Origin: Thauera sedimentorum
Lineage (GTDB): Bacteria > Pseudomonadota > Gammaproteobacteria > Burkholderiales > Rhodocyclaceae
DNA: 64,000 nt
Assembly (NCBI RefSeq): GCF_014489115.1
Contig: NZ_JACTAH010000002.1
Span: 186,001-250,000 of the forward strand
Direction of reading: 5' to 3'
The notes under the pieces were generated by a model. The model had not been told where the DNA came from and did no database searches. It saw nothing but the letters and a program-made list of their open reading frames with translations. This document shows, one piece after another, positions 1 to 64,000 of this stretch. The position numbers were made by a program, and so were the translations under genes. The stretch's first letter is position 1; the number at the start of each line of letters is the position of its first letter.

Positions 1-282
1 CGAGACGCCCGCATTGGCGATCACCACGTCGGGCACACCGAACTCGGCCATGAAGCGCGCGGCCGCCTCACGCATGGCGGCCGGATCGCCGCAATCGGCC
101 GGCAGCACCAGATGCTCGCCGGGCAGCCCGGCCGCCAGCGCGTGGAGCGTCTCGGCACGGCGGGCGACCAGGCCCAGGCGCGCGCCGTCGGCCGCATAGT
201 GGCGGGCCAGCGCCTCGCCCAGCCCGCTGGAGGCGCCGGTGATCAGCACGCTCCGCGGACGCGGCGAGCCGGTCGGTCTCAC
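1..282 (-). CDS. Short-chain dehydrogenase/reductase (SDR), N-terminal part only
   Basis: The reverse strand encodes the start of a Rossmann-fold SDR oxidoreductase; the rest lies beyond the left edge. Visible are the cofactor loop TGASSGLG near the N-terminus, an Arg-Arg pair after the second strand (LVARRAE) that suggests NADP(H) preference, and an ANAG motif at the edge. No ATG fits. I chose GTG at 282; an in-frame GTG at 288 is equally possible. Substrate cannot be told. It follows dsbA on the same strand with about 30 bases between, so it is probably co-transcribed with argS, the SPOR gene and dsbA. Confidence 0.8.
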   Translation of the reverse strand, partial: MRPTGSPRPRSVLITGASSGLGEALARHYAADGARLGLVARRAETLHALAAGLPGEHLVLPADCGDPAAMREAAARFMAEFGVPDVVIANAGVS

Positions 283-314
283 GGACACCCCGCAAGGCGG
301 GCCGGCATCGGGAC

Positions 315-953
315 TCAGCCCTTGCTGCGCTCGCTGCGCACGCGGGCGACCAGCTGGTCGAGCACCTTGATCGCGCCCTCGTGGCCGCCGGCCATCGAAC
401 TGGCGGTCAGGTACTTGCCCTCGACGACCAGGGTGGGCACGCCGCTGATCTTCATCGCCGCCGCGAGCTGGTTGCCACGCTGGAGCATGGACTGCACGCC
501 GAAGGACTTGTAGGTCTCCATGAAGCGTTCCACGTCGGCGACCTTGCCGGTCACCCACTCGCGCACCCCGCTTTCGGTGTGCAGCGGGCGCTTGTCCTTC
601 TGCACCGCACCGAAGATCTGCGGGTGCAGCTTCTCCAGTTCGCCGGTGACTTCCGCGGTGTAGTACAGGCGCGCCAGGCCCTGCAGCTGGGCGCTGTTCC
701 ACAGCACCGGCACATGGCGGAAATGCACATCCTGCGGCTGGGCCTTGGCCCACAGGTGGATCAGCGGCGCGAGGTCGGCGCAGTGCGGACAGCCGTAGTG
801 GAAGAACTTGATGACCTCGATGCGCGCCGGGTCGTCGGTCGGCTGTGCCGGATTGAGGACAGTGAAGCCTCCTTGCTGGGCCAGGGCGCCCGCAACGGGG
901 GATGCGAGCGCGCCGAGGGCGGCGAGTTGCTTCAGGGCGGTACGACGGTTCAT
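315..953 (-). CDS. dsbA: Thiol:disulfide interchange protein DsbA
   Basis: Periplasmic oxidase that introduces disulfide bonds into exported proteins and is re-oxidised by DsbB. The 212-residue protein begins with a signal peptide (about residues 1-25, ending ALA). The active-site CPHC motif follows at Cys55/Cys58 in FFHYGCPHC, and the cis-proline motif SGVPT lies near residue 171, as in a thioredoxin fold with a helical insert. Length matches betaproteobacterial DsbA. It lies downstream of the SPOR-domain gene and argS on the same strand, an order I associate with Azoarcus/Thauera genomes. The start is the only sensible one because the signal peptide begins there. Confidence 0.95.
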   Translation of the reverse strand: MNRRTALKQLAALGALASPVAGALAQQGGFTVLNPAQPTDDPARIEVIKFFHYGCPHCADLAPLIHLWAKAQPQDVHFRHVPVLWNSAQLQGLARLYYTAEVTGELEKLHPQIFGAVQKDKRPLHTESGVREWVTGKVADVERFMETYKSFGVQSMLQRGNQLAAAMKISGVPTLVVEGKYLTASSMAGGHEGAIKVLDQLVARVRSERSKG

Positions 954-1029
954 GCGGTTCTCCGTTTGCTTGACGGCAGATAGACGGTGCCGCGCACGAA
1001 GCGTTCCCGCTCCGTGCGCAAGATCGGGT

Positions 1030-1599
1030 TCAGGGCGCGGCGCGCACCACGGTGGCGGTGAAGCCGCCTTCGGCCAGGCGCGAGCGCATCGGCGCCATGT
1101 CCTCGGGCTTGCCGAACGGACCGATGCGCACCCTGTGCACCGTGCGCCCGTCGGCGGTGCGCCCGCGCTGTGCGCTGGCCTCGATGCCGGACAGCGCCAG
1201 ACGCGCCTTCAGGTTGTCCGCCTCGGACGGATCCTCGAAGGCGCCGACCTGCAGGTAGAGGCGCTCGACCGGCGCCGGCGCGGGCTGGGCCGCCGGAGCC
1301 ACCGGTTCGGCCTGCGCACCATCGCCCTGCGGCAGGATCTTGTAGAACTGGAAGTCCTGCTTCACCACCGGGCGGTCGCCGGGCTTGCCCGGCAGCGCCA
1401 CCGGCGGCTGGTCGGCACCGGGGATCCGCGGGCTGGTCGGCGGCGCCTGGAAGGGATTGGCCCGGGTGAAGTACCAGGCCGCACCGGCAGCGAACACCGC
1501 CCCGAGCACCAGGCCGATGAAGATGCCAATGACGATCCCGCCGCCACTGCGGGCCGGCCGGTTTCCGGACTTCTTCCGGGGTTTGCTGTCGCGACTCAC
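1030..1599 (-). CDS. SPOR-domain membrane protein
   Basis: A 189-residue bitopic inner-membrane protein. A basic N-terminus (residues 1-20) is followed by one transmembrane segment (about 22-46, rich in Gly/Ala/Val). Then comes a Pro-rich periplasmic linker and a C-terminal SPOR domain (about 112-187) with the usual pattern LQVGAF near its start and VHRVRIGPF in the middle. SPOR domains bind denuded glycan strands at the division septum, so a role in cell division or septal peptidoglycan is likely but not specific. It starts 16 bases after argS stops, on the same strand, so the two are probably one transcript with dsbA. Confidence 0.88.
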   Translation of the reverse strand: MSRDSKPRKKSGNRPARSGGGIVIGIFIGLVLGAVFAAGAAWYFTRANPFQAPPTSPRIPGADQPPVALPGKPGDRPVVKQDFQFYKILPQGDGAQAEPVAPAAQPAPAPVERLYLQVGAFEDPSEADNLKARLALSGIEASAQRGRTADGRTVHRVRIGPFGKPEDMAPMRSRLAEGGFTATVVRAAP

Positions 1600-1614
1600 G
1601 TCAGTCTCCGAAAA

Positions 1615-3378
1615 CTACATCGACGCCGGGGCGGACACGCCGAGCAGCGCCAGCCCGCCGGCCAGCACCTGGCGCACCGCCGCGGCCAGCGCCAGGCGGG
1701 CGAGCTTGAGGGCCTCGTCCTCCACCAGCATGCGCTCGGCGTTGTACCAGCTGTGGAACTCGGCAGCGAGGTCCTTGAGGTAGAAGGCGATCTGGTGCGG
1801 CGCATAGTCGGTGGCGGCGTTCTGCACCAGCTCGGGGTAGGCGGCCAGGCTGGCACACAGCGCCAGTTCGCGCTCGTTCTCCAGGCGGCCGAGATCGGCG
1901 CCGGCCAGTTCCGCCGCGTCGCCGTCCCATTGCGCCAGCACCGAGCACACCCGCGCATGTGCGTACTGCACGTAGTACACCGGGTTCTCGTTGCTCTGGC
2001 TCTTGGCCAGGTCGAGGTCGAAGTCCAGGTGCTGGTCGCTCTTGCGCAACACGTAGAAGAAGCGGCAGGCGTCGTTGCCGACTTCCTTGCGCAGCTCGCG
2101 CAGGGTGACGAACTCGCCCGAGCGGGTGGACATCGAGGTCTTCTGGCCGTTGCGGTACAGCACCGCGAACTGCACCAGCGCCACTTCCAGCTTCTCCGGC
2201 GGCAGGCCGAGCGCGACGATCGCGCCGCGCACCCGCGGGATGTAGCCGTGGTGGTCGGCGCCCCAGATGTCGATGATGCGGTCGAAGCCGCGCTCGTACT
2301 TGTTCAGGTGATAGGCGATGTCCGAGGCGAAGTAGGTGAACAGGCCGTTCTCGCGCTGCACCACGCGGTCCTTCTCGTCGCCGAAGTCGGTGGAGCGGAA
2401 CCACTTGGCGCCATCCTGAACGTAGATGTGGCCGGCCTGCTCCAGTTGGCCGATCGCGCGCTCGATGAGGCCGGTGTCGAACAGGCTCTGCTCGGAGAAC
2501 CACTTGTCGAAGCGCACGCCGAACTCGGCCAGGTCCTCGCGCCCGTCGCTCAGCTGCTCGTTGAGCGCGAAGCCATGCACCCAGGCGTAGTCCTCGCCCA
2601 GCAGGCGCTTGGCGTTGCCGATCAGCGCGTCCAGATGCTCCTCGCGCTGCTGCTTGGCCTCGTCGTCCTTGCGCTCGGCCGGCGGCAGGCCGGGCGTGCC
2701 GGCCAGCACCTGCTCCAGCGTGACCTTGGCGAAGCGGTCCTGGTGGGCGTCGCGCAGCTCGCGCGCCATGTCGATCACGTAGTCGCCCTGGTAGGCATTG
2801 GGCGGAAAGCTCACCTCGACGCCGAAGAAGGCCAGGTAGCGCAGCCAGGTCGACAGCGCCAGGATGTCCATCTGCCGGCCGGCGTCGTTGACGTAGTACT
2901 CGCGGGTGACATCAAAGCCGGCAAAGGCCAGCAGGTCGGACAGCGAGGCGCCGTAGGCCGCGCCGCGTCCGTGGCCGACGTGCAGCGGGCCGGTGGGATT
3001 GGCGGAGACGAACTCGACCTGCACCTTCACGCCCTTGTGTGCACCGCGCCCGTAGTCGGCGCCGCGCGCCAGCACCTCGCGCACCACCGCGGTCTTGGCA
3101 TCCGCGGCCAGGGTGAAATTGATGAAGCCCGCGCCGGCCACCTCGGCCTTGGCCACCAGCCCGGATGCCGGCAGCTCGGCCAGCAGCAGGGCGGCCAGTT
3201 CGCGCGGGTTGCGGCGCAAGGGCTTGGCCAGCTGCAGGGCCAGGTTGGTGGCGAAATCGCCGTGGTTCGCCTGCTTGGGACGCTCCAGCAGGATGGCGGC
3301 ATCGGCCTGCTCGGGGGCGACGCTCTTCAGTGCGGCGCGCAGCAGGTCGGTGAGGAGAACTTTCGGATCGGCGCTCAT
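1615..3378 (-). CDS. argS: Arginyl-tRNA synthetase
   Basis: Class I aminoacyl-tRNA synthetase that charges tRNA(Arg) in the cytoplasm. The 587-residue product has the family N-terminal additional domain. The HIGH-type motif appears as HVGHGRG, preceded by ANPTGP (about residues 125-135). A KMSKS-like loop appears as SMSTRSG, and a C-terminal DALR anticodon-binding domain ends the protein. Length is normal for ArgS. It heads a minus-strand run argS - SPOR - dsbA - SDR. A TATAAT box lies about 30 bases upstream of the ATG. It is divergent from ubiB. Confidence 0.97.
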
Positions 3379-3407
3379 GGCACTCGCAGGGACGGGAAAA
3401 GCGCTGA

Positions 3408-3413
3408 ATTATA
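3408..3413 (-). promoter_or_regulatory. Candidate -10 box for argS
   Basis: The reverse strand reads TATAAT, a perfect sigma-70 -10 hexamer, about 30 bases before the argS start codon. No good -35 hexamer sits at 16-18 bases spacing, so this rests on the -10 alone. Confidence 0.4.
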
Positions 3414-3538
3414 ACGGATCGCGCCCCGACGCCCGGGTAAGCACACGCAACAGGGCGGCAGCATCCGCCGTCAACGGCTCTCGACGGCGCGCGGCGCTCT
3501 CCGATAAAGTCCGTCCTTTCCCTTCCCGCCTTCCGCCC

Positions 3539-5068
3539 GTGCGCCTGTTCCGCCTCGTCAAGATCGTCACCGTCGGCCTGCGCTTCGGCCTGGATCGCAT
3601 CGTCCTGGACGCCGACACCAGCGGGCGGCTTGCGCGCGTGTGGAACGTGCTGTTCTTCTGGCGGCGCTTCCGCGAGCCGCGCGCGGTACGCCTGCGCCGC
3701 GCACTGGAATCGCTGGGCCCGATCTTCGTCAAGTTCGGCCAGATGCTGTCCACCCGGCGCGACCTGCTGCCTCCGGACCTGGCCGACGAGCTCGCGCTGC
3801 TGCAGGACCGCGTGCCGCCCTTCCCCACCGCGCAGGCGATCGCGGTGCTGGAGGATTTCTACGGCAAACCGGTGGACGAGGTATTCCACGACTTCAACCG
3901 CACGCCGGTGGCGTCGGCCTCGGTGGCGCAGGTGCATTTCGCCCACCTGCCCGACGGCACCGAAGTCGCGGTGAAGGTGCTGCGCCCCGGCATCGAGCGC
4001 GTCATCGCCCACGACCTGGCGCTGATGGAAGCGGCCGCCATCCTCCTCGAGAAGGTGTGGCCGGAAGGCCGCCGGCTGAAGCCCCGCGAGGTGGTCGGCG
4101 AGTTCGCCAAGTACCTGGCCGACGAGCTCGACCTGATGCGCGAGGCGGCCAACTGCTCGCAGCTGCGGCGCAACTTCACCGGCTCCAAGCTGCTGATCGT
4201 GCCCGAGGTCTATTGGGACTGGTGCGGCAAGTCGGTGATGGTGATGGAGCGCATGCACGGCGTGCCTATTTCGCAGACCGCGGCGCTGCGCGCGCAGGGC
4301 ACGGACCTGTCCAGGCTGTCGCGTGCCGGCGTGGAGATCTTCTTCACCCAGGTGTTCCGCGACGGCTTCTTCCACGCCGACATGCACCCCGGCAACATTT
4401 TCGTGCATGCCGACGGGCGCTACATCGCGCTCGACTTCGGCATCATGGGCACGCTCACCGACGTCGACAAGAACTACCTTGCGACCAATTTCCTGGCCTT
4501 CTTCAAGCGCGACTACAAGCGCGTCGCCCAGGCCCACATCGACGCCGGCTGGGTGCCGGCCAAGACCCGGGTGGACGAGTTCGAGAGCGCCATCCGCGCG
4601 GTGTGCGAGCCGATCTTCGACAAGCCGCTCAAGGACATCTCCTTCGGCAAGACCCTGCTGCGCCTGTTCCAGACCGCGCGCCGCTTCGAGATGGAAGTCC
4701 AGCCCCAGCTGGTGATGCTGCAGAAGACCCTGCTCAACATCGAAGGCCTGGGCCGCCAGCTCGACCCGGAACTGGACCTGTGGAAGACCGCCAAGCCCTT
4801 CCTCGAACGCTGGATGGACGAGCAGATGGGCTGGCGCGCGCTCTCACGCGGCATCCGCGAAGAGGCCCCGGCCTGGGCCGGCACCCTGCCCCAGCTGCCG
4901 CGCCTGATACACCACGCGCTCACCGAGCCCGCCCGCCAGCAGGCCGCGATCCGCGACGAGATCGCCCGCCTGGCCGCCACCCAGCGCCAGCATGGGCGAC
5001 TGGTTACCGTCATCGGCCTGCTGCTCGCAGCGCTGGTCGGCATCGAGCTGGCACGCCTGCTGGGCTGA
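3539..5068 (+). CDS. ubiB: UbiB-family kinase-like protein (ubiquinone biosynthesis)
   Basis: An atypical ABC1/ADCK-family ATPase needed for ubiquinone biosynthesis, membrane-anchored and associated with the late Ubi enzymes. I chose GTG at 3539 ([10 protein letters not shown]), giving 509 residues, because the upstream in-frame sequence has no family similarity. Diagnostic motifs are visible: [14 protein letters not shown] (the KxGQ motif), the Ala-rich nucleotide loop [17 protein letters not shown] in the catalytic loop, and LDFG for metal binding. A C-terminal hydrophobic hairpin ends the protein ([19 protein letters not shown]). It is divergent from argS, and the next ubiquinone genes (ubiU-V-T) lie 4 kb downstream. 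Function is confident at family level. Confidence 0.93.
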
Positions 5069-5166
5069 ACGATTCCGCCCGCCCGTCATCAAACGGGCAT
5101 GCCGGGCGCTTGCAGTCCGCGCGCCGCCGCCCGGCCCCGTGTTCAACGGACGAGAGGCAGGCGATC

Positions 5167-7308
5167 ATGACCCAACCCACTCCGCTCCCCCACGGCCCGC
5201 GCGCCACCGTCCGGGTGGTCGGCGCCGCCGCAGCCCTTGGCGCCCCCAGCGCCGGTCCCGCGGCCGGCCCCGACGCCCTGCTGGCTGCGGGCCTGCTTCA
5301 CCACCTGAGCATCCGCGGCACCGCCGCGGCGCTCGACACCGTGCTGCATCCGCCACAGCCGCAACTCCCCGCGGGAGCCCCCGCCGCCGAGCGCCTGGCG
5401 GCGGTCGGCGCATACGCCCGCCGGCTGGCCGACCACCTCGCCGCGCTGCCCGACGACAGCCTGCCGCTGGTGCTCGGCGGCGACCACGCGGTGGCCGTCG
5501 GCACCTGGCGCGGCATGGCGCGCCGCCTTGAGGCACGCGGTCCGCTGGGCCTGATCTGGATCGACGCCCATCTCGACAGCCACACCGACACCAGCACGCA
5601 CTCCGGCAACATCCACGGCATGCCGCTGGCCGCCCTGCTCGGCGAGGGCGCCGAGGCGCTCACCGGCGTCCCCGGCCCGCGCCTGGACCCCGCCCATGTG
5701 TGCGTGGTCGGCGCACGCGCCTGGGAAGCCGAAGAGGTCGAACGCCTCACCCGCCTGGGCGTGCGCATCTTCGGCATGGCCGAAGTGCGCCGCCGCGGCC
5801 TGGATGCGGTGTTCTGCGACGCGCTCACCGTGGCACGCAGCGGCACCGCGGGCTTCGGCGTCAGCGTGGACCTGGATGCGGTCGACCCGGGCGACATCCC
5901 CGCGGTGCTGTGCCCCGCGCCCGGCGGGCTGTCCGCCCAGGGACTGGCCGACACCCTGCACGTGCTGCGCAGTTGCGGCGACCTGGTGGCCCTGGAGATC
6001 GTCGAATACCTGCCCGAGCGCGACCCGCAGGGCGCCGTCGCAGCCTGGGTGAACACCTTTGCCGAGGCCGCGCTGGGCCCCAACACCTACCTGCTGCGCG
6101 CCCGCGAACGCGAATTCGGCGCCCACAACTATGCCCCGCTGCCGGTGGCCTTCCAGCGCGGCGAGGGCGTGTGGCTGTGGGACGTCGAGGGACGGCGCTA
6201 CCTGGACATGATGAGCGCCTACTCGGCGGTGAGCTTCGGCCACTCCCATCCGCGCCTGGTGCAGGCGCTCACCGAGCAGGCCGGGCGCCTGGCGCTGACC
6301 TCGCGCGCCTACTCCAACGACCGCCTGCCGCTGCTGCTCGAGCGCCTGTGCGTGATGTTCGGCTACGAGCGCGCGCTGCCGGTGAACACCGGCCTGGAAG
6401 CGGTGGAGACCGCGCTCAAGGCCGCGCGCAAGTGGGCCTACCAGGTCAAGGGCGTACCCACCGACGCCGCCGAGATCATCGGCTGCAACGGCAACTTCCA
6501 TGGCCGTTCGATCGGTATCGTCGGCCTGTCCTCGGTGGCCCAGTACCGCCAGGGCTTCGGCCCCTTCCCACCCGGCCTGCTGCGCATCCCCTATGGCGAC
6601 CCGCAGGCGCTGGAAGAGGCGATCACGCCCAACACCGCGGCCTTCCTGGTCGAACCCATCCAGGCCGAAGGCGGCATCCTGATCCCGCCGTCCGGTTATC
6701 TCGCCCGCTGCGCGGAGATCTGCCGACGCCACAACGTACTGCTGATCGCCGACGAGGTGCAGACCGGGCTGGGGCGCACCGGACGCCTGCTGGGCAGCGA
6801 CCACGACGGCGTGCGCCCGGACGGCATCATCCTCGGCAAGGCCCTGGGCGGCGGTCTGCTGCCGGTGTCCGCCTTCCTTGCCGACCGCGCGGTGATGGAC
6901 GTGTTCACCCCCGGCGACCACGGCTCCACCTTCGGCGGCAATCCGCTGGGCGCCGCGGTGGCGCTGGAAGTGCTCGACCTGCTGCTGGAGACCCGCATCT
7001 GGGAACACGCCGAGCGCGTGGGCCGGCGCATGCGCGAGCGCCTGAGGGCCGACTGCCCGCCCTGCGTGCGCGAGATCCGTGGGCGCGGCCTGCTGACCGG
7101 CATCGAACTGCACCCGGACGGCGCCTCGGCCGGCCTGGCGGCAGAACTGCTGCTCGCCCGCGGCATCGCCACCCGCGACACCCACCGCAGCGTGCTGCGC
7201 CTGTCGCCGCCGCTGATCATCGAAGCCGATCTCGCCGAGCAGGCGGCGGCTACGGTGTGCGAGGTGCTCGCCGCACTGCCCCAGGGGCAGCACAGCCTGG
7301 CGAGTTAG
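5167..7308 (+). CDS. Fusion of arginase and ornithine aminotransferase (RocF-RocD type)
   Basis: One uninterrupted 713-codon frame encodes two complete enzymes. Residues 1 to about 300 are an arginase/ureohydrolase with all six binuclear-manganese ligands: His107 in GGDH, Asp133/His135/Asp137 in WIDAHLDSH, and Asp235/Asp237 in VDLDAVDP. The SGNIHGMPLA substrate loop is also present. Residues from about 312 are a class III PLP aminotransferase matching ornithine aminotransferase: FGAHNYAPLPV start, GVWLWDVEG, NGNFHGRS, and the PLP lysine Lys558 in LGKALGGG. The join near residues 300-315 is short, with no stop or frameshift. By family knowledge it would turn arginine into urea plus ornithine, then ornithine plus 2-oxoglutarate into glutamate semialdehyde plus glutamate. 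A Shine-Dalgarno-like GAGAGGCAGG precedes the ATG. An SSS symporter follows by 172 bases. Confidence 0.9.
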   Translation: MTQPTPLPHGPRATVRVVGAAAALGAPSAGPAAGPDALLAAGLLHHLSIRGTAAALDTVLHPPQPQLPAGAPAAERLAAVGAYARRLADHLAALPDDSLPLVLGGDHAVAVGTWRGMARRLEARGPLGLIWIDAHLDSHTDTSTHSGNIHGMPLAALLGEGAEALTGVPGPRLDPAHVCVVGARAWEAEEVERLTRLGVRIFGMAEVRRRGLDAVFCDALTVARSGTAGFGVSVDLDAVDPGDIPAVLCPAPGGLSAQGLADTLHVLRSCGDLVALEIVEYLPERDPQGAVAAWVNTFAEAALGPNTYLLRAREREFGAHNYAPLPVAFQRGEGVWLWDVEGRRYLDMMSAYSAVSFGHSHPRLVQALTEQAGRLALTSRAYSNDRLPLLLERLCVMFGYERALPVNTGLEAVETALKAARKWAYQVKGVPTDAAEIIGCNGNFHGRSIGIVGLSSVAQYRQGFGPFPPGLLRIPYGDPQALEEAITPNTAAFLVEPIQAEGGILIPPSGYLARCAEICRRHNVLLIADEVQTGLGRTGRLLGSDHDGVRPDGIILGKALGGGLLPVSAFLADRAVMDVFTPGDHGSTFGGNPLGAAVALEVLDLLLETRIWEHAERVGRRMRERLRADCPPCVREIRGRGLLTGIELHPDGASAGLAAELLLARGIATRDTHRSVLRLSPPLIIEADLAEQAAATVCEVLAALPQGQHSLAS

Positions 7309-7480
7309 GGCGCCGCCCGGCGCCACGCACCATCTTTGTGCGCCATTCGCCGCACGTTGAGCGGCGTTGACCGCCGTTGCCCCGCACATCGGCCGGAAAT
7401 CCGCGCCCCCGCGGCGGAATTTCGTTGCTACACTTCGCCCCGCTGAAAACCACACCTGAAACCTTGCGGAGAAGCCGCCC

Positions 7481-8938
7481 ATGCTGCTCTGGCTCGTCGT
7501 CGCCTACCTGGTCATCTCCATCGGCATCGGCCTGGTGGCCGCTACCCGGGTGCACAACGCCCGCGACTACATCGTCGCCGGCCGCAACCTGCCGATGTAC
7601 ATCGTGCTGGCCATGGTGTTCGCCACCTGGTTCGGCGCCGAGACCGTGCTCGGCATCTCGGCCACCTTCATCGACGAAGGCTTTCGCGGGCTGATCTCCG
7701 ATCCGCTCGGCGCCTCGCTGTGCCTAGTGCTGTTCGGCCTGGTGTTCGCCCGCCCGCTGTACCGCATGAACCTGCTCACCCTGGGCGACTTCTTCCGCGT
7801 GCGCTACAACCGCACGACCGAGCTGATCCTGTCGCTGTGCATCGTCGCCTCCTACCTGGGCTGGGTGGCCGCACAGGTCACCGCGCTCGGCCTGGTGTTC
7901 AACGTGCTCTCCGACGGCGTGGTGTCGATGAACCAGGGCATGATGGTCGGCGCCTCGGTGGTGCTGCTGTACACCCTGTTCGGCGGCATGTGGTCGGTGG
8001 CCATCACCACCTTCGTGCAAATGATCGTCATCGTCGCCGGCCTGCTCTACGTGACCTGGCTGGCCGGCGACATGGCCGGCGGCTTCGACACCGTGATTTC
8101 CAAGGCGGCGGCCGAAGGCAAGTTCGAATGGCTGCCCACGCTGGACCCGCTGGACATGCTGGCCTGGATCGCCGCGCTGCTCACCATGGCGCTGGGTTCC
8201 ATCCCGCAGCAGGACGTGTTCCAGCGGGTGAACTCCTCGAAGAACGAACGCATCGCGGTGTGGGGCACCACGCTGGGCGGGGTGAGCTACTTCTTCTTCG
8301 CCGCGGTGCCGCTCTTCCTGGCCTACTCGGCCACGCTGATCGACGCCGACATGGTCGCCCAGCTGATGGAGGACGACACCCAGCTGATCCTCCCGCACCT
8401 GATCATCAACTACATGCCCTTCACCGCCCAGGTGGTGTTCTTCGGCGCCCTGCTGTCGGTGATCATGAGTACCGCCTCGGGCACCCTGCTGGCGCCCTCG
8501 GTGACCTTCTCCGAGAACGTGCTGCGCGGCTTCTTCCCCGGCATGACCGACCGCGGCCTGCTGTGGAGCACGCGGGTCACCGTGGCGGTGTTCGCCGGCC
8601 TGGTCACGCTCTACGCCACCGCCACCGAATCGACCATCCACACCATGGTCGAGAACGCCTACCGCGTGACCCTGGCCGGCGCCTTCGTGCCGCTGGCCGC
8701 CGGCCTGTTCTGGAAGCGCGCCAACAATCTGGGCGCCGCGCTGGCGATCACCTTCGGCCTGGCGACCTGGCTGCTGCTGGAATTCACCGTACCGGAAGGC
8801 GACGTCGAACCGCAGCTGATCGGCCTGGTGGCCAGCGCCATCGGCATGGTGATCGGCGGCTATCTCGGCCGCCAGACCCACCACCGCCCGCACGCCGGCC
8901 ATCATCACGCGGCCGCCGCCACCCATCACGTGCGCTGA
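7481..8938 (+). CDS. Sodium:solute symporter (SSS family)
   Basis: A 485-residue, very hydrophobic protein with about 13 predicted membrane segments. It has the SSS-family pattern: a GRNLP loop after helix 1, FATWFGAETVLGIS in helix 2, LYTLFGGMWSVAITTFVQ, and GSIPQQDVFQRV. It would import an organic solute with sodium; which one is not readable from sequence. The last 20 residues are His-rich (HHRPHAGHHHA and HH near the end) and cytoplasmic or loosely attached, which is unusual. Placement after the arginase-aminotransferase fusion suggests an amino acid or related nitrogen compound, by inference only. Confidence 0.85.
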   Translation: MLLWLVVAYLVISIGIGLVAATRVHNARDYIVAGRNLPMYIVLAMVFATWFGAETVLGISATFIDEGFRGLISDPLGASLCLVLFGLVFARPLYRMNLLTLGDFFRVRYNRTTELILSLCIVASYLGWVAAQVTALGLVFNVLSDGVVSMNQGMMVGASVVLLYTLFGGMWSVAITTFVQMIVIVAGLLYVTWLAGDMAGGFDTVISKAAAEGKFEWLPTLDPLDMLAWIAALLTMALGSIPQQDVFQRVNSSKNERIAVWGTTLGGVSYFFFAAVPLFLAYSATLIDADMVAQLMEDDTQLILPHLIINYMPFTAQVVFFGALLSVIMSTASGTLLAPSVTFSENVLRGFFPGMTDRGLLWSTRVTVAVFAGLVTLYATATESTIHTMVENAYRVTLAGAFVPLAAGLFWKRANNLGAALAITFGLATWLLLEFTVPEGDVEPQLIGLVASAIGMVIGGYLGRQTHHRPHAGHHHAAAATHHVR

Positions 8939-8940
8939 GC

Positions 8941-9160
8941 GGGGCAGCGCCAACCCGACAGCGCCGAGCGAAGGGGCAGTCCCCTCCGGGCGCCCGGCCG
9001 CCCCAAGCCCGGAGGCGCCCCCTCGGGGGGCAGCGCCAGCCCGACAGGATCAAGCGCGGGGGCAGTCCCCTCCGGGCGCCGGGCCGCCCCAAGCCCGGAG
9101 GCGCCCCCTCGGGGGGCAGCGCCGGCCCGACAGGGCCAAGCGTGGGGGCAGTCTCCTCCA
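8941..9160. repeat. 86-bp tandem repeat, about 2.5 copies
   Basis: Three copies begin at 8941, 9027 and 9113, each starting GGGGCAGCGCC. The first two are complete (86 bp each) and nearly identical; the third breaks off near 9160. Each full unit carries GC-rich inverted segments (CTCCGGGCGC and GCCCGGAGGCGCC; CCCCCTCGGGGGG) that could fold in RNA. It fills most of the gap between the symporter and the ubiU promoter and contains no gene. It may also end symporter transcription. Confidence 0.9.
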
Positions 9161-9172
9161 CGGCCGTCACCC

Positions 9173-9186
9173 TTGACCCCGGTCAA
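9173..9186. promoter_or_regulatory. FNR/ANR-like box upstream of ubiU-ubiV-ubiT
   Basis: The palindrome TTGACCCCGGTCAA departs from the FNR consensus TTGAT-N4-ATCAA by one base per half-site. A GACTAT hexamer at 9206-9211 would serve as -10 and puts the box near -40, the class II activator position. UbiU/V/T act in oxygen-independent ubiquinone synthesis, so anaerobic activation makes sense. The spacing and biological fit are the evidence; binding is inferred. Confidence 0.6.
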
Positions 9187-9214
9187 AGCACCGGAACGAC
9201 GCTGAGACTATGGT

Positions 9215-9237
9215 TGCGGGGCTTTTTTGCCCCCGCA
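9215..9237 (+). promoter_or_regulatory. GC hairpin with U6 loop just before ubiU start
   Basis: TGCGGGGC, six T residues, then GCCCCCGCA form an imperfect stem (one bulged C) five bases ahead of the ubiU ATG. No clear Shine-Dalgarno sequence lies between the stem and the start codon, so the leader may limit translation. It is not a standard terminator because the T run is in the loop. Confidence 0.45.
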
Positions 9238-9242
9238 GCCAA

Positions 9243-10256
9243 ATGAACCCAACGCAACGCATCGAACTGGTCTGTCCGGCCGGCAGCCTGCCGGCGCTCA
9301 AGACCGCCATCGACCACGGCGCCGACTGCGTCTACCTCGGTTTCAAGGACGCCACCAACGCGCGCAACTTCACCGGGCTCAACTTCGACCCGGCGAGCAT
9401 GCGCGAAGGCGTGCGCTACGCCCACCAGCGCGGCCGCAAGGTGCTGCTGGCGCTCAACACCTACCCGCAGGCCGGCAACTGGGGCGACTGGACCGCCGCG
9501 GTGGACCGCGCCGCCGAGATGGAACTGGACGCGGTCATCCTCGCCGACCCCGGGCTGATGGCCTACGCCGCCAAGACCCATCCGCAGCTGCGCCTGCACC
9601 TGTCGGTACAGGGCTCGGCCACCAGCTACGAGGCGATCAATTTCTACCATGAGCGCTTCGGCATCCAGCGCGCGGTGCTGCCGCGCGTGCTGTCGCTCGC
9701 CCAGGTGGAGCAGGTCATCGGCAGGACCCCGGTGGAGATCGAGGTGTTCGGCTTCGGCGGCCTGTGCGTCATGGTCGAGGGGCGCTGCGCGCTGTCGGCC
9801 TACGCCACCGGCGAATCGCCCAACTGCAACGGCGCCTGCTCGCCCGGCAAGCATGTGCGCTGGGAGCAGACCCCGAAGGGCATGGAGACGCGGCTCAACG
9901 GCATCCTCATCGACCGCTTCGCCGACGGCGAGCGCGCCGGCTACCCCACGCTGTGCAAGGGCCGCTTCGACGTCAATGGCGAGACCTATTACGCCATCGA
10001 GGAGCCCACCAGCCTCAACACCCTGGAGCTGCTGCCGGAACTCGCCCGCGCCGGTGTGCGCGCGATCAAGATCGAAGGCCGCCAGCGCAGCCCGGCCTAC
10101 GTCGCCCAGGTCACCAAGGTGTGGCGCGCCGCGCTCGACCGGGTGATGGCCGATGCCGACAACTTCACCGTGCAGCCCGCCTGGATGGCCGAACTCAACA
10201 AGGTCTCCGAAGGCCAGAGCCACACCCTGGGCGCCTACTACCGGCCCTGGAAGTAA
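9243..10256 (+). CDS. ubiU: UbiU, U32 peptidase-like protein of anaerobic ubiquinone biosynthesis
   Basis: With UbiV it forms a [4Fe-4S] heterodimer that supports oxygen-independent hydroxylations in ubiquinone synthesis. I use ATG 9243 (MNPTQRIELVCPAG), 337 residues; an in-frame ATG at 9210 would translate the promoter/hairpin region. Family features are visible: ELVCPAGSLPALK at the N-terminus, GADCVYLGF, and the cysteines of the U32 signature in GLCVMVEGRC, SPNCNGAC and TLCKGRF that would hold the cluster. The C-terminus IKIEGRQRSPAYV is typical. It is first in a three-gene operon ubiU-ubiV-ubiT, 34 bases from ubiV. Confidence 0.92.
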   Translation: MNPTQRIELVCPAGSLPALKTAIDHGADCVYLGFKDATNARNFTGLNFDPASMREGVRYAHQRGRKVLLALNTYPQAGNWGDWTAAVDRAAEMELDAVILADPGLMAYAAKTHPQLRLHLSVQGSATSYEAINFYHERFGIQRAVLPRVLSLAQVEQVIGRTPVEIEVFGFGGLCVMVEGRCALSAYATGESPNCNGACSPGKHVRWEQTPKGMETRLNGILIDRFADGERAGYPTLCKGRFDVNGETYYAIEEPTSLNTLELLPELARAGVRAIKIEGRQRSPAYVAQVTKVWRAALDRVMADADNFTVQPAWMAELNKVSEGQSHTLGAYYRPWK

Positions 10257-10290
10257 GCGCCGCGCGCCCTGCAACAAAGACGAACACGCC

Positions 10291-11187
10291 ATGAAACTCG
10301 CCCTCGGACCCCTGCTCTACTACTGGCCGCGCCAGGCCACGCTGGATTTCTACGCCGACATCGCCGACAGCCCGGTGGACATCGTCTATCTCGGTGAAAC
10401 GGTGTGCTCGCGCCGCCACGAACTGCGCCTGGAGGACTGGCTGGAGGTGGCCGGCGTGCTGGCCGCCGCCGGCAAGGACGTGCTGCTGTCCACCCAGTCG
10501 CTGATCGAATCCGAATCCGACCTCAAGGTCCTGCGCCGCATCGTCGCGCAGCGCGAGTTCGGCGTCGAGGCCAACGACATGGGCGCGGTGCGCCTGCTGG
10601 CCGAGGCCGGGCGCACGGACTGGGTGGCCGGGCCCACGCTCAACATCTTCAACCCCGCCACGCTGGCGCTGCTGCAGGAGTCCGGCGCGCGGCGCTGGGT
10701 GATGGCGCCGGAGATGTCCGGCGAGGCCCTGGCGGCGCTGGTCGCCGGCATGGACCCGGCGCCGGAGACCGAAGTCTTCGCCTGGGGGCGCCTGCCGCTG
10801 GCCCATTCCGCCCGCTGCTTCACCGCCCGCCACTTCAACCTGCAGAAGGACACCTGCGAGTTCCGCTGTCTGGGGATGAACGAAGGCATCGTGCTGCGCA
10901 CCCGCGAAGGCGAACCCTTCCTCACGCTCAACGGCGTGCAGACCCAGTCGGCGCGCATCTACAACCTGCTCGGCGACCTGCCGGCGGTACGCGAGCGCGC
11001 CGGGGTGCTGCGCATCAGCCCGCAAGGCGAACACACCGCGGCGGTGCTCGCCACCTTCCGCGCCGCGCTGGCCGGCGAACTCGACCCGCAGGCCGCGCTG
11101 ACCGCCAGCCGCCAGTGGATGAACGAGGAACCGTGCAACGGCTTCTGGCACGGCCGCCCCGGCGTCGAGCAATACGTCGCCTCCTGA
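10291..11187 (+). CDS. ubiV: UbiV, U32 peptidase-like partner of UbiU
   Basis: The second U32-type subunit of the oxygen-independent ubiquinone hydroxylation machinery; 298 residues. The N-terminus KLALGPLLYYWPR is typical of the family. Cysteines lie in GETVCSRRHE, in SARCFTARHF and in KDTCEFRCLG, which are the expected iron-sulfur ligands. The short distance to ubiU and to ubiT (26 bases) makes a single transcript very likely. Family knowledge says that UbiU and UbiV only work as a pair, and both are intact here. Confidence 0.92.
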   Translation: MKLALGPLLYYWPRQATLDFYADIADSPVDIVYLGETVCSRRHELRLEDWLEVAGVLAAAGKDVLLSTQSLIESESDLKVLRRIVAQREFGVEANDMGAVRLLAEAGRTDWVAGPTLNIFNPATLALLQESGARRWVMAPEMSGEALAALVAGMDPAPETEVFAWGRLPLAHSARCFTARHFNLQKDTCEFRCLGMNEGIVLRTREGEPFLTLNGVQTQSARIYNLLGDLPAVRERAGVLRISPQGEHTAAVLATFRAALAGELDPQAALTASRQWMNEEPCNGFWHGRPGVEQYVAS

Positions 11188-11213
11188 ACCCGGACCGCCA
11201 CAGGATCGCTCCC

Positions 11214-11750
11214 ATGTCGAACCTTCCCGCCCTGCCCAGCTTCGCCCGCCTGCAGGCCGCCGCCCGCCGCCTACCCGCGTTCACCGTGCCCCCGGCGCTC
11301 GGCCGCCTGGTCGCCCGCCTGCCGCAGCAGCCGCCCGCGCTGGCGCTGAGCCTGGCGCTCAACCTCGCGCTCGGCCGCATCCTGCCGCGCGAGGACCTCG
11401 CCCCGCTCACCGGCCGCCGCCTGCGCCTGCGCGTCACCGACGCCGGCCTGACCCTGGACTTCGGCCTCGGTGCGCGCGGCTTCCGCCCGCTCCCAGCCAC
11501 CGGCACCCCGGACCTGACGCTCTCCGCCACCGTGCGCGACTACCTCGCCCTGGCGCTGCGCGAGGAAGACGCCGACACGCTGTTCTTCAGCCGCCGGCTG
11601 ATCATGGAAGGCGACACCGACCTGGGCCTGCTGGTCAAGAACACCCTGGATGCGGTGGACTGGGACGCGCTCACCACCGCCTGGTCGCCCGCCGCACTGC
11701 TCGCCCGCCTGCCGCTGCCCGGCCGCCCGCGACGACCCGCGGGCGCCTAG
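11214..11750 (+). CDS. ubiT: UbiT, SCP2-domain protein of anaerobic ubiquinone biosynthesis
   Basis: A 178-residue SCP2 (sterol-carrier-like) lipid-binding protein that acts as the anaerobic counterpart of UbiJ, holding ubiquinone precursors. The SCP2 core runs about residues 45-160, with the family-like segment LFFSRRLIMEGDTDLGLLVKN at its end. It is the last gene of the ubiU-V-T operon. The C-terminus is Pro/Arg-rich and probably disordered. The start ATG 11214 sits behind a weak GGA; no better alternative exists. Confidence 0.88.
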   Translation: MSNLPALPSFARLQAAARRLPAFTVPPALGRLVARLPQQPPALALSLALNLALGRILPREDLAPLTGRRLRLRVTDAGLTLDFGLGARGFRPLPATGTPDLTLSATVRDYLALALREEDADTLFFSRRLIMEGDTDLGLLVKNTLDAVDWDALTTAWSPAALLARLPLPGRPRRPAGA

Positions 11751-11801
11751 CGCCCCCGGCATCTGGTTAGAATCGGGTCTCCCGCCCCCCGGACCGGCCC
11801 G

Positions 11802-12881
11802 ATGGCGCGCCACGCCTCCAACCTGCCGCTGCACCTGGCGCTCGCCTACGCGGCGCTGGTCGCCTATGCCTGCCTGCACCCGTTCACCGGCTGGCAGGCG
11901 ACCGGCCTGCCGGTGTTCGACTACCTGCTGGCACCCTGGCCGCGCTACTACCGCAGCGAGGATCTCATCCTCAACGTGGCCGGCTACGTCCCGCTCGGAT
12001 TCCTTGCCGCGGCCGCCCTGTCGCGGCGGATCGGCGCCAGGGGCTGCATCCTCGCCGCCACGCTGGCTGCCGGCCTGCTCAGCCTGGGGCTGGAGACGGT
12101 GCAGAACTTCCTGCCCAGCCGGGTCGCCTCCAATCTGGATCTGGGCTGCAACCTGCTCGGCGCGCTGGCCGGGGCGCTGGCCGGCGCTGCCTGGGGCCCG
12201 GCGCTGTTCGGTCCGCAGGGCTGGCTGCAGCGCTGGCGCAGCCGGCACATCGTCGGCGGCTACACCGGCGACGCCGGCCTGCTGCTGCTCGGCCTGTGGC
12301 TGCTGACCCAACTCACTGCCGACGGCCTGCTGTTCGGCAGTGGCGATCTGCGCCACTGGCTGGCGCTGCCCAACCCGGTGACTTTCGAGCCGGAACGCTT
12401 CATCCGACTGGAAGCCGCGCATGTGGCCACTACCGTGGTGGGCGTGGGCCTGTTCGCGCGCTGCATCATGCTCGCACCCGGGCTGTGGCCGATACCGCTG
12501 CTGTTCATGCTGGCCTTCGGCCTGACCACGCTGGCCACCTTCAGCTTCTTCTCGGCCAGCGAACCGCTGGTCTGGCTGACTCCAGGCGCGCGCTTCGGCC
12601 TGATCGCCGGGCTGCCGCTGCTCGCCGTCTGCCTGCGGCTGCCGCGCGTGCTGCAGCACGCCCTGGCGGGCATGGCCATGCTGGCCGCCACCGCGCTGGT
12701 CAACCTGATGCCGGAGAACCCCTACCTGCCGTTCCGCTCCGCCGCGGCCGCCGGACACTTTCTCAACTTCCACGGTCTCACCGCGGTGGTCACCGCCGCC
12801 TGGCCCTTCCTGGCGCTGGCCTACCTGTCCGCCCTTGGCCTGTGGCGCGGCGAACATCTGGCCGCCGAGCGGCGACTATAA
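11802..12881 (+). CDS. VanZ-like integral membrane protein
   Basis: A 359-residue membrane protein with about nine hydrophobic segments. The N-terminal half has the VanZ-like pattern: LHPFTGW after helix 1, DLILNVAGYVPLGFL, and SLGLETVQNFLPSRVASNLDL, with the conserved acidic and Asn residues of that fold. The second half adds further helices and no other domain I recognise. Function is unknown; VanZ relatives affect teicoplanin resistance in Gram-positives, which says little here. A candidate -10 (TAGAAT at 11768-11773) lies just upstream. Confidence 0.75.
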   Translation: MARHASNLPLHLALAYAALVAYACLHPFTGWQATGLPVFDYLLAPWPRYYRSEDLILNVAGYVPLGFLAAAALSRRIGARGCILAATLAAGLLSLGLETVQNFLPSRVASNLDLGCNLLGALAGALAGAAWGPALFGPQGWLQRWRSRHIVGGYTGDAGLLLLGLWLLTQLTADGLLFGSGDLRHWLALPNPVTFEPERFIRLEAAHVATTVVGVGLFARCIMLAPGLWPIPLLFMLAFGLTTLATFSFFSASEPLVWLTPGARFGLIAGLPLLAVCLRLPRVLQHALAGMAMLAATALVNLMPENPYLPFRSAAAAGHFLNFHGLTAVVTAAWPFLALAYLSALGLWRGEHLAAERRL

Positions 12882-12882
12882 T
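12877..12882 (+). promoter_or_regulatory. Candidate -10 box for the ferredoxin gene
   Basis: TATAAT overlaps the stop codon of the VanZ-like gene and lies 23 bases ahead of the ferredoxin ATG; no convincing -35 is seen at normal spacing. Confidence 0.35.
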
Positions 12883-12905
12883 CGGCCGATCACCCAGGAG
12901 TCCGC

Positions 12906-13235
12906 ATGAGCTATTTCAAGCACCACGTCTTCTTCTGCTGCAACCAGCGCCAGCCCGGCGACACCTGCTGCAACGACCACAAGGCGGTCGAGATGCAGAC
13001 CTACGCCAAGGACCGCATCGCCGCGCTGGGCCTCAAGGGCCGCGGCAAGATCCGCATCAACAAGGCCGGCTGCCTGGACCGCTGCGACGACGGTCCGGTG
13101 CTGGTGGTGTACCCGGACAACGTCTGGTACACCTACGTGGATCGCGAAGACATCGACGAGATCATCGACAGCCATCTGGTGCACGGGCGCATCGTCGAGC
13201 GCCTGCGCCTGCCGGACGGGCCGGCCGCAGCATGA
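12906..13235 (+). CDS. Thioredoxin-like [2Fe-2S] ferredoxin
   Basis: A 109-residue protein of the thioredoxin-fold [2Fe-2S] ferredoxin family. The four ligand candidates are the CC pair in FFCCNQR, the CC pair in DTCCNDH, and the later pair in KAGCLDRCDDGP, which is the family hallmark. An acidic C-terminal part (DREDIDEII) is typical. Its electron partner is unknown. The stop codon overlaps the start of the following hydrolase gene (ATGA), so they are translationally coupled. AGGAG precedes the ATG. Confidence 0.88.
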   Translation: MSYFKHHVFFCCNQRQPGDTCCNDHKAVEMQTYAKDRIAALGLKGRGKIRINKAGCLDRCDDGPVLVVYPDNVWYTYVDREDIDEIIDSHLVHGRIVERLRLPDGPAAA

Positions 13236-13888
13236 GCCGCCCCGCCCCCACCGAGAGCGTGCTGCTGCGCGGCGCGGCCGGCGCGATCGACGCGCTGATC
13301 GACACCCCGGCCGAGGTGCGCGGGCTGGCGGTGGTCTGCCACCCCCACCCGCTGTACGGCGGTGCCAATACCAACAAGGTGGCGCACACCCTGGCGCGCG
13401 CCTTCCGCGACCTGGGTTATGCGGTGGTGCGCCCCAACTTCCGCGGCGTGGGCAAGAGCGACGGCGCACACGACCACGGCAACGGCGAGACCGAGGACGT
13501 GCTGAACGTGATCGGCTGGGCGCAGTCGCGCTGGGGTAGCCTGCCGCTGGCGCTCGGCGGCTTCTCCTTCGGCGGTTTCGTGCAGTGCCGGGTGGCCAAT
13601 CGCCTGGCCGACAGCCTCACCCCGGTGCAGCGCCTGGCGCTGGTCGGCATGGCCGCCGGCAGCGCGGCCGACGGCGCCCGCCAGTACGACACCCCGCCGC
13701 TGCCGGATAAGCTCTCCAGCCTGGTCGTGCATGGCGAGGTGGACGAGACCGTGCCGCTCGCCAACGTCTTCGACTGGGCCCGCCCGCAGGAGCTGCCGGT
13801 GGTGGTGGTGCCCGGCGCCGACCATTTCTTTCACGGCAAGCTGCACGTGATCCGCGATGTCATCGCCCGCACCTGGGCACCGCTCTGA
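13232..13888 (+). CDS. Alpha/beta-hydrolase family protein
   Basis: A 218-residue small alpha/beta-hydrolase similar to the dienelactone-hydrolase-like YfhR/CC3091-type group. The oxyanion region reads CHPHPLYGGAN, the nucleophile elbow GFSFGGFV contains the catalytic Ser, the acid lies near VHGEVDETVP, and the catalytic His is in PGADHFFHGKL. Substrate is unknown. It overlaps the ferredoxin gene by four bases, and this pairing is common in betaproteobacteria, though no pathway is known to me. Confidence 0.85.
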   Translation: MSRPAPTESVLLRGAAGAIDALIDTPAEVRGLAVVCHPHPLYGGANTNKVAHTLARAFRDLGYAVVRPNFRGVGKSDGAHDHGNGETEDVLNVIGWAQSRWGSLPLALGGFSFGGFVQCRVANRLADSLTPVQRLALVGMAAGSAADGARQYDTPPLPDKLSSLVVHGEVDETVPLANVFDWARPQELPVVVVPGADHFFHGKLHVIRDVIARTWAPL

Positions 13889-13913
13889 GTCCACGCATAC
13901 AGGGAGCCCCGCC

Positions 13914-14525
13914 ATGAAGCTGTTCGCCTCGCTCACCAGCCCCTACGCCCGCAAGATCCGCATCCTGCTGGCCGAGAAAGGCCTGCCGTTCGAACTCGTG
14001 GTCGACTCGCCATGGGAGGCCAACACCCGCATCCCCACGCTCAATCCGCTGGGCAAGGTGCCGGTGCTGATCACCGACGACGGCGAGGCCTTCTTCGACT
14101 CTCCGGTGATCGCCGGCTATCTGGAAACCCTGGGCGCCCAACCGGCCATGCTGCCGGCCGATGCGCTGGAAGCCGTGCGCGTGCGCCAGATCGAGGCGCT
14201 GGCTGACGGCGTCACCGACGCCGCGGTGGCCGCGCTGCTCGAATCCCGCCGCCCCGACGGCCAGCGCAGCGATGCCGAGATCGTCCGCCAGAAGGACAAG
14301 ATCGAACGCAGCCTGGTCGAGCTGGAAAAACGCGCGGACGGACACGACTGGCTGCACGGCGAGCGCTTCGGACTGGCCGACGTGGCTGCAGCGGTCGCGC
14401 TCGCCTACCTCGACCTGCGCCATCCCGACCTCGACTGGCGCGCCCGCCATCCGGCGCTGAAGACCTACGCCGACCGCCTGTTCGCGCGCCCGAGCTTCAT
14501 CGACACCAAGCCGCCGGTCGGCTGA
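13914..14525 (+). CDS. Glutathione S-transferase family protein
   Basis: A cytosolic GST of 203 residues. The N-terminal thioredoxin-like domain begins KLFASLTSPYARKIRI and has NPLGKVPVL with the cis-Pro, then FDSPVIAGYLE, the glutathione-contacting Asp/Ser motif. The all-helical C-terminal domain carries the N-capping-box-like stretch GERFGLADVAAAVAL. A Ser in TSPYARK may be the catalytic residue. I start at ATG 13914 behind AGGGAG; an upstream frame extension has no family match. Substrate unknown. Confidence 0.88.
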   Translation: MKLFASLTSPYARKIRILLAEKGLPFELVVDSPWEANTRIPTLNPLGKVPVLITDDGEAFFDSPVIAGYLETLGAQPAMLPADALEAVRVRQIEALADGVTDAAVAALLESRRPDGQRSDAEIVRQKDKIERSLVELEKRADGHDWLHGERFGLADVAAAVALAYLDLRHPDLDWRARHPALKTYADRLFARPSFIDTKPPVG

Positions 14526-14597
14526 TGCCCTTCGTCCTCGGCGGCCGGGCGCGCATGGCGCCGGCCGCCTCCAGCACCTCCGCACCGGAGCTCCGCC

Positions 14598-14948
14598 ATG
14601 TCCGATGAGACCGTCCTGCTGGTGTTCACCAACGCCCCCAGCGCCGAAAGCGCCCGCCACATCGCGCGCAGCCTGGTCGACGCGCGACTGGCAGCCTGCG
14701 TCAACATCCTCCCGGAGTGCCAGTCCATCTACCGCTGGCAGGGCGCCGTCGAGGAGGCCGCGGAACTGCCGGTGATGATCAAGACCACCGCGGCGCACTA
14801 TCAGGCGGTGGAAGCGGCGATCCGCCTCGCCCATCCCTACGAACTTCCCGAGATCGTCGCGGTCCCTGTGGAGCGGGGCCTGCCGGGCTATCTGGCCTGG
14901 GTGGCCGCGGAAACCCGGCACGAGCCTTCCGCCCCCCCGGAAGCCTGA
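14598..14948 (+). CDS. cutA: CutA divalent-cation tolerance protein
   Basis: A small trimeric ferredoxin-like protein of 116 residues. Family motifs are present: VFTNAPSAESA near the N-terminus, LAACVNILP, SIYRWQG, and the later IKTTAAHYQAVE and HPYELPEIVA segments. In E. coli cutA is linked to copper tolerance together with the neighbouring dsbD. Here too dsbD follows, 33 bases downstream, so the two are probably one unit. Confidence 0.93.
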   Translation: MSDETVLLVFTNAPSAESARHIARSLVDARLAACVNILPECQSIYRWQGAVEEAAELPVMIKTTAAHYQAVEAAIRLAHPYELPEIVAVPVERGLPGYLAWVAAETRHEPSAPPEA

Positions 14949-14981
14949 CCCCTGCCCCGAACAACAACACTCATACCCGCA

Positions 14982-16802
14982 ATGTTCCGACCCCCGCCGC
15001 TGTTCGCCTTCCTCCTCGCCCTCCTCACGCTGTTTGCCGCTCCCGCCCACGCCCTGGGCGAACCGATCGAACCTGAGAAGGCCTTCGCATTCACCGCGCG
15101 GGCGCTCGACCCGCAGACCGTCGAGGCGGTCTTCCGCGTCCACAAGGACTACTACCTCTACGGCGACAAGTTCCGCTTCGAGACCGACCCGCCCAGCGTC
15201 CAGCTCGGCGAACCCGAGCGCGCCCCGGGCGAGATGAAGGAGGACGAGTTCTTCGGCACGGTCGAGACCCTGCGCGACACGGTCAGCATCCTGCTGCCGG
15301 TGACCGCACCGGAGGGTCTCACCCGCTTCCGCCTGACGGTCACCAGCCAGGGCTGCTGGGACGGCGGCATCTGCTATCCGCCCACGCCGCAGAGCGCCGA
15401 CATCGATCTCAGCGCCAGCCCGGCGCCCGCCGCCACCAGCCTGTTGGATCGCGCGCTGGCCGGTGGCGCGCCGGCCGGCATCGCCCCCGCGACCTCGGGT
15501 CCGGCCGGCGACGAGAGCGGGCGCATCGCCCGCCTGCTGGGTGACGCCAGCGTGCCGCTGGTGCTGGCCAGCTTCTTCGGTTTCGGCCTGCTGCTCGCCT
15601 TCACCCCGTGCACCTTCCCGATGATCCCCATCCTCTCGGGCATCATCGTCGGCCATGGCCACCACATCTCTCGCGCGCGCGCCTTCGGCCTGTCGCTCGC
15701 CTACGTGCTGGGCATGGCGGTGACCTACGCGGTGGCCGGCGTCGCCGCCGGCATGTCCGGCACCCTGCTGTCGGCCGCGCTGCAGAACGTCTGGGTGCTC
15801 GGCGTCTTCGCGCTGGTGTTCGTCGCCCTGGCGCTATCGATGTTCGGCTTCTACGAGCTGCAGCTGCCTACCGCCCTGCAGAGCCGGCTGGCCGACACCG
15901 CCGCACACCGCAAGGGCGGCAGCATTGGCGGGGTGGTGACCATGGGCGTGCTGTCGGCCCTGATCGTCGGCCCCTGCGTGGCCGCGCCGCTGGCCGGTGC
16001 GCTGCTCTACATCGCCCAGAGTGGCGACGCGGCACTGGGCGGTACGGCGCTGTTCGTCATGGCGCTCGGCATGGGTGCGCCCCTGCTCGCCGTCGGCGTG
16101 GCCGCGCGCAGCGTGCTGCCCAAGGCGGGCCCGTGGATGGAGGGGGTGAAGAAGGCCTTCGGCGTGATGCTGCTGGCGGTTGCGGTATGGCTGCTCACCC
16201 CGGTGGTGCCGGAGCTGCTGACCATGCTCGCCTGGGCCGCCCTGCTGATGTTCTCGGGCATCTTCCTGCGCGCGCTCGATCCGCTGCCGCCGCACACCAA
16301 GGGCTGGGCACGCTTCTGGAAGGGCATCGGCGTGATCCTGCTGCTGGCCGGCACCGCGATGCTGGTCGGCGCGCTGGCCGGCTCGCGCGACCCCCTGCAG
16401 CCGCTGGCCGTGCTGCGTGCGGAGGCCGGCGCCACCGCGCGCGCTGCGCCGGCTTTCGAGAAAGTCGGCTCGGTGGCCGAGCTGGACGCCCGCCTGGCCT
16501 CCGCCGGGCGGCCGGTGATGCTGGATTTCTATGCGGACTGGTGCGTGTCGTGCAAGGAGATGGAGCGCTACACCTTCTCCGACCCGGCCGTCGCCGCGCG
16601 CATGGAGCGCATGCTGCTGCTCAAGGCCGACGTCACCGCCAACAGCGAGGAACACAAGGCGTTGCTGCGCCGCTTCCAGCTGTTCGGCCCGCCGGGCATC
16701 ATCTTCTTCGACGCCGCCGGCCAGGAGCGCGACGGCCTGCGGGTGGTGGGCTACATGCCCGCCGCGCCCTTTGGCGAGATCCTCGACCGCGCCTTGCGCT
16801 GA
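14982..16802 (+). CDS. dsbD: Thiol:disulfide interchange protein DsbD
   Basis: An inner-membrane electron relay that passes reducing power from cytoplasmic thioredoxin to periplasmic DsbC/CcmG-type proteins; 606 residues. A signal peptide (about 1-24) leads to the N-terminal alpha domain with its Cys pair in GCWDGGICYP. The eight-helix transmembrane domain has one redox Cys in FTPCTFPMIP and the other in VGPCVAAPLAG. The C-terminal thioredoxin-like domain carries WCVSC. All six redox cysteines are intact. It follows cutA closely. Confidence 0.96.
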   Translation: MFRPPPLFAFLLALLTLFAAPAHALGEPIEPEKAFAFTARALDPQTVEAVFRVHKDYYLYGDKFRFETDPPSVQLGEPERAPGEMKEDEFFGTVETLRDTVSILLPVTAPEGLTRFRLTVTSQGCWDGGICYPPTPQSADIDLSASPAPAATSLLDRALAGGAPAGIAPATSGPAGDESGRIARLLGDASVPLVLASFFGFGLLLAFTPCTFPMIPILSGIIVGHGHHISRARAFGLSLAYVLGMAVTYAVAGVAAGMSGTLLSAALQNVWVLGVFALVFVALALSMFGFYELQLPTALQSRLADTAAHRKGGSIGGVVTMGVLSALIVGPCVAAPLAGALLYIAQSGDAALGGTALFVMALGMGAPLLAVGVAARSVLPKAGPWMEGVKKAFGVMLLAVAVWLLTPVVPELLTMLAWAALLMFSGIFLRALDPLPPHTKGWARFWKGIGVILLLAGTAMLVGALAGSRDPLQPLAVLRAEAGATARAAPAFEKVGSVAELDARLASAGRPVMLDFYADWCVSCKEMERYTFSDPAVAARMERMLLLKADVTANSEEHKALLRRFQLFGPPGIIFFDAAGQERDGLRVVGYMPAAPFGEILDRALR

Positions 16803-16840
16803 ACCGCTTCGGTTCCCTGCTGCGGGGCTGTCCGGAGCGG

Positions 16841-16907
16841 CCAGGGAGGGGTGAGGGTCGCGGCTCATGCTGTGCCCGAAATCGCCGCAACCCTCACCCC
16901 TCCCTGG
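16841..16907. repeat. Intergenic inverted repeat between dsbD and ribE
   Basis: CCAGGGAGGGGTGAGGG at 16841-16857 is matched in inverse by CCCTCACCCCTCCCTGG at 16891-16907. A second inverted pair in the same gap is GCCCGAAATCG near 16876 with CGATTTCGGGC near 16997. No gene fits in 16803-17162; it may act as a bidirectional transcript end. A weak TACAAT at 17128-17133 could be the ribE -10. Confidence 0.75.
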
Positions 16908-17162
16908 CTGGAAACGCCCGGGCGGCTCAAACGCCCCCAACACAACAGCCGATGGAACCCCCGCGCCTCCAGCCGGCCGGTCAGGCGGCCGGCGACGATT
17001 TCGGGCACCGTATGAGGAACCGGCCACCTATGAACAGGGGAGCCTCAAAGAAAGCGCCCGGCCCCGGCACGACAAAGAAACAAACCCTGCCGCACGCCCA
17101 GGAAACCAAACACCCCGGCGTTTAGCCTACAATTGCGCCTTCCCCATCCGCACAGATCCCCC

Positions 17163-17768
17163 ATGTTTTCCGGAATCGTGGCCGCCTGCGGCCGTATCGA
17201 ACATATTGCGCCGCTCGAAGACGGCGTGCGCCTGACGGTGGACGTCGGCGGACTGGACCTGGCCGACGTGGCCATCGGCGACAGCATCGCCAACAGCGGC
17301 GTGTGCCTCACCGTGGTCGCCATGGACGGCAGCCGGGTGAACTTCGACGTGTCGCGCGAGACGCTCAACTGCACGGTCGGCCTGGACAGCGTGGGCACAG
17401 AGGTGAACCTCGAAAAGGCCCTGCAACTGTCCGACCGCCTCGGCGGCCACCTGGTCACCGGCCATGTGGACGGCGTCGGTGAGGTGCTGCGCTTTGCCCC
17501 GGTGGGCGAGAGCCATGAACTGGTGATCCGCGCGCCCGCGGCCATCGCCGGCTACATCGCGCGCAAGGGCTCGATCACCGTCAATGGCGTGAGCCTCACC
17601 GTGAACCGCGTCGAAGGCGCCGATTTCTCCATCAACCTGATCCCGCACACCGTGGCGGTGACCAACCTCAAGCACCTGCAGGCCGGCAGCCGGGTGAACC
17701 TGGAGATCGACCTGATCGCCCGCTACGTCGAACGCATGGCCGCCTGGCGCGAGGAGTCCGCACAATGA
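17163..17768 (+). CDS. ribE: Riboflavin synthase
   Basis: Catalyses dismutation of two 6,7-dimethyl-8-ribityllumazine molecules into riboflavin. The 201-residue protein has the internal two-fold repeat of lumazine-binding barrels: MFSGIV at the N-terminus, [14 protein letters not shown] in barrel 1, and the equivalent [14 protein letters not shown] in barrel 2. [11 protein letters not shown] joins the barrels. It overlaps ribBX by four bases and starts the riboflavin operon. I saw no FMN riboswitch in the 360 bases upstream. Confidence 0.95.
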
Positions 17769-18856
17769 CCGCGCTGTCGCCGATCACCGAAATCATCGAC
17801 GAGATCCGTGCCGGGCGCATGGTCATCCTGGTCGACGAGGAAGACCGCGAGAACGAGGGCGACCTCGTCATGGCGGCCGAGTTCGTCACCCCCGAGGCGA
17901 TCAACTTCATGGCCAAGTTCGGCCGCGGACTGATCTGCCTGACGCTCACCGAGCAGCGCTGCCGCCAGCTCGGGCTGCAGCAGATGGTGCGCGACAACCG
18001 CACCCCGCACGGCACCGCCTTCACCACCTCGATCGAGGCGGCCACCGGCGTGACCACCGGCATCTCGGCGCACGACCGCGCGCGCACCGTGCAGGTCGCG
18101 GTCGCCCGCCACGCCAAGCCGGAAGACATCGTCATGCCCGGCCACATCTTCCCGCTGACCGCGCAGAAGGGCGGCGTGCTGATCCGCGCCGGCCACACCG
18201 AAGCGGGCTGCGACCTCGCCCAGCTCGCCGGGCTGGAGCCGGCCTCGGTGATCTGCGAGATCCTCAAGGACGACGGCACCATGGCCCGCCTGCCCGACCT
18301 GGTCGAGTTCGGCAAGGAACACGGCCTGAAGATCGGCGCCATCCGCGACCTGATCGAATACCGCGCGGCCACCGAGCACCTGGTCGAACAGGTCAGCGAG
18401 AAGGAAGTCGACACTCCGCACGGGCGCTTCCGCCTGTCCGCCTTCGAGGACAAGACTTCCGGCGACGTGCATTTCGCCCTGTCGCGCGGCGACATCGCCC
18501 CCGAGCGCGAGACCCTGGTGCGTGTGCATGAGCCGATCTCGGTGGTCGATTTCCTCGACCCCGAAAGCGGCCGTCACAGCTTTCCGGTCAACAGCGCGCT
18601 GGCCGCGCTCGCCCGGGCCGAGGCCGGCGTGATCGTCCTGCTCTACCGCCCGCAGAGCGGCCGCGACCTGCTCGCCAGCCTCACCGGCACCGCCGACCGC
18701 CCGGTGAAGTGGGACCCGCGCCTGTTCGGCGTCGGCGCGCAGATCCTGCGTGCGCTCAAGGTCGGCCGCATGCGGCTGATGTCCAACCCACGCAAGATCC
18801 CCAGCATGGCCGGCTTCGGCCTGGAGATCACCGGCTTCGTCGACCCCGACGCCTGA
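17765..18856 (+). CDS. ribB: 3,4-Dihydroxy-2-butanone-4-phosphate synthase with degenerate GTP-cyclohydrolase-II-like domain (RibBX type)
   Basis: 363 residues in two parts. Residues 1 to about 205 are a full RibB domain making the four-carbon precursor of lumazine, with the acidic loop [21 protein letters not shown] and [11 protein letters not shown]. The remaining 155 residues align in length and flanking motifs with GTP cyclohydrolase II. However, the zinc-binding CDCG region and the usual catalytic segment are missing; instead the region reads [16 protein letters not shown]. The bifunctional RibBA name would therefore mislead. Family knowledge (RibBX proteins) suggests only the RibB activity remains. 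A separate ribA must lie elsewhere. Confidence 0.9.
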
Positions 18857-18893
18857 CCGCCACCCGCATTTCCAACTTTCCTACCGAGACCCC

Positions 18894-19364
18894 ATGTCCC
18901 GCTTCGAGAACATCACCGAATACGACATCGACCTCGCCGGCCAGAGCCTGCGTGTCGGCATCGTCATGAGCCGCTTCAACCAGGACGTGTGCGAGGGCCT
19001 GCTGTCGGCCTGCGTGGCCGAACTGCAGCGCCTGGGCGTGTCGCCCGACCTCACCCGCATCGCCACGGTGCCGGGCGCGCTGGAGATTCCGCTGACCCTG
19101 CAGACCATGGCGCGCAGCGGCCGCTTCGACGCACTGATCGCACTCGGCGCAGTGATCCGCGGCGAGACCTACCACTTCGAGCTGGTTTCCAACGAGATGG
19201 GCGCGGGCATCACCCGCGTGACGCTGGACACCGGCATCCCGGTCGCCAACGGCGTGCTGACCACCGAGGACGACGACCAGGCACTCGCCCGCATGCAGGA
19301 GAAGGGTAGCGACTGCGCCCGCACTGCGGTCGAGATGGCCAACCTGCTGAAGGCCCTGAAATGA
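18894..19364 (+). CDS. ribH: 6,7-Dimethyl-8-ribityllumazine synthase
   Basis: Joins the RibB product with the pyrimidine intermediate to form lumazine, the substrate of RibE; it assembles into icosahedral or decameric shells. The 156-residue protein shows [43 protein letters not shown] with the catalytic His, and [14 protein letters not shown]. It lies 37 bases behind ribB in the riboflavin operon and 79 bases before nusB. Confidence 0.96.
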
Positions 19365-19390
19365 CGACCCCCACGCTCACTACGTTCGCT

Positions 19391-19425
19391 GCCCCCCAAG
19401 GGGGCGCAGGCCTCCCTTGGGGCGG
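19391..19425. repeat. GC-rich hairpin repeat between ribH and nusB
   Basis: GCCCCCCAAGGG and CCCTTGGGGCGGC are arranged inversely around a short spacer, so transcripts could fold here. The element resembles the 86-bp tandem repeat units near 9000 in style (runs of C and G around a short core) and probably belongs to a dispersed repeat family. Confidence 0.6.
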
Positions 19426-19443
19426 CCCGGCGGGAGACCTGAC

Positions 19444-19893
19444 ATGAGCAGCAAATCCTCCCGCCGCCGGGCGCGCGAATTCGCCCTGCAGGGCATCTAC
19501 CAGTGGCTGCTGTCGGGCAACAGCGTGCCGGTGATCGAGGAGCACGTCGAGCAGGCCAGCGGCTTCGACAAGGCGGATCGCGAGCTCTTCGTCTCGCTGC
19601 TGCGCGGCACGCTGGAGAACGTCGCCGACCTGCAGTACGACTTCGCACCCTTCATCGACCGCCCGCTGTCGGAGCTCTCCCCGGTGGAGCGCGGCATCCT
19701 GCTGCTGGCCACCCACGAGCTGAAGAACTGCCTGGAGACCCCCTACCGGGTGGTGATCAACGAGGCGATCGAGCTGGCCAAGGGCTACGGCGGCACCGAC
19801 GGCCACCGCTTCGTGAACGGCGTGCTGGACAAGCTCGCCACCCAGCTGCGCGCAGCTGAGATCGCCGCACTGAAGAGCGAAGGCAAGCGCTGA
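19444..19893 (+). CDS. nusB: Transcription antitermination factor NusB
   Basis: An RNA-binding helical protein that with NusE binds boxA in rRNA leaders; 149 residues. Family features: an Arg-rich N-terminus SSRRRAREFALQGIYQW, the segment RPLSELSPVERGILLLATHEL, and PYRVVINEAIELAKGYGGTDGHRFVNGVLDKLA. I start at ATG 19444; the in-frame ATG at 19417 lies inside the intergenic repeat. ribH-nusB linkage is a classic arrangement. A strong terminator follows. Confidence 0.96.
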   Translation: MSSKSSRRRAREFALQGIYQWLLSGNSVPVIEEHVEQASGFDKADRELFVSLLRGTLENVADLQYDFAPFIDRPLSELSPVERGILLLATHELKNCLETPYRVVINEAIELAKGYGGTDGHRFVNGVLDKLATQLRAAEIAALKSEGKR

Positions 19894-19941
19894 GCTCCGC
19901 CGGCCGGCAGCCGCTGCCGGCATGCGGCCGCCATAAACGAC

Positions 19942-19970
19942 AAACCCGCCATTCGGCGGGTTTGTTTTTT
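19942..19970 (+). terminator. Rho-independent terminator of the rib-nusB operon
   Basis: AAACCCGCC, loop ATTC, GGCGGGTTT, then a T-rich run TGTTTTTT form a textbook intrinsic terminator 49 bases after nusB. The convergent rhlE gene ends 24 bases further on; the A run on the left arm could also help stop rhlE transcripts. Confidence 0.92.
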
Positions 19971-19993
19971 GGTGCTGATGAACTGCGCGCGGA

Positions 19994-21343
19994 TCAGGGG
20001 CGCGGACGGCGCGCACCCTGCGGACGGTCGCCGCCGAAGCGGCCTTCCCCGCCACTGTTGCCGCGTCCGAAACCACCGGCACTGCGGCGCGAGGGCTGGT
20101 CCGACGACGGCCACGGGCTGTTGCTGCCGCGGCCGCCGAAGCCGCCCGGCTTGCCACTGCCGAAGCGCGGCTTGTTGCCCGCCGGGCGCGGGTTGGCCGC
20201 GCGCGGGCTGGGTTCCAGACCCTCGATGGTGTGCACTTCCAGGCGGTCGCCGGTGTAGCGCTCGATGGCGCGGATGATGCCGGTCTCGCGCGGGCCGGAC
20301 AGGGTGATCGCCACCCCGCTGCGCCCGGCGCGGCCGGTACGGCCGATGCGGTGCACATAGTCCTCGGCCTGGCGCGGCGGATCGAAGTTCACCACGTGGC
20401 TGATGCCGGCGACGTCGATGCCGCGCGCGGCCACGTCGGTGGCCACCAGGATGTTGATGCGGCCCGAACGCAGCTGCTGCAGGGTGCGGTTGCGCGCGCC
20501 CTGGTGCATGTCGCCGTGCAGGGCTGCGGCGGAGAAACCCTTCTCCTGCAGTTGCAGGGAGATCTCCTCGGCGCCGCGCTTGGTGGAGGTGAACACCACG
20601 GCCTGGTTCACCGTGGTGCAGCCCAGCACCGCTTCCAGCAGCTTGTTCTTGTGGCCGAGACCGTCGGCGAACAGCAGGCGTTGCTCGATCTGCCCGCGGT
20701 CCTCGCCGCCGCCGACGATCTCGATGCGCTGCGGGTTGCGGGTCATTTCGCGCGCCAGGTTGCCGACCACGCCGTCGAGGGTGGCCGAGAACAGCAGGGT
20801 CTGGCGGCTGGCCGGGGTGGCACGCACGATGGTCTCGATGTCTTCCAGGAAGCCCATGTCCAGCATGCGGTCGGCCTCGTCCAGCACCAGCACCTCGATG
20901 TCGGAGAGCTTGAGCTTGCGGCGCTCCAGGTGGTCGATCAGGCGACCCGGGGTGGCCACGATCACGTCCGGATGGCGGGCGAGCTGCTTGACCTGGGCGA
21001 AGAAGGGCGCGCCGCCGACCAGGCAGGCGGTGTTCAGCCAGCGCAGCGCGCGGCCGTAGGTATTGACCGCCTTTTCCACCTGCAGGGCGAGTTCGCGGGT
21101 CGGGGTGAGCACCAGCACGCGCGGGCCGGCACCCGGCGCCGGGCGGCGGCCGGTCAGGCGCTGCAGGCTGGGCAGGGTGAAGGCCGCGGTTTTGCCGCTG
21201 CCGGTATGCGAGGACACCAGCAGGTCGCCGCCGGCGATCGCCGCGGGGATGGCCTGCTGTTGCACCGGCGTGGGGGTGGTGTAGCCGGTGGCCTCGATGG
21301 CCTTGAGCAATTCTTCGCCGAGGCCGAGTTCGTTGAACGTCAT
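19994..21343 (-). CDS. rhlE: DEAD-box RNA helicase, RhlE type
   Basis: An ATP-dependent RNA helicase of 449 residues involved in ribosome assembly or RNA turnover. All core motifs are present: Q motif with TTPTPVQQQAIP, motif I SHTGSGKT, Ia PTREL, II DEAD, III SAT, V ATDVAARGID and VI HRIGRTGRAG. The C-terminal 90 residues are a Gly/Arg/Pro-rich basic tail, typical of RhlE RNA-binding extensions. It is convergent with nusB. A long leader (see the intergenic entry) precedes it, suggesting post-transcriptional or cold control. Confidence 0.93.
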   Translation of the reverse strand: MTFNELGLGEELLKAIEATGYTTPTPVQQQAIPAAIAGGDLLVSSHTGSGKTAAFTLPSLQRLTGRRPAPGAGPRVLVLTPTRELALQVEKAVNTYGRALRWLNTACLVGGAPFFAQVKQLARHPDVIVATPGRLIDHLERRKLKLSDIEVLVLDEADRMLDMGFLEDIETIVRATPASRQTLLFSATLDGVVGNLAREMTRNPQRIEIVGGGEDRGQIEQRLLFADGLGHKNKLLEAVLGCTTVNQAVVFTSTKRGAEEISLQLQEKGFSAAALHGDMHQGARNRTLQQLRSGRINILVATDVAARGIDVAGISHVVNFDPPRQAEDYVHRIGRTGRAGRSGVAITLSGPRETGIIRAIERYTGDRLEVHTIEGLEPSPRAANPRPAGNKPRFGSGKPGGFGGRGSNSPWPSSDQPSRRSAGGFGRGNSGGEGRFGGDRPQGARRPRP

Positions 21344-21844
21344 TGTTTCGTCTTCCTTGCGTGGCTGGCGGCGAAAAGGCGCCGGTCAGCCGGATTCCGG
21401 CCCGCATCGGTGCGGGCCGCATGACATCGCGCCGCCCGGCAGCCAGGATTCTCTGGACAAAGCCGGACGCGGGGCCACCGGATTCGGAGGCGCACGATGA
21501 GCGTGGGCCGGTCGTCGTCCTCACCGCATGGCGAGGAAAGCACGACCGCGCATCGGCACCAACCGGTTATCTCGATGCCAGACGATCGGAAGAGCGAATG
21601 GAGTTCGACTGAAGGGAGGTCGGGGGCGATGGGGCTGTGGATACAGTCCCTCGGGCCGGGTCGCGGGCGCCGCGAATCGCTGGATTCACGCCCCGGGTAC
21701 CTCTATGGCCCTGCTGCTGCATTGCACAACGAGGCGCATTCTAACCCACGCCGAGCACTTCGCGGGCAGAAATCCACGGGCCAGACGAAAAAAAGCCCGG
21801 CGCCTGCATGGCACCGGGCTTTTGGAAAGCGTGCAGCCGTGGGC
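21344..21844. other. Non-coding gap between hup and rhlE
   Basis: About 500 bases without a believable gene. It holds a perfect hairpin GGCCCGCA-TCGG-TGCGGGCC at 21399-21418 inside the rhlE leader, a candidate minus-strand -10 (TAGAAT at 21743-21738) and the hup terminator near 21790-21823. If that -10 is used, the rhlE leader would be about 390 bases. No tRNA-like fold was found. Confidence 0.5.
21789..21824 (-). terminator. Rho-independent terminator of hup
   Basis: Read on the reverse strand, AAAAGCCCGGTGCC, a short loop, GGCGCCGGGC and a run of seven T form a strong intrinsic terminator 21 bases after the hup stop codon. Confidence 0.9.
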
Positions 21845-22123
21845 TTACTTGCCGTTCACGGAGGCCTTCAGGGTCGCGCCAGCGGTGAACTTGGGCACGC
21901 TGGAAGCAGCGATCTTGATGGTCGCGCCGGTTTGCGGATTGCGGCCGGTACGTGCGGCGCGCTTGGAGACCTCGAAGGAGCCAAAGCCGGTGAAGGCAAC
22001 CTTTTCGCCTTTGGAGAGCTGCTCGGCGATGATATCGAGCACGCCGGAAAGGGCACGGTCGGCTTGCGCGCGGGAAACGTCCAGACGGTCGGCCAGGGCT
22101 TCGACGAATTCACCTTTGTTCAT
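21845..22123 (-). CDS. hup: DNA-binding protein HU
   Basis: A 92-residue nucleoid protein that bends DNA non-specifically. Family landmarks are NKGEFVEALAD at the start, the turn GEKVAFTGFGSFEV, and the DNA-inserting beta arm with TGRNPQTGA. Starts and ends agree with HU-beta-like proteins. It has its own terminator. An extended -10 (TGCTAGAAT, hexamer at 22182-22177) lies upstream, so it is probably transcribed alone. Confidence 0.96.
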   Translation of the reverse strand: MNKGEFVEALADRLDVSRAQADRALSGVLDIIAEQLSKGEKVAFTGFGSFEVSKRAARTGRNPQTGATIKIAASSVPKFTAGATLKASVNGK

Positions 22124-22176
22124 GCTTTATCCTCGATTGGTGTGAGTAGGGAGCGGTGTCAGGTTCTACGCGCCGG

Positions 22177-22182
22177 ATTCTA
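22177..22182 (-). promoter_or_regulatory. Candidate extended -10 box for hup
   Basis: Reverse strand TGC-TAGAAT has the TGn extension and five of six -10 matches, about 54 bases ahead of the hup ATG. No clear -35 hexamer is present. Confidence 0.4.
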
Positions 22183-22286
22183 GCACCGTCGCGGCCTGCA
22201 GGGCATCGCGCAATGCAAAGGGCGTGGCGCACAGCATACAGAGTTTGTGCGTGTTTGGGCACAGCGGAAATACACATCGATCCCGC

Positions 22287-23699
22287 TCAGACTATGGTGT
22301 GCGCCGTGCGCGGCAGGACGATCCGCACCGTGAGGCCGCCACCGGGGGTTTCGTCGAACGCCAGGCGCCCGCCATGACGCTCGACCACGCGGCGCACGAT
22401 GGACAAGCCGAGCCCCGCGCCGCTGCCGCCCCCCAGGCGCAGGAAGCGTTGGCCGAGAAGCGCGCGCGACGCTACAGGCACGCCGGGGCCATGATCGGCG
22501 ACCACCAGCTCGATGCCATCGTCCACCGCACCGAGGCGCAGCGCCACGGTGCTGCCGGCCGGCGCATGGCGCAGGGCGTTGGCCACCAGGTTGTGCACCA
22601 GCATCCCGAGCGCTCCGGGCTCGAGCGGCAGGCGCCAGTCCAGGGCCTCGTCGGCCTCCAGTGCGAGCTCCGCCTGCGCCTCGTCGGCCAGCGGCATCAG
22701 GCCGGCAAGCTCCCGGCGCACCTCGGCCAGCAGGTTCAGCGCCTCGCGGCCATTCGCCGGCTCGGCCTGCTCCAGGCGCGCCAGGGTCAGCATCTGCCCG
22801 GCCAGGCGGGTGGCGCGGTCCACGCCGGCCCGCAGCTCGAGCAGCGCCGCGCGGCGCTCCTGCTCGCTGCCAGCGTCGAGCGCGTTCTGGGCATGGACGC
22901 GCAGCACCGCCAGCGGTGTGCGCAACTCGTGGGCGGCGTCGGCGATGAAACGCTGCTCGCTCGCCAGCAGGCGGGAGACCTCGCCGAGCAGCCGGTTCAG
23001 GGCGTGCTGCATGGGCGCCAGCTCCTCGGGCAAGGGCGACAGCTCCAACGGCGCCAGGTGGGCGGGGTCGCGCGAACGGATCAGGCCGGCCATGCGTTCG
23101 AGCGGCTTCAGGCCCCAGCCGATCGCCATCCAGATGAGTACGGTGAGCAGGGGCACGCCAACGATGTCCGGCATCATCGTCTGCCAGACGATGCCGCTCA
23201 CCAGCTCGCCACGCACGTCCTCGCGCTCGCCGGCCATGATGCGCAGCCCCTGGGCGGCGTCGCGCAGCACGAACACCCGCCAGACGTGGCCGCCGACCAG
23301 CTCGTCGGCGAAGCCGCCTGCGATGCGGCTGAGCGGACCGTCCGGGGCGCTGCCGGTGCGCATCACCAGCTGGTCGCCGCGCCAGACCTGGAAGCTGAGC
23401 TTGCTCTCGTAGGGATGCCCGTCATAGGGCAGGTTGCCCTCGTCGCCGACATCGAGCTCGCCGCTCTGGCTCAGCGCGTCGGCAAAGGCCGCATGGACGC
23501 GCGCCCGCAACTGCTCGCCGCCGCCGGGATCGACCCGCATCAGCCCCTGCAGCATGCGCGCGCTCTGCGCCAGGCGGGCATCGAACAACTCCTCGACCTC
23601 GTGCGCGGCATCCTGCACGCTGACGACGAAGATCACCGTGCTGATGACGGTGAACAGCGCCAGCACCAGCGCCAGCGTGCGGCGGCGGATGGCGTTCAT
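22287..23699 (-). CDS. Two-component sensor histidine kinase (QseC/PmrB-like)
   Basis: A 470-residue inner-membrane kinase. Transmembrane segment 1 (about 9-28) and segment 2 (about 165-188) frame a periplasmic sensor region of about 135 residues. HAMP-like linker follows, then the dimerisation domain with the phospho-acceptor His in ADAAHELRTPLAVL. The catalytic ATPase domain has NLVANALRHAPAG (N box), DHGPGVP (G1) and GAGLGLSIV (G2). Overlaps the regulator gene by four bases. The signal is unknown; QseC relatives answer catechol/iron signals and PmrB metal or peptides. Confidence 0.9.
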   Translation of the reverse strand: MNAIRRRTLALVLALFTVISTVIFVVSVQDAAHEVEELFDARLAQSARMLQGLMRVDPGGGEQLRARVHAAFADALSQSGELDVGDEGNLPYDGHPYESKLSFQVWRGDQLVMRTGSAPDGPLSRIAGGFADELVGGHVWRVFVLRDAAQGLRIMAGEREDVRGELVSGIVWQTMMPDIVGVPLLTVLIWMAIGWGLKPLERMAGLIRSRDPAHLAPLELSPLPEELAPMQHALNRLLGEVSRLLASEQRFIADAAHELRTPLAVLRVHAQNALDAGSEQERRAALLELRAGVDRATRLAGQMLTLARLEQAEPANGREALNLLAEVRRELAGLMPLADEAQAELALEADEALDWRLPLEPGALGMLVHNLVANALRHAPAGSTVALRLGAVDDGIELVVADHGPGVPVASRALLGQRFLRLGGGSGAGLGLSIVRRVVERHGGRLAFDETPGGGLTVRIVLPRTAHTIV

Positions 23700-24376
23700 C
23701 GCGCGGCCTCGTCCGCCCCGGCCTTGTCGATCACGTAGCCGATGCCGCGCAGCGTGCGGATCAGCCCGGGGAAGAGCTTGCGCCGCAGGTGGTGGATGTG
23801 CACCTCGATGGCATTGCTCTCGATCTCCTCGCCCCAGCCGTACAGCAGGCCTTCAAGCTGCTCGCGGGTCAGCACCCGGCCGGGCTGGGCCAGCAACTCG
23901 TGCAATATGGCGAACTCCCGGCGCGACAGGCTGACCGCCCGCCCGTGCAGGAACACGGCCTGAGCGGCCGGCTCCAGGCGCACGCCGCGATGCTCGACCA
24001 CCGGCTGCGGCCGCCCAGCCGCACGGCGCAGCAGGGCGCGCAGGCGGGCCTTGAGCTCGTCGACCTCGAAGGGTTTCACCAGGTAGTCGTCGGCCCCGGC
24101 ATCCAGCCCGGCGATGCGGTCCGCGGTGGCATCGCGCGCGGTCAGCACCAGCACGGGCACCGCGCTGCCGCTGGCGCGCAGCTGGCGCAGCACGTCGAGT
24201 CCGTCCATGCGCGGCAGCCCGAGGTCCAGCACCGCCAACTCGTAGCCGCCATGGAGCAGCGCCTGCAGCGCATGCGGGCCGTCGTCCAGGCAATCGACCG
24301 TGTAACCCTCGGGGCGCAATGCCGTGCGTACGCCGGCCGCCAGCGCGGCATCGTCTTCCACCAGCAGTATGCGCAT
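23696..24376 (-). CDS. OmpR-family response regulator (QseB/PmrA-like)
   Basis: A 226-residue DNA-binding regulator. The receiver domain has the acidic pair VEDD near residues 8-9, phospho-acceptor Asp in LDLGLPRMDGL near 51, and Lys in DDYLVKPF. The winged-helix domain follows from about residue 125 with SRREFAILHELL and SNAIEVHIHHLRRKL. It is first in the two-gene operon with the histidine kinase. A direct repeat CTTAAG-N5-CTTAAG, the kind of site PmrA regulators bind, lies 40 bases upstream, between it and the divergent sulfatase-family gene. Autoregulation is likely. Confidence 0.92.
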   Translation of the reverse strand: MRILLVEDDAALAAGVRTALRPEGYTVDCLDDGPHALQALLHGGYELAVLDLGLPRMDGLDVLRQLRASGSAVPVLVLTARDATADRIAGLDAGADDYLVKPFEVDELKARLRALLRRAAGRPQPVVEHRGVRLEPAAQAVFLHGRAVSLSRREFAILHELLAQPGRVLTREQLEGLLYGWGEEIESNAIEVHIHHLRRKLFPGLIRTLRGIGYVIDKAGADEAAR

Positions 24377-24415
24377 GTCCGCTGCAAAGCTCCGTTACGT
24401 TCCCGGTTGGCAAAG

Positions 24416-24432
24416 CTTAAGTCTTCCTTAAG
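24416..24432. promoter_or_regulatory. PmrA-type operator in the divergent promoter region
   Basis: Two CTTAAG hexamers separated by five bases (TCTTC) match the PmrA box spacing known from enterobacteria. The half-site is itself palindromic, so it can serve both the regulator/kinase operon on the left and the LTA-synthase-family gene on the right. The match is seen; binding is inferred. Confidence 0.65.
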
Positions 24433-24476
24433 TTTGCCATGCTCCACTGGCGCCCGCTCCATCATCGGTCGCCCGC

Positions 24477-26558
24477 ATGTCCGCCTCCCTCGCCGCCCCT
24501 GCCCCGCCCGCCTCGCCCCGCCTCGCACGCCTGTGGCAAGGCCTGGCCGTGTTCGGCCCCTATGCCCCGCTGGTGATGATGGTGCTGGTCGGTCTGGTGC
24601 TGCTTTCGGCCAGCCGGCTCGGCCTCATGGCCTGGCAGTGGGAGCGGGTATCCGCCACCGGCCTCGCCGGGCAGATGCTGCTGCAGGGGGTGCGCGTGGA
24701 CCTCATCCAGCTCGGGCTGCTGGCCCTGCCGCCGCTGCTCCTCGCACCCTTTCTCGCCACCGCACCCGCCTGGCCGCTGTGGCGCCGGCTGACCTGGTTG
24801 TGGGCGATCCTGGCGATCACCCTGCTGGTCTTCCTGGAACTGGCCACGCCGGGCTTCGTCGGCGAGTACGACAGCCGGCCGAACCGGCTGTTCGTGGAAT
24901 ACCTCAAGTATCCGCGCGAGGTGTCCGCCATGCTGTGGGGCGGCTTCCGCCTTCATGTACTGGCCGGGCTGTCCTTCACCGCGCTGGCGGCCTGGGCGAT
25001 GAGCCGGCTGATGCGCCCCTGGCTGGCCGAACCGCGACGCGGCAAGCACTGGCAACTGTGGTTGTCCTGGCCCTTCGTGTTCCTGCTGGTGGCCTTCGCC
25101 ATCCGCTCCACCACCGACCATCGCCCGGCCAATCCGGCGATGTTCGCGCTGACCGCCGACCCGATGGTCAACAGCCTGATCCTCAATTCCGCCTGGTCGG
25201 TGGCCCACGCGGTCTACAACCTCAAGCATGAGGCCGAGTCCGGCGCGGTCTACGGCGAGATGCCGGTCGAAGAGATGCTCGCCACCGTGGCGGCGGCGCG
25301 CGGCGCGGAAGGGCTCACGTCGGTTTCGGCCGCCCTGCCCGAGCTGCCCACGCTGAGCCGCCTGCTTCCCAGCCGGCCGCGCGCGCGGCCGCTCAACCTG
25401 GTGATCGTGCTGGAAGAGAGCCTGGGCGCCACCTTCGTCGAATCGCTCGGCGGCCTGCCGGTGACCCCGGAGCTGGAGAAGCTCAAGGAACAGGGCTGGT
25501 GGTTCGAGCAGCTCTACGCCACCGGCACCCGCTCGGTGCGCGGCATCGAGGCGGTCACCACCGGCTTTCCGCCCACGCCGGCGCAGAGCGTGGTCAAGTT
25601 GTCGCTGTCGCAGACCGGCTTCTTCTCGCTGGCCGACCTGCTCGGCCGCCGTGGCTACCACACCGAGTTCATCTACGGCGGCGAATCGCACTTCGACAAC
25701 ATGCGCAGCTTCTTCAAGGGCAACGGCTTCGAGCGCGTGATCGACGAGAAGGACTACCAGGCGCCGGTATTCACCGGCAGCTGGGGGGTGTCCGACGAGG
25801 ACTTGTTCAACCGCGCGCACCAGGAGATCACCGCGCATCACGCCGCCGGCAAACCCTTCTTCACGCTGATCTTCACCTCGTCCAACCACTCGCCCTTCGA
25901 GTTCCCCGACGGGCGCATCGAGCTGTACGACGAAGAGAAGGGCACCGAGAACAACGCGGTCAAGTACGCGGATTACGCGCTCGGCCGCTTCTTCGAGCAG
26001 GCGCGCGCCAGCGCCTACTGGCAGGACACCGTGTTCCTGGTGGTCGCCGACCACGACATCCGCACCAAGGGCGACAGCCTGATCCCGGTCGAGCGCTTCC
26101 ACATCCCCGGACTGATCCTGGGCGCCGACATCGAGCCGCGACGCATACGGACGGTGGCCAGCCAGATCGATCTGCCGGTCACCGTGCTGTCGCTGATGGG
26201 CATCGAGGCCGACACGCCGATGCTGGGCCGCGACCTGTCGCGCGAGGCCGCCGACGCACCGGGCCGCGCGATGATGCAGTACGAGCAGCACTACGGCTGG
26301 ATGGAAGGCCAGCGCCTGGTGATCCTGCGGCCGGAGAAGGAACCTGCACACGCCGTCTACGATCCGGCCGCCAAGCGCCTCGCGCTGGCAACCGAACCGC
26401 CGGCCGACGCCGCCGAGCTGGAACGCCGGGCGCTCGCCCATGTGCTGCTGCCGTCCTGGCTGTACCGCGAGCAGCGCTACCGTCTGCCGGATGAGCGCAC
26501 GCCGGCCAGAACGGCCGGACCGGCCGGCTCCGGCGCGATGCGTGCGACCGGCGGTTGA
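24477..26558 (+). CDS. LTA-synthase/phosphoglycerol-transferase-family sulfatase-fold enzyme
   Basis: A 693-residue inner-membrane enzyme with about five N-terminal helices (roughly 20-215) and a large periplasmic alkaline-phosphatase-fold domain. Metal and catalytic residues are visible: VLEES, the nucleophile Thr in ATGTRSVRGIEA, GWGVSDEDLF-like Asp motif, TSSNHSPFEFP with its His, and VVADHDIR. Gram-negative members are thought to transfer phosphoglycerol or phosphoethanolamine headgroups to glucans or envelope lipids. The divergent PmrAB-like pair and shared CTTAAG box suggest envelope remodelling; a lipid A role like EptA is possible but this is not an EptA sequence. Confidence 0.82.
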   Translation: MSASLAAPAPPASPRLARLWQGLAVFGPYAPLVMMVLVGLVLLSASRLGLMAWQWERVSATGLAGQMLLQGVRVDLIQLGLLALPPLLLAPFLATAPAWPLWRRLTWLWAILAITLLVFLELATPGFVGEYDSRPNRLFVEYLKYPREVSAMLWGGFRLHVLAGLSFTALAAWAMSRLMRPWLAEPRRGKHWQLWLSWPFVFLLVAFAIRSTTDHRPANPAMFALTADPMVNSLILNSAWSVAHAVYNLKHEAESGAVYGEMPVEEMLATVAAARGAEGLTSVSAALPELPTLSRLLPSRPRARPLNLVIVLEESLGATFVESLGGLPVTPELEKLKEQGWWFEQLYATGTRSVRGIEAVTTGFPPTPAQSVVKLSLSQTGFFSLADLLGRRGYHTEFIYGGESHFDNMRSFFKGNGFERVIDEKDYQAPVFTGSWGVSDEDLFNRAHQEITAHHAAGKPFFTLIFTSSNHSPFEFPDGRIELYDEEKGTENNAVKYADYALGRFFEQARASAYWQDTVFLVVADHDIRTKGDSLIPVERFHIPGLILGADIEPRRIRTVASQIDLPVTVLSLMGIEADTPMLGRDLSREAADAPGRAMMQYEQHYGWMEGQRLVILRPEKEPAHAVYDPAAKRLALATEPPADAAELERRALAHVLLPSWLYREQRYRLPDERTPARTAGPAGSGAMRATGG

Positions 26559-26586
26559 GCCCCTCCAAGGATCCACCGCCCCGGCT

Positions 26587-26659
26587 GTAGGAGCGGCCTT
26601 GGCCGCGATTCCTACGGCTGTTCCGCCACCGGCCGCATCGCGGCCAAGGCCGCTCCTAC
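26587..26659. repeat. REPIN-like palindromic repeat, copy 1
   Basis: GTAGGAGCGGCCTTGGCCGC at the left end and its inverse GCGGCCAAGGCCGCTCCTAC at the right end enclose about 30 bases, giving a long hairpin. The same doublet recurs at 38361, 41858 and 59169, with a single half at 34411. It lies between the converging sulfatase-family and hemerythrin genes, so it may also end both transcripts. Confidence 0.9.
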
Positions 26660-26690
26660 TGGCCGGCCGGGCCGGCTTGAGGTCGGCGGC

Positions 26691-27281
26691 TCAATCGTCC
26701 TTGTAAGGCCCTGCCCCGAGGCCGATCGGCGGCGGCGCGGCGGCCACGAGTTTGGAGAAGATGCGCTGGAAGTCCTCGGTGTCGCGGGTGCCGCCCATCG
26801 GGTCGTTGTTCTCGCGGAAGCCGGCGGCCACCGCCTCCCAGTCCTCGTCGGTGAAATGCTTGCGGCACAGGGGCAGCACTTCGCGCTCTTCCAGCAGCAT
26901 GTGGTTGCGGTAGAAGTCGGCGAAGTTCTCGAAGGCGCGATTGAAGGCGTCGAAGCCGTCCTTGTCGCCGCTGGCGTACTGGTGCAGCGCGGTTTCCAGC
27001 GCCTTGATGCGCGCCTCGCCGCCGGCGTGCTCCTGCTCCAGGCGGGCCATGGCGTCCGCGCCCTCGCTGGTGCGCAGCTTCAGGCGGGCGAACAGGTACT
27101 GGTCTTCCTTGGGGTGGTGGCGCTGCTCGGGATAGGCGTCCAGGTAGTGCACCATGGCGCGCAGCAGGCGGAAGTCGGGGGCGAGCTTGCCCTTGCCGAT
27201 CTCCTTCAGCATGTAGCGCACCGCGTGCAGGATGGCGGCGAGCGACTGGTGCTCGTCCTCGATGATGCGTAGGGCTTCCAT
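26691..27281 (-). CDS. Hemerythrin HHE-domain protein
   Basis: A 196-residue protein with a four-helix HHE cation-binding fold. Likely di-iron ligands are His in EDEHQSLAAIL, the His/Glu group in RHHPKEDQYLF, His in EQEHAGGEA, and His/Glu in FYRNHMLLEEREVL. Such proteins bind oxygen or nitric oxide or protect against oxidative stress. I begin at ATG 27281. It is the last gene of the long minus-strand run after livF, which suggests a supporting role in aromatic catabolism (oxygen supply or sensing) by inference only. The C-terminal 40 residues lie outside the HHE fold. Confidence 0.82.
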   Translation of the reverse strand: MEALRIIEDEHQSLAAILHAVRYMLKEIGKGKLAPDFRLLRAMVHYLDAYPEQRHHPKEDQYLFARLKLRTSEGADAMARLEQEHAGGEARIKALETALHQYASGDKDGFDAFNRAFENFADFYRNHMLLEEREVLPLCRKHFTDEDWEAVAAGFRENNDPMGGTRDTEDFQRIFSKLVAAAPPPIGLGAGPYKDD

Positions 27282-27334
27282 GTTCTGTCTTCCTCGTGGG
27301 ATGGATCGCCGGCTTCTGGCTGAGGCGGGGTCGC

Positions 27335-28096
27335 CTAGCCGGCCAGCTTGTCCTGGTGCTTGCCGCCGAGGCCCAGGTAGGCCTCGATCACGCGCGGGTC
27401 GTCGGCCAGCTTGTGGGCCGGGCCTTCCATGGCGATCTCGCCGGTCTCCAGCACGTAGGCGTAGTCGGCCACCTGCAGCGCGGCGCGCGCGTTCTGCTCC
27501 ACCAGCAGGATGGACACCCCGCGCCGGCGCAGTTCCGCGATGATGCGGAAGATCTCGCGCACGATCAGCGGCGCCAGCCCCAGGCTGGGTTCGTCCAGCA
27601 TCAGCAGCTTGGGCTTGGCCATCAGCGCGCGGCCCACCGCCAGCATCTGTCGTTCGCCACCGGACAGCGTGCCGGCCATCTGGCTGCGACGCTCCTTGAG
27701 GCGCGGGAAGATGTCGTACACCTCGTCCATGGTCTGCGCGTGGTCGCGCTTGCCCATCCGGTAGCGCTGGAAGGCGCCCAGCACGAGGTTGTCCTCCACG
27801 CTCATCTCGCCGAACAGCTCGCGCTTCTCGGGCACCAGGTTCATGCCGCGGGCGACCATGCGCTCGACCTCGGGCACGCCCTCGATGCTGCCGTCGAAGT
27901 TCACCTGCCCGCGCGAGCCGAGCACCCCCATGATGGCCGACAGCATGGTGGTCTTGCCGGCGCCGTTGGGGCCGATCACGGTGACGATCTGCCCCTGGCC
28001 GACGCTGATGTTGGCGTTGTGCAGCGCCTCGACCTTGCCGTAGGACACGCACAGGTCGCGCACTTCCAGAACGTTGTTCACGGTCGCGGTGCTCAT
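27335..28096 (-). CDS. ABC transporter ATP-binding protein, LivF type
   Basis: One of two ATPases of a branched-chain-amino-acid-type (HAAT) importer; 253 residues. Walker A GPNGAGKTT, signature TLSGGERQML, Walker B LLMLDEPSLGLAP and switch His region VEQN are intact. LivF hallmarks include GMNLVPEKRELF after the first half. It overlaps the LivM-LivG fusion gene by four bases. The importer sits right behind the phenylacetate genes, so an aromatic acid is the likely cargo, though only the family is certain. Confidence 0.9.
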   Translation of the reverse strand: MSTATVNNVLEVRDLCVSYGKVEALHNANISVGQGQIVTVIGPNGAGKTTMLSAIMGVLGSRGQVNFDGSIEGVPEVERMVARGMNLVPEKRELFGEMSVEDNLVLGAFQRYRMGKRDHAQTMDEVYDIFPRLKERRSQMAGTLSGGERQMLAVGRALMAKPKLLMLDEPSLGLAPLIVREIFRIIAELRRRGVSILLVEQNARAALQVADYAYVLETGEIAMEGPAHKLADDPRVIEAYLGLGGKHQDKLAG

Positions 28097-29907
28097 TCCA
28101 CCCCTCCCAGATAGGCTTCCAGCACCGCCGGATCCTGTTGCACTTCCTCGGGCAGGCCCTCGGCGATCTTCTCGCCGAATTCCATCACCACCACCCGGTC
28201 GACCAGGCCCATGACGAAGTCCATGTCGTGCTCGACCAGCAGGATGCCCATGCCTTCCGCGCGCAGCTTCTTCAGCAGGTTGGCCAGCGCCTCCTTCTCC
28301 TTCAGGCGCAGGCCGGCAGCCGGTTCGTCGAGCAGCAGCAGGCAAGGGTCGGAGCACAGCGCACGGGCGATCTCCAGGATGCGCTGCTGGCCCAGGGCCA
28401 GGGCGCCAGCCTCGTCGAACATGTGCTCGGCCAGGCCGACGCGCTCGATCTGCCGCGCCGCCTCGGCCAGCAGCCGGGCCTCCTCGGCGCGGTCGAAGTG
28501 CCAGGCGGAGCTCAGCACGCCCTTGGCGCCGCGCAGGTGGGCGCCGATGGCGACGTTCTCCAGCACGCTCATGGTCGGCAGCAGCTTCACATGCTGGAAG
28601 GTGCGGCTCATGCCCATGCGGGCGATCGCCCGCGCGCCCAGGCCGACCACCGACTGGCCGCGGAACAGCACCTCGCCCGAGGTCGGCGTATCCACGCCGG
28701 AGACCTGGTTGAACATGGTGCTCTTGCCGGCGCCGTTGGGGCCGATCAGCGCGAGGATCTCGCCGGCCTTCACGCTCAGGCTCATGTTGTTGTTGGCCAC
28801 CAGGCCGCCGAAGCGCCGGGTGACGTCCCGGGCCTCCAGCAGCACCTCGCCCTGCTTGGGCAGGTCGCGGCGCGGCAGCGGCTCGGCGCCGGCGTCGATG
28901 CGCCGCTGCACGGCCTGCACCGGCACCACCCGCCCGACCAGGTTCACCATGATCGGCCACAGGCCGCCGCGTGCCTTGTGCAGGATGAGCACCATCATCA
29001 GGCCGAAGAAGATCACCTCGAAGTTGCCGCTCTGGCCGAAGAGCCGCGGCAGGATGTCCTGCAGCCACTGCTTGAGCACGGTGATCACCCCGGCGCCAAC
29101 CAGCGCGCCCCACACATGGCCCGCGCCGCCGACCACCGCCATGAACAGATACTCGATGCCGATGTGCAGGCCGAAGGGGGTGGGGTTCACGAAGCGCTGC
29201 ATGTGGGCGTACAGCCAGCCCGAGGCACAGGCCAGCAGCGCGGCGATGACGAAGATCACCATGCGCGAGCGCGCGGTGTTCACCCCCATCGCCTCGGCCA
29301 TCACCATGCCGCCCTTGAGCGCGCGGATCGCGCGCCCTTCGCGCGAATCCAGCAGGTTGCTGGTGGTGTACACGCCGATCAGCAGGAAGAGCCAGATCAG
29401 ATAGTAGATCTCGTGACCCTGCGAGAGCTCGTAGCCGAACACGGTGATCGGCGGGATGCCGGTCAGGCCGGTGTGCCCGCCCAGCGTGGCCATGGTGCCG
29501 AACAGGAAGTACAGGCTGATGCCCCAGGCGATGGTGCCCAGCGGCAGGTAGTGGCCGGAGAGCTTGAGCGTGAGCGAGCCGAGCACGATGGCCACGGCGG
29601 CGGTGATCACCAGGCCCGCGCCCAGCGCGAACCAGGGCGACCATCCCAGCCAGGCCAGCCAGCCGGGCAGGTCGGTGGCGGTGGACAGCACCGCCGTGGT
29701 GTAGGCGCCGATGCCGACGAAGGCCGCCTGCCCGAAGCTGGTCAGCCCGCCGACGCCGGTGAGCAGCACCAGGCCGAGCGCCACCATGGCATACAGGCCG
29801 ATGTAGTTGAGCAGGGTGACGTAGAAGGCCGACAGGACGAGCGGCGCGAGCAGCAGGGCGGCGAGGAAGGCGCCGAGCACCACGCGCGGAGAGAGCGCGA
29901 ACTTCAT
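28093..29907 (-). CDS. Fused ABC permease/ATPase, LivM-LivG type
   Basis: A 604-residue single chain. Residues 1 to about 320 form a LivM-like permease with about ten helices, including LLTGVGGLTSFGQAAFVGIGAY and the coupling-loop region DSREGRAIRALKGG. Residues from about 350 form a LivG-like ATPase with Walker A GPNGAGKST, signature ALGQQRILEIARAL and Walker B LLLLDEPAAGLR. Such fusions are known in betaproteobacteria. With the separate LivH and LivF proteins it completes the two-permease, two-ATPase importer. I begin at ATG 29907. It overlaps both neighbours by four bases. Confidence 0.9.
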   Translation of the reverse strand: MKFALSPRVVLGAFLAALLLAPLVLSAFYVTLLNYIGLYAMVALGLVLLTGVGGLTSFGQAAFVGIGAYTTAVLSTATDLPGWLAWLGWSPWFALGAGLVITAAVAIVLGSLTLKLSGHYLPLGTIAWGISLYFLFGTMATLGGHTGLTGIPPITVFGYELSQGHEIYYLIWLFLLIGVYTTSNLLDSREGRAIRALKGGMVMAEAMGVNTARSRMVIFVIAALLACASGWLYAHMQRFVNPTPFGLHIGIEYLFMAVVGGAGHVWGALVGAGVITVLKQWLQDILPRLFGQSGNFEVIFFGLMMVLILHKARGGLWPIMVNLVGRVVPVQAVQRRIDAGAEPLPRRDLPKQGEVLLEARDVTRRFGGLVANNNMSLSVKAGEILALIGPNGAGKSTMFNQVSGVDTPTSGEVLFRGQSVVGLGARAIARMGMSRTFQHVKLLPTMSVLENVAIGAHLRGAKGVLSSAWHFDRAEEARLLAEAARQIERVGLAEHMFDEAGALALGQQRILEIARALCSDPCLLLLDEPAAGLRLKEKEALANLLKKLRAEGMGILLVEHDMDFVMGLVDRVVVMEFGEKIAEGLPEEVQQDPAVLEAYLGGVE

Positions 29908-30941
29908 TCTTCCTCCTCCAGGTGATGGCTCTTCAGCGAACGCCACAGCAGCACCGGAATGATGAGCGTGAACACGATGACTTCCTTGTACGCACTGGCC
30001 CAGAAGGAGCTGAAGGCTTCCAGCAGGCCGACCAACACCGCGCCGGCGGCGGCGATCGGGTAGCTCGCCAGCCCGCCGATGATGGCGCCGACGAAGCCCT
30101 TGAGGCCGATCAGGAAGCCGGTGTCGTAGTAGATGGTGGTGATCGGCGAGATCAGCACGCCGGAGAGCACGCCGATCAGGGCGGCGAGGAAGAAGGTCAG
30201 CTTGCCGGCCAGCGCCGGCGAGATGCCCATCAGCCGCGCGCCGGTGCGGTTGATCGCGGTGGCGCGCAGCGCCTTGCCGTAGAGGGTGCGGCCGAAGAAC
30301 AGCGCCAGCGCGACGATCAGCACCAGCGAGGCGAGCACCACCCAGATGGTCTGGCCGGTGATCATCATCGGCCCGAGCTCGAAGCGTGCCTCGGAGAACG
30401 GCGGGGTTCGATAGCCCTCGGCGCCGAAGAACACCAGGCCGAGTCCGACCATGGCCACGTGCGCGGCCACCGAGACAATGAGCAGGATCAGCACCGGGGC
30501 CTCGGCGATCGGCTGGTACACCAGGCGGTACATCATCGGCCCCATCGGCACCACCACCAGCAGCGCGGCGAGCACCTGCAGCGCCAGCGGCATCTCGGCC
30601 AGCGGCAGCATCTTCAGCACGCCGAGCAGCACCAGCGGATAGGCGACATTGATGCCGAGGATGGCCGGCAGCCGCCGGGTCTGCCCGGCCTTGAGCGCGC
30701 TGTAGCCGTCGACCGCGGCCACCGCCACGCCGGCCATGATCAACAGCCAGATGGTGGCCGGCACGTTGCCATTGACCATCATCGCCAGCGTGAGCGCGCC
30801 GTAGGCGACGAACTCACCCTGCGGAATGAAGATCACCCGGGTGACCGCGAATACCAACACCAGCGCAAGCGCCAGCAAGGCATAGATCGACCCGTTGGTG
30901 ATGCCGTCCTGCCCCAGGATCAGGGCGATCTGCAAATCCAT
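29904..30941 (-). CDS. ABC transporter permease, LivH type
   Basis: A 345-residue inner-membrane permease with about nine helices. LivH-like features: [20 protein letters not shown] at the first helix, [12 protein letters not shown], and the coupling region [20 protein letters not shown]. It is longer than typical LivH (about 300), with an insertion in the first third. I begin at ATG 30941. It follows the binding-protein gene after a strong stem-loop and overlaps the LivM-LivG gene by four bases. Confidence 0.9.
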
Positions 30942-31018
30942 GGACGAACCCTCCCGCCCCACCCTCGGCCGGCGGCCTCGTGGTGCGGTGTATGAATGCT
31001 TTCTATAGGTCTGGGTGA

Positions 31019-31050
31019 GGGGCGCGGGCGGTTGCGACCGCCCGCGCCCC
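31019..31050 (-). promoter_or_regulatory. Perfect 14-bp stem-loop between the binding-protein gene and livH
   Basis: GGGGCGCGGGCGGT, loop TGCG, ACCGCCCGCGCCCC form a perfect GC stem 12 bases after the binding-protein stop codon. No T run follows on the minus strand, so it is more likely an mRNA 3-prime stabiliser or partial terminator that raises binding protein over permease levels than a full terminator. Confidence 0.75.
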
Positions 31051-31061
31051 GTCTGAAGCGC

Positions 31062-32210
31062 TTACTTGGCCAGCTTCCAGGCGCCGCCCTGGATCTGCAC
31101 CATCACGCGGGCACGCTGGTCGAGGCCGAGGTGGTCGGTCGTGCTCATGTTGAAGATGCCGTGCGCGCCGGCGACTTCCTTCAGGCCTTCGAGCGCGTCA
31201 CGCATCGCGGCGCGGAACTCGGCCGTACCCGGCTTGGCCTTCTTCAGCGCCTCGGGCACGGCGGCCTGCATCAGCACGCCGGCATCCCAGGCATGGGCGC
31301 CGAAGGTGGACACGCTGCCCTTGCCGTGGGCGGCCTCGTACTTGGCGATGTACTCCATGGCCGACTTCTTCACCGGGTTGTCGGCGGGCAGCTGGTCGGC
31401 GACCAGCACCGGACCGGCCGGCAGGAAGGTGCCTTCGCAGTCCTTGCCGCACACGCGCAGGAAGTCGTTGTTGGCCACGCCGTGGGTCTGGTAGACCTTG
31501 CCCTTCCAGCCGCGCTCGACCAGCGCCTTCTGCGGCAGCGCCGCCGGGGTGCCGGAGCCGGCGATGAACATCGCATCCGGGCGGGCGGACATCAGCTTGA
31601 GCACCTGGCCGGTCACCGAGGTGTCGGTGCGGTTGAAGCGCTCGTTGGCGACGATCTTCAGGCCGCGGGCCTCGGCCACGCTCTTGAACTGCTCGAACCA
31701 ACCTTCGCCGTAGGCGTCGGCAAAGCCGATGAAGCCGACCGTCTTCACGCCGTTGTCGGTCATGTGCTCGACGATGGCGGTGGACATCTGCGCATCGTTC
31801 TGCGGGGTCTTGAACACCCAGCGGCGCTTCTCGTCCACCGGCTCGACGATGCGGCTGGAGGCGGCCATGGAGATCATCGGGGTCTGGCTCTCGGCGGCCA
31901 CGTCGATCATGGCCAGCGAGTTCGGGCTGATGGTGGAGCCGATGACCACGTCCACCTTGTCCTCGGACACCAGCTTGCGCATGTTCTTCACCGCCGTGGT
32001 GGTGTCGGAGGCGTCATCCAGCACGATGTAGTTGATCTTCTCGCCACCGATGGTGGTGGGCATCAGCGCCAGGGTGTTCTTCTCCGGGATGCCCAGCGAG
32101 GCGGCGGGACCGGTCGCGGACACGACCACACCCACGTTGATGTCGGCCTGGGCGGCGGTGGCCGCAAAGGCCAGGCTGATGGCGGCGAACAGCGTCTTCT
32201 TCAGCTTCAT
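31062..32210 (-). CDS. ABC transporter periplasmic substrate-binding protein (type I, LivK/HAAT family)
   Basis: A 382-residue exported solute-binding protein. The signal peptide (about 1-22) ends ATAAQA; the mature protein begins DINVGVVVSATGPAASLG, typical of the family. The two-lobe periplasmic-binding fold continues with VIGSTISPNSLAM and TVGFIGFADAYGEGWF. A Cys pair in RVCGKDCEG could form a disulfide. It is the first gene of the transporter operon and lies directly after paaJ. Aromatic acid binding is an inference from neighbours. A 23-bp palindrome covers its likely promoter. Confidence 0.9.
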   Translation of the reverse strand: MKLKKTLFAAISLAFAATAAQADINVGVVVSATGPAASLGIPEKNTLALMPTTIGGEKINYIVLDDASDTTTAVKNMRKLVSEDKVDVVIGSTISPNSLAMIDVAAESQTPMISMAASSRIVEPVDEKRRWVFKTPQNDAQMSTAIVEHMTDNGVKTVGFIGFADAYGEGWFEQFKSVAEARGLKIVANERFNRTDTSVTGQVLKLMSARPDAMFIAGSGTPAALPQKALVERGWKGKVYQTHGVANNDFLRVCGKDCEGTFLPAGPVLVADQLPADNPVKKSAMEYIAKYEAAHGKGSVSTFGAHAWDAGVLMQAAVPEALKKAKPGTAEFRAAMRDALEGLKEVAGAHGIFNMSTTDHLGLDQRARVMVQIQGGAWKLAK

Positions 32211-32279
32211 GGTGTCTCCTCCTCTTGGTTTGTATGAGTAAGCGGGCCTGAGGGGTTGCCCGATTACCGGCAGCGAAAA

Positions 32280-32285
32280 ATTATC
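32280..32285 (-). promoter_or_regulatory. Candidate extended -10 of the transporter operon
   Basis: On the reverse strand TGT-GATAAT forms an extended -10, about 70 bases ahead of the binding-protein ATG. A weak -35 (TTTTCA, 32307-32302) lies 16 bases upstream, inside the palindrome described separately. Confidence 0.5.
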
Positions 32286-32293
32286 ACATTACT

Positions 32294-32316
32294 AATTCGT
32301 TTGAAAATAACGAATT
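32294..32316. promoter_or_regulatory. Perfect inverted repeat overlapping the transporter promoter
   Basis: AATTCGTT, seven bases, AACGAATT: a perfect 8-bp palindrome in an A+T-rich patch of otherwise GC-rich DNA, overlapping the candidate -35. This is what an operator looks like; the cognate regulator is unknown and the site does not resemble the PaaR-type palindrome at 42858. Confidence 0.6.
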
Positions 32317-32337
32317 GTGAAGACCGAGGGCGTTTCG

Positions 32338-33555
32338 TCACACCCGCTCGATGATCATCGCAATCCCCTGGCCGACGCCGATGCACATGGTGCATAGGCC
32401 ATAACGTCCGCCGCTGGCCTCCAGCTGGCGCAGCGCGGTGAGCACCAGGCGTGCGCCGGAGGCGCCCAGCGGATGCCCGAGCGCGATCGCGCCGCCGTTC
32501 GGATTGACCTGTGCGGCGTCGTCCGGCAGGCCGAGCTGGCGCATCACCGCCAGGCCCTGCGCGGCAAAGGCTTCGTTGAGTTCGATGACGTCCATCTGCT
32601 CCAGGCTCAACCCGGCGCGCGCCAGCACCTTGCGCGAGGCCGGCGCCGGGCCGATGCCCATGATGCGCGGCTCCACCCCGGCGGTGGCCATGGCGACGAT
32701 GCGCGCGCGCGGCTTCAGGCCATGGCGCGCGGCGGCCGCCTCGTTGGCGAGCAGCAGGGCCACCGCGCCGTCGTTCACGCCCGAGGCGTTGCCCGCGGTC
32801 ACGCTGCCGTCCGGGCGCACCACGCCCTTGAGCTTGGCGAGCGCCTCCAGCGTGGTGGCGCGCGGATGTTCGTCGGCGGAAACCACCACCGGCTCGCCCT
32901 TCCGCTGCGGGATGCTCACCGGCACGATCTCGCCGGTGAAGAAGCCGCGCTCGGCGGCGGCCGCATAGCGTTGCTGGCTGCGCAAGGCGAAGGCGTCCTG
33001 GTCGGCACGCGCGATGCCGAAGTCGGTGGCGACGTTCTCGGCGGTCTCGGGCATCGAGTCGATGCCGTACTTCGCCTTCATCAGCGGATTGACGAAGCGC
33101 CAGCCGATGGTGGTGTCCTCGATCTTCGCGCTGCGCGAGAAGGCGGTGTCGGCCTTGCCCATGACGAAGGGCGCGCGGCTCATCGATTCCACCCCGCCGG
33201 CGATCATCAGCTCGGCCTCGCCGGCGCGGATGGCGCGCGCAGCGGTGCCGGTGGCGTCCATGCCGGAGCCGCACAGGCGGTTGAGCGTGGAGCCGGGCAC
33301 GTCTATCGGCAGCCCGGCCAGCAGCCCGGCCATGCGCGCCACGTCGCGGTTGTCCTCGCCGGCCTGGTTGGCGCATCCGTAGTAGATGTCGTCCACCGCC
33401 GCCCAGTCCACCCCGGGGTTGCGCTCGATCAGCGCGCTGATGGGGATGGCCGCCAGGTCGTCGGTGCGCACGCCGGCAAGCGCGCCGCCGTAGCGGCCGA
33501 TCGGGGTGCGGATGCCGTCGCAGATGTATACGTCGGTCAGGCCGGGTTGATTCAC
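32338..33555 (-). CDS. paaJ: 3-Oxoadipyl-CoA thiolase (beta-ketoadipyl-CoA thiolase)
   Basis: Thiolase that cleaves 3-oxoadipyl-CoA to succinyl-CoA plus acetyl-CoA, the last step of the phenylacetate pathway (an earlier thiolysis as well). 405 residues from GTG 33555, supported by the Shine-Dalgarno AGGAGAGAGA and family N-terminus VYICDGIRTPIGRYGG. Catalytic residues: nucleophile Cys in LNRLCGSGM, His in GHPLGASGA, and Cys in TMCIGVGQG. It lies 70 bases after paaR on the same strand. PcaF of the protocatechuate branch is near-identical, but context argues for PaaJ. Confidence 0.9.
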   Translation of the reverse strand: MNQPGLTDVYICDGIRTPIGRYGGALAGVRTDDLAAIPISALIERNPGVDWAAVDDIYYGCANQAGEDNRDVARMAGLLAGLPIDVPGSTLNRLCGSGMDATGTAARAIRAGEAELMIAGGVESMSRAPFVMGKADTAFSRSAKIEDTTIGWRFVNPLMKAKYGIDSMPETAENVATDFGIARADQDAFALRSQQRYAAAAERGFFTGEIVPVSIPQRKGEPVVVSADEHPRATTLEALAKLKGVVRPDGSVTAGNASGVNDGAVALLLANEAAAARHGLKPRARIVAMATAGVEPRIMGIGPAPASRKVLARAGLSLEQMDVIELNEAFAAQGLAVMRQLGLPDDAAQVNPNGGAIALGHPLGASGARLVLTALRQLEASGGRYGLCTMCIGVGQGIAMIIERV

Positions 33556-33625
33556 GTCTCTCTCCTCCTTGGCGGGCGCGGCGGTCTTGCCTGCCGCCTG
33601 CGCCCGGGTGTCATCGTGCCCGCCG

Positions 33626-34261
33626 CTAGTGCGCCGGGCTCTTGTCCTTCGGTTTCGGTTTGTCCTTGTCCAGCAGTCCCTTGACCCCGTTGAGCACGAT
33701 GCTGGTGACCACCGGCGCCATGTCGGCATGGGTGAAGCGGCCGTCGGCGCGCAGCCAGGTGAAGGTCCAGTTGATCATGCCGAACAGGATCATCGCCACC
33801 GGCTTGTCCAGGTGGCGGCGCTTGAGCCCCGGCTCCACCCCTTCGATGGCCTCGGCAAAGGCCGCCACCACCCGGCGCTGCTTGGCAGTGACCTGCTCGG
33901 CCTGCTCGGCCTGCAGGAACTTCACGTCCTGCACCAGCACCATGTGACGGTTCTGCGAGTGCTCGTATTCCTCCAGGAAGCGCAGCACCAGCGCGGACAG
34001 GTGGGCTTCCGGCGCCAGGCCTTCCGCCCGGACCCCGGCGATGATCTCCAGCAGCTGGTCCATGTAGCTGTCCGCGATGTCGAACAGGATGTGTTCCTTG
34101 TCGCGGTAGTAGTGGTAGAGCAGCGGCTTGGACACGCCGCAGGCCTTGGCCAGTTCGGACATCGACGCACTGGGGAAGCTGCGCTCGGCAAACAGGCGCG
34201 CGGCTTCCGCCAGGATGGCGGCGCGCTGCAGTTCGAAGGTGGGGGCTTTTCCTCGGGCCAT
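33626..34261 (-). CDS. paaR: TetR-family regulator of phenylacetate genes (PaaR type)
   Basis: A 211-residue TetR repressor. The N-terminal HTH has FPSASMSELAKACGVSKPLLYHYYRDKEHIL; the remaining helical domain would bind the inducer, in betaproteobacterial PaaR a phenylacetyl-CoA intermediate. It sits between paaE and paaJ. A TetR-like palindrome TTGACCG-AC-CGGTCAA lies in the paaG/paaN divergent promoter region 8.6 kb away and is the likely target. The Lys/Pro-rich C-terminus is not conserved. Family certain; specific ligand inferred. Confidence 0.85.
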   Translation of the reverse strand: MARGKAPTFELQRAAILAEAARLFAERSFPSASMSELAKACGVSKPLLYHYYRDKEHILFDIADSYMDQLLEIIAGVRAEGLAPEAHLSALVLRFLEEYEHSQNRHMVLVQDVKFLQAEQAEQVTAKQRRVVAAFAEAIEGVEPGLKRRHLDKPVAMILFGMINWTFTWLRADGRFTHADMAPVVTSIVLNGVKGLLDKDKPKPKDKSPAH

Positions 34262-34410
34262 GGTTCAGTCGGATTTCGAGCGTTGCATGAAGGGGGACGC
34301 GCAGGCACGCGCGCTGCGGAGGGGTTCTCCGCCACGCCCGCGACCATACACGCTCGATGCCACCATCTCCAATGTGTAATCCTTCAATGTCCGTTGCTGC
34401 CGATCTCGTT

Positions 34411-34434
34411 GATCGCGGCCAAGGCCGCTCCTAC
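34411..34434. repeat. Single REP half-element
   Basis: GATCGCGGCCAAGGCCGCTCCTAC matches one arm of the REPIN-like doublets; the inverse partner is missing. It lies in the 200-base gap between paaE and paaR, which contains nothing else recognisable. Confidence 0.8.
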
Positions 34435-34461
34435 ATGTCCTTCGATGTGGCTCGGTAGCGA

Positions 34462-35529
34462 TCAGCGCTCGTCGAAGCTGATCACCACGCGCTCGGTGAG
34501 CGGGTGGGCCTGGCAGGTCAGCACGTAGCCGGCATCCACGTCCGGCTGCTCCAGGGTGTAGTTCTTGTCCATGCGCACCTTGCCCTCCACCACCTTGGCA
34601 CGGCAGGTGCAGCACACCCCGCCCTTGCACGAGTAAGGCAGGTCCATGCCGGCGCGCAGGGCGACGTCGAGGATGGACGGGTCGCTGGCGTGGAACTCCA
34701 TCTCGCGGCGCAGGCCGTCGGCCACCACCACGATGGTGGCCTGCGGCGCGTCGCCCGCTTCCACGTGATGGGCGGGCGCGGAGTCCGGCACGCCGAAGCG
34801 TTCCAGATGGATGTGGTCGGCGCTCATGCCGGCGGCCAGCAGCGCGGACTCCACCTCGTCGATCATCGCCCCGGGGCCGCAGATGAAGGCTTCGTCGATG
34901 TCTCCGACCGGCAGCAGGGTGTCGAGGAACTGGCTCACCTTGGCTGCGTCGAGCCGGCCGTTGAACAGCGGCACTTCCTGCTCCTCGCGCGAGAACAGGT
35001 TGTACAGGGTGAAGCGCGCAAGATAGCGGTTCTTGATGTCCTCCAGCGCCTCCGCGAACATCACGCTGGCCTGGCGGCGGTTGCCATAGACCAGGGTAAA
35101 GCGGCTCTTCGGCTCGGCCGCCAGCGTGGTCTTGATCAGCGACAGGATGGGCGTGATGCCGCTGCCCGCGGCGAAGGCCACGTAGTGCTTGGCGTGCGCC
35201 GGGTCGAGCGGGGTGTGGAAGCGCCCTTCCGGGGTCATCACCTCGAGCACGTCGCCGGCCTTGATGCCGCCGTTGGCCCAGGAGGAGAAGCGCCCGCCGG
35301 CGATCTTCTTGATCGCCACGCGCAGCTCACCGTCACCGACGCCGGCGCAGATCGAGTAGGAGCGGCGCACTTCCTCGCCATCCACGCTCGCCTTGATGTT
35401 GAGGTGCTGGCCCTGCACGAAGCGGTACTCGTCGGCCAGCTCGGCCGGCACGTCGAAACGCAGGCTCACCGAGTCGGCGGTCTCGCGCCGCACTTCGGCC
35501 ACTTTCAGGGGATGGAATTTCGGGGTCAT
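34462..35529 (-). CDS. paaE: Phenylacetyl-CoA 1,2-epoxidase, reductase subunit PaaE
   Basis: Reductase that feeds electrons from NADPH to the PaaABC(D) di-iron oxygenase. 355 residues from ATG 35529. An FAD-binding barrel has RRSYSICAG, an NADP domain has AAGSGITPILS and FICGPGAMI, and a C-terminal plant-type [2Fe-2S] domain has CKGGVCCTC plus a downstream Cys in LTCQAHP. This order (FAD - NADP - ferredoxin) is the PaaE pattern. It is last in the paaABCDE run, 38 bases after paaD. Confidence 0.95.
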   Translation of the reverse strand: MTPKFHPLKVAEVRRETADSVSLRFDVPAELADEYRFVQGQHLNIKASVDGEEVRRSYSICAGVGDGELRVAIKKIAGGRFSSWANGGIKAGDVLEVMTPEGRFHTPLDPAHAKHYVAFAAGSGITPILSLIKTTLAAEPKSRFTLVYGNRRQASVMFAEALEDIKNRYLARFTLYNLFSREEQEVPLFNGRLDAAKVSQFLDTLLPVGDIDEAFICGPGAMIDEVESALLAAGMSADHIHLERFGVPDSAPAHHVEAGDAPQATIVVVADGLRREMEFHASDPSILDVALRAGMDLPYSCKGGVCCTCRAKVVEGKVRMDKNYTLEQPDVDAGYVLTCQAHPLTERVVISFDER

Positions 35530-35567
35530 GGATGGTCGTCTCCGTGTGCCGTCTTGCGCGGCATCGC

Positions 35568-36068
35568 TCAAATCGGTTTGAAGTACTCGAAGGGCTCGCG
35601 GCAGGCCCGACAGCGGTACAAGGCCTTGCAGGCGGTTGAGCCGAATTCGGACAGGCGTTCGGTATCGGTGGAGCCGCAATGCGGGCAGGTCTGTGACTTG
35701 GCCACGAAGCGGATCGGCTGCGCGCCGCCCACCGCCGCCGTGCCCGAGGGCGGGGCGATGCCGTAGGCGCGCAGCTTCTCGCGCGCCGCCTCGCCGATCC
35801 AGTCCGAGGTCCACGCGGGGTCCAGACGGGTCTCGATGTCGACCTGCCCGGCGCCGGCCGCGGCGAGCGCGGCGCGGATGCTCTCGGCGATCACCTCGGT
35901 GGCCGGGCAGCCCGAGTAGGTGGGCGTAACCACCACCCGCAGGCCGTCGTCACCACAGGCGATCTCGCGCACGATGCCGAGCTCGACCACCGAGACCACC
36001 GGGATCTCGGGATCGGGCACGCCTTCGAGCACCTGCCAGGCCTGGGGTTCGCTGAGCATCGTTGTCAC
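35568..36068 (-). CDS. paaD: Phenylacetyl-CoA epoxidase assembly protein PaaD
   Basis: A MIP18/DUF59-type iron-sulfur maturation protein (166 residues from GTG 36068; ATG 36059 would give 163). GTG overlaps the paaC stop (GTGA). The DUF59 core has GVPDPEIPVVSVVELGIVR and TYSGCPATE. The C-terminus adds a zinc-ribbon-like four-Cys unit, CPHC and CRAC, typical of PaaD. Needed for activity of the epoxidase rather than catalysis itself. Confidence 0.94.
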   Translation of the reverse strand: MTTMLSEPQAWQVLEGVPDPEIPVVSVVELGIVREIACGDDGLRVVVTPTYSGCPATEVIAESIRAALAAAGAGQVDIETRLDPAWTSDWIGEAAREKLRAYGIAPPSGTAAVGGAQPIRFVAKSQTCPHCGSTDTERLSEFGSTACKALYRCRACREPFEYFKPI

Positions 36069-36835
36069 CAGGTAGCACCCGGATAGGTGCGCTGCATGTA
36101 CTGCATGGTCGCCAGCAAGTGGCCCATGTGCTCGGAGTGGCGGCCGAACTTGCCGTAGCTCTTGAACGGCGTGCGCGCCGGCACGGTAAGCGTGGCCTCA
36201 TTGAGCACCGGCACCACGAGCGCCTCCCACTCGGCTTCCAGGCTGGCCCATGCCGGGCCGATGCCGGCGGCGGCGGCCGCATCGTCCGCCGGGTTGGCGG
36301 CGAAGAACTCGGCGGTGTAGGGCCACAGGTAATCGAGCGCGGCCTGCGCCTTGGCGTGCGAGACCTCGGTGCCGTCGCCCAGGCGGATCACCCATTCGCC
36401 TGCGTGGCTCAGGTGGTAACGCGCCTCCTTCAGGCTCTTGGCGGCGATGGCGGCCAGTTCCTGGTCGCTGCTGGTCCCCAGACGCTGGTAGAGCAGCACC
36501 TGGAAGGCGGCGAAGAGAAAGTTGCGCACCACGGTGCGACCGAAGTCCTCGTTGGGCAGTTCGGCCAGAGTGACGTTGCGGTAGTCGCGCTCCACACGCA
36601 GGAAGGCGAGCTGATCCTCGTCGCGCCCCTTGCCTTCCAGCTTGGCGGCGTGGGTGAGCAGCAGGCGGGCCTGGCCGATGAGGTCGAGCGCGGTATTGGC
36701 CAGCGCCATGTCCTCTTCCAGCACCGGCGCGTGGCCGCACCACTCGGAGAGGCGCTGGCCGAGGATGAGCGCGTTGTCGCCCATGCGCAGCACGTATTCA
36801 ATGTGCTCCGGCGTTGCGATGTTCTGTTGGGTCAT
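36065..36835 (-). CDS. paaC: Phenylacetyl-CoA 1,2-epoxidase structural subunit PaaC
   Basis: Non-catalytic ferritin-like partner of PaaA in the multicomponent epoxidase; 256 residues. Family landmarks: MGDNALILGQRLSEWCGHAP, DLIGQARLLL, ERDYRNVTLAELPNEDF and EARYHLSHAGEWVIRLGDG. The metal ligands of the catalytic subunit are partly replaced, as in other PaaC proteins. It overlaps paaD by four bases and follows paaB by 17 bases. Confidence 0.95.
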   Translation of the reverse strand: MTQQNIATPEHIEYVLRMGDNALILGQRLSEWCGHAPVLEEDMALANTALDLIGQARLLLTHAAKLEGKGRDEDQLAFLRVERDYRNVTLAELPNEDFGRTVVRNFLFAAFQVLLYQRLGTSSDQELAAIAAKSLKEARYHLSHAGEWVIRLGDGTEVSHAKAQAALDYLWPYTAEFFAANPADDAAAAAGIGPAWASLEAEWEALVVPVLNEATLTVPARTPFKSYGKFGRHSEHMGHLLATMQYMQRTYPGATW

Positions 36836-36852
36836 CGGTTTATCCCCCCGCT

Positions 36853-37140
36853 TCACATGTGATTGACTTCGTCGGGCAGGGTGTAGAAGGTCGGGTGGCG
36901 GTAAATCTTGTCTTCCGCCGGGTCGAACAGCTCGGGCTTGGCGTCCGGGTCGGAAGCGACGATGTCGCTCGCCTTCACCACCCAGATCGACACGCCTTCC
37001 TGGCGGCGGGTGTACACATCGCGCGCCACCTGCAGCGCGAGCTTGGCATCGGGCGCGTGCACGCTGCCGCAATGCTTGTGATCCAGGCCGTTCTTGCTGC
37101 GGACGAAGACTTCCCACAGCGGCCATTCCTTGCGTTCCAT
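36853..37140 (-). CDS. paaB: Phenylacetyl-CoA 1,2-epoxidase subunit PaaB
   Basis: Small bridging subunit of the PaaABCDE complex; 95 residues from ATG 37140. The start WPLWEVFVRSKNGLDHKHCG and the later RQEGVSIWVVKASDI are diagnostic. The in-frame extension to 37191 runs into an intergenic repeat and was not used. A repeat-filled gap of 174 bases separates it from paaA, unusual for an operon that encodes one complex. Confidence 0.95.
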   Translation of the reverse strand: MERKEWPLWEVFVRSKNGLDHKHCGSVHAPDAKLALQVARDVYTRRQEGVSIWVVKASDIVASDPDAKPELFDPAEDKIYRHPTFYTLPDEVNHM

Positions 37141-37175
37141 TCCAATCTCCTTGCCGCCGAAGGCGGCGCTGTAAG

Positions 37176-37288
37176 CTCCTCCCCCCTTCAAGGGGGGAGG
37201 TCGGGAGGGGGGATGGGTTTCGGTTCAGGCTGTGCCGGACCTCAAGAAACCCATCCCCACCCTGTCCCTCCCCTTGAAGGGGAGGGGA
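37176..37288. repeat. CCCCTTCAAGGGG-type intergenic repeat, copy 1
   Basis: CTCCCCCCTTCAAGGGGGGAG begins and CTCCCCTTGAAGGGGAGG ends the element; inside, GGGATGGGTTTC faces GAAACCCATCCCC. It can form one long or two short hairpins in the paaA-paaB message. A related copy lies after paaN (44733-44829). Confidence 0.88.
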
Positions 37289-37314
37289 CCGTTTTCATTC
37301 GCTCTGCCGCTACC

Positions 37315-38319
37315 TCAAGCGGCGGCCTTCTCCCTCACCGCCTGCTTCCGCGCATGCTCCAGCGCCGCCTCGCGCACCCATGCCCCTTCTTCCCAGGCCT
37401 TGCGCCGCGCGGCGATGCGGTCCACGTTGCACTGCCCGTGGCCATTCACCGTGGACCAGAACTCGTCCCAGTCGATGGCACCGAAGTCGTAGTGACCACG
37501 TGCCTCGTTCCACTTCAGGTCCGGGTCGGGCAGGGTGATGCCCAGCACCTCGGCCTGCTTGACCGTGGCATCGACGAACTTCTGCCGCAGGTCGTCGTTG
37601 GAGATGCGCTTGATGCCCCAGCGCATCGAGGTCTCGGAGTGCTGGCTGTCCTTGTCGTGCGGGCCGAACATCATGATCGACGGCCACCACCAGCGATTGA
37701 CCGCGTCCTGCACCATCTCGCGCTGCTCGGGCGTGCCCTGCATCATCTGCAGCAGCAGGTCGTAGCCCTGGCGCTGGTGGAAGGACTCTTCCTTGCAGAT
37801 GCGCACCATGGCGCGCGAGTAGGGGCCGTAGCTGCACTTGCACAGCGGGATCTGGTTCATGATCGCCGCGCCGTCGACCAGCCAGCCGATCACGCCGATG
37901 TCCGCCCAGGTGAGCGTGGGGTAGTTGAAGATCGAGCTGTACTTGGCGCGGCCGTCGAGCAGGGCTTCGTAGAGCTCGTCGCGCGACACGCCCAGGGTCT
38001 CGGCCGCGGCATACAGGTAGAGGCCGTGACCGCCTTCGTCCTGCACCTTGGCGAGCAGGATGGCCTTGCGCTTGAGGCTGGGCGCGCGGGTGATCCAGTT
38101 GCCCTCGGGCAGCATGCCGACGATCTCCGAATGCGCGTGCTGGCTGATCTGGCGCACCAGGGTCTTGCGGTAGGCCTCGGGCATCCAGTCCTTGGCCTCG
38201 ATGAAGCCGCCGGCGTCGATCCTGGCGTCGAACTCTGCCTGGTACTCGGCGTTCTCGACCACGCGCGGGCCTTTCGGCTCGCCCTTGGGCTGGGGAATGT
38301 CCAGAGCTTGTGTATACAT
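37315..38319 (-). CDS. paaA: Phenylacetyl-CoA 1,2-epoxidase catalytic subunit PaaA
   Basis: The di-iron oxygenase subunit that turns phenylacetyl-CoA into its 1,2-epoxide; 334 residues. Ferritin-like helices carry the metal motif pairs Glu/His in [13 protein letters not shown] and [13 protein letters not shown]. Other hallmarks are [22 protein letters not shown] and [16 protein letters not shown]. It heads the paaABCDE run, following paaK after a REP element. Confidence 0.96.
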
Positions 38320-38360
38320 ATGTGTGCTCCTTATCTCTCTGTGTGGTGCCGGCCTTCTCT

Positions 38361-38431
38361 GTAGGAGCGGGCTTGCCCGCGATGCGGCCTTTGCAGAACC
38401 GCCGCCGCATCGCGGCCAAGGCCGCTCCTAC
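38361..38431. repeat. REPIN-like palindromic repeat, copy 2
   Basis: GTAGGAGCGGGCTTGCCCGC and ATCGCGGCCAAGGCCGCTCCTAC in inverse arrangement, between paaK and paaA. The left arm is the GGGCTTGCCC variant, the right arm the GGCCAAGGCC variant. Confidence 0.9.
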
Positions 38432-38437
38432 ACAGGT

Positions 38438-39760
38438 TCAAGCCTTCGGCCGGCGGTCGATGACCCGCTTGGCCTTGCCGATGGTGACCCGCTCGATGCT
38501 GAAGGGCTCGCCGACCTGGACCTTGGCGGACACGCCGATCAGGCTCTTGATGTGGTGGGTGAGCTCCTTGGCGAGCGCTTCCTTCTGCTCGGGGTGGCGG
38601 CCTACGCCGGCCTCCGGGTTGATCTCCACCTTCACGGTGAGGGTGTCCATGTGGCCCTGCTTGTCGACCTCCAGCAGATAGTGCGGGGCCAGCTTGGGGA
38701 TCTTGCAGATCAGTTCCTCGATCTGCGTCGGAAACACGTTCACCCCGCGGATGATCAGCATGTCGTCCGAACGCCCGGTGATCTTGGCCATGCGCCGCAT
38801 GCTGCGCGCGGTGGGCGGCAGCAGGCGGGTGAGGTCGCGGGTGCGGTAGCGGATCACCGGCATGGCTTCCTTGGTGAGCGAGGTGAACACCAGCTCGCCC
38901 TCCTCGCCGTCGGCCACCACTTCGCCGGTCTCGGGGTTGATGATCTCGGGGTAGAAGTGGTCTTCCCAGATGGTCGGGCCGTCCTTGGTCTCGACGCATT
39001 CGTTGGCCACCCCCGGGCCGATCACTTCCGACAGCCCGTAGATGTCCACCGCGTCCATGCCGGAGCGTTCTTCCATCGCCAGGCGCATCGCCGGGGTCCA
39101 GGGTTCGGCGCCGAAGATGCCGATCTTCAGCGAAGTGCTCTTGGGGTCGATGCCCATGCGCTCCATCTCGTCGAGGATGGTCAGCATGTAGGACGGGGTG
39201 ACCATGATGATCTTGGGCTTGAAGTCCTGGATCACCTGGATCTGCTTCTCGGTCTGCCCGCCGGACATCGGCACCACGGTACAGCCCAGCTTCTCGGCGC
39301 CGTAGTGCGCGCCCAGACCGCCGGTGAACAGACCATAACCGTAGGACACATGCACCATGTCGCCCGGCCGGCCGCCGGAAGCGCGGATCGAGCGCGCCAC
39401 CACGCTGGCCCAGGTGTCGATGTCCTTGAGCGTGTAGCCGACCACGGTGGGCTTGCCGGTGGTGCCGGACGAGGCATGCACCCGGGCGATCTTCTCCATC
39501 GGCACCGCGAACATGCCGAAGGGGTAGTTGTCGCGCAGGTCGTGCTTGGTGGTGAAGGGGAACTTGGCCAGGTCGGCGAGCGTTTTCAGGTCGTCCGGGT
39601 GAACACCCTTCTCGTCGAAACTTTTCCGGTAATGCGGCACGTTCTCGTAGGCGTGGCGCACGCTCCACTTCAGGCGTTCGAGCTGCAGGGCACGCAGTTC
39701 GTCCTGGCTGGCCTTCTCGATCGGGTCGAGTTGCGGCGGGGCAAAGCTGTTGATCGGCAT
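38438..39760 (-). CDS. paaK: Phenylacetate-CoA ligase
   Basis: AMP-forming ligase that activates phenylacetate to phenylacetyl-CoA, the entry step; 440 residues. P-loop SSGTTGKPTVVG, the adenylate motif DIYGLSEVIGPGVA, TRDLTRLLP and the C-terminal catalytic region GRSDDMLIIRGVNVFPTQIE are intact. Length fits the PaaK family (about 430-440). It lies 73 bases after paaI. Confidence 0.96.
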   Translation of the reverse strand: MPINSFAPPQLDPIEKASQDELRALQLERLKWSVRHAYENVPHYRKSFDEKGVHPDDLKTLADLAKFPFTTKHDLRDNYPFGMFAVPMEKIARVHASSGTTGKPTVVGYTLKDIDTWASVVARSIRASGGRPGDMVHVSYGYGLFTGGLGAHYGAEKLGCTVVPMSGGQTEKQIQVIQDFKPKIIMVTPSYMLTILDEMERMGIDPKSTSLKIGIFGAEPWTPAMRLAMEERSGMDAVDIYGLSEVIGPGVANECVETKDGPTIWEDHFYPEIINPETGEVVADGEEGELVFTSLTKEAMPVIRYRTRDLTRLLPPTARSMRRMAKITGRSDDMLIIRGVNVFPTQIEELICKIPKLAPHYLLEVDKQGHMDTLTVKVEINPEAGVGRHPEQKEALAKELTHHIKSLIGVSAKVQVGEPFSIERVTIGKAKRVIDRRPKA

Positions 39761-39833
39761 CGTTCTCGTCTCCTCTACCTTGTCAGCAACCGAGGCGGAT
39801 TCTGGCGTCCGCCGCTCGGCCGGTTGATTGTCC

Positions 39834-40298
39834 CTACAGGTCGACCACCGCCCGGCCCTTGAGCCGGTAGGACTTGCCGCGCATCACCGCGATCAGCTCG
39901 CCCTTCTGGTTGGTGACGGTAATGTCATACACGCCGGTGCGCCCGGCAACGAAAACTTCCCTGGCCTCCGCGGTCAGCAGATCGCCCGGACGTCCCGGGG
40001 CCATGAAGTCCACGCTGATGCCCGAGGCAACCGTCTGTTCGTTGTAGCTGTTGCACGAGAAGGCAAAGGCGGAATCGGCCAGCGTGGTGATGAAGCCGCC
40101 GTGGCAGATGCGGAAGCCGTTGAGCATGTCCTCGCGCACCGGCATGGTGATCTTCGCGTAGCCGGGGCCGATGCCGGTGATCTCCATGCCCAGGCCCTGC
40201 GAGGCGCGGTCGTTGGCAAACATGCCGTCGCGCACGCGCTCGGCCACGGTCTGCGGGTCCAGCCCTTCGGTGATGTCTCTGTAATTCGCTTCACTCAT
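39834..40298 (-). CDS. paaI: Hydroxyphenylacetyl-CoA thioesterase PaaI
   Basis: Hotdog-fold thioesterase that rescues CoA from dead-end intermediates; 154 residues from ATG 40298. The catalytic motif CHGGFITTLADSAFAF has the conserved Asp. SVDFMAPGRPGDLLTA follows as in PaaI. The start overlaps the end of paaH by eight bases (ATGAGTGA). Confidence 0.94.
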   Translation of the reverse strand: MSEANYRDITEGLDPQTVAERVRDGMFANDRASQGLGMEITGIGPGYAKITMPVREDMLNGFRICHGGFITTLADSAFAFSCNSYNEQTVASGISVDFMAPGRPGDLLTAEAREVFVAGRTGVYDITVTNQKGELIAVMRGKSYRLKGRAVVDL

Positions 40299-41823
40299 GG
40301 AAGGCGGCTCCGGTAATGGCCTTGCGCTGCAGCAAGGGCGACGTGCGGTAACGGGTGTCGAAGTAGTGCGTGGCAAGGTTGGCGAGCACGCGCACCAGAT
40401 GGGCCGCGCCCAGCTCGTCCGCCCAGGCCAGCGGCCCCTTGGGGTAGTTGGTGCCGTAGCGCATCGCGGTGTCGATGTCGGCGGCGGAGCCGATGCCGGC
40501 CAGCACCGCGTCGGCGGCCTCGTTGGCCAGCATGGCGACGGTGCGCAGGCCGAGCAGGCCGGCGACGTCGTCCAGCCGGCTCACCGCCAGGCCGGCGGCC
40601 TGCAGGGTGCCGACCACCGCACGCCAAGCGCCGGTGCCGCACTGGTCGGCCACCGCCAGCGCCAGGCGCGGCGTGGCGGCGTAGTCCAGGCAGAGGTCGA
40701 ACAGCACCAGGTTGGGCACGCCCTCTTCCGCCGCGCGGCGGGTGGCAGTACGGCCGTCGGACAGCATCAGCCGCGCGCCGCCGATCTCCAGCCAGCCGGC
40801 GCCGTGCTCGGACCTGCCCGGCTTGCGCTGCACCTTGATGCCGGCGCTTTCCAGGCGGGCGATCAGGCCGGCGGCCACGCCCAGGTCGCCGACCACGGCC
40901 ACCGCGGCTTCGCCCTGCTGTGCGGGCTCCGCCGCCGGCTGGGCGCGCTCGGCGCCTTCCGCGTAATCGTAGAAACCACGCCCGCTCTTGCGCCCGAGGC
41001 GACCGGCGAGCACCAGCTCCTGCTGGATCAGGCTGGGGGTGAAGCGCTTGTCCTGGAAGTAGGCATCGAACACCGAGGAGGTCACGGCGAAGTTCACGTC
41101 GTGGCCGATCAGGTCCATCAGCTCGAAGGGGCCCATCGGGAAGCCGCAGCCTTCGCGCAGCACCGCGTCCAGCGTAGCCACATCGGCCGCGCCTTCGCCC
41201 AGCACCCGCAGCGCCTCGGCGTAATAGGGGCGGGCGACGCGATTGACGATGAAGCCGGGGGTGGATCTGGCATGTACCGCGACCTTGCCCCAGGCGCGCG
41301 CGGTTGCATGCAGGGTGGCGGCCACCTTCTGATCGGTGGCGAGCCCCGACACCACCTCGACCAGCTTCATCACCGGCGCCGGGTTGAAGAAGTGCAGGCC
41401 GGCCACGCGCTCCGGGCGGGCCAGCGGGGCGGCGAGCGCGGTGATCGACAGCGAGGAGGTGTTGCTGGCGAGGATGGCATCGTCGGCCAGCAGGCCTTCC
41501 AGTTCGGCGAACAGCGCGCGCTTGACCGCCAGATCCTCGACGATGGCTTCCACCGCCAGCCCGGCGTCGCGCGCGGCGGCCAGTTCGCTCACCGGCAGGA
41601 CGCGCCCGGCGGCGGCCTGCGCGGCTTCGGCGCTGATGCGGCCCTTGGCGGCCAGCTTGTCGAGCGCCGCCACGATGCCGGCGCGCCCCTTGTCGGCCGC
41701 CTCGGCACGGGTGTCATACAGGTAAACGGTATGGCCGGCCACGGCCGCCACCTGGGCGATGCCGCTACCCATGGCACCGGCGCCGACCACCAGCACCTTC
41801 ACGTTCGAACCCAGCGCGGTCAT
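40291..41823 (-). CDS. paaH: 3-Hydroxyadipyl-CoA dehydrogenase PaaH
   Basis: NAD-dependent 3-hydroxyacyl-CoA dehydrogenase of the lower phenylacetate pathway; 510 residues. NAD loop GAGAMGSGIAQV, SNTSSLSITALA, catalytic His in GLHFFNPAPVMKLVEVV, and GFIVNRVARPYYAEAL. A second 3HCDH C-terminal domain (about 410-505) makes the two-domain PaaH/PaaC layout. I start at ATG 41823; the in-frame extension upstream is REP sequence. Coupled to paaI. Confidence 0.95.
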   Translation of the reverse strand: MTALGSNVKVLVVGAGAMGSGIAQVAAVAGHTVYLYDTRAEAADKGRAGIVAALDKLAAKGRISAEAAQAAAGRVLPVSELAAARDAGLAVEAIVEDLAVKRALFAELEGLLADDAILASNTSSLSITALAAPLARPERVAGLHFFNPAPVMKLVEVVSGLATDQKVAATLHATARAWGKVAVHARSTPGFIVNRVARPYYAEALRVLGEGAADVATLDAVLREGCGFPMGPFELMDLIGHDVNFAVTSSVFDAYFQDKRFTPSLIQQELVLAGRLGRKSGRGFYDYAEGAERAQPAAEPAQQGEAAVAVVGDLGVAAGLIARLESAGIKVQRKPGRSEHGAGWLEIGGARLMLSDGRTATRRAAEEGVPNLVLFDLCLDYAATPRLALAVADQCGTGAWRAVVGTLQAAGLAVSRLDDVAGLLGLRTVAMLANEAADAVLAGIGSAADIDTAMRYGTNYPKGPLAWADELGAAHLVRVLANLATHYFDTRYRTSPLLQRKAITGAAFHE

Positions 41824-41857
41824 GCAGAATTCCCTTGTGTCATCGTTCGAGCCCCCC

Positions 41858-41933
41858 GTAGGAGCGGCCTTGGCCGCGATGCAACGGGTTCGGAGGCCAA
41901 TCGCCGCAGGATCGCGGCCAAGGCCGCTCCTAC
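41858..41933. repeat. REPIN-like palindromic repeat, copy 3
   Basis: GTAGGAGCGGCCTTGGCCGC and GCGGCCAAGGCCGCTCCTAC, inverse to each other, between paaG and paaH. The right end touches the paaG C-terminal codons. Confidence 0.9.
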
Positions 41934-42757
41934 TTTCCGGTGAAACGCGGCGCGCGCTTTTCCATGAAGGCGGCCACGCCTTCACGGTAGTCGTCGGATT
42001 GGCCGCACACGGTCATCGCCGCGCGCTCCTGGTTGAGCTGCGCCTCGAAATCCTCGGTGGAACTGCCCCAGATCAGGCGCTTGGTCTGCGCATAGCCGAA
42101 GGTCGGCCCCTGCGCGAGTGCGGCAGCGACCTGCTGCACGGTGGGCATCAGCGCCTCGTCGTCCACGCACTTCCAGATCAGCCCCCATTGTTCGGCCTGT
42201 TCGGCCGGCAGCTTGTCGCCCAGCAGCGCGAGGCCCATGGCACGCGCCGGCCCGAGCAGGCGCGGCAGTATCCAGGTGCCGCCGGTGTCGGGGATCAGCC
42301 CGAGCTTGGCGAAGGACTGGATGAAGCTCGCCGAACGCGCGGCGAACACCAGATCGCAGGCCAGCGCGATGTTGGCGCCGGCGCCGGCGGCCACGCCATT
42401 GACCGCGGCGATCACCGGCAGGTCGAGCGCACGCAGCGCGAGCACCAGCGGCTTGTAGTTGCGTTCGACCGAAGCGCCCAAGTCCGGGGCCTCGTCGCCG
42501 GCGGCCACCGCGCGGTCGGAGAGATCCTGCCCGGCGCAGAAGCCGCGCCCGGCGCCGGTCAGCACCAGCACGCGCACGCTGCCGTCGGCACGCCCGGCGC
42601 GCACCGCGGCGAGCGCCTCGCGCACTTCGGCGTGCATCTGGTCGTTGAAGCTGTTGAGGCGGTCCGGGCGGTTCAGCGTGAGGGTGGCTACACCCGCGTC
42701 CACGCTGAAGGCTATGGTTTCGAACGACCGGGTCGGGGCGGCGCCGGCAGTGCTCAT
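41930..42757 (-). CDS. paaG: 1,2-Epoxyphenylacetyl-CoA isomerase PaaG
   Basis: Crotonase-fold enzyme that isomerises the epoxide to oxepin-CoA (and moves double bonds later). 275 residues from ATG 42757. The oxyanion segments GRGFCAGQDL and AAGAGANIALACD and the acidic catalytic region GLIPDTGGTW are present, matching PaaG rather than PaaF. It is first in the minus-strand paa operon, with the regulated divergent region upstream. It is the only crotonase in the window. Confidence 0.93.
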   Translation of the reverse strand: MSTAGAAPTRSFETIAFSVDAGVATLTLNRPDRLNSFNDQMHAEVREALAAVRAGRADGSVRVLVLTGAGRGFCAGQDLSDRAVAAGDEAPDLGASVERNYKPLVLALRALDLPVIAAVNGVAAGAGANIALACDLVFAARSASFIQSFAKLGLIPDTGGTWILPRLLGPARAMGLALLGDKLPAEQAEQWGLIWKCVDDEALMPTVQQVAAALAQGPTFGYAQTKRLIWGSSTEDFEAQLNQERAAMTVCGQSDDYREGVAAFMEKRAPRFTGK

Positions 42758-42857
42758 GGTGTCTCCTCCATCCTTGTGCTTTTGCGTGCGCTGGCGCACG
42801 CTGTCTCACTTGTTCGCGGGGCTTTTCGCCCTCTCGCCGGCCATCTGTTTTCGTTGT

Positions 42858-42873
42858 TTGACCGACCGGTCAA
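42858..42873. promoter_or_regulatory. Putative PaaR operator
   Basis: TTGACCG-AC-CGGTCAA is a perfect 7-bp inverted repeat with a 2-base centre, the size of a TetR-family site, located between divergent paaG and paaN. paaR is the only TetR gene nearby. Binding is inferred. Confidence 0.65.
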
Positions 42874-42885
42874 TCAATAGTAATC

Positions 42886-42899
42886 TTGATCCAGATCAA
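42886..42899. promoter_or_regulatory. Perfect FNR/ANR-type box in the paaG-paaN divergent region
   Basis: TTGAT-CCAG-ATCAA matches the FNR consensus exactly. For paaN, TTGATC at 42886-42891 could also be a -35 with CACAAT at 42908-42913 as -10 (16-base spacer). FNR would then sit over the -35 and repress. For paaG, a TACTAT -10 at 42882-42877 again places the box upstream of or inside the promoter. Confidence 0.7.
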
Positions 42900-42989
42900 A
42901 AAACAAGCACAATTTTTTGCTGCATTGCAGCTTCGACCCATCGCCTGAATGCACGCGGCGCAGCAGACGCCGCCACTGGAGGAGACACC

Positions 42990-44660
42990 ATGGTTCACCC
43001 CTTGTTCGACAAGCACCGCGCCACCCTGGATGCGGCCATCAACGCCATCCACACCCGCGGCTACTGGACGCCCTACCCCGAGATGCCCAGCCCCAAGGTT
43101 TATGGCGAAACCGCCATGGCCGACGGCAAGTCCGCAGTGGAAGCGCTGGCCGGCCAGGACTTCGTGCTCGACCAGCCCGGCGCCAGCGGCTGGGCCGCGC
43201 CGGAGAAAAGCCCCTACGGCGTGAAGCTGGACGTGCGCTACCCGGTGTGCGACGTGGACGCACTGATCGCCGCCGCCCAGGCCGCCATGCCGGGCTGGCG
43301 CAAGATCGGCGCCGAAGGCCGCGTCGGGGTGTGCCTGGAGATCCTCGACCGCCTGAACAAGAAGAGCTTTGAAATCGCCCACGCGGTGATGTACACCACC
43401 GGCCAGGGCTGGATGATGGCCTTCCAGGCCGGCGGCCCGCACGCGCAGGACCGCGGGCTGGAAGCCGTGGCCTACGCCTGGGACGAGATGAGCCGCATCC
43501 CGGCCACCACCATCTGGGAGAAGCCGCAGGGCAAGAACCCCGCGCTGAAGATGCAGAAGCACTACGAAATCGTCGGCCGCGGCGTGGCGCTGGTGGTGGG
43601 CTGCGGCACCTTCCCCACCTGGAACACCTACCCCGGCCTGTTCGCCGCGCTGGCCACCGGCAACCCGGTCATCGTCAAGCCGCACAGCAACGCCATCCTG
43701 CCCGCCGCCATCACCGTGCGCATCATCCGCGAAGTGCTCGCCGAGCAGGGCCTGGACCCCAACCTGGTCACCCTGGCGGTGGTGGAGAAGCGCGCCGCCA
43801 CCCAGGCGCTGGCCACCCACCCGGCGGTGAAATCCATCGACTTCACCGGCGGCAACGTCTTCGGCCAGTGGCTGCTGGACAACGCCCGCCAGGCCCAGGT
43901 GTATGCCGAACTGGCCGGCGTGAACAACGTGGTCATCGAATCCACCGACAGCTACAAGGCCATGCTGCGCAACCTGGCCTTCACGCTCAGCCTGTACTCC
44001 GGCCAGATGTGCACCACCACCCAGGCCATCCTGGTACCGGCCGGCGGCATCGATACCGACCAGGGCCACAAGAGCTATGACGAAGTCGCGGCCGACCTGG
44101 GCGCGGCGATCAGCAAGTTCCTGTCCGACCCGGCCGTGGCCACCGCGGTGCTCGGCGCCATCCAGTCCGAAGCCACGCTGGCGCGCATCGAGGAATGCCA
44201 GTCCGGCCAGTACGGCAAGGTGGTGCTCGCCTCCTCCAGGATCGAGCACCCCGAGTTCCCCGGCGCCCAGGTACGCACCCCGGTGCTGCTCGCCTGCGAC
44301 GCCGCCGACGAGGCGAACTACATGGAAGAACGCTTCGGCCCCATCGCCTTCGTGGTCAAGGTCGCCGACGGCGCCGCCGCGGTGGCGCTCTCCGAGCGCA
44401 TGGTGCGCGAACACGGCGCGCTCACCGTAGGCGTGTACTCGACCCGCCCCGAGATCCTCGACGCCATGACCGAAGCCACCCTCAACGCCGGCGTCGCGCT
44501 GTCGATCAACCTCACCGGCGGGGTGTTCGTGAACCAGTCCGCGGCCTTCTCCGACTACCACGGCGTAGGCATGAACCCGGCCGCCAACGCCGCCTACTCG
44601 GACGCCGCCTTCGTCGCCAACCGCTTCCGCGTGGTGCAACGCCGCTATCACGTCGAGTAA
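42990..44660 (+). CDS. paaN: PaaN, aldehyde dehydrogenase of phenylacetate ring-cleavage
   Basis: Oxidises 3-oxo-5,6-dehydrosuberyl-CoA semialdehyde to its acid. 556 residues from ATG 42990 behind GGAGGAGAC. ALDH landmarks: GCGTFPTWNTYPGLFAALATGN, catalytic Glu region NNVVIESTD, and nucleophile Cys in SGQMCTTTQAI. The MaoC-type oxepin-CoA hydrolase domain that makes up the C-terminal third of E. coli PaaZ is absent. The ring-opening hydrolase must be another protein. It is transcribed divergently from paaG. Confidence 0.92.
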   Translation: MVHPLFDKHRATLDAAINAIHTRGYWTPYPEMPSPKVYGETAMADGKSAVEALAGQDFVLDQPGASGWAAPEKSPYGVKLDVRYPVCDVDALIAAAQAAMPGWRKIGAEGRVGVCLEILDRLNKKSFEIAHAVMYTTGQGWMMAFQAGGPHAQDRGLEAVAYAWDEMSRIPATTIWEKPQGKNPALKMQKHYEIVGRGVALVVGCGTFPTWNTYPGLFAALATGNPVIVKPHSNAILPAAITVRIIREVLAEQGLDPNLVTLAVVEKRAATQALATHPAVKSIDFTGGNVFGQWLLDNARQAQVYAELAGVNNVVIESTDSYKAMLRNLAFTLSLYSGQMCTTTQAILVPAGGIDTDQGHKSYDEVAADLGAAISKFLSDPAVATAVLGAIQSEATLARIEECQSGQYGKVVLASSRIEHPEFPGAQVRTPVLLACDAADEANYMEERFGPIAFVVKVADGAAAVALSERMVREHGALTVGVYSTRPEILDAMTEATLNAGVALSINLTGGVFVNQSAAFSDYHGVGMNPAANAAYSDAAFVANRFRVVQRRYHVE

Positions 44661-44675
44661 GCTCGTTAGCAGGTC

Positions 44676-44697
44676 CCTTCCCTTCAAGGGAGGGCGC
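44676..44697. terminator. Possible transcript end after paaN
   Basis: CCCTTCCCTTCAAGGGAGGG can fold into a short hairpin 16 bases after the paaN stop. No T run follows, so this is weak as a terminator and may be part of the repeat family next door. Confidence 0.35.
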
Positions 44698-44732
44698 AGG
44701 TAGGTTTGCTCCCGCAGCCCATTACTTGCGTT

Positions 44733-44829
44733 CCTCCCCCTTCAAGGGGGAGGACAGGAGGGGGATGGGTTTCCAGCCGGCGAAACGGACATTCCCCGAC
44801 GCCTCGTCAAAACCCATCCCCACCCTGAC
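44733..44829. repeat. CCCCTTCAAGGGG-type intergenic repeat, copy 2
   Basis: CTCCCCCTTCAAGGGGGAG then GGGATGGGTTT, with AAACCCATCCCCACCCTG on the far side. Compared with the copy at 37176 it lacks the closing CCCCTTGAAGGGG arm. Confidence 0.85.
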
Positions 44830-44833
44830 AGCC

Positions 44834-44925
44834 GTAGCCCGGATGAAGCGCAGCGCAATCCGGGACTCAACCGCCTCTGTCACCCATGCCCCCGGATTCC
44901 GGCCTGCGGCCTACATCCGGGCTAC
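44834..44925. repeat. GTAGCCCGGATG inverted repeat
   Basis: GTAGCCCGGATG at one end and CATCCGGGCTAC at the other, about 70 bases apart, make a third type of dispersed intergenic element. Repeats of this style (GTAGCCCGGATGAAGC) are widespread in gamma- and betaproteobacteria. It ends 15 bases before paaY. Confidence 0.85.
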
Positions 44926-44940
44926 GAAGGAATCCACCCC

Positions 44941-45543
44941 ATGCCCTGCTACGAAATCGACGGCCTGCGCCCGGTCATCCACCCGGACGCCTTCGTCCAC
45001 CCCGACGCCGTACTGATCGGCGACGTCATCGTCGGCCCGCGCTGCTACGTCGCCCCGCTCGCCTCCCTGCGCGGCGACTTCGGCCGCATCGTGCTGGAAG
45101 AAGGCAGCAACATCCAGGACACCTGCGTGATGCACGGCTTCCCCGGCACCGACACCGTCATCGAACAGGACGGCCACGTCGGCCACGGCGCCGTGCTGCA
45201 CGGCTGCCGCGTCGGCAAGAACGCGCTGATCGGCATGAACGCGGTGATCATGGACAACGCCATCGTCGGCGAATCGGCCATCGTCGGCGCCTGCGCCTTC
45301 GTCAAGGCCGGCATGGAAATCCCCCCTCGCATGCTCGCCGCGGGCATGCCGGCCAAGGTGATGCGCGCGCTCTCGGAAGAGGAAATGGCCTGGAAGGTGG
45401 ACGGCACGCGCTGCTACCAGGACCTCACCGTGCGCAGCCTGTCCACGCTGACCGCCTGCGCCCCGCTCACCGAGATGGAGCCGGGGCGCAAGCGCTTCGA
45501 GTTTCCGGGGGTAGTGCCGTTGGTCGATGTGAAGAAGGGGTGA
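44941..45543 (+). CDS. paaY: PaaY, left-handed beta-helix thioesterase/gamma-carbonic-anhydrase-like protein
   Basis: A 200-residue hexapeptide-repeat protein. Repeats run about 10-145; the zinc-binding His positions appear in [22 protein letters not shown]. PaaY members act as thioesterases that clear inhibitory CoA adducts in phenylacetate degradation. The length and the C-terminal helix are typical. It is the last paa gene on the plus strand, about 280 bases after paaN across two repeats. Confidence 0.92.
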
Positions 45544-45606
45544 CCAGGCGGGGCCGCATCGCTCCGCCTCGGCAGACGCCTGCGTCCGGGCAGGCCTGCG
45601 GTCAAG

Positions 45607-46059
45607 TCAGGCCCGGCCTGTCAGCAAGTCGGGGCGATGTTTCTCCAACCATGCCCGGGTATCGGCCAGCAGCAGGGCCGCCTGTTTGCAGCACTCATCT
45701 ACCGCGCCATCGCTGACCGGGTCACCTTCGTAATCACTGAGATTGCGTTGCTTGCGCAAGGCATCCAGAACGATCACCCGGTCCTGCGACAGATCGAGCG
45801 TCTTCGGTAGAACCTGCAAGGCCGTCTGGTGATGGCCCGGCTGACTTGTGGAGGTGCGGTAGCCATTGGCCCACAGGCCGATCATCGCGCACTGCATGAT
45901 GGCCTTGTAGGCCGCATCAAAGCGGTTTTCTGCGCTCAGAGCGGCAATCCCGGCATCGACCAGATTGCGTTCGGCGGCTGCCAGCAGGCGTTGCACACCG
46001 GCAGCACTCGGCTCAAAGTTCTGCAGCTTGTGAATCGCCAGCAAGTTTTCCAAGGTCAT
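45607..46059 (-). CDS. HEPN-domain protein (likely RNase toxin of a HEPN/MNT pair)
   Basis: A 150-residue all-helical protein. The HEPN signature RNLSDYEG gives Arg105 and Tyr110, an R-X4-Y form instead of the usual R-X4-6-H; in characterised pairs a nearby Tyr is the site nucleotidylated by the MNT partner. It starts 47 bases inside the MNT gene, so translation is coupled. No membrane or signal region. By family it is a ribonuclease toxin; the missing His leaves activity open. Confidence 0.78.
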   Translation of the reverse strand: MTLENLLAIHKLQNFEPSAAGVQRLLAAAERNLVDAGIAALSAENRFDAAYKAIMQCAMIGLWANGYRTSTSQPGHHQTALQVLPKTLDLSQDRVIVLDALRKQRNLSDYEGDPVSDGAVDECCKQAALLLADTRAWLEKHRPDLLTGRA

Positions 46060-46621
46060 GCTCGGTTCCGATCACCCAGAGTTTGGGCTTGGCCAGCAGT
46101 TCGCGAGTGAAGGCATCACCCGCCTCGATACGCCGGCGGACCTCATCCGCGGTGTAGATCACCGGGTTGATCTCGCGCTGCAGGATGTCCTGAGTCGGGT
46201 ACAGCGCCTTCACCACCTCAGCAAAGGCCGGCGTGCCGATCACCATGATATCGACATCACTGCCCGCCTGCTCCTCACCGCGCGCCATCGAGCCAAAAAC
46301 AAAGGCCAGCAAGATCTCATCAGCCAGCGGCCGCAAGGCATCGGCCAGCACATCCACCAGGCCGCAGGTCTTGCGGAACAGACCTGCCAACTCCGGGAAC
46401 ACAGGGCAGGCACGGTTGGCCTGGTAGCGCACCTGATTGCCCTGCTCCTGGCGCAGCAGCAGGCCGGCCTGCGCCAGGCGCGTCAACTCCTTGTGCAGGG
46501 TTCCGGCGTTGGTACCGGTCAGGCGCGCCAGCTCCCGCACGTAATAGCTTGAATCGGGATGCAGCAGCAGCAGGCTCAATACCCGCTGGCGATAGGTTCC
46601 GAAGAGTAGCTCCATCAGCAT
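46013..46621 (-). CDS. wHTH-MNT nucleotidyltransferase (likely antitoxin and autorepressor)
   Basis: 202 residues from ATG 46621 (ATG 46615 also possible). Residues 1-70 form a winged helix with YYVRELARLTGTNAGTLHKELTRL; residues about 95-200 form a minimal nucleotidyltransferase with FGSMARG (110-115) and SDVD (121-124). Family knowledge: MNT proteins neutralise HEPN toxins by adding AMP. The fused HTH together with the palindrome just upstream argues for self-repression. It is first in the pair and overlaps the HEPN gene by 47 bases. Confidence 0.8.
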   Translation of the reverse strand: MLMELLFGTYRQRVLSLLLLHPDSSYYVRELARLTGTNAGTLHKELTRLAQAGLLLRQEQGNQVRYQANRACPVFPELAGLFRKTCGLVDVLADALRPLADEILLAFVFGSMARGEEQAGSDVDIMVIGTPAFAEVVKALYPTQDILQREINPVIYTADEVRRRIEAGDAFTRELLAKPKLWVIGTEHDLGKLAGDSQAAEL

Positions 46622-46623
46622 GC

Positions 46624-46644
46624 TCGTAGCTCCATTTGCTACGA
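46624..46644. promoter_or_regulatory. Palindrome upstream of the MNT/HEPN pair
   Basis: TCGTAGC, seven bases, GCTACGA: a perfect 7-bp inverted repeat ending at the MNT start. A second, imperfect GTAGC/CTACG pair follows at about 46646-46663. Likely binding sites for the winged-helix domain of the first gene. Confidence 0.6.
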
Positions 46645-46980
46645 CTGTAGCTTTATCGACTACGCCATGCAAGATAAAGACAGGACTACACGGTTTCAGC
46701 CCCTGAGCTTGGCCTCTGGCCCTCTGGAAGGCGGGCTGGCTAAAACTCCGAGCACAGCGCAGGGCCAACCAGAAGTGGCACTCCGACAGCTATCGAACCA
46801 AAGGAGACATTTGACCTTCAACGGGGTGAAGGTCGGCAATTTGGTGGCCTGCGGTCGTTAGCTAGCATTCGCCCATGCCCTCGTCCTACTGGAAAACAAG
46901 AATTTAGGGGAGTTCAGGATGGCGGGGGCCGGCTACTCTGCCCCCCGTCGAGCCCGCACTTTGTACCCTGGTCGCACGGG
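46645..46980. other. Gap between the MNT gene and the PD-(D/E)XK gene
   Basis: No convincing gene. An open frame at 46667-46861 (64 codons, plus strand) has no recognisable domain and no good ribosome binding site, and may be a degraded remnant. A short hairpin (CCTTCAACGGGGTGAAGG, near 46812-46829) is present. This may be a junction between two separately acquired modules. Confidence 0.45.
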
Positions 46981-47964
46981 TTAGCGCACGATGCTTGAAG
47001 CAGTGGCGAGCCAGACTGTTGCCGGGGGCACATCCTGGAGCGGCAGCGCACGGTCGATGTCGAGAGAGAAGCGTACGGCCGAAATACAGCCCCCAGCGAC
47101 AGCGGGAATCTCAGGCGCTGGCAGTTCGGCCGCATCGTAGAAACGCAGTGAATTCCGAGCCGAGGTTTGGATAAAGCGCACCTGGGCTGCACCGTCCGCC
47201 TCACCGCCCAAGGACTGGGCCAGCAGCCGCCACAGCTTTGCGCGGTTGGGCGATGAGAGTCCATCCTGGATAGCGTTTGCGAGGTCGAATACGCTGTCAC
47301 CGGCGTCGCCTTGTTCCACCATCAAGCTGGCGACGTACACGGGCAGTTGGGGCGCGCGCAACTGCGCGAGCGCGAATTCGTGCTGCCGGCTACCGCGGGC
47401 CGTCGTCTTGACCTCAAGGCGCACGGTGGGGAATACGAAATCGAAGGTCTGCTCAGGCGAAACGTGCCAGCCAGTCACGAGCGCATCCGGAAAGGGCGAT
47501 GCGGCGATGACGAACAACTCACCCCAGAGGCCGAGCACCGAGTTCCTCGCGGGAGCAGCAAAGAGGCGGAACAACTCAACGGCGTCGTCGAAGAAGCGGT
47601 CGGTCTCCGCGGGAGACAGCGCCGGCGGCAGCCCCTCCACGGCGCCGGCCAGCGCATTCACGAAAAGCGGATGAAGACCGGGGGCGGCTAGGTCACAGAC
47701 GACCCTGCAGAAGGTGGCGGAGACCGTGCCGCCGTCCGCGTCGTCCGGGTCGCGCACGGCGCAGTCGACCTCGAACTCGACCTGTACATGGCGCAGACTG
47801 AGGGGGACACGTGGCACCCGTCGGCGTTGCACCTTCAGTAGGAACACTGGCTCGCCTGCGGTTCCCTTCGCCAAATAGTGTGACTCCGCGCTGTACAGCC
47901 GCAGTGCCGGCCAAGCCGCATCCTCCGCTGGAGCTAGCGTCCCGAAGCGCTCCCAGATGTTCAT
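46981..47964 (-). CDS. PD-(D/E)XK-motif protein (DUF4420), candidate nuclease
   Basis: A 327-residue protein with the restriction-endonuclease-fold core: Glu149 in GLWGELFV, Asp175 in TFDFVFP, and Glu184-X-Lys186 in RLEVKTTAR. The N-terminal 130 residues carry no known motif. The family (DUF4420) occurs next to Z1 ATPases and methylases in restriction-like operons. It is the last gene of the four-gene minus-strand operon, one base after the Z1 gene. Cleavage activity is an inference from the intact catalytic residues. Confidence 0.82.
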   Translation of the reverse strand: MNIWERFGTLAPAEDAAWPALRLYSAESHYLAKGTAGEPVFLLKVQRRRVPRVPLSLRHVQVEFEVDCAVRDPDDADGGTVSATFCRVVCDLAAPGLHPLFVNALAGAVEGLPPALSPAETDRFFDDAVELFRLFAAPARNSVLGLWGELFVIAASPFPDALVTGWHVSPEQTFDFVFPTVRLEVKTTARGSRQHEFALAQLRAPQLPVYVASLMVEQGDAGDSVFDLANAIQDGLSSPNRAKLWRLLAQSLGGEADGAAQVRFIQTSARNSLRFYDAAELPAPEIPAVAGGCISAVRFSLDIDRALPLQDVPPATVWLATASSIVR

Positions 47965-47965
47965 C

Positions 47966-50227
47966 TCACGCCGCCGCCTGCAGGAGGATGCGCCGCTTCA
48001 ACTCATCCGGAAGGTGGATGGCGAACCATGGCACGTCGGAACTGGCGTCCCCTGACTGCGGCGGCACCTTTGAGATGAGGAAGTGGAACTTGCGCAGATG
48101 CACCGTCACGCGGTTGTCGCTACGGAGTTCTCGGTCGCCGCAATACTTCAGGTTTGCCCGGTCGGATGTGTTCGGCGACTTGCCTGAGAACACTTGGTTG
48201 ATGGTGCCCCTCTTCGTCAGGGAGCGACCCTGCTCAACCATGTCGCCGACGAGGAAAACGTCACACGTGGCATCCGGGGCGCCAGCCAGCAGCCGCCCAA
48301 GGGCCACGCTGATAGCCATGCGCTCCGTCGCATCCTCCACTGTGCCGAATTGCATTTCGTCAATGAGATGGGCGCACACATCAGCCACGGATACCGCCTC
48401 GAAGAGTTTGTTGCGGGACGAATTGGCACGTTTGTCGAGATAGCGCTCCGGGTCCACCTCGTGTGCGGCAAGCTCCACGTAGCGGGTACGCAGATGCTGC
48501 AGGAAGCGGTCGAACACAATGCGGTTGTGTGCTACGGCAGGTTTTCCGACATGCGCGGCGCCAGGGAACAGCCATTCTGCCGTGGTGACCTCATCCAGCT
48601 TGATGCCCATCACGCTGCGCCGCGTCGGCTGGAGCCGGTCAGCCAGGATGAAGCGGCGGCGCCACTCCTTCAGCGGCTGGCCCCGCGAACTCTCGAGTTC
48701 GCTTCGGATGAAGCTCTCGTGTTCGACATAGCCCTCGAAGGCGGTCTTCACGTCCTGCCGCACATACACGCGGCAGTAGCCAAGGTAGCTGGCCTTGTAG
48801 CCGTAGAAGCGGGCGCGCTGCTGAATGTTGTCGGCGTTCCCGACGCCAAGTGGTCGCGGCATGTAGGTCACGGTGAGGCCCTTTACTGTATAGCCTCGGT
48901 CCAGCTTCTGCCCGCCCACCAGAATCCAGTACTCGTTATCGCCCCAGCGGATGGCAGCAGCCCCCTTGCCCGTCGAGTTGACCTCCCGAACCCTGACAAT
49001 GTGGAGCACCTCGTCCATCTTTGTGAACAGGTCGGATAGGCTCGGCAGCGCCTCACCCACGGTCCTCTGCAGGTCCACGTGGGCGTCGGTGAACTCGGCC
49101 ATGAGGGCGTCGCGCAGCGCCCGCACTGGCAGCCGAGACCGCCACTCGCCGATGAGTTGAGTCAGCCAAGCGATGTACTGTGTGTGCGGTGCGGTCTGCT
49201 GCGACGGATGCACCATCATCGAGCGATTAGAGTTTTGCTCAGCCAGCGCATGGGCGCAGGCGCCGAGCAGGTATACCTTCAGGGCGGACACGAGCGAGGG
49301 TGGGGCGGCTGGGTGGGAGGCGGCGGTCGCCACCGCCTCGGCATCAGGGATGACTTTCGCGTAGGGTGCGCCTGGCTGGAATAGCGTCTGTCCGCCAGTG
49401 TAGCCCCGTCCGGGCGTTAGCGTCTCAGCGAAGTCGGGCGACAAGATGTCGGTGAGGCCGATGAGCAAGGGCGCCTGCGGCGTGGCGGTGTATTGCAGGT
49501 AGGTGTGATGTGGCAGCACCGCCTTGAGGTTCAGCACCTCGCGGTAGTTCGCGCTGAGGGCGTTCTGGCGCGTCTTCTGGTTTTTGGCGGCGAAGTTGTT
49601 GAGGCTGGCCTGGTCGGCCTCGTCGTCGATAACGAGGCATGGAATGCCCTGCAGGATGGCGGACAGGGCAGACAAGCACTCCACGAGATTGGCCAACCGC
49701 TGGTGCTGCTTAAGTACGGTGACGAGAATGGTCTTCTTCTTGCGCGGGCTGAGCGCCGGTGAGCGCCAGCGCTGGAGCAGTCCGCGCAGCGCCTCGAACT
49801 CGCTGTTGTCTCGGGCAGGGTTATCAATGAGCACCCACGGCTGTCCGGGGTTGTCCGGCGATACGCCTAGGTCCTGCTTCAGACGCTCTTGCGATTGCGA
49901 CTTCAGGTTGTCGATTGTACCGGCGATGAGGATGACCAGGCCGTAGCCGTTGTCGCGCGCCAAGGCGGTCAGTGTCGTAAAGGACAGGGTCTTGCCGCTC
50001 TGCACGTAGCCGACCACGAGACCGGTACCGCTGCCAGCCGGCTCCATCGGCGGCACGCAGCGGCCGAGGATGCGGTGGGCCTCGTAGGCCACTGTGTGCA
50101 ACGCCTCCTCGTCAGCCTCCCCCGCCAGCGCCTTGCGCCGCAGGAACTCCTCGGTCACTTCGCGCTGGCACGGCTCCCAGCGCAGGCCCGGCTCGATACT
50201 GCGCAACTCTTCGATGGTGATGGTCAT
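47966..50227 (-). CDS. Z1-domain helicase-like ATPase
   Basis: A 753-residue superfamily-II-like protein with the Z1 signature. Walker A GYVQSGKT (73-80), AGTIDNLKSQ, Walker B DDEAD (201-205), and YTATPQAPLL (246 onward) belong to the first lobe. The second lobe has GGQKLDRGYTVKGLTV and QQRARFYGYK with its Arg finger-like motif. Z1 proteins accompany GHKL ATPases and nucleases in predicted restriction systems and are thought to be DNA translocases. Overlaps the ATPase gene by four bases. Confidence 0.85.
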   Translation of the reverse strand: MTITIEELRSIEPGLRWEPCQREVTEEFLRRKALAGEADEEALHTVAYEAHRILGRCVPPMEPAGSGTGLVVGYVQSGKTLSFTTLTALARDNGYGLVILIAGTIDNLKSQSQERLKQDLGVSPDNPGQPWVLIDNPARDNSEFEALRGLLQRWRSPALSPRKKKTILVTVLKQHQRLANLVECLSALSAILQGIPCLVIDDEADQASLNNFAAKNQKTRQNALSANYREVLNLKAVLPHHTYLQYTATPQAPLLIGLTDILSPDFAETLTPGRGYTGGQTLFQPGAPYAKVIPDAEAVATAASHPAAPPSLVSALKVYLLGACAHALAEQNSNRSMMVHPSQQTAPHTQYIAWLTQLIGEWRSRLPVRALRDALMAEFTDAHVDLQRTVGEALPSLSDLFTKMDEVLHIVRVREVNSTGKGAAAIRWGDNEYWILVGGQKLDRGYTVKGLTVTYMPRPLGVGNADNIQQRARFYGYKASYLGYCRVYVRQDVKTAFEGYVEHESFIRSELESSRGQPLKEWRRRFILADRLQPTRRSVMGIKLDEVTTAEWLFPGAAHVGKPAVAHNRIVFDRFLQHLRTRYVELAAHEVDPERYLDKRANSSRNKLFEAVSVADVCAHLIDEMQFGTVEDATERMAISVALGRLLAGAPDATCDVFLVGDMVEQGRSLTKRGTINQVFSGKSPNTSDRANLKYCGDRELRSDNRVTVHLRKFHFLISKVPPQSGDASSDVPWFAIHLPDELKRRILLQAAA

Positions 50228-51798
50228 GGCAGATTGCCTGCGAGGGACTCCCGCAGCAGTTGGTTGATGTAGTGCAGCGGCGTGGCGGAGGAGACTCCGC
50301 CGCGCTGCAGGCGCGCCAGCGCCACCGCGATGGCGGCGGCGAAGCGCAAGATGAGTTCAATGTTCTCGTTGTGCGGGCCGATGAAACGTTCAACAAACGG
50401 GTGAGCAAGGGAGACGTCCACCGTCAGACGGTGCTCGTCATGTTCGCTGAACAACTGGGGGACAGTCTCGTCCGCGAAGCGAAGCCACTCGTCCACGTCC
50501 GAGTCCATGGTCATGCGCAGATTGATGGTCCAACGGTGGTCGTCCACGAGGATGTTCACCGCGCGCTGAGCGACCGGGTCGGCAGCGAGCCGATTTGGCG
50601 TACTGGGCACTATCTGCTCCAGTGCCGACGAGTCTGGCTCGGCGCTTAACACGGGCCCGGCAGTGCTCTCCAAAGCAGCGGACACGGTGGCGGTCGCCTG
50701 CTTCGCCGCCGGCTGCACGGCGGCCCGGGTGAGCCGAGCCCGGTGCTGCTCCGCTTGGCGCAGCAGGTTAAGAGGCTCCTCCTCTAACGCGTCGTGCAGA
50801 CGCTCGAGCATGGAGTGCTCCAACTCGTGCCACTTGAAGCCGTCCTTAGTGTGTGAGACCTCGAAGCCCTCGACATGTAGTTCGCCGAACAGGCGCTGCA
50901 TGCGGAAGCTGTTTAGCTTGCCGAAGATCTCCAGCGGGCGGAAAGTCTCGTCGTCGCTCCCGACAATCAGGCGGTTCCGGCGGAACAGCGCGAAGCCGGC
51001 GTGCGTCGTCGAACCCTCAGCGCGAAGGGCGGCGAAACCGTGAATGCGCCGGCCCTCGCCGAAATTCACGTCGATGTCCTTGCGCCATTCGACTGATTCG
51101 GCGTCGAGGGCGGATGCGGGCGGCGCGCTCAACACAGCCGGCTCTGGATGGGCGAGCGGCTCGGCCTCGTCGCCCCACAGAATTTCGAGGTCGCCGCGGC
51201 GCTGGAAGACGCGGTAGATACTGGCGAGGTGGTCCCGCAACTTCTTCTGCGTCCGCGCCTGAGGGAACTTTGCGCCGAGCCGCTCCAGCGTGATGATGGT
51301 GTAATGCTCACTGGGAGGTGCTGGCCGCTCTTCGACTTCCAGCATTTCGGTTCGGTTGCTGACGATGGCTTCAATGTCGAAGCGGACCGTGCGCTCCACG
51401 GGGTCGCCCAGCGCCTTGGTGCGCACGCTCCACAGGTCAGAAAACCAGCATGCCGCCGCCTTCATGCCCATTCCGAATTCGGACAGGCCCGTGCGGTCGG
51501 GCGGAATCTCGGCCGGCCGGAAGGCGCGGGCGAAGTCGGCAAGCGCTATGCCCGCCGCGTTGTCACTGATTTCCAGTCGGGAGTGCTCTGGGTCCAGTCC
51601 GATGCGCACCCTTAACTTGAAGTCCGGCCCCTCCACTGCCCGAAGGGCATCCGCGCTCGCGAGGTAGCTCTGGACGCTGTTGTCGACGAACTCGGCTAGC
51701 GCGAACCACGCCTTATAGTTGAGATGCTTTAGGACCGAGAGCATGGTGACTTCCGGTCGGATATTGATGGCGGGAATCACATGCTCGGCTACTCTCAT
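50224..51798 (-). CDS. GHKL (MORC/MutL/HSP90-like) ATPase
   Basis: A 524-residue protein with an N-terminal Bergerat ATP-binding fold: N box with Glu36, Asp39 and Asn40 ([11 protein letters not shown]), G1 with Asp79 and Gly83 (ISDNAAGI), and G2 [13 protein letters not shown] second S5-like/transducer domain and a variable C-terminus follow. This is the MORC-like type found in bacterial restriction-modification neighbourhoods, not a two-component kinase (no His-acceptor domain). Overlaps the genes on both sides by four bases. Probably a dimerising DNA clamp. Confidence 0.82.
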
Positions 51799-53135
51799 GA
51801 CAGAGTTTGTTCAAGGAGTGTTTGGGGTTCGGGGGAGGGCTCTGCAAATGTTCGCGCGCAGGCCAGCAGGGCGCGTGCGACCTTCTCAACAACCTTTGCA
51901 TTGACCGCATTACCAAGGGCGGAGAAGGCCCGCCCCTGTGGCTCTGGTAGGTGCTTTAGGTCGCCTAGACTCTGGAGTTTTGCGCACTCGCGTGGCGTCA
52001 TGTAGCGCTTCTGCCAGCCAATGATGGGCACCTGAGTGTCTGTCATTGCCACCAGGCTGGGCGAGGTGGTGCGGCGCTTGACACGGACACCTGAGGCGCG
52101 GAACTGGATAACGTACTTCCACAGGTCTCTCTCCCCGCCTTGGACGTTCCACTCGAACTTTTGATGGGACGAGATGAAGGACTTGACCGAAGGCAGCCAT
52201 GGGTCAATCCAATGGCGGTTATCCGCGTAGAACTTGCGGTTGGCGCGGATAAAGTCCTTCTTCCACTTAGGGAACTGTTCCTGCGCCGTACGGGCGTGGC
52301 TCGGCAGGGCCTTCCACTGATCGTCGAGCGGCAGGCCCGCCAGTGGTCTGCCGTGGGTTCCCCGATACGCTCCCAAGGCCTCCGCACCTCCGCGCGCCCT
52401 CTCGGCGAATGGGGTGGTGTCCTCAAACGGGTAGGTGGCGCCGAACTCCATGGACCAGATGGGGAACGACGGCAGGGCCACCTCCGCCGGGGACAGTTCA
52501 AGGAAGCGGTTCCACGCTGTCAGGCATACTCGGGTCTGCTCGGCCAGCACCTTCGCATCGGCCGGCGAATCCTCCAGCACGTCGGTGATGTCTGTGGCGT
52601 GGCTTTCGCGCTCCGGCCAAACGAAGCCGTCCAATGATTCGAGGCGGCCGACGATGTATGCGCGCTCCCGCACCTGCGGGATGCCGAAGTGGTGCGGGGA
52701 AAACTTCCGCTCGGTCACGCAGTACCCTAGGGCCTCGAGGTCCTGCTTGATACGCGCGTAGGTCTTGCCCTCGTCGTGCTTGAGCAGGTTGGGCACGTTC
52801 TCGAGGATGAATTGGCGCGGGCGCTTCTCCTGCAGGATGGCGACTACGTCGAAGAACAACGTCCCTTGGCGAGAGCACTTAAAACCCGCTTGGTCGCCGG
52901 CCTTGGAGAAGGCTTGGCACGGAAAACCGGCGCACAGGAGGTCATGGTCCGGCACCTCGGAGGGGATGACCTTGCGGATGTCGCCTTCCGGCTTGAGGCC
53001 GAAATTGTCCTCGTAGACTTTCTGCAGGTGCGACTGTATCTCGGCGGCGAAGACGCACTCGCCCCCGAGCTTCTCGAGTGCGACATGGAAGCCCCCTAGT
53101 CCCGCGAACAAGTCTATGAATCTGAACGCTGCCAT
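51795..53135 (-). CDS. C5-cytosine DNA methyltransferase
   Basis: A 446-residue Dcm-type methylase. Motif [11 protein letters not shown] (8-17), the catalytic Cys73 in [11 protein letters not shown] (IV), Glu112 in LENV (VI), [10 protein letters not shown] (VIII) and GNAVNAKVV (X) are all present. A long target-recognition region (about 190-370) lies between VIII and IX. It is first in the operon, so self-protection is made first. I start at ATG 53135 ([10 protein letters not shown]); the in-frame ATG at 53156 has no family match. Target sequence unknown. Confidence 0.92.
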
Positions 53136-53589
53136 AGAAATAATGGCGCAGCCCATCCGGCGGGCCGGGCGGACTTGCGCCTTATGCTGCCTTTTTGATG
53201 AATTATGCCATGACAGCGCCTTAAAGAAGGTCTGCCGCAGCCTGCATAGTACACAGGGCAGATGCGGTGTGGCTCACCCGGTGATGCCGCGGCAGCGAGG
53301 CCGACTTGTCAAGTATGTGGGGACGTTAGGTAGTTGCGGGGCCCGAGGTTGAGCCCAAGCTTGCCGTTCAACTACCCAGCGGGAACTGATTGTGAGTTGC
53401 CGTGGCATGCACGTTCCCCGAAAACTCTCTTCCAACTCTACCCTCTAAGTTCGACGGGCTAACGGGATGGACCATTTATGTTCCTTGTGGGCTGCGGAGT
53501 GGACCTTCACCACCGACACTCTCCCCGTCAGGCGAACCCGGCGCCTGCCCCAAGTGTCTATCGGACACCCCCGACCGGAGACACCGATC
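53136..53589. other. Gap between the methylase and the glutathione peroxidase gene
   Basis: About 450 bases of visibly lower GC with no believable gene. A candidate minus-strand -10 for the defence operon (CATAAT at 53207-53202) lies 70 bases ahead of the methylase. Direct evidence of an attachment site or flanking repeat was not found. This is the likely right boundary of the island. Confidence 0.45.
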
Positions 53590-54147
53590 ATGTTGCGCCG
53601 CGCCCTGCTCCCCGCCCTGTTCGCTCTTTCTGCCACCCTGCTCCCGACCACTACCTCCGCCGACGACACCTCCGCCGCGAGCGGTTTGTTCGCGCACGAG
53701 TTGCGCCGCCTGCATTCGGGCGAGGTGGTACGCCTGGCCGACCGCCTGGCGGGGCAGCCGGTGCTCATCGTCAATACCGCCAGCCACTGCGGCTTTACCA
53801 GCCAGTTCCGCGAGCTGGAGGCGATCCACCAGCAGTACAAGGACAAGGGCCTGCGGGTGGCCGGTTTCGCGTCGGACGACTTCGACCAGGAGGCCGACAA
53901 CGAGGAGAAGGCGGCGGAGGTGTGCTACCTGAACTACGGGGTGACTTTCGACATGTTCGCGCCGATCCACGTGCGCGGCGCGCAGGCGCATCCGCTGTTC
54001 CGCGAACTGGCGCGCCGTTCGGAGGCCCCGGCGTGGAACTTCCACAAGTATCTGGTGGACCGCGACGGCCGGGTGGTGGCGACCTTCCCGAGCAAGGTGA
54101 AGCCGGATGCGGCGGAGGTGCGTGCGGCGATCGAACGCTTGCTTTGA
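53590..54147 (+). CDS. Exported glutathione peroxidase family protein
   Basis: A 185-residue peroxidase with a signal peptide (about 1-24, ending TSADD region), so it acts in the periplasm. The catalytic motif NTASHCGFTSQF has Cys in place of selenocysteine; the Gln is replaced relative to GPx1 and the Trp region reads APAWNFHKYLVDRDG. It probably uses thioredoxin-like donors to reduce hydroperoxides. Start ATG 53590 behind GGAGACACC. It lies next to the defence island but its GC content is that of the chromosome. Confidence 0.9.
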   Translation: MLRRALLPALFALSATLLPTTTSADDTSAASGLFAHELRRLHSGEVVRLADRLAGQPVLIVNTASHCGFTSQFRELEAIHQQYKDKGLRVAGFASDDFDQEADNEEKAAEVCYLNYGVTFDMFAPIHVRGAQAHPLFRELARRSEAPAWNFHKYLVDRDGRVVATFPSKVKPDAAEVRAAIERLL

Positions 54148-54260
54148 GCGGGGGAGCCGGCGCTCGCCCGCGAGTCCCTGCGTGACCCGCCGGACGCGGT
54201 CGAACGGTAGGCCGGGTCGTTATAGACTTCCGGCTTTCGTTCATTCGCCACCGTGACCGC

Positions 54261-54761
54261 ATGAGTACCGATACCGCCGTCGCCGCCCTCGGCTCCCGCG
54301 CCCGCGTCGAAGCCGCCCTGCGCGCGCTCGACATGCCGAGCGAGATCGTCGAGTTCGCAACACCCACCCGCAGCAGCGCGGAGGCGGCCGCGGCCATCGG
54401 CTGCGAGGTAGCGCAGATTGCCAAATCGGTGGTGTTCCGCGGCAGGGAGTCCGATGCCTGCATCGTGGTCATCGCCAGCGGCGCCGACCGCATCGACGAA
54501 AAGAAGCTGGCCGCCGAACTGGGCGAGAAGGTCGGCCGCGCGGACGCCGATTTCGTGCGGCAGCGCACCGGCTTTGCCATTGGCGGGGTGTCGCCGGTGG
54601 GTCACGCCGGCGAGGTGATCTTGCTGGTCGACCGCGCGCTGTGGGCGCTGGACCCGATCTGGGCCGCGGCCGGCACGCCCAACGCGGTGTTCCGCCTGGC
54701 AGCCGACGACCTGCACCGCATCCCGGGCATCCGCGTCGTGGATGTCCGCCAGGCGGACTGA
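54261..54761 (+). CDS. YbaK/EbsC-family aminoacyl-tRNA deacylase
   Basis: A 166-residue editing-domain protein. Hallmarks are AQIAKSVVFRG with the key Lys, VIASGADRIDEKKLAAELG, GFAIGGVSPVGH, and the C-terminal TPNAVFRLAADDL. By family it removes mischarged amino acids from tRNA(Pro) or tRNA(Cys). The stop is immediately followed by the cupin gene (1 base between), so they are co-translated. Confidence 0.9.
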   Translation: MSTDTAVAALGSRARVEAALRALDMPSEIVEFATPTRSSAEAAAAIGCEVAQIAKSVVFRGRESDACIVVIASGADRIDEKKLAAELGEKVGRADADFVRQRTGFAIGGVSPVGHAGEVILLVDRALWALDPIWAAAGTPNAVFRLAADDLHRIPGIRVVDVRQAD

Positions 54762-54762
54762 G

Positions 54763-55095
54763 ATGCCGGCGCCGCCGCTCTTCGGCAATCTCCTCGCCAA
54801 GCTCCCCCCGCCCGGCGACGAGGAAGCCTTCGAAACCCTGCTCGACACCCCGCACTGCCGCATCGAGCGCATCGTCTCGCACGGGCACGCCAGCCCGCCG
54901 GACTTCTGGTACGAGCAGCCGGGCGACGAGTGGGTGATGCTGGTGCAGGGCAGCGCGGCGCTGGCCTTCGACGACGGGCGCACGGTGGCGCTGGCGGCGG
55001 GCGACTGGGTGATGATTCCGGCGCGCTGCCGGCACCGGGTGGCCGCCACCGGGCCGGCCACGGTATGGCTGGCGGTGCATATGCCGTCGGCGTGA
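54763..55095 (+). CDS. Cupin-domain protein
   Basis: A 110-residue single-domain cupin. Motif 1 is degenerate (RIVSHGHASPPDFWYEQPGDEWVMLVQGS) and motif 2 reads LAAGDWVMIPARCRHRV with its His. It belongs to the small family of metal-binding cupins of unknown function that often follow ybaK-like genes in betaproteobacteria. Start ATG 54763. Confidence 0.8.
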   Translation: MPAPPLFGNLLAKLPPPGDEEAFETLLDTPHCRIERIVSHGHASPPDFWYEQPGDEWVMLVQGSAALAFDDGRTVALAAGDWVMIPARCRHRVAATGPATVWLAVHMPSA

Positions 55096-55161
55096 AAGCC
55101 GCAACCGTGCGCCCGGCCACGCGGCAGGACACAAAGGCGGCCGTGCGCGACAGCGAACGCT

Positions 55162-55167
55162 TATAAT
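55162..55167 (+). promoter_or_regulatory. Candidate -10 for the serine-hydrolase gene and downstream cluster
   Basis: TATAAT, a perfect -10 hexamer, lies about 85 bases ahead of the serine-hydrolase start. No strong -35 is visible at 16-18 bases. It is the last promoter-like site I see before the biosynthetic genes. Confidence 0.42.
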
Positions 55168-55252
55168 CCGCGCAGTTTCCAATTTTTACAAAGTCGTCCC
55201 CGGATGCGCCAGGACACGCGGCGCCCGGTGACGGCTTTTGTCCGTCGCGCGC

Positions 55253-57049
55253 ATGAGTCTCAAATCCGTCCTTCACCGGCAGGCCAGCCGCCTGCTGCTC
55301 GCCCTCGCCGTCGCGGTGCTCGCCGGCTGTGCCAGCGCGCCGCCCAAGCCCGCGGAGCTCGCCCGCGGCGACTACCGCTACGCGCGGGACTACATCTCCT
55401 GGCTGATCGAGCGCGAGATGCGCGCCAACGACATCACCGGCCTGTCGGTCGGCCTGGTGGACGGCCAGCAGCTGGTGTGGGCCGAGGGCTTCGGCTTCGA
55501 GGACGTGGAGAAGGCCGTCGCGGCCAGCGCGCACACTCGCTACCGCCTGGGTTCGATTGCCAAAGTGCTCACCGCCACCGCGGCGATGCAGCTGGCCGAG
55601 CAGGGGCGCATGGACATCGACCGTCCGCTGGCCGACTACCTGCCCGGTTTCGCCATCCGCAGCCGCTTCCCCGGCGCCGGCCCGGTGACCCCGCGCAACA
55701 TCATGCACCACCACTCCGGCCTGCCCTCCAACCACCTCAACGGCATGCTGGGCGGCGAGCCGGCGCCGATCGCGTCGCTGGTCGGCGCGGTGCGCGAGGA
55801 CTACCTCGCCTACCCGCCGGACTTCATCTTCTCCTACTCCAACCTGGCCTACACCCTGCTCGGCGCCAGCATCGAGCACATGGCCGGCATGCCCTTCGCG
55901 CGCCACATGCAGCGCAGCCTGTTCGAGCCGCTGGGCATGCGCGATTCGTCCTTCGAGTCGCGCCCGGCACTCAAGGAATACCGCAAGGGCCAGGCGGTGG
56001 AGCCGATCGCGCTGCGCGACCTGCCCTCCGGCGGGCTGGTGTCCTCGGTGGAGGACATCAGCCGCTTCATGCGCATGGTGCTGGCCGAAGGCCGCGCCGG
56101 GGACCGGCAGATCATCCGCCCCGAGACGCTCGCCGAGATGCTGCGCCCGCAGAACGAGCACGTGGCGCTGGACCTCGACATGCGCATCGGCCTGGGCTGG
56201 ATGTTCAACGGACTGGGCGTGCATCACGGCGGCCCGGTGCCCAACCACGGCGGCACCCTGCTCGACTCGCACAGCCTGATGGCCCTGCTACCCGAGCACG
56301 ACCTGGGCGTGGTGGTGATGGCCAACAGCGGCAGCGCGCAGGCCAGCGTGAAGAAGATCGTCACCGAGCTGCTCACCCTGGCGCTGGAAGCCAAGACCGG
56401 CCTGCGCCCGCCGCCGGAGCCCGCCCCGGTGGCCAGCCGCGCCACCGACGCCGCTGCCGCGGCCGACCTGAGCGATTACGAAGCCTGGTACGACTCCATG
56501 GTCGGCCTGGTGCGGGTCAATGCCGGCGACACCAGCCTGGAGGCCGAAGCCCTCGGCCACACCTTCCAGCTCGACCCGCTCGCGGGCGGCCGCTTCGGCC
56601 TGCGCTACAAGCTGTTCGGCCTGATCCCGGTGAGCGTGGCGCTGTTCGACGACCTGCGCGTGTCGATGACCAACATCGGCGAGCACGAAGTGCTGGTCGG
56701 CCATATCGCCGGCCATCGCATGCTGGTCGGCCAGCGCCTGGAACCCTCGCCCATCCCGCGCAAGCTGCTCGACTACGTGGGTGAATACGAGATCGTCGGC
56801 ACCCCGCCCGGCGGCATGGTGCCGGACCGCCTGGCGCTGCGCCTGGAAGGCGGCCTGCTGGTGGGCGAATGCAGCTTCTCGCAGATGCCCGGCTTCGTGC
56901 TGCGCGCCGCGCTGCAGCCGATCTCCGAGACGGAGGCGATCATCTCCGGGCTGGGCACCGGCAAGGGCGAGACGCTGCGCGTCGTCGGCGGCGAAGGCGA
57001 GCGCCGCCTGCTCTATTCGGGCCTCGAACTGCGCCGCAAGGGCGACTGA
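55253..57049 (+). CDS. Serine-hydrolase lipoprotein (class C beta-lactamase fold)
   Basis: A 598-residue penicillin-binding-protein-like hydrolase. The N-terminus has a lipoprotein signal ending LAGC (Cys near residue 26). The SxxK motif is GSIAKVLT, the YxN motif is FSYSNLAY, and the third motif is near NHGGTLLDS. About 200 C-terminal residues beyond the catalytic domain look like a lipocalin-type beta-barrel. I use ATG 55253; five residues earlier is another ATG. It ends 10 bases before the resorcinol-type gene, so it may be part of that operon. Substrate unknown. Confidence 0.85.
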
Positions 57050-57058
57050 GCGCCGGCC

Positions 57059-57994
57059 ATGAAGCGCGTCCTCGTCGTTCATTACTCGCAGTCCGGCCAG
57101 CTCGGCCAGATCGCCGGCAACATCGCCGCGCCGCTGCGCGCGGCCGGCGTGGAGGTGGTGGAGGAGATCCTGCGCCCGCGCGAGCCCTACCCCTTCCCCT
57201 GGCCGTTCTTCGACTTCCTCGACGCCTTCCCCGAGACCTTCCGCCTCGACCCGCCGCCCAACCATCCGCCGGCGGCCGACCCGGACACGCCCTTCGACCT
57301 GGTCATCCTCGCCTACCAGGTGTGGTTCCTGTCGCCGGCCATGCCGATGACCGCCTTCCTGCAAAGCGCCGAAGGCCGCCGCCTGGTCGCTGGCCGCCCG
57401 GTGGTCACCGTGGTGGCCTGCCGCAACATGTGGCTGGGCGCGCAGGAAAAGATGGCAAAGCTGGTGGCGGATGCCGGCGGGCGGCTGATCGACCACATCG
57501 CCTTCACCGACGACGCCCACCCGCTGGCCACCTTCATCACCACGCCGCGCTGGGTGCTCACCGGCCGGCGCGACCGTTTCCTCGGCCTGCCGCCGGCGGG
57601 CGTGGCGCCCGCGGAGATCGCCGGCGCCGAGCGCTTCGGCCGTGCGCTGGCCGAGGCGCTGGCGCGCGACGAGGAGCGCAGCGGCCGTCCGCTGCTCACC
57701 GGCTTGCGCGCGGTGCGCGTGAACCCGCGCCTGATCGTCTCCGAACGCGCCGGGCAGCGCGCCTTCCGGGTGTGGTCCGGCTTCATCCGCCTGTTCGGCA
57801 AGCGCGGCCAGTGGCGCCGCCGCCCGGTGCTGGCGCTGTTCGTCACCTACCTGCTGCTGCTGATCGTCACGGTGGTACCCTTGAGCCTTTTGCTCCAGCG
57901 CGCATTCGCGCCGCTGCTTCGCCCCCGGCTGGACGCCCTGCGCGCGCAGTACGAACAGCCCTCCGGCTCGGGGACGGAACGCCTGCCCTCATGA
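57059..57994 (+). CDS. Flavodoxin-fold protein of the dialkylresorcinol condensing (DarA-like) type
   Basis: A 311-residue protein. The N-terminus [16 protein letters not shown] is a flavodoxin-type FMN-binding loop; [23 protein letters not shown] is the second FMN loop. A strongly hydrophobic segment near the C-terminus ([21 protein letters not shown]) suggests membrane attachment. Proteins of this kind are annotated as dialkylresorcinol condensing enzymes beside DarB-type ketosynthases; what this one does here is inferred. It overlaps the KAS III gene by four bases. Confidence 0.72.
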
Positions 57995-59142
57995 CCGTCC
58001 GCAACGTCTACATCACCGCCACCGCCGCCGCCCTGCCCAATGCCCCTGTGGGCAACGAGGACATCGAAGCGGTCCTCGGCCTCGTCGGCAACCGCCCCTC
58101 GCGCGCGCGCCGCATCGTGCTGCGCAACAACGGCATCCAGCGCCGCCACTACGCCATCGACCCGGCCACCGGTGCGCCCACCCACAGCAACGCCCAGCTC
58201 ACCGCCGAAGCGGTGCGCGCGCTGGCCGGCGACGGCTTTGCGCTGGACGACATCGAAGCGCTGGTGTGCGGCACCTCGCTGCCCGACCAGCTGATGCCCG
58301 GCCACGGCGTCATGGTGCATGGCGAACTCGGCAACCCCGCCTGTGAGGTGGTGAGCACCGCCGGCATCTGCCTGGCCGGCATGACCGCGCTCAAGCACGC
58401 CTGGCTGTCGGTGGCCGCCGGCGCCACGCGCAACGCGGTGGCCACCGGCTCCGAAGGGTGCTCGCCGGTGCTGCGCGGCGCGCATTTCGCCGCCGAGAAC
58501 GAAGCCCGCGTGGCAGAGCTGGAAAGCCACCCGGAGATCGCCTTCGAGAAGGACTTCCTGCGCTGGATGCTGTCCGACGGCGCCGGCGCGGTGCTGCTGC
58601 AGGACGCGCCGCGCAGGCAGGGCCGCAGCCTGCGCATCGACTGGATCGAGCTGTCCTCGCAGGCCCATGTGCTACCCACCTGCATGTATGCGGGCGCCGA
58701 ACGCAATGAAGACGGCCAGCTCAGCGGCTGGGCGCGTCACACCCCGTCCGAGTGGGCGGCGCAGTCGATCTTTGCCATCAAGCAGGACGTCCGCCTGCTC
58801 AACGAGAACGTGGTGCGCCACACCCTGGAGATCCCGCTCGCCCGGGTGATCGCCAAACGCGGCCTGCACGCGGCGGACATCGACTGGTTCCTGCCGCACA
58901 TGTCCTCGCACTACTTCCGCCAGCCCATCCACGACGCGCTGGCGGGGCTCGGCCTGGCGATTCCCTTCGAGCGCTGGTTCACCAACCTCGCCGACAAGGG
59001 CAACACCGGCTCGGCGTCCATCTTCATCATGCTCGACGAACTCGCCCGCAGCGGCCGGCTCGCCGCCGGCCAGCGCCTGCTGTGCTTCGTCCCCGAGAGC
59101 GGGCGCTTCTCCAGCGCCTTCATGCATCTGACGGTGGTCTAG
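57991..59142 (+). CDS. Beta-ketoacyl-ACP synthase III-like enzyme (DarB-like)
   Basis: 383-residue thiolase-fold condensing enzyme. Catalytic triad: Cys in [12 protein letters not shown], His in [10 protein letters not shown], Asn in [13 protein letters not shown]. It is longer than FabH (about 320) and has an insertion around residues 170-230, a feature of secondary-metabolic members. Together with the preceding flavodoxin-like protein it resembles the DarA/DarB pair that joins two acyl chains into a resorcinol ring. It ends before a REPIN-like repeat. Confidence 0.85.
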
Positions 59143-59168
59143 CACCGTGCGGCACACGGCACAGAACC

Positions 59169-59243
59169 GTAGGAGCGGGCTTGCCCGCGATGCGGCGTCC
59201 TTTGTACCCGGAAGCGCCGCATCGCGGCCAAGGCCGCTCCTAC
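59169..59243. repeat. REPIN-like palindromic repeat, copy 4
   Basis: GTAGGAGCGGGCTTGCCCGC and its inverse-type partner GCGGCCAAGGCCGCTCCTAC enclose about 30 bases, in the gap that splits the biosynthetic cluster. The left arm matches copy 2. Confidence 0.9.
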
Positions 59244-59291
59244 AGGGGGCGCCGGGGCATGTTTCATCAACCGGGCAGCACGAGCCTAGCC

Positions 59292-59696
59292 ATGGATATT
59301 GAGAACGTCCCGCAGGAAGGCAACGCCACCCTCGGCGGCCACCGCAAGGCGATGTACGCGCGCGGCGCGGACGGCCGTCTGGCGCCGGTGGCCTACGCCG
59401 GCTGGGAGGTGGAGGAGATCGTCACCCGTCAGGCGGTGGAGGAACTCGACCGCCTGGCCGCCGACGCCTTGACCCGGGTGCGCGCCGGCTCGGCCTCGCC
59501 GCTGGAATACCACATGTACCGCGCACGCATGGACGACACCCTGCTCGCGCAGACCACCGGCCTGTGGCGCTGGCGGGTACGCCGCCACCTGCGCCCCGAG
59601 GTCTTCCGCCGCCTCTCGCCCACCCTGCTGGCGCGCTACGCCGCCGCGCTGGGGCTCGGCGTCGACCAGCTCACCACCGTCCCGCCGCAAGCATGA
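59292..59696 (+). CDS. Uncharacterised 134-residue protein of the cluster
   Basis: I do not recognise this gene. Predicted to be mostly helical and soluble, with no signal peptide and no Cys; central part rich in charged residues (EVEEIVTRQAVEELDRL, SPLEYHMYRARMDDTLLAQ), then RRHLRPEVFRRLSP and a hydrophobic end. It overlaps the BtrH-domain gene by four bases (ATGA), so it is translated with it and likely acts with it. Start ATG 59292, about 50 bases after the repeat. Confidence 0.7.
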   Translation: MDIENVPQEGNATLGGHRKAMYARGADGRLAPVAYAGWEVEEIVTRQAVEELDRLAADALTRVRAGSASPLEYHMYRARMDDTLLAQTTGLWRWRVRRHLRPEVFRRLSPTLLARYAAALGLGVDQLTTVPPQA

Positions 59697-60687
59697 GCGA
59701 CTTCCAGCATCAGCACGCCTCCCACTGCGAAAGCGGGGTGATGTCGGCCATCGTGCGCCACTACGGCCTGCCGCTGTCCGAGCCGATGGCCTTCGGGCTG
59801 GCCTCCGCGCTGTCCTTCGCCTGGCTGCCTTTCGTCAAGCTCGGCGGACTGCCGCTGGTGGCCTACCGCATGCCGCCGCGCGCCATCATCCGCGGCCTGC
59901 AGAAGCCGCTCGGCCTGCGCATGCGCACCGAGACCTTCCGCGACCCGGCACGCGGCGAGGCGCGCCTGCAGGAGCTGCTGGACGCCGGCCGCGTGGTCGG
60001 CCTGCAGACCTCGGTGTTCTGGCTGCCCTACTTCCCGCAGGACATGCGCTTCCACTTCAACGCCCACAACGTGCTGGCCTACGGGCGGGATGCGGACAGC
60101 GGCGACTACCTGCTCTCCGACCCGGTGTTCGAGGAGCCGATGCGCTGCGCCCCGGCCGACCTCGCCCGCGCCCGCTTCGCCCGCGGCGTGCTGGCGCCCA
60201 AGGGCCTGCTCTACTACCCGGACGGCCAGCCCGCCGAGCCCGACTGGAACAAGGTAATCCCCGCGGCCATCCGCAAGACGGTGCGCGTGATGCTGCGCAC
60301 CCCGGTGCCCATCGTCGGCACCCGCGCCATCGAGCGCGTGGCGCGCGCAGTCGAGCGCCTGCCGGCGGCCGGCGACACCCGCCAGAGCCTGCTCTTCGTC
60401 GGCCACCTGGTGCGCATGCAGGAAGAGATCGGCACCGGCGGCGGCGGTTTCCGCTTCATGTACGCCTCCTTCCTGGAAGAAGCCGCCACCCTCGCCTCGC
60501 GCCCCGCGCTGGCCGAGCAGGCCGCCCGCCTGGTGGAGATCGGCGACGGCTGGCGCGAGTTCGCGCTGGCCGCCGCGCGCATGATCCGCGGGCGCGACGC
60601 CTTCGAGCCCGCCGCGCTCGCCGCCCTGCTGCGCCGCCAGGCCGCCGACGAGCGCGCCTTCTTCGGCGCGCTGGAAAAAGCGCTCGC

Positions 60688-60691
<4 letters not shown>
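59693..60691 (+). CDS. BtrH N-terminal-domain acyltransferase-like protein
   Basis: 332 residues. The first 140 resemble the BtrH N-terminal (papain-like) fold: HASHCESGVMSAIVRHYG carries a candidate nucleophile Cys, QTSVFWLPYFP follows, and FHFNAHNVLAYGRD holds a candidate His. BtrH of butirosin synthesis moves an acyl group from a carrier protein to an amine. Here, next to a dedicated ACP and ketosynthase, transfer of an acyl chain is a reasonable inference. C-terminal part helical. Overlaps neighbours by four bases on both sides. Confidence 0.75.
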
Positions 60692-61614
<923 letters not shown>

Positions 61615-61616
61615 GG

Positions 61617-62864
61617 ATGGCCATGGCACATCGACTGCTCGTCCGCCTCGCCGCCCTGTGGCAGAAGGAAACCCTGGCCCTGCTGCGCGACCGCCACGGT
61701 CTGGCGGCGCTGTTCCTGATGCCGATGATCTTCATCCTGGTGATGTCGCTGGCCCTGCGCGACGCCTTCGACGCCGGCGCGGCCACCGATCTGGGCTACG
61801 CCATCGTCGACCTCGACGACAGCCCCACATCGCGCCAGTACGCCGAACGCCTGCGCCGCCTGCTCACCTTCCGCGACAGCGGCACGCTGGCCGACGAGGC
61901 CGCCGCCCGGCAAGCCCTGCGCAGCGGCGAGATCGGCTTCGCGCTGGTGCTGCCCGCCGGCTTCGCCGCCGCCCAGCCTGACGGCGCCCAGGCGCGCGGC
62001 ACCGAGCGCCCTGCGCTGCGCCTGCTGGTCGACCCGGTGGTGCCGCAGGCGCTGCAGACCGCCTTCCGCCTGCACGCCGAGGCCGAACTCGGCCGCTTCC
62101 AGGCCGAGCTGCTGATGCACCGCCTGGGCCGCGCGCTGATGATCCCCGAACTGCAGAGCCTCGATCCGGCGGCCCACGCGCTGCCGGTCGCGGTGATCGC
62201 CGCGGCGGGGCGCGGTGGCGAGGACAGGGCCATGCCCAGCTCGGTGCAGCAGAGCGTGCCGGCCTGGCTGATCTTCTCGATGTTCTTCGTCGTCATCCCA
62301 CTCTCTGCGGTATTCATCGCCGAACGCCAGCACGGCACCCTGCAGCGCCTCGCGAGCCAGCAGGTGCCCTTCGGCCTGATCCTCGCCGGCAAGCTGCTGC
62401 CCTTCTTCGTGGTGAACCAGATCCAGGCGGTGCTGATGGTGCTGGTCGGCCGCCACCTGGTGCCGCTGGCCGGCGGCGAGGCCCTCGTCCTGCCCGCGGG
62501 CGCCGCGGCATGGGCGGCGCTGTGGCTGATCTCCGCCGCCGCCAGCCTGGCCGCGGTGGGCTGGGCGCTGCTGATCGCCAGCCTGGCGCGCACCACCGAG
62601 CAGGCCACGGTGATCGGCGGCGTCGGCAACATCCTGATGGGCGCGATTGGCGGCATCATGGTGCCCGCCTTCTTCATGCCCGACTTCATGCAGCAACTGG
62701 CCCAGCTCTCGCCCATGGCCTGGGCGCTGGAGGGCTTCCACCGCGTGCTGCTGCAACACGGCGGCCTCGGCGACGTGCTCGGCCCCGCCGCCGCCCTGCT
62801 CGGCTTTGCGCTGGCCGCGCTCGGCGTGGCCGTCCTGATGAATCTGCGCTCCCGCTCCCGATGA
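61617..62864 (+). CDS. ABC-2 type permease
   Basis: A 415-residue membrane protein: one N-terminal helix, a large extracytoplasmic domain (about 50-210), then five helices, the layout of ABC-2/YhhJ-like permeases. Loop GQ-like region ERQHGTLQRLASQQVPFGLILAGK is the family's coupling segment. Start ATG 61617 or 61623. It ends overlapping the ACP start by four bases (ATGA). Confidence 0.9.
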   Translation: MAMAHRLLVRLAALWQKETLALLRDRHGLAALFLMPMIFILVMSLALRDAFDAGAATDLGYAIVDLDDSPTSRQYAERLRRLLTFRDSGTLADEAAARQALRSGEIGFALVLPAGFAAAQPDGAQARGTERPALRLLVDPVVPQALQTAFRLHAEAELGRFQAELLMHRLGRALMIPELQSLDPAAHALPVAVIAAAGRGGEDRAMPSSVQQSVPAWLIFSMFFVVIPLSAVFIAERQHGTLQRLASQQVPFGLILAGKLLPFFVVNQIQAVLMVLVGRHLVPLAGGEALVLPAGAAAWAALWLISAAASLAAVGWALLIASLARTTEQATVIGGVGNILMGAIGGIMVPAFFMPDFMQQLAQLSPMAWALEGFHRVLLQHGGLGDVLGPAAALLGFALAALGVAVLMNLRSRSR

Positions 62865-63124
62865 CCCTCAAAGACGAACTCAAGCAGCTCATCGTCGACG
62901 CCTGCGACCGCGACTGCGACCCCGCAACGATCACCGACGACGAAATCCTCTTCGGCCCCGAGGCGCCGCTCGCCCTCGACTCGCTCGACGCCCTGCAGCT
63001 CTCCATGGCCATCCAGAAGAAGTACGGCCTGCGCCTGACCGACAGCAAGGACACCCGCCGCATCCTCGCCAGCGTCGGCGCGCTGGCCGAGCATCTGGAA
63101 GCCTTCCTGGCTGCGCGCGCGTGA
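62861..63124 (+). CDS. Acyl carrier protein
   Basis: An 87-residue carrier protein, with the phosphopantetheine attachment Ser in LALDSLDALQLS (near residue 43) and acidic helices around it. It is overlapped with the permease gene and 10 bases before the ketosynthase, so it is a dedicated carrier, not the fatty acid ACP. The DSLD motif is the standard modification site. Confidence 0.9.
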   Translation: MTLKDELKQLIVDACDRDCDPATITDDEILFGPEAPLALDSLDALQLSMAIQKKYGLRLTDSKDTRRILASVGALAEHLEAFLAARA

Positions 63125-63134
63125 AGGCAATGCA

Positions 63135-64000
63135 ATGAGGCCGGTGAAGATCGCCGCGCTCGGCCACTGCTCGGCGCTCGGGCTCGACGCGACCGCCGCC
63201 GGCGCCGCGCTGGCCTCGCGCCTCGACGCGCCGCCGGCCCCACCGCCCGCATGCCGTCGGGTGCTGGACCACGACTGGCCGTGGTTCGCCCTGCCGCTGG
63301 CCGAAACGGGATGGCGCGCACGTGCCGAGGCCGCGCTGCGCGGCGTGGGTCGCGAGCTGCGCCGCGCCCTGCCGGCCGCGCTGTGGGCCGACACCCCGCT
63401 CTTCCTCGCCTCGTCCTCGCTGCAGGCCGGCGCGCTGGAAGAGGCCGCACGCGCCAGCGGACGCATCGAGCTGCCGGTGGATGCCGCCGCCTTCGCGCAG
63501 GACGTGGCCGGCTGGCTCGGCCTGCACGGCACGCCCTGGGTGTTCTCCACCACCTGCACCTCCGGCTTCGCCGCGCTGGATGCGGCCGCAGGGCTGATCG
63601 CCAGCGGCGGGATCGAGCGCGCCGTCGTGCTCGGCGTGGAACTGACCAACGACATCAGCATCGCCGGCTTCTCCGGCCTCGGCCTGCTTGCCGAAGCCGG
63701 CGCCCCGGCCGGCAGCGGGCTGGTGCTGGGCGAAGCGGTGGCCGGCGTGCTGCTGTGCGCCGCGGACGACGCCACCATCGCCGCCGACAGCGGCTGGCGC
63801 ATCGCCGGCTGCGCGCTGGGAGTGGACGGCCATTCGCCCACCGGCCCCGCGCCCGACGGCGCGCGCATCGCCGAACTGCTCGCCCGCACGCTGCAGACCG
63901 CCGGCCTCGAACCCCGCGACATCGACCTGCTCAAGCCTCACCGCGGCGGGCTGGCCGCCACCGACGAGCCGGAAGCGCGCGCGCTGGCCGCGGTCTTCGG
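63135..64000 (+). CDS. Beta-ketoacyl synthase (FabF/KAS type), partial at right edge
   Basis: Open from ATG 63135 to the end of the window, 288 codons without a stop. Nucleophile Cys lies in FSTTCTSGFAALDAA; the first catalytic-His region appears as LLKPHRGGLAATDEPEARA near the edge. The N-terminal half is short and divergent compared with FabF, as in ketosynthases of aryl polyene and related clusters. The second His and the C-terminus lie off the window. It follows the ACP gene by 10 bases. Confidence 0.82.
   Translation, partial: MRPVKIAALGHCSALGLDATAAGAALASRLDAPPAPPPACRRVLDHDWPWFALPLAETGWRARAEAALRGVGRELRRALPAALWADTPLFLASSSLQAGALEEAARASGRIELPVDAAAFAQDVAGWLGLHGTPWVFSTTCTSGFAALDAAAGLIASGGIERAVVLGVELTNDISIAGFSGLGLLAEAGAPAGSGLVLGEAVAGVLLCAADDATIAADSGWRIAGCALGVDGHSPTGPAPDGARIAELLARTLQTAGLEPRDIDLLKPHRGGLAATDEPEARALAAVF

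Follow-up and report, generated by a model that had tools for sequence, protein, structure and literature searches.

In Pseudomonas chlororaphis, the darABC genes direct the formation of a free dialkylresorcinol (DAR) that is exported. In DAR biosynthesis, DarA and DarB account for the condensation and aromatisation steps. The same steps are assigned to DarA and DarB, by annotation, in Azoarcus sp. BH72, where the dar locus supplies the DAR of arcuflavin, a pigment proposed from mass spectrometry to be an ester of DAR with a xanthomonadin-like polyene (PMC3949708). In the part of that account used here, the Azoarcus dar proteins yielded DAR in E. coli, the ester pigment was detected in Azoarcus itself but free DAR was not, and the disruptions reported affect arcK and arcT only and no dar gene. 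For the related ester in flexirubin, a ligase-like protein, FlxW, has been proposed as the enzyme (PMC3992019). The step that links polyene and resorcinol is either only proposed or unassigned in these parts of the pigment literature (PMC3992019, PMC3949708). BtrH, which belongs to the papain-like superfamily and is described as an ACP:aminoglycoside acyltransferase (PMC10318531), is the protein to which one product of the locus analysed here is related.

Gene content of the dar cluster

The DNA analysed here (the window) is a stretch of 64,000 nucleotides from Thauera sedimentorum. According to the open reading frame calls, nine tightly packed genes on the plus strand run from 57059 to the window-equivalent position 64726, where the cluster ends, in the order darA-darB-darD-BtrH-ATPase-permease-ACP-ketosynthase-small protein. 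The original prediction had described closely packed genes from 57059 to the window edge, and these are indeed present, with five four-base overlaps (darA/darB, darD/BtrH, BtrH/ATPase, permease/ACP and ketosynthase/small protein) and gaps of 2 bases between the ATPase and the permease, 10 between the ACP and the ketosynthase, and 149 between darB and darD. The ketosynthase gene crosses the window edge and ends at 64190, and one further gene follows (64187-64726). The features are as follows, with counts referring to 80 relatives:

57059..57994, plus strand: darA, putative DAR aromatase, assigned by place and published synteny; match in 72/80
57991..59142, plus strand: darB, StlD/DarB ketosynthase (DAR cyclase); NCBIfam NF005293, 613.7 bits, cut-off 450
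59169..59243, no strand: inverted repeat, REP-like, between darB and darD; 29-nt arms, 93% complementary
59292..59696, plus strand: darD (NCBIfam 'DarG family'); NF053536, 162 bits, cut-off 70
59693..60691, plus strand: darE (NCBIfam 'BtrH-related acyltransferase DarH'); NF053550, 460.8 bits, cut-off 300
60688..61614, plus strand: darF, ABC exporter ATPase; Pfam ABC_tran, 105.8 bits; match in 76/80
61617..62864, plus strand: darI, ABC-2 exporter permease; Pfam ABC2_membrane_3, 118.1 bits; match in 74/80
62861..63124, plus strand: darC, acyl carrier protein; Pfam PP-binding, 25.2 bits, cut-off 20.8; match in 71/80
63135..64000, continuing to window-equivalent 64190 (L009:9135-10190), plus strand: darJ, ketosynthase; Pfam ketoacyl-synt and Ketoacyl-synt_C
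64187-64726, window-equivalent, beyond the window (L009:10187-10726), plus strand: darK, half-ketosynthase-like, by profile comparison

The earlier assignments of the BtrH-like protein, the ATPase, the permease, the ACP and the ketosynthase are borne out by Pfam domains that pass their cut-offs. By contrast, the 'DarA-like flavodoxin fold' attributed to the product of 57059-57994 found no backing in Pfam, NCBIfam or PDB: no Pfam or NCBIfam family was matched at E up to 0.1, no Pfam family even up to E 10, and the PDB search returned no meaningful relative. We retain the darA label because of the place of the gene, the matching gene in the relatives, and the published table. In PDB, DarB matches StlD (5gk0, E 1.4e-153), and its Cys127, His303 and Asn338 are invariant in 75/75 aligned sequences; it falls below the cut-off of the NCBIfam resorcinol_DarB model, which is of the type 'exception' (502.7 vs 550 bits), and we therefore claim membership in the StlD/DarB subfamily only.

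None of the NCBIfam cut-offs was passed by DarJ or by DarC, for which the best score was 58.3 against a cut-off of 70. In DarJ, Cys141 and His304 are present in 68/68 relatives, and the position of the second histidine (269 here) is occupied equally often by His (34/68) and Gln (34/68). Profile comparison, with E-values calculated for a single pair, linked darK to ArcJ (probability 89.6, E 2.2e-7) and to DarJ (probability 51.7, E 2.2e-5); the probability for ArcJ against DarJ was only 20.7, and the control comparisons of darK with the darA, darB, BtrH and darD profiles did not exceed 0.2. A Pfam search of 18 darK members gave nothing relevant, and the only PDB match was a weak one to a ketoacyl-synthase N domain (7f28, E 0.017).

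The AlphaFold2 model of DarD (mean pLDDT 87.6) shows a predicted beta hairpin, one long helix, and short helices packed into a bundle that is perhaps Cro/C1-like. Together with weak matches to HTH_26 in 7 of 46 DarD members (best E 0.012), this weakly suggests a helix-turn-helix protein. We set aside the PDB sequence matches of DarD and of DarE, which appeared to be coiled-coil, repeat or designed proteins.

A beta-lactamase-like gene immediately upstream (55238-57049) was considered as a further member and left out of the cluster because only one of the 80 relatives, Pseudothauera lacus, has a match. On the right-hand side, inspection by eye revealed no recognised pathway genes beyond the small ninth gene; the genes seen there, named by eye, encode an AraC-like regulator, a minus-strand VOC-like protein, a small protein resembling DUF3079, an FmdE-like protein and an RND exporter. 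A scan for promoters and terminators produced no signal above chance.

DarE and the separately encoded aryl polyene

DarE contains two Pfam domains, BtrH_N (163.2 bits, cut-off 29.7) and DUF4872 (175.1 bits, cut-off 28), and a Cys12-His125-Asp143 triad that is invariant in 81/81 aligned sequences. In the AlphaFold2 model (mean pLDDT 93.7), Cys12 begins a helix, His125 begins a strand, and Asp143 follows the next strand, a predicted order of elements that is papain-like. With both domains, a score above the model cut-off and the conserved Cys-His-Asp, DarE is a predicted BtrH-type acyltransferase (NCBIfam DarH).

The same genome encompasses a polyene locus (C2:1057826-1078922) that is unlinked to the dar cluster, at a distance of about 807 kb. 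It encodes members of the Trp_halogenase, FkbO/Hyg5 chorismatase, MipA, acyltransferase, reductase, Ketoacyl-synt_2, ketosynthase, Lip_A_acyltrans and AMP-binding families, which by annotation correspond to arcA, B, C, D, H, J, K, R and T. Judging by these families, the locus is of the xanthomonadin/arcuflavin type. Given the gene-for-gene match to the published Azoarcus locus and the polyene genes in the genome, the cluster belongs to a known type, and we consider it probable (roughly 0.85) that it encodes the DAR-forming half of a pathway to an arcuflavin-type pigment.

Across 369 genomes of the class, DarE exceeds the cut-off in 18, and all 18 also encode DarB above its cut-off and carry PF13723, which is a polyene marker and not proof of a locus (genes were checked one by one in the window's genome only). 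The marker is carried by 87 of the 369 genomes, and its association with DarE gives a Fisher p of 1e-12, a value that ignores relatedness. G208, G296 and G332, whose distant BtrH-like matches fall short of the DarH cut-off, do not enter the DarE count. Among the 80 named DarE genomes, PF13723 was found in 73 (46/46 hand-picked and 27/34 of the rest), and the search gave no match in L013, L017, L031, L057, L060, L073 and L085, all of them metagenome assemblies (1.3 to 3.2 Mb), small or fragmented, that may be incomplete. This co-occurrence fits a putative role of DarE as the esterifying enzyme, and on balance we are inclined to consider DarE the candidate synthase of the ester between resorcinol and polyene.

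Under this scheme, DarB would condense two fatty-acid-derived chains into a ring that DarA would aromatise to a 2,5-dialkylresorcinol, and DarC, DarJ and DarK (ACP, ketosynthase and half-ketosynthase) would most likely serve to prepare one of the chains or to hold it. The unlinked locus would provide a carrier-bound aryl polyene primed with hydroxybenzoate; Cys12 of DarE would accept the polyene acyl chain for transfer to a phenolic hydroxyl on the resorcinol, which yields the ester, and the DarF/DarI exporter would move either the resorcinol or the finished ester from the cytoplasm. The general logic envisaged originally, a BtrH-type transfer of a carrier-bound chain followed by export, appears likely.

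DarB is found above the cut-off in 21 of the 369 genomes, and three of these (G299, G392 and G415) carry PF13723 but lack DarE over its cut-off, with no match to darD, DarE or the exporter within about 8 kb of darA/darB. These three argue against DarE as the ester synthase, and the seven named DarE genomes without a PF13723 match also count against the scheme. In another reading, a different enzyme makes the ester, for instance one resembling the FlxW proposed for flexirubin (PMC3992019), and DarE would be a protease or an amidase; BtrH_N lies near two peptidase families, C39 and C70 (PMC10318531), and the Azoarcus table labels DarE a 'BtrH-like peptidase' (PMC3949708). We consider this reading unlikely: the two-domain DarE exceeds the cut-off of the DarH acyltransferase model by about 160 bits, none of the nine genes resembles one for a peptide precursor, and BtrH itself is described as an acyltransferase (PMC10318531, PMC8430323).

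It also seems improbable that, as in P. chlororaphis, the cluster makes and exports free DAR, with DarE adding another acyl group or acting elsewhere and the polyene pathway being independent. The existence of darA/darB without DarE, the seven named DarE genomes without the marker, the exporter genes that accompany the cluster in most relatives (ATPase in 76/80, permease in 74/80), and the lack of linkage between the two loci here would all agree with such an arrangement. Against it stand Azoarcus, where the same locus goes with a detected ester pigment and free DAR was not detected in the experiments cited (PMC3949708), and the co-occurrence itself, with DarB and the marker in 18 of 18 DarE genomes and the marker in 73 of the 80 named ones.

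It is very improbable that the cluster encodes a novel pathway whose product is an acyl or aryl lipid of an unrelated kind, a reading that the original prediction left open and that could draw on darD, darJ and darK, for which we know of no tested function. This reading was dropped because the gene order matches that in the published table (PMC3949708), in complete synteny, and NCBIfam names the proteins; the partner polyene locus also speaks against it.

Returning to DarE as the ester synthase, we put forward, as a tentative and rather doubtful combination, a joint scheme in which this papain-fold, BtrH-type protein joins the separately encoded aryl polyene and DAR, its presence marks those polyene-bearing bacteria that make the hybrid pigment, DarJ and DarK form a ketosynthase/half-ketosynthase pair for the resorcinol side, and DarD is a Cro/C1-like helix-turn-helix protein and not an enzyme. 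The DarE reading, if true, would be of modest weight, providing a single-gene candidate for the ester step and a possible genome marker of hybrid pigments. The cluster itself is an ordinary member of a type already known; added here are the invariant triad of DarE, the predicted papain-like order of elements, and the co-occurrence of DarE, DarB and the polyene marker.

Comparison with described systems

The closest published counterpart is azo0293-azo0283 of Azoarcus sp. BH72, where, according to the printed Table 1, the genes follow the same order, darA, B, D, E (BtrH), F, I, C, J, K, with polyene genes likewise unlinked within the same genome (PMC3949708). This agrees with the resorcinol condensation by DarA and DarB that the original prediction proposed, DarB passing NF005293, and contradicts its view that the combination could not be matched to a known product: the published dar locus for arcuflavin has these genes, identically ordered (PMC3949708), and DarB, DarD ('DarG family') and the BtrH-like protein ('DarH') fall into families with names in NCBIfam. 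A known pathway, the outcome that would have weighed against that view, is largely what was found: on the right there is one additional small gene but no other pathway, and the polyene locus is located elsewhere in the genome. Relative to the Azoarcus table, the window lacks a PilT/antitoxin-like pair (darG and darH of Azoarcus) inside the locus and contains the REP-like repeat between darB and darD; one polyene locus was found in its genome compared to two in Azoarcus. In view of the gene order and the xanthomonadin-like polyene genes in the genome, the cluster is a predicted arcuflavin-type dar locus.

Pseudothauera lacus D20 has matches to all nine genes, collinear with the window, at about 83% DNA identity over two blocks spanning the cluster. 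It lacks the repeat between darB and darD, with 18 bases between the same aligned blocks compared to 166 in the window, and the repeat is probably an insertion that is not part of the pathway.

The flexirubin dar genes of Bacteroidota likewise include DarA/DarB, and their product is an ester of DAR with a polyene (PMC3992019). Differences from that cluster are apparent in DarD, which scores below the flexirubin_DarG cut-off (111.4 vs 170) and so does not qualify as an equivalog, and in DarB, given its score against resorcinol_DarB. Finally, BtrH of butirosin biosynthesis resembles DarE in the BtrH_N domain, the papain-like superfamily and carrier-dependent acyl transfer, the last predicted for DarE; the acceptor of BtrH is an aminoglycoside amine, whereas DarE would acylate a lipid at a phenolic hydroxyl.

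Layout and protein assignments of the dar cluster

The genes that the original prediction had seen as clustered do belong to a single unit of nine genes, darA through darK, all on the plus strand, with four-base overlaps at 5 of the 8 junctions and gaps of 149, 2 and 10 bases at the other three (gene names follow the Azoarcus sp. BH72 paper). The window is G000:C2:186001-250000, in a genome of 3,955,289 bases in four contigs.

Genes of the dar cluster (window coordinates)
57059-57994, plus strand: darA, matches no profile, named by place
57991-59142, plus strand: darB, StlD/DarB family (NCBIfam)
59292-59696, plus strand: darD, 'DarG family' (NCBIfam)
59693-60691, plus strand: darE (BtrH-like), NCBIfam DarH; Pfam BtrH_N, DUF4872
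60688-61614, plus strand: darF (ABC ATPase), Pfam
61617-62864, plus strand: darI (ABC-2 permease), Pfam
62861-63124, plus strand: darC (ACP), Pfam
63135-64190, plus strand: darJ (ketosynthase), Pfam; crosses the window edge, remainder read from the genome
64187-64726, plus strand: darK, wholly beyond the window edge, read from the genome

Three proteins exceed NCBIfam cut-offs: DarB for StlD/DarB (613.7 versus 450), DarD for the 'DarG family' (162 versus 70) and DarE for 'BtrH-related acyltransferase DarH' (460.8 versus 300). The cut-offs of the narrower models resorcinol_DarB and flexirubin_DarG were not reached by the window proteins, and the ACP and DarJ fall below every NCBIfam cut-off. 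The BtrH_N and DUF4872 domains, both ABC components, the ACP and the ketosynthase have Pfam support, and the closest solved-structure relative of DarB is the ketosynthase StlD. DarA had no match in the Pfam and NCBIfam profile searches, and 57059-57994 is darA by place only. The nomenclatures clash: DarG and DarH of NCBIfam go by darD and darE in the Azoarcus paper, which uses darG for an antitoxin-like and darH for a PilT-like gene (PMC3949708).

Within the 149-base gap between darB and darD lies a REP-like inverted repeat whose arms are 29 nt long; the stretch that aligns to this region spans 166 bases in the window versus 18 in Pseudothauera lacus (Zoogloeaceae), where the two genes are nearly adjacent. 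This species is the nearest named relative among the matches listed, in a search that may omit records very near the window's genome. Copies of the REP-like palindrome (GTAGGAGCGG ... CCGCTCCTAC) lie in the window at 59169-59243 (the one between darB and darD), 26587-26659, 34417-34434, 35356-35365, 38361-38431 and 41858-41933, with a further copy just past its right edge, after darK.

Nine bases upstream of darA, 55238-57049 encodes a serine hydrolase of the beta-lactamase fold, whose start looks lipoprotein-like by eye; because this gene was matched in only 1 of the 80 relatives, it is probably a neighbour outside the dar pathway. Farther upstream, an adjacent minus-strand gene pair (45607-46768) strongly matches the PADLOC candidate defence pair PDC-M05A and PDC-M05B (E 2.9e-80 and 6e-70). 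Three minus-strand genes at 47966-53156, possibly a restriction or defence system, encode a helicase-like protein (Helicase_II, MzaC-like), a cytosine-C5 DNA methyltransferase and a protein without a PADLOC match that by eye resembles a histidine-kinase-type ATPase.

Distribution of DarE loci and the polyene marker

Scanning with DarE as the query yielded at least 588 confirmed matches, and the best 80 loci were analysed, including several that end at contig ends. Among these, darB and darD were each matched in 79, the ATPase in 76, the permease in 74, darA in 72, the ACP in 71, the ketosynthase in 68 and darK in 22; all of these genes except darK occur together with darE in 63/80, and in 18/80 the ATPase-permease-ACP-ketosynthase block is encoded on the opposite strand.

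PF13723 (Ketoacyl-synt_2) served as a marker for, rather than proof of, an aryl-polyene locus. In a class sample of 369 genomes (400 requested; the window's own counted), DarB was over the cut-off in 21 and DarE in 18, and PF13723 was found in 87; both DarB and PF13723 are present in all 18 DarE genomes. The Fisher p for DarE against PF13723 is 1e-12, a value that takes no account of relatedness among the genomes. Three genomes (G299, G392 and G415) contain DarB and PF13723 without DarE, and the surroundings of their darA/darB yielded no match to darD, DarE or the exporter. Four others (G093, G214, G272 and G495) contain DarB-like matches below the cut-off, without DarE or PF13723. Three loci in genomes of the same class (L161, L162 and L163) are darA/darB pairs with a local GC content of 37-40% and the polyene marker in the genome; DarE, DarD and exporter matches were not found near these pairs. 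In an order sample of 150 genomes (the window's own counted), DarE was over the cut-off in 4 and PF13723 was found in 45, including all 4 DarE genomes. Among the best 80 of at least 588, 73 DarE genomes encode PF13723 (46/46 in a first, hand-picked set and 27/34 in the remainder). The seven in which it was not found (L013, L017, L031, L057, L060, L073 and L085) were all assembled from metagenomes and measure 1.3 to 3.2 Mb; incomplete assembly may explain them.

Predicted functions of DarE, DarJ, DarK and DarD

Cys12, His125 and Asp143 of DarE are invariant across 81 sequences, as are other residues including Gln105, Asn123 and Asn126. In the predicted model (mean pLDDT 93.7), Cys12 begins a helix, His125 begins a strand and Asp143 directly follows the next strand, the order expected of papain-like enzymes. 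BtrH_N is placed close to families C39 and C70, and BtrH is described as an ACP:aminoglycoside acyltransferase (PMC10318531), that of butirosin (PMC8430323); the BH72 darE product is labelled a BtrH-like peptidase (PMC3949708). In literature pairing BtrH, resorcinol, aryl polyene and flexirubin, BtrH appeared, among the matches listed, only in PMC3949708. The invariant residues, the predicted model and the BtrH acyltransferase literature together suggest that DarE is the likely ester synthase.

The ketosynthase residues Cys141 and His304 of DarJ are kept in 68/68 relatives. The second active-site histidine (269) is His in 34/68, the window included, and Gln in 34/68, so that half of the family may not be ordinary chain-elongating ketosynthases. 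DarK shows low conservation and is hardly detected by single-profile searches; given its one-pair comparisons with ArcJ (probability 89.6, E 2.2e-7, whole DarK length) and DarJ (probability 51.7), it looks like a half-ketosynthase. DarD is predicted to form a hairpin, a long helix and a helical bundle, with weak Cro/C1-type matches; a regulator and an adaptor are both possible.

The polyene locus and the Azoarcus sp. BH72 counterpart

In the account of BH72, the dialkylresorcinol (DAR) proteins made dialkylresorcinol in E. coli, DAR in free form went undetected in BH72 itself, and arcuflavin was proposed, on mass-spectrometric grounds, to be an ester of this DAR with a xanthomonadin-like polyene; arcK and arcT mutants are described there, and its mutant descriptions mention no dar mutant (PMC3949708). 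The resorcinol-type chemistry of the original prediction was a good guess.

The single PF13723 match in the window's genome (C2:1068530-1069051) lies in a locus, C2:1057826-1078922, that corresponds to polyene (arc) genes of BH72 and is separated from the dar cluster, on the same contig, by about 807 kb. Pfam matches there comprise a halogenase-like flavoprotein, an FkbO/Hyg5-type chorismatase, MipA, an acyltransferase, a short-chain reductase, Ketoacyl-synt_2, a ketosynthase, a lipid A-type acyltransferase and an AMP ligase; by eye, the translations add an antiporter, a polysaccharide deacetylase and an MMPL-like exporter. A 152-residue ORF at the position of the dehydratase, one of ten scanned, had no Pfam match. 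Judged from these genes, the polyene partner half of the pigment is encoded in the window's own genome.

The original prediction could match the cluster to no known product; a cluster with these genes in this order has nevertheless been published for BH72 arcuflavin (PMC3949708), where azo0283 to azo0293 are listed as darK, J, C, I, H, G, F, E, D, B and A (PMC3949708, Table 1). Compared through this printed gene table, the window has the identical gene set and order without the G/H pair of BH72, and the cluster is of an already described type, published as the BH72 dar locus.
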